Below are positions 1 to 12,053 of a stretch of 12,053 nucleotides of DNA, piece by piece (the stretch's first letter is position 1; each line of letters opens with the position of its first letter). The position numbers were made by a program, and so were the translations under genes. A model generated the notes under the pieces. The model saw only the letters and a list, made by a program, of their open reading frames with translations. It had not been told where the DNA came from and ran no database searches. Source of the stretch: Granulosicoccaceae bacterium. GTDB taxonomy: Bacteria; Pseudomonadota; Gammaproteobacteria; Granulosicoccales; Granulosicoccaceae. The DNA lies in assembly GCA_023301405.1 (NCBI GenBank), contig JALZUX010000556.1, positions 1 through 12,053 of the forward strand, in the 5' to 3' direction.

Positions 1-3000
1 CCCTCACGAAACTTATCAACTTCTGATTCATCTCTTATCACATGAACCACACCACTCACCGATTCAGCGCCGGCGACACGAGTACCGAACACACTATCGG
101 GACGATCAACAGCATTTTGCTTATTGTTAGACATTGGATCAAATTCCTCAATCCCGGACAGCGTTAACCGAGCCGGTGGTTGTATTGTTTCGTATTCTGC
201 AGCCTCTGCTTGACGTATGCGTATCAGCTGACGCGCTACGGCAAGATACTGTACATCGGCAAGCAGTTCGATCTCATGACAATCCAGGTGAAATATACCT
301 CCGTTAAATTCACACCGGTCATCAAGCGCTAGCAACACTTTGCGAATCAGATAGAATTCACGCAGACATTGATGCTTCGCTTCTTCTTTCAAAGCTTGAT
401 ACCGCTTGGCTCGATCTACAGAAATTTGCAGGATGCGATCATTCAATTTGACAGGTTCTGTATGCGCGGTTTGCTTGCCCCCAAGATTTTCAATCTGTTT
501 TTTTACCAACGCTTCGTCTTCACAGTAACGAGGATGTGAAAATTCATAATCGGTTGGTGCTCGGTGACCGAACAAAGCAATGAAGTCTTCCACCAACGAA
601 GGATCAGTTTTTGATCGCGACAATAAATTCATTGCTTCACTAACAACATTCTCAGGCAGAGTGCCCATTACAGTCATCGGGTCAATATCGCTGCTCGCCA
701 GCTTGTTACTCGCTGCGTTCCAGTAAAATTGATTACAAATATTTATCACCTCTGCCTCAACATAGGTATCAGTGACAAACCGTTCAGTATACCCGGCAAA
801 CAAACTCACCAACTTAGCCGTAGGTAATCGCTCAAAATCCACAGCGACCAGTGTATCCATACGGCGTTTGAAATCAGGTAAAAAGTTCTGCTCAAAATCA
901 TCGGCGATGCGTTGAGCATCTCTGGATAATTTAAATGACGCAAGCGCACCAGGCCCAGTTTTCAAACGGTTTCTCTCTTCCTGCTTGTTCACATACAACC
1001 ATCCGAAAAGCTGATTGACATAAAGCGGCGAATTGCTATTCACCTTATACGGGATACCAAGGCGCTCACAAGCAATATGAGTACTTCCATTCAGATCCCA
1101 TAGCTTCTGCATAAACGACATACTAATGGGTGTGGGTCGCGGCAGAAGTTCTGATAGTTCATTCTGTTCAAGCACTGCATCATTATCTGTTGAGTTTGGA
1201 AGGCCACATAGTACTTTGCTCCTTTCTCTCTCGATTAAGCCGCGTAAATTGTTCTGGCGCGTTACAGAGCGAGTAATATCACGGGCTTGCAGTATATAGA
1301 ACTTCCCGGACTTATAAGCCCATTCGATATCTTGTGGTTTCCCAAATTTCTTTTCAATATTAATTGCTGTTTTTAACAAGTCAGTCATATCGAAAGGTGT
1401 ATCTGAACCTGCCAACAGCGAGCGCCGACCAAACTCGTGAGTTGTCGGAGTGACAGAACCGCTGACTAGATCTTCACCCAGACCAGCAATCATCTCGACA
1501 AGAATTTTTCCCGCTGTTGACGGGTGCTCGGTAAACAATACACCGGCGTACTCAGCATCCACCATTTTTTGGACAAGTATGCCGCCACCAGTATCATCTT
1601 TACCTAGAACCTGTTTTCTGGCGTACTCACTTTTTAGACCGGTATCTAGCGATTTACATACAGTGGCTACACTGGCACTTAAATTATCCCTGGTAACATT
1701 AAGGATGGAATCATACACACCGGCAAAACTTGCATCGTCGCCGTCCTCTGCCACGCCCGAGCTACGCACCGCTACATTTTTTGCTTTTATACTTCCCCAC
1801 GCCTTCCACAACGCTTTATCGTCACCGCTACCGGCTTTTGCATTTTGAAGCTCACTGGCAAGCCCGGTGGTCACAACGAATCCATCTGGTACATTGTATC
1901 CAGCCTCCATCAACTCGCCTAGACGCGCTGCCTTTTTACCTGTTTTCAGTGGAAACTGATGGGCTACTTTAAGCGGGATAATACCGCTGTTCTTATTTAT
2001 TTTGGTATTACTACGAGACCAACCCATGTGCCGGTCGATTGCTGCGATCACCAACATCTGAACCAGAGCGGCAGCCAAACTCAGCACTAGGTACACGCCC
2101 AGCGCCACGCTTAAAGGTATCACTAGCACAGATATCGCACCGGTTCCAAGTGCAATTAGGCCAACTTTGATCTTGGTTAAAGGTCGATACATCGCGACAG
2201 CTAAAACAACAATCAACACAGCTATTACCGCAGGCAAAATGCCAAGCTGATCCGGCAAAGATGCAGAACTGACCCACAATAATGGCGCATTCCAATTGTT
2301 TGCCTGCTCGCTAACTATGTTGAACATCAAAAACATCAGAACAAGATTCAACAGCGAAGCAATCAACGATACCACTGGCGTGATTTTATTATCGGCATGT
2401 AGTTGACTGGTTGCCGCGCCCCGCGCGCCTAAGTCGCTAGCAAATCGCTTTTTAATTTTTCGAATCGCCGGATCAAGCCGTTTCAATACCAACCTATCCC
2501 TTTCCATTTTCAGTGATAGTGGAAACAACAAAAACCGTAGTGCTAACACAATCATTGTAAGCACAACAATGACACTTCCAGTATAGCCAACAAGGCTTGT
2601 TATTCTTTCCCCAATTTTTAAGCGCAACAGTCCCAACAATGACGCCTGGTTCGTTGCGTTCCAATCGGCAACATATTGCTTACCGCCCCCAGATGCAGGA
2701 AGGCTAAACTCATGAGGAACCGTATAACGGCCCGCGAACTGATACCCTTGTCTGGAAATTTTTAAACCGAGAATCTGTGAGTAAAAACAAGAGCGACGGT
2801 CATAACAAACTCCAATAATCGGTTTGTCTGGAAGTGCCGCGATCTTTCGTTGCAAGGACTTAGACTCCTCGGCACGAACGGTCAGATTGATAGCACCCGG
2901 TAAATGCGTTGTTTGGTACTCAGCTGGATATCGTACGTCTATAAAAATTGCGTCTTCGTTCTGCACCAAGTCAACGACTTCGGTGGTTTCCAGCAAGACA

Positions 3001-3824
3001 TCGCGGTTTTCAAACTCCGGGATATCCCGCAGAGTCTCGCGGCTCCCGGAAACCACATCCAGAACACGGTCTTCAGCCATCCATTTCTCATAGCCACCGA
3101 CCATAAATTTAGTTTCCAATCCACGCTCGGCCAACGCGCCCGTTAACTCGGAGCTTCGATTGCCTGAGTAGCAAAGCAACACGACATTGTCACGGCCTTT
3201 CAGGAGATCAGGATTTTGGAGAAGATCAGGATAGCGGATATGTAACGCACCTGGAATTCGACCGCTTTCCACTTCCTCGTCTTCTCGAACATCAACCAGG
3301 GTAACGGAAGAACTGGGTTCGAGAATAGAGTTTGATACCATGCCATCATGCAGGATTGAAAGGTCAAGGGTGCTTATGCCACGTTTGCTTTCTATCTGTT
3401 CACTGGCAGACAACGTCTGCAGTGAAACTCCGCCTACTTCTTTATTATTTTCTACCGCCTTCCGATACAAATTGGCACTTAATTGCTGCGACCTGATGTC
3501 TGACTGGCGAGCGTATTGCCAAATATTTAGTGCGGCAGATATTACCAATATAGCAGCAACCCCACCCAGAACGGCCTTACTTCCGGCACTCGAAACTCGT
3601 GAGTTTTTTCTGACAGGCTTCTTTCGCGAAACAAAAAACCCACCAACCAACACGCTGGCCATTCCCAAAACTTGCGCTAGACTGGCGGTAAGATTAATGA
3701 CTAGGTCAGGAGAAGGTATTGCCCAAACATTTGCACTCACTAGTAACAGCATAAGAGCTGCTACTAACTTGATAGCCTTCATCACCAAGCCACTTACTGC
3801 AACGCGGCTCCATAAAATATTCAT
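1..3824 (-). CDS. Tandem rhodanese / YidC-like membrane domain / PEP-synthase-type phosphotransferase fusion (partial, C-terminus beyond the window)
   Basis: One uninterrupted frame of 1274 codons from ATG 3824, running off the left edge. Visible parts in order: hydrophobic segments at about 17-35, 44-66 and 83-104; rhodanese 1 (about 155-250; LVDVRE, Cys218 in CYSGNRSS); rhodanese 2 (about 278-372; FIDVRYPAEY, HLPGAIN, Cys340 in an atypical loop); a YidC/Oxa1-like domain (about 395-600; Arg430 in LRFLLFPL, then a basic loop, LLWVSSASLPDQLGILP, and GVYLVLSLAAALVQ); a PPDK N-terminal ATP-binding domain (about 622-860; AVRSS at 685-689, SFAG, GVLFTEHP at 761-768, GLGEDLVSG, QDIEW, ILQARD); a middle domain beginning ELLPRPTP near 891; and the start of a PEP-utilizer mobile domain near 1247. 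The catalytic His would lie outside the window. The ATG overlaps the kinase stop as TAATG, with GGAAGG seven bases upstream, so coupling is likely. Met15 could start a neater signal peptide (MKAIKLVAALM, ending NVWA) but has no clear ribosome site. Domain calls rest on motif recognition; the substrate is unknown. Confidence 0.9.
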   Translation of the reverse strand, partial: MNILWSRVAVSGLVMKAIKLVAALMLLLVSANVWAIPSPDLVINLTASLAQVLGMASVLVGGFFVSRKKPVRKNSRVSSAGSKAVLGGVAAILVISAALNIWQYARQSDIRSQQLSANLYRKAVENNKEVGGVSLQTLSASEQIESKRGISTLDLSILHDGMVSNSILEPSSSVTLVDVREDEEVESGRIPGALHIRYPDLLQNPDLLKGRDNVVLLCYSGNRSSELTGALAERGLETKFMVGGYEKWMAEDRVLDVVSGSRETLRDIPEFENRDVLLETTEVVDLVQNEDAIFIDVRYPAEYQTTHLPGAINLTVRAEESKSLQRKIAALPDKPIIGVCYDRRSCFYSQILGLKISRQGYQFAGRYTVPHEFSLPASGGGKQYVADWNATNQASLLGLLRLKIGERITSLVGYTGSVIVVLTMIVLALRFLLFPLSLKMERDRLVLKRLDPAIRKIKKRFASDLGARGAATSQLHADNKITPVVSLIASLLNLVLMFLMFNIVSEQANNWNAPLLWVSSASLPDQLGILPAVIAVLIVVLAVAMYRPLTKIKVGLIALGTGAISVLVIPLSVALGVYLVLSLAAALVQMLVIAAIDRHMGWSRSNTKINKNSGIIPLKVAHQFPLKTGKKAARLGELMEAGYNVPDGFVVTTGLASELQNAKAGSGDDKALWKAWGSIKAKNVAVRSSGVAEDGDDASFAGVYDSILNVTRDNLSASVATVCKSLDTGLKSEYARKQVLGKDDTGGGILVQKMVDAEYAGVLFTEHPSTAGKILVEMIAGLGEDLVSGSVTPTTHEFGRRSLLAGSDTPFDMTDLLKTAINIEKKFGKPQDIEWAYKSGKFYILQARDITRSVTRQNNLRGLIERERSKVLCGLPNSTDNDAVLEQNELSELLPRPTPISMSFMQKLWDLNGSTHIACERLGIPYKVNSNSPLYVNQLFGWLYVNKQEERNRLKTGPGALASFKLSRDAQRIADDFEQNFLPDFKRRMDTLVAVDFERLPTAKLVSLFAGYTERFVTDTYVEAEVINICNQFYWNAASNKLASSDIDPMTVMGTLPENVVSEAMNLLSRSKTDPSLVEDFIALFGHRAPTDYEFSHPRYCEDEALVKKQIENLGGKQTAHTEPVKLNDRILQISVDRAKRYQALKEEAKHQCLREFYLIRKVLLALDDRCEFNGGIFHLDCHEIELLADVQYLAVARQLIRIRQAEAAEYETIQPPARLTLSGIEEFDPMSNNKQNAVDRPDSVFGTRVAGAESVSGVVHVIRDESEVDKFRE

Positions 3825-6094
3825 TAGGCCGCCTTCCGATTTGGTGCAACACCATTATCACGGTTTTGGCTTTTTTCAATCCAGTGAAGTAACTTTTCTT
3901 CGAACAAATCCGGCTCAAACGGCTTGGCAAGGTAATCATCCATGCCAGCCGCTAGGCATTTCTCTGCATCCCCGGACATCGCGTTAGCAGTAAGGGCAAT
4001 AATCGGTATAGATGCCACCGCCGAATTAGCATGTTGCCGAATTCGCCCGGTCGCTTCGTAGCCATCCATTTCCGGCATTTGACAATCCATCAGAATGACA
4101 TCGTAGGTACCTTCATCAAGTGCCGTTAAAGCATACTTTCCGTTATCGGCTGTCTCGACCTCAAACCCTAGAGCTTCCAACATACCGGTAGCAACCAGCT
4201 GATTGATTTCGTTATCTTCTACGACTAATATCTTTGCGAAGAGATCACGGTGGGAAGATTCCTCTTTAGCCGGTATCGGAGTAGGCTTGTTCACTTGCCC
4301 AACAATAAGATCAGCTAATGAATTATGTAGCGACTCAAGACGCGCTGGCTTGGTGATATGGAGGCCAACACGCTCATTGTTATTTGACAAAATGCTATGT
4401 GACTTGCTGTGCATATAAACCAGCGTCATCAGCTTAACATTATCATACTTGGGGTTCTCAGCAAGTTTACGTACGAATGTTTCACCATCCATATCCCCTA
4501 ACTGACTATTCACTAACAAAGCATCATAATGATCTTGCGCCTTTTCAAGGCACGCAAATCCGTGTTGCGCTTTAGCAAAGGCGTGCACCTGGCAGCCAAG
4601 CAGCTTTAAAAATATGGAAAGAGATTCACGCGCCATGTCGTTCTGATCGAGCAATAACACTTTAGCTCCGACAAGTCTATTATAAACTTTGGCCGGTACT
4701 GCTTTTGTGCAAGGCGAAAAAGGCAGCTTAAACCAGAAAATACTGCCCTTACCCGGCTCAGATCGAACGCCGATTTCTCCACCAAGACCTTCAACCAGTT
4801 GCTTTGAGATCGACAGTCCTAAACCGGTACCGCCAAACTTTCGGGTTGTTGAACCATCTGCCTGAGAAAAGGATTCAAATATTGAATCAATTGCTTCGTC
4901 AGATATCCCAACGCCACTATCCTGAACTTCAAAAACTATTGCTCTAGTCTGATCTTGAGCCAAGCGGGTACGAACTACAATTTCACCATCTGTTGTGAAC
5001 TTTATCGCGTTCCCCATTAAGTTGGTAAGCACTTGCCGAATTCGCGTTGGATCACTGTTTATCATAACAGGGATAGTAAAATCCATATCAGTGATCAGCT
5101 CAAGGTCTTTACCGTGAGCTTGTGTTGCCAATGCGCCGCATGTGTCTTCGACCAACGACAATATACTAAAATCAATCGATTCAAATTCCATTCGGCCGGC
5201 TTCGATTTTTGAGAAATCGAGTATATCGTTGATAAGACTCAGGAGATTTTTCCCAGAAGATACCGCTGTTTCTACACAGTCCTTCTGGCTGCCGTCGAGT
5301 TGAGTTTTACTAAGGAGATTAAGCATGCCGAGCACACCGTTCATCGGTGTTCTAAGTTCATGACTCATGTTAGCCAGGAATTCAGACTTAGATCGCGAGG
5401 TAAGTTCTAGCTCCCGCTCCCGAGCCACTCTTAGCTCCATGAGACTACCCAACTCGGTTACGGTATCGCCAAGCTCATGCAACTCCTTGGCGATCGCGAC
5501 CTTGACAGGCTCGCCATTGCGCCCAGCCTGAAGCTCTACCAACTTCGTATGAATAGAACCTATCGGTGTGATTACTAACTTCATTATCAGCATCATTACT
5601 AACAGAGCAATGACGGTAAACGCACCGATTGTATACATCCATATTTTTTGCACATGCGCCTCGACAGTAGCGCGCTGCCCGCTAGCGTCCCATATGATGG
5701 CTATTGTGCCAAATGATTCACCCTCAAAAACAACATCTTGACTGAATGGAATTTGTAAACCGGGATCCAATGCATTTTCGCTCTTCCATGCAGCCAGCTC
5801 CTCATTGAATTCATTAACAATCGAAAGGGCGTGAATATCTTTATCAAGCTCAACTGATTGCGCGACTATTGTTTCTAAGATCGGCTGATCTTCACTTAAA
5901 ACCGCGTCAAGCGAAGTAGCAAACAGCATGTTAAAAGTCTTTTGACTAAATTGCTGAAAGCTATCCTCTAGAGTTCGAGTTTGTACATTCCGCATGTACT
6001 CACCGGTAATAAAGGCTACCGTAGCAAAGGTAAGCGTCAAACTGACAATTAATAGCCTTTGCAGTGAATGTTTTTTTGATTGTTTTACTGACAT
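3824..6094 (-). CDS. Membrane hybrid sensor histidine kinase (sensor-HAMP-HisKA-HATPase-pseudoREC-REC)
   Basis: A 756-residue inner-membrane hybrid kinase. TM1 is about 13-32, an extracytoplasmic domain of about 118 residues follows, and TM2 is about 151-174. A HAMP-like linker (about 172-225) leads to HisKA with phospho-acceptor His245 in MSHELRTP. The ATPase domain has N362, DSGVGI (392-397) and GGTGLGLS (421-428). The first receiver (about 477-597) is degenerate: Asn529 sits where the acceptor Asp belongs, and the acidic pair reads D-Q, though Lys582 of TKPA remains. The second receiver (about 619-740) is intact, with E626/D627, Asp670 in MDCQMPEMDG and Lys724. There is no HPt domain, so phosphate must go to a separate HPt such as that of the divergent kinase. 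Start ATG has GGAAAAG about four bases upstream. It lies downstream of a PhnD-like binding protein, its likely sensory partner, and overlaps the next gene by one base. The class resembles BarA/TorS; no precise orthologue is recognised. Confidence 0.95.
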   Translation of the reverse strand: MSVKQSKKHSLQRLLIVSLTLTFATVAFITGEYMRNVQTRTLEDSFQQFSQKTFNMLFATSLDAVLSEDQPILETIVAQSVELDKDIHALSIVNEFNEELAAWKSENALDPGLQIPFSQDVVFEGESFGTIAIIWDASGQRATVEAHVQKIWMYTIGAFTVIALLVMMLIMKLVITPIGSIHTKLVELQAGRNGEPVKVAIAKELHELGDTVTELGSLMELRVARERELELTSRSKSEFLANMSHELRTPMNGVLGMLNLLSKTQLDGSQKDCVETAVSSGKNLLSLINDILDFSKIEAGRMEFESIDFSILSLVEDTCGALATQAHGKDLELITDMDFTIPVMINSDPTRIRQVLTNLMGNAIKFTTDGEIVVRTRLAQDQTRAIVFEVQDSGVGISDEAIDSIFESFSQADGSTTRKFGGTGLGLSISKQLVEGLGGEIGVRSEPGKGSIFWFKLPFSPCTKAVPAKVYNRLVGAKVLLLDQNDMARESLSIFLKLLGCQVHAFAKAQHGFACLEKAQDHYDALLVNSQLGDMDGETFVRKLAENPKYDNVKLMTLVYMHSKSHSILSNNNERVGLHITKPARLESLHNSLADLIVGQVNKPTPIPAKEESSHRDLFAKILVVEDNEINQLVATGMLEALGFEVETADNGKYALTALDEGTYDVILMDCQMPEMDGYEATGRIRQHANSAVASIPIIALTANAMSGDAEKCLAAGMDDYLAKPFEPDLFEEKLLHWIEKSQNRDNGVAPNRKAA

Positions 6095-6118
6095 ATTCTT
6101 TTCCGCAACAGCTAAGGA

Positions 6119-6140
6119 ATTTTTACGTATATTTTTACGT
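6119..6140 (-). promoter_or_regulatory. Tandem 10-bp direct repeat upstream of the hybrid kinase gene
   Basis: ATTTTTACGT occurs perfectly at 6119-6128 and again at 6131-6140 on the plus strand (ACGTAAAAAT twice, as read toward the kinase gene). The period is 12 bases, close to one helical turn. The pair ends 24 bases before the kinase ATG and lies just after the terminator, so it could be a direct-repeat operator for a response regulator or a promoter element. It is AT-rich, so coincidence is possible. No -35/-10 pair could be assigned with confidence. Confidence 0.4.
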
Positions 6141-6148
6141 TATTTCCT

Positions 6149-6190
6149 AAAAAATACCTTAAAGGCGATAACTTCTCGCGATTAAGGTAT
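6149..6190 (-). terminator. Intrinsic terminator after the PhnD-like gene
   Basis: On the minus strand, ATACCTTAA (6190-6182) and TTAAGGTAT (6162-6154) form a perfect 9-bp outer stem. An inner GCGA/TCGC stem follows after a 2x2 mismatch, with a 7-nt loop. The stem runs directly into six T (6154-6149). It starts 24 bases past the stop of the PhnD-like gene and about 55 bases before the kinase start, so it may end or only attenuate transcription into the kinase gene. The outer stem is AT-rich, so termination could be partial. Confidence 0.75.
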
Positions 6191-6214
6191 CAAGGCCATT
6201 ATTTCTTTATTTGG

Positions 6215-7186
6215 TTATTCAGCGTCAGAAATGTCAGCGATCTCTTCTTTTACACTAGCAGGAAGTCCAGTAACAGCTGACTTACCAAACTTCTTTTTAC
6301 TGAAAAATCGCTCATTACCCTCAATTGCTTTGCGTATCACCTCATAGTCAAGATCTTCCCCTTCTAAGAATCCGTCGATCTTAAGGCGTGTCAGAGACTC
6401 TTTGTCTGTGAGTTCCAGTAGGCATTGTCGCAACGCGTCAAAGACCTCGGCATCTAATCCAGACCGTGCTATCCATGGCTTGGTGACATTTGGAAACCGC
6501 GCAAGCTCACGAATTTTCTCGCCTTTTGAAAGTAACTTTCTGAAAGTAGATTCGTTCAACGCGCCTGCGGTAAATTCACCGGAACCCACCTTAGTACCGA
6601 CTATGTCATGTCGGCCAAGGTACTCAAAATGACTCAGATCCTTAGCGCCAACGCCATTTTCAGCAAGGTACTGCTGTGACAAAAAGCGACCAATAGTTGA
6701 TTGCTGATCACCAAAGCCGAAAGTATGACCCCTTAGCTCAGCGACACTTTTCATAGTGTTATCAACATGAGTCGCAATAATACCGTGAAATACTTTACTT
6801 TTATTTATGCTTTCCATTGCCAGAATCTTTAAGTCCGGATTGCTTTTCTTCGCCTCGATATAGGGTGCTGGCCCAAACCTGGAAAAATCTACCTTACCTG
6901 CAGTTAAATGTGCGATTCCTTGCTCGTAATTCTTAGCTAGTTGCATACGAATATTGACAGGCACTCCCAACTTTTCTTCCATTTTGACTTCTAAGTGTTT
7001 CACGATAGGTCGAAACTTACGCACCATCGTAGAAGGCTTGTTACTTGTATAAAGCCCGAGGCTGAGTGTTACTCCATTCTCATCCCTAGTCTCTGCCGAG
7101 GCCAGCGGACTCGCAATAAGACATACCGCCACAGATACGGCACATAAGGGTACTTTCAGCATTCTACTTAGTCTTGCAGCTACCAA
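6215..7186 (-). CDS. PhnD-like periplasmic substrate-binding protein (phosphate/phosphonate family)
   Basis: A 323-residue protein with a Sec signal peptide (hydrophobic core about 12-28, likely cleavage after Ala31 in PLASA). The mature part shows the PhnD/phosphate-phosphonate binding-protein pattern: LGLYTSNKP near 43-51, FGPAPYIEA (104-112), LRGHTFGFGD and QSTIGRFLS (151-170), and a GSGEFTAGALNEST segment. Family members bind small oxyanions in the periplasm for ABC uptake. No permease or ATPase gene is present here, and the next gene is a membrane histidine kinase, so a sensory role is more likely. AioX, an arsenite-sensing PhnD relative working with AioS, is a precedent, but the mature protein here has only one Cys (Cys255), in the C-terminal part, so arsenite sensing is not indicated. 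The start is TTG 7186, chosen because GGAGAG lies five bases upstream; Met9 is the alternative and has no clear ribosome site. The ligand is unknown. Confidence 0.9.
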   Translation of the reverse strand: MVAARLSRMLKVPLCAVSVAVCLIASPLASAETRDENGVTLSLGLYTSNKPSTMVRKFRPIVKHLEVKMEEKLGVPVNIRMQLAKNYEQGIAHLTAGKVDFSRFGPAPYIEAKKSNPDLKILAMESINKSKVFHGIIATHVDNTMKSVAELRGHTFGFGDQQSTIGRFLSQQYLAENGVGAKDLSHFEYLGRHDIVGTKVGSGEFTAGALNESTFRKLLSKGEKIRELARFPNVTKPWIARSGLDAEVFDALRQCLLELTDKESLTRLKIDGFLEGEDLDYEVIRKAIEGNERFFSKKKFGKSAVTGLPASVKEEIADISDAE

Positions 7187-7191
7187 TGTTA

Positions 7192-7217
7192 CTCTCCAAT
7201 CATCAGTCGAAACTGAT
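7192..7217 (-). promoter_or_regulatory. UUCG-loop hairpin beside the ribosome site of the PhnD-like gene
   Basis: In the minus-strand transcript AUCAGU and ACUGAU (7217-7202) pair perfectly around a UUCG tetraloop. The GGAGAG ribosome site (7197-7192) begins four bases after the stem, and the TTG start lies five bases after that. The hairpin could affect ribosome access or mRNA stability. The GGAGAG spacing is the main reason for choosing the TTG start. Confidence 0.45.
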
Positions 7218-7318
7218 TCGTCTTGCGGGTATCGATCCCGATCGTCCAGTTAGTGGCGGCCTTTTGACCAATGTATTAAATCGTTGACACAGCGATTCGC
7301 CCATTTTTTGAGGGAAGT

Positions 7319-7384
7319 ATGGCTTCCATCATATTTCGCTTAACAAGCGTAAAGCATTACTTGAGGCAGTCGACAGCACCTTAG
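7319..7384 (+). other. Possible 21-codon leader ORF upstream of the second kinase gene
   Basis: ATG 7319 opens a 21-codon frame ending in TAG at 7382-7384, preceded by GAGGG four bases upstream. Its ribosome site and start are inside the GGAAG/CTTCC hairpin (7313-7327). It ends 93 bases before the GTG of the kinase. The peptide (MASIIFRLTS, then VKHYLRQSTAP) has no recognised motif. It could be a leader peptide or chance; support is weak. Confidence 0.15.
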
Positions 7385-7477
7385 GATCCACAAATCCAAA
7401 GACTTATCTGCCGATTACAGTTAGACGGCCGACTTTCCAATACGATTGATAACGCTGCAGCTTCCTGGACTGGATAC

Positions 7478-9709
7478 GTGCAAAAGAAAATAATTTTAAC
7501 TGACTACGCTGTACCGGCCTGCATGCTCGCCCTGCTCGGCTTGCTGTGGCCGCTGTCCTCATGGGGCTCTGGTACCACTGTCTTAGTAGTCGCGTTATTC
7601 GTGGTCATATCCTGCTTAGGAGTTGGCTATGCCCGCCGGCAACGAGCAAAGCTCAACCAGGCAGAACAAAACACGTTAGATGCTGTTCAATGCGCAGAAG
7701 AACAGAACCAACAATTCTCCCAGAACCACTACGAGATGGAGAAAGAGCTCGAAACTCTAAGGACACGCGTCAAAACAACTGAATCAGTCAAGGAACGGTT
7801 TCTGGCAAATATTAGTCATGAAATTCGTACACCAATGAACGGCATTTTTGGCATGACTGACTTGCTATGCCAAACTCAGCTAAACTCAAATCAGCGACGT
7901 TACGCTGATACAATCAAAAGATCGACCGAGTCATTGCTTAATATCGTCAATGATATCCTCGATTTCTCAAAAATCCAAAATGGCGAATTAGAACTAGAAT
8001 ATTCCCACTTTCATTTGGGACATTTACTGGAAGACGTGTGCGACCTCTATGCTGAAATCGCACAAAAAAGAGGCTTAGAAATCATTTGCAATGTATCTTC
8101 TGCTGGAACCGCCATAGTGAACGGCGACTCGGCTCGGGTAAGGCAGATACTGGATAATCTGGTCAGTAACGCCATTAAGTTTACCGAGGGAGGTGAGGTC
8201 GTGGTGAGCGCCACCGCCATCGAGGCGACTAACGAGTTTCAGCTAGCGGTTAGTGACAGTGGCATGGGCATCGCTCCTGAAATTCAAGATCACATATTTA
8301 AAGAATTCACACAGGCTGATTGCTCCACGACTCGACGCTTTGGCGGTACAGGACTAGGGCTGTCGATAGCGAATAAACTTGTTACTTTGATGGGCGGCAA
8401 GATAAGTCTTCAAAGCAACCCGGGTGGTGGGTCAACGTTCACCTTTACCGGAAACCTGACTCTAGTAGGAACTACATCCGAACCCGTTGTTCACGATCAA
8501 ATTGACAACATCAAAGCACTAATCGTGGACGACAATACCACTAATAGCGCTATTCTGACACACCAGCTTGAGCTGTGGGGCATCGAGGCCCACAGTGTGG
8601 ACTCCGGGCGCGCAGCATTGGATCTACTACAAGCTGCACATCAAGACAAGAAGCCGTTCAACATTGCTATCCTTGATTTGCATATGCCCGAAATGGACGG
8701 CCTTGAACTGGCCAGCCACATACAGCGCAACCTAAACCACGCGTCATTGAAAAGAATGATGCTGACATCATCACTAACCAATATGACCAGTGATGAGCTT
8801 CAAGGTATTGGAATATCCTTTGCGCTAACCAAGCCCGCAAGACAGTCGTCCTTGTACAAAGCTATACAGGATATGATCAAACCTGTCGTCTCAGTTGAAC
8901 CAAACCCACAACAGCGATTAGAGCTACGTAAAACAAGCAAGCCAAAAATTTTACTGACAGAAGACAACCCTATAAATCAGGAAGTCGCTTGCATAATGTT
9001 AGAAAGCATTGGATGCGAAGTTGAGATCGCAGAAAACGGTTCAGAGGCCGTAGATGCTCTGGCGGCAAAGCAATTCGATCTGATTTTCATGGATTGCCAG
9101 ATGCCAGTTATGGACGGCTTCGAGGCAACACGCACCATCAGAAGTCAGTCCAGTCAAAATAATATTCCCGTTGTTGCATTGACCGCTAATGCGATGGAAC
9201 GCGATCGGGAACTTTGCATCGCCTCCGGCATGGATGATTACCTGAGTAAGCCGGTAAAGCAAAATGAATTACAAAGCACCCTTGAAAAATGGCTTTACCA
9301 AAGGCCGGTTGCTAACACAAATAATTCCCCTCCTCCAACACCAAAAGAGGCATTGGAAACAATGAACTTTGAATTTGACGAAAGTGCACTAGATGCTATT
9401 AAAGCTCTACAGCGGCCAGGGAAACCCGATATTCTTGCCAGAATAGTGAATATGTATCTGGAGAAAACACCGGAGCTTATCACCGACATCGAACAGGGCG
9501 TTGCCGCTAACGATGCCGCCCGGGTAAAAATGGCAGCACATACACTTAAATCCAGCAGCGCGTATCTGGGGGCTACCACGTTAGCGGCCCAATGCAATAC
9601 GCTGGAAGCCAAAGCCGCTAACGAAGATCTTTCCGATAGCAGCACAGATGTTTCGATCATTAGCTCTGGCTTCGACGAGCTATGCTTACAAATAAAAAAA
9701 TTCGCCTGA
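7478..9709 (+). CDS. Hybrid sensor histidine kinase with two receivers and an HPt domain
   Basis: A 743-residue tripartite phosphorelay kinase. Two hydrophobic segments (about 9-27 and 33-52) are joined by only a few residues, so there is no sizeable periplasmic sensor. A polar, probably coiled-coil region (55-105) follows. HisKA has His114 in ISHEIRTP. The ATPase domain has N231, DSGMGI (260-265) and GGTGLGLS (289-296). Receiver 1 (about 346-465) keeps D351/D352, Asp400 in LDLHMPEMDG and Lys452. Receiver 2 (about 489-606) keeps E495/D496, Asp539 and Lys591. The HPt domain (about 633-740) has His688 in AAHTLKSSSA. The start is GTG; the frame is open upstream to a stop at 7382 but offers no ATG, GTG or TTG, and the ribosome site is weak. 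It is divergent from the PhnD-like gene and followed within 20 bases by a receiver-containing cyclic-di-GMP gene, its likely phosphate acceptor. Confidence 0.95.
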   Translation: MQKKIILTDYAVPACMLALLGLLWPLSSWGSGTTVLVVALFVVISCLGVGYARRQRAKLNQAEQNTLDAVQCAEEQNQQFSQNHYEMEKELETLRTRVKTTESVKERFLANISHEIRTPMNGIFGMTDLLCQTQLNSNQRRYADTIKRSTESLLNIVNDILDFSKIQNGELELEYSHFHLGHLLEDVCDLYAEIAQKRGLEIICNVSSAGTAIVNGDSARVRQILDNLVSNAIKFTEGGEVVVSATAIEATNEFQLAVSDSGMGIAPEIQDHIFKEFTQADCSTTRRFGGTGLGLSIANKLVTLMGGKISLQSNPGGGSTFTFTGNLTLVGTTSEPVVHDQIDNIKALIVDDNTTNSAILTHQLELWGIEAHSVDSGRAALDLLQAAHQDKKPFNIAILDLHMPEMDGLELASHIQRNLNHASLKRMMLTSSLTNMTSDELQGIGISFALTKPARQSSLYKAIQDMIKPVVSVEPNPQQRLELRKTSKPKILLTEDNPINQEVACIMLESIGCEVEIAENGSEAVDALAAKQFDLIFMDCQMPVMDGFEATRTIRSQSSQNNIPVVALTANAMERDRELCIASGMDDYLSKPVKQNELQSTLEKWLYQRPVANTNNSPPPTPKEALETMNFEFDESALDAIKALQRPGKPDILARIVNMYLEKTPELITDIEQGVAANDAARVKMAAHTLKSSSAYLGATTLAAQCNTLEAKAANEDLSDSSTDVSIISSGFDELCLQIKKFA

Positions 9710-9726
9710 GCTGACTGCAGTTGCCA

Positions 9727-11889
9727 ATGGATAATAAGTTAAAACAATCTACGCCGGACGCGTCCAAGCCATTAGTACTCGTGGTGGATGATGATATTGC
9801 TGGCCTACTAATGGCCTCAGAAGCTTTAGCGTCAGACGGCTTTGAGGTGATCGAAGCCGAAGACGGCCAAGAGGCAGCTGAACAGTTCGCCAAACACCAG
9901 CCTGACGTGATCATTATGGATGTAGTAATGCCGCGCATGGATGGGTTTGAAAGCTGCGCGCTTATTCGCCAAAGCGACGGTGGACATCATGTGCCGATCC
10001 TGATGATCACGGGGCTCGAAGATGTTGACTCTATCCAGCGGGCATACGAAGTGGGAGCCACAGACTTTGTCACTAAACCGATAAACTTCTTTTTGCTACC
10101 CTATCGTGTGCGATACATGATGAGAGCCAAGAAAACCGCAGATGCACTTCGAGAGAGTCAGGTCAGGCTGGACAATGCACAACGTATCGCCAAGCTTGGC
10201 CACTGGGAATGGATCTTCAACGAAGATATATTTCATTGGTCTGCGGAGAGCCTTAAACTGTTAAATCTTAGTTCACCTGGCGACTCCGATCACAAGCTCA
10301 ATGGTTTTTTAAACTGCATTCACAAAGATGACCGCAAGCCGGTGGCAGCGGCGCTTGAACGAGCAAAGAGTGATTCCGATCATTTACAGATCACGTTTCG
10401 CACCAACACCAACAATGAAGAAAACATTCGAATTGTTCACGTCGAGGCTGAAACCTCTTTGACTGGCCATATGGTTGGCACCGTTCAAGACATCACAGAA
10501 AGAACCAACGCTGAAGACCAGATTCATAAACTGGCTTACTACGATCTAGTCACCGGGCTGCCTAACCGCGCTCATTTATACGACATGATTACCATTGCTC
10601 TAAGACAAGCAGAACAAAGCAAAAGCAAATTTGCGCTTCTGTTTCTGGATTTGGATCACTTTAAGCAGGTCAACGACACGCTAGGACATAACGCGGGTGA
10701 TATGCTTTTGCGCACCGTATCAACACGCCTGCAAGACGCCATCCGTAGATCCGATAACGTCTCCCGAGGTGCCGATTGCTCAGAAATCGCCCCACCCGAG
10801 ACAATCGCACGATTAGGTGGCGACGAATTCGTTGTCTTACTCAACGGCATAGATCGAGTTGAGGACGCCGCCTTTGCTGCGCGAAGAGTGTGTCAGGAGA
10901 TATCAAAACCGTTTAACCTTGACGGCACTGAAGTCAGAGTAACCACCACAATTGGCATCAGTCTTTATCCCTCAGATGGAGATTCAGCAGACAAACTCCT
11001 AAAACATGCTGACGTCGCGATGTATCACGCCAAAGAACAAGGACGAAACGGCTATCAGTTCTACTCACAAAGTATTCATCAGTTAGCGCTGGAGCGATTT
11101 TCACTGGAACGCGACCTTCGAGAAACCGTTGAGCATGGCGGATTCCACCTAGAGTACCAACCCAAAGTTGCGCTGCAGGATACCTCGCTGACAGGCGTAG
11201 AGGCACTGATACGCTGGGATCATCCCGAACGTGGACGTGTTAACCCCGCAGACTTTATCCCTCTGGCTGAAGAGACAGGACTGATCGTGCCGCTGGGTGA
11301 ATGGGTACTGCGCACTGCCTGTGATCAAATGATAAAGTGGATGGAAGCCGGTATTCCACCATTTATCATGGCTGTCAACTGCTCTGCCATCCAACTGGTA
11401 AGAACCGATATGGCAAGCGTGATCAAATCAGTGCTTGATGAAACAGGCCTGAATCCGACTTACCTTGAAATTGAGCTCACTGAAAGCTTACTACTACAAA
11501 ACGTAGAAGAAGGGATCGCGATACTACATGCGCTTAAGGACCTTGGGCTGCACGTTTCAATTGATGATTTCGGCACAGGTTTCTCATCTCTTAGCTATCT
11601 CAAAAGGTTGCCGGTTGACAAACTGAAAATTGACCAGTCGTTTATTAAAGACCTTACCACTGACCCGGGTGATGCTGCCATCGTTACATCCATGATTACA
11701 CTAGCACACAACCTTGACCTGACCGTTGTCGCCGAAGGCGTTGAAACCAAGGAACAACTGGGCTTCCTACGTGCAGAACGTTGCGACGAAATTCAGGGAT
11801 ACCTCATCAGTCGCCCACTGACCGCCGATGCATTTTCACGTTGGTTTGAGGAACAAGAATACGATGACCAAAAATCTCAGGCAGCATGA
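9727..11889 (+). CDS. Response regulator with PAS, GGDEF and EAL domains (cyclic-di-GMP turnover)
   Basis: A 720-residue cytosolic protein without membrane segments. The receiver (about 15-135) keeps D21/D22, acceptor Asp65 in MDVVMPRMDG and Lys117. A PAS domain (about 148-262) starts near AKLGHWEW and ends in VQDITERTN. The GGDEF domain (about 264-445) has an intact GGDEF (364-368), and the EAL domain (about 458-705) keeps its main residues: E492 of EAL, N551, E583, D613/D614 in IDDFGTG, K634, E670 and Q690 in QGYLISRP. Both cyclase and phosphodiesterase active sites therefore look intact; which dominates cannot be told from sequence. About 15 residues (348-362) separate the RRSD motif from LGGDEF, displacing a possible inhibitory site. 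ATG 9727 is preferred over an in-frame TTG at 9721; neither has a strong ribosome site, so coupling to the kinase gene 17 bases upstream is likely. It is the only dedicated output regulator in the window. Confidence 0.95.
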   Translation: MDNKLKQSTPDASKPLVLVVDDDIAGLLMASEALASDGFEVIEAEDGQEAAEQFAKHQPDVIIMDVVMPRMDGFESCALIRQSDGGHHVPILMITGLEDVDSIQRAYEVGATDFVTKPINFFLLPYRVRYMMRAKKTADALRESQVRLDNAQRIAKLGHWEWIFNEDIFHWSAESLKLLNLSSPGDSDHKLNGFLNCIHKDDRKPVAAALERAKSDSDHLQITFRTNTNNEENIRIVHVEAETSLTGHMVGTVQDITERTNAEDQIHKLAYYDLVTGLPNRAHLYDMITIALRQAEQSKSKFALLFLDLDHFKQVNDTLGHNAGDMLLRTVSTRLQDAIRRSDNVSRGADCSEIAPPETIARLGGDEFVVLLNGIDRVEDAAFAARRVCQEISKPFNLDGTEVRVTTTIGISLYPSDGDSADKLLKHADVAMYHAKEQGRNGYQFYSQSIHQLALERFSLERDLRETVEHGGFHLEYQPKVALQDTSLTGVEALIRWDHPERGRVNPADFIPLAEETGLIVPLGEWVLRTACDQMIKWMEAGIPPFIMAVNCSAIQLVRTDMASVIKSVLDETGLNPTYLEIELTESLLLQNVEEGIAILHALKDLGLHVSIDDFGTGFSSLSYLKRLPVDKLKIDQSFIKDLTTDPGDAAIVTSMITLAHNLDLTVVAEGVETKEQLGFLRAERCDEIQGYLISRPLTADAFSRWFEEQEYDDQKSQAA

Positions 11890-12053
11890 TTACAGCCTAG
11901 TAGAAATACTTTCTATAAACTGGAATTTAATTAGAGACTAAAACTCTTACACCCCACTTGAACTCTTTGGTCCCTACCTGGAAAGAGCGCGTGGAGGGTT
12001 GTCGCGCGTGCGAGGTTTTTCTTTTACAAGCGAGCCATTATCGAAACATCTGA
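11890..12053. other. Right-hand tail without a supported gene
   Basis: The last 164 bases hold the possible terminator and an imperfect direct repeat of GCGCGTG (11987-11993 and 12004-12010), each copy followed by a G-rich AGG segment. A minus-strand frame open from the right edge would end with TAA at 12026-12024 after about nine codons; this is too short to call a gene. No tRNA T-arm motif is seen. Confidence 0.5.
11963..12025 (+). terminator. Possible structured terminator after the GGDEF-EAL gene
   Basis: Two adjacent short stems lie about 70 bases past the stop codon: CTCTTT (11963-11968) with AAAGAG (11982-11987), and GCGCG (11987-11991) with CGCGC (12003-12007). An outer ACCT (11976-11979) could alternatively pair with AGGT (12013-12016). 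T-rich sequence follows (12016-12025, TTTTTCTTTT). The T tract is not directly against a compact GC stem, so this is only a tentative terminator. Confidence 0.35.

What the first reader, a model, noticed from the sequence alone, without database searches (positions are those of the whole stretch)
1..3824. Rhodanese x2 - YidC/Oxa1-like - PEP-synthase-type phosphotransferase in one polypeptide
A single open frame joins two sulfurtransferase domains, a membrane insertase-like bundle and an ATP-dependent dikinase module. The rhodanese pair sits where the periplasmic P1 domain of E. coli YidC lies, just before the conserved five-helix core. Arg430 aligns with the functional TM2 Arg of YidC (R, then P-L five and six residues on). 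I know of no described enzyme or transporter with this order. It could couple sulfane-sulfur or oxyanion chemistry in the periplasm to phosphoryl transfer in the cytosol, but that function is inference.
Basis: partly seen in the sequence, partly recalled or inferred. Interest (0 to 1): 0.88.

Follow-up and report, generated by a model that had tools for sequence, protein, structure and literature searches.

The report
Membrane-spanning sulfurtransferase-insertase-kinase fusion protein
One bacterial protein joins two sulfur-handling domains outside the cell membrane, a membrane core of the YidC protein-insertase type, and a small-molecule kinase inside, and it is usually encoded beside a ligand-sensing system; the combination appears to be unstudied and its job is unknown.

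Summary
ORF 3-3824(-) encodes signal peptide, two transmembrane helices, rhodanese x2, a YidC/Oxa1 core and an ATP-grasp dikinase module. The contig ends inside the gene; a 1412-aa copy adds the phosphohistidine swivel domain. It is no artefact: all 120 listed homologues carry the domain set, in Gammaproteobacteria, roseobacters, a cyanobacterium and a planctomycete. Catalytic residues are nearly invariant: both rhodanese Cys, YidC-type Arg430, and ATP-, His- and acceptor-site residues of rifampin phosphotransferase (RPH).

Two corrections. The kinase is RPH-type (swivel His at the C-terminus, no PEP/pyruvate barrel), not PEP-synthase-type. And the gene is not alone: a PtxB/PhnD-fold binding protein and a hybrid histidine kinase flank it in 25 of 28 loci with visible flanks. 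c-di-GMP proteins recur: a receiver-GGDEF-EAL neighbour in three loci, a GGDEF-EAL protein in place of the kinase in one genome, and a PilZ domain fused to 22 of 120 homologues.

Best reading: a membrane dikinase with a periplasmic persulfide module, controlled by a binding-protein/kinase sensor and probably c-di-GMP. Architecture and linkage are shown; substrate, sulfur chemistry and coupling across the membrane are inferred. My open-access literature searches found no description.

The parts
3..3824 (-). Fusion protein gene (1274 aa, 3' end cut by contig end; full length 1412 aa in P0001)
3465..3824 (-). Residues 1-120: signal peptide with AIPSP motif (28 of 28 in A1, 117 of 120 in the wider tally with D or E next), two predicted TM helices, basic loop between them
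3051..3404 (-). Residues 141-258: rhodanese domain 1, Cys218 in CYSGNRSSE
2700..3050 (-). Residues 259-375: rhodanese domain 2, Cys340 in CYDRRS
2025..2639 (-). Residues 396-600: amphipathic helix plus five-TM YidC/Oxa1-type core, Arg430
1245..1982 (-). Residues 615-860: ATP-grasp domain (PPDK_N)
90..1187 (-). Residues 880-1245: middle domain, like the RPH substrate-binding domain (Lys1146-Glu1147, Lys1150)
3..89 (-). Residues 1246-1274: start of the swivel domain; its His1307 lies beyond the contig end, seen in P0001
3824..6094 (-). Hybrid histidine kinase with two receiver domains (the first with Asn at the expected phosphoacceptor Asp); its stop codon overlaps the fusion's ATG (TAATG)
6215..7186 (-). 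Periplasmic substrate-binding protein, PtxB/PhnD/AioX family (PF12974)
7478..9709 (+). Divergent second hybrid kinase (HisKA-HATPase-REC-REC-Hpt), a recurrent neighbour in Gammaproteobacteria
9721..11889 (+). Response regulator with GGDEF and EAL domains (PAS match below cut-off), GGDEF motif intact; a close relative lies near the fusion in G009 and L024

Best explanation
The fusion is the membrane enzyme of a sensing module. Outside, a PtxB/PhnD-fold binding protein captures a ligand and the hybrid histidine kinase reads it (an AioX-AioS-like arrangement). The fusion's two rhodanese domains sit on the periplasmic face and handle sulfane sulfur through Cys218 and Cys340. The YidC-type core anchors them and leads to a cytosolic RPH-type dikinase. 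The dikinase takes phosphate from ATP onto His1307 and passes it to a small molecule, giving AMP, Pi and a phospho-product. I think the core serves as membrane adaptor or gate between the two chemistries rather than as a general insertase, and that c-di-GMP regulates the module. Shown: domain order, topology signals, catalytic residues, gene linkage. Inferred: enzyme activity, ligand, acceptor, interaction with the kinase, and coupling across the membrane.
Against: No activity, ligand or acceptor is known. G227 and G809 carry the full fusion without the binding protein and this kinase nearby, so the partners are dispensable there or lie elsewhere. The paired loss in G016 is one event; its relative G029 keeps only a remnant. 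The YidC core may look loose only because membrane helices drift fast. The binding-protein pocket departs from the phosphonate/phosphite binders. The N-half model has pTM 0.54, so the placement of rhodaneses on the core is not established. The c-di-GMP lines were seen in different lineages, not all in one locus: P0001, the full-length copy of the window's fusion, has no PilZ.
Confidence: 0.45

Rival explanations
1. Transmembrane redox or persulfide sensor: the rhodanese pair is persulfidated by an outside signal, the YidC-type core transmits it, and the dikinase His acts mainly as a signalling phosphohistidine, perhaps exchanging with the receivers of the neighbouring kinases.
For: Linkage to a binding protein, hybrid kinases and c-di-GMP proteins; PilZ fusions; periplasmic rhodanese placement.
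Against: The RPH acceptor-site residues Lys1146-Glu1147 and Lys1150 are kept, which a pure signalling histidine would not need.
Confidence: 0.2
2. Capture and inactivation of hydrophobic toxicants or antibiotics at the membrane: the YidC groove takes up the compound, the dikinase phosphorylates it as RPH does rifampin, the rhodaneses deal with thiols or cyanide-like stress.
For: RPH is the closest solved structure; RPH relatives are small-molecule kinases (PMC4844700 passages; PMC12167813 abstract); patchy distribution and plasmid carriage.
Against: No gene annotated as resistance or drug efflux in the seven annotated plasmid stretches; most neighbours in the other loci were not annotated, so this is weak. 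Binding protein and kinase suggest a specific ligand.
Confidence: 0.15
3. Dedicated membrane-protein insertase or quality-control factor whose clients are sulfurated or phosphorylated.
For: The TM2 Arg and overall YidC fold are kept.
Against: The core is the least conserved large domain (4% invariant columns); same-genus genomes G001 and G009 also have a separate YidC-like protein; the partner domains are small-molecule enzymes.
Confidence: 0.1
4. Sequencing, frame or assembly artefact that joined separate genes.
For: The contig ends inside the gene.
Against: The same domain set in 120 of 120 listed homologues from several sources, and the fusion on complete roseobacter plasmids.
Confidence: 0.01

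Closest known systems
Rifampin phosphotransferase (RPH) and small-molecule dikinases such as HpeHI
   Same: ATP-grasp, substrate-binding and C-terminal swivel-His domains in the same order; the catalytic residues checked are kept
   Different: Known members are soluble (recalled); this one is joined to a YidC-type membrane core and a periplasmic rhodanese pair; substrate unknown
YidC/Oxa1/Alb3 membrane insertases
   Same: Five-TM core fold, TM2 Arg and Pro-Leu motif, a helix before TM2
   Different: P1 replaced by two rhodaneses; long C-terminal dikinase; below NCBIfam's YidC cut-off
Rhodanese / thiosulfate sulfurtransferases (tandem type)
   Same: Two rhodanese domains, each with a Cys loop
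   Different: Both Cys kept, where classical tandem rhodaneses use only one (recalled); membrane-attached
AioX-AioS and related binding-protein/histidine-kinase sensors
   Same: PtxB/PhnD/AioX-family binding protein encoded beside a membrane histidine kinase (PMC5908839 passages)
   Different: One pocket Ser of the family is Ile165 here, 24 of 24; hybrid kinase with two receivers; no DNA-binding regulator between kinase and fusion in the window

Membership tests
RPH-type dikinase | ATP-grasp, substrate-binding and swivel-His domains in that order, His near the C-terminus | tested here: met
   C-terminal position of the RPH His from PMC4844700
RPH-type dikinase | Catalytic residues for both phosphotransfers (Arg117, Thr136, Arg666, Glu667, Lys670, His825) | tested here: met
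   two conservative changes (Thr136 to Ser, Arg666 to Lys). Lys22 = Lys631 (28/28) is matched by eye only
RPH-type dikinase | Phosphorylates a small molecule with AMP and Pi as by-products | not testable with these tools
   needs biochemistry
PEP synthase / PPDK | C-terminal PEP/pyruvate-binding barrel after the swivel domain | tested here: not met
   P0001 ends 74 aa after the swivel match; no such Pfam match
YidC/Oxa1 insertase | 60KD_IMP profile and five-TM fold | tested here: met
YidC/Oxa1 insertase | NCBIfam insertase model above cut-off | tested here: not met
   TIGR03592 46.3 bits, cut-off 84.3
YidC/Oxa1 insertase | Inserts membrane proteins | not testable with these tools
   needs depletion and complementation
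Rhodanese sulfurtransferase | Rhodanese fold with active-site Cys loop | tested here: met
   Cys218 66/66, Cys340 65/66; fold match
AioX-type oxyanion sensor | Pocket Tyr88, Cys106, Tyr131, Ser161, Ser163, His192, Asp210 (PMC5908839) | tested here: inconclusive
   No alignment to AioX itself was printed. Through the PtxB-type alignments one Ser, the His and Tyr residues are kept and the second Ser is Ile165 in 24/24; the Cys106 position was not resolved

The most novel reading that the evidence does not exclude
A signal-gated transmembrane dikinase that joins persulfide chemistry in the periplasm to ATP-driven phosphorylation in the cytosol through a repurposed YidC core, in effect a group-translocation or vectorial-phosphorylation machine, switched by a binding-protein/kinase sensor and c-di-GMP.
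Probability: 0.2. Interest if true: 0.92.

Novelty: categorically new. Interest (0 to 1): 0.73.

Why it matters
Dikinases of the RPH kind are soluble, YidC-type cores are thought of as insertases, and rhodaneses are usually stand-alone or fused to sulfur enzymes (all recalled). A conserved protein that welds the three across a membrane, with its active-site residues intact, would be a new kind of membrane enzyme and a new use of the YidC fold. The homologue on pPGA1_262 of Phaeobacter inhibens DSM 17395 makes it testable in a cultured bacterium now. The novelty call rests on architecture and context; function is untested.

Tried and rejected
Artefact or separate genes: a search with the N-terminal half alone gave 41 shorter proteins; 19 keep PPDK_N in the table and 22 do not. 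All 22 were aligned to the 120 full-length proteins: 21 stop at scattered points, mostly inside a domain, some with an unrelated tail, as fragments or frame shifts would. P0142 (592 aa, 16 member sequences) stops just after the YidC core and could be a genuine shorter version; not resolved. P0150 runs from the start of the ATP-grasp domain into part of an EAL domain, perhaps a chimera.

PEP synthase reading: rejected, see membership test. Viral origin: one scan of viral contigs found no relative.

Link to tropodithietic acid: the gene lies on the plasmid said to carry TDA synthesis in P. inhibens (PMC5421792, seen in the search listing only), but no gene in the stretches read is annotated as tda, so I dropped it. 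TRAP transporter genes lie next to the fusion in nine Granulosicoccaceae loci (by similar protein starts; only G028's were Pfam-scanned) and in G809, but the binding proteins belong to different families (DctP and TAXI), so I do not count this as a link. Zinc-uptake genes adjoin it in 7 of 7 roseobacter plasmid loci read; this may be synteny.

Literature: searches of an open-access library; nothing describing this protein was seen in the listings, several of which were capped (30: 20 of 183 papers; 87: 6 of 178; 70: 10 of 17; 44: 10 of 15; 80: 8 of 11). Subscription papers and preprints were not covered. Papers opened: PMC5908839 and PMC4844700 (passages), PMC12167813 (abstract and the start of the introduction).

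Own-genome YidC: the fusion is the only PF02096 match in G000, but that assembly is 86% complete, so nothing follows.

Dropped rows: 25 binding-protein genes were listed and 24 aligned (L092 gave no open frame at the coordinates I used; it was found by tblastn). In the 28-locus count I left out seven of 35: G001, G008, L027 (contig edge), G587 and L026 (partner visible only as a piece at the contig end), G016 and G029 (fusion incomplete). The window (3' end cut) and G031 (gene split over two contigs) are counted among the 28. L073 and L075 are the same species, and the loci are not phylogenetically independent.
Full report
WHAT IS THERE. The minus strand of 3-3824 holds one open frame of 1274 codons that runs off the contig; the window is the whole contig G000:C556. 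Pfam finds two rhodanese stretches, a YidC core (60KD_IMP, 53.6 bits against a cut-off of 35) and PPDK_N. A 1412-aa homologue, P0001, reported as 100% identical over the query (by eye residue 77 differs) and ending with the swivel-His domain, shows the missing end.

NOT CHANCE. The database search gave 280 proteins at E <= 0.001, of which 120 are listed. All 120 carry the three domains, 119 the swivel domain (the exception, P0091, is 1268 aa), and 22 also a PilZ domain (counted from the table). The order is seen in the alignment of 66 and in the Pfam scan of six. Motif tallies over the 120: rhodanese 1 loop 119, rhodanese 2 loop 118, YidC Arg with the KxERD motif 118, VAVRSSG 113, QDIEW[AS] 111, swivel GGxLSH 119. 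Source names place members in Granulosicoccus, Lusitaniella (cyanobacterium) and Planctomycetota, Chromatiales and Rhodobacteraceae, and roseobacter plasmids. Some databases already give it composite automatic names, so it is catalogued but, as far as I could see, undescribed.

CATALYTIC RESIDUES. The HMMER alignment to RPH, read with the residues named in PMC4844700 (passages), gives Arg117=Arg687, Thr136=Ser706, Arg666=Lys1146, Glu667=Glu1147, Lys670=Lys1150, His825=His1307; counts over 28 sequences are. The chain numbering in the alignment appears offset by 12 from the paper's, as the residue identities show. PMC12167813 (abstract) describes HpeHI, a two-part kinase of hydroxyphenylethanones of the same build. 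This is why I file the cytosolic part as a small-molecule dikinase and not as PEP synthase.

CONSERVATION. Among 8 diverse members the mean identities are rhodanese 1 49%, rhodanese 2 58%, YidC core 37%, ATP-grasp 52%, middle domain 48%, its last 70 residues 25%, swivel 51%; 19 of 100 swivel columns are invariant once the truncated P0091 is left out. The rhodanese pair and the dikinase look like the working parts; the core is looser, though its Arg is kept.

NEIGHBOURS. In the window the order is binding protein, hybrid kinase, fusion, all on the minus strand, with the kinase stop and the fusion start overlapping (TAATG). I looked at 35 loci holding a fusion or its remains (and the window). 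In 28 the fusion is complete or nearly so and its flanks are visible: 25 have both partners, G161 has the binding protein and, instead of the kinase, a PAS-GGDEF-EAL protein whose N-terminus resembles the kinase's residues 31-240 (122 bits), and G227 and G809 have neither (G227 has an unrelated kinase next to it). In the roseobacter loci the pair is divergent from the fusion. G016 has a dikinase of 878 aa without rhodanese-YidC part and without binding protein, and keeps the kinase. Of 60 listed binding-protein homologues on contigs of 10 kb or more, 26 share the exact longest-contig length with a listed fusion, a rough sign of linkage only.

BINDING PROTEIN. Closest solved relatives are phosphonate and phosphite binding proteins (5jvb, E 9e-24; PtxB, E 2.9e-22), then AioX (E 4.2e-6). 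The STS motif of PtxB reads STI here, invariant in 24 of 24, so the ligand may not be phosphite- or phosphate-like. PMC5908839 (passages) gives the AioX pocket and its sensor role.

c-di-GMP. A divergent second hybrid kinase lies next to the binding protein in the window and in ten loci (G009, G020, G030, G032, G779, G781, G784, G785, G790, L024). A receiver-GGDEF-EAL protein lies beyond it in the window, G009 and L024. PilZ is fused to 22 of 120 homologues and 21 of the 22 carry the usual binding motif (motif recalled). Together with G161 this is three lines for c-di-GMP control, none of them a measurement.

DISTRIBUTION. Matches at the thresholds used: 17 of 48 genomes in the window's family (incomplete copies included), 5 of 369 sampled in its class, 3 of 398 in its phylum, 5 of 198 in one roseobacter family; own or centre genomes are counted. 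It is patchy, as expected of an accessory, partly plasmid-borne trait.

CONCLUSION. The kinase belongs with RPH. I think most likely that this is a sensor-controlled membrane dikinase with a periplasmic sulfur-handling module. What it phosphorylates, what it senses and how the two sides talk are open.

Noticed in passing
L022:14231-15283, L033:4499-5542, L044:3210-4262: In three genomes of the window's genus a gene of about 350 aa, a lipoprotein by eye, follows the fusion; L022's has a sub-threshold match to phytase-like esterases (26.1 bits, cut-off 27.6).
   Followed up: partly
L070-L076: In 7 of 7 roseobacter plasmid loci read, zinc ABC transporter and Fur-family regulator genes adjoin the kinase.
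   Followed up: no
L046, L047: G016 and G029 look like a decay series at the shared locus: dikinase without membrane part, then a middle-domain remnant.
   Followed up: partly
window 3824-6094: The first receiver domain of the kinase has Asn where the phosphoacceptor Asp is expected (by eye).
   Followed up: no
P0150, P0142: P0150 runs from the start of its ATP-grasp domain into part of an EAL domain; P0142 ends just after the YidC core. Chimera, fragment or real is not known.
   Followed up: partly
homologues: Many homologues carry PF27448, a newer Pfam family that did not come up in my Pfam scans of P0013, P0077, P0091 and P0103; its meaning was not resolved.
   Followed up: no
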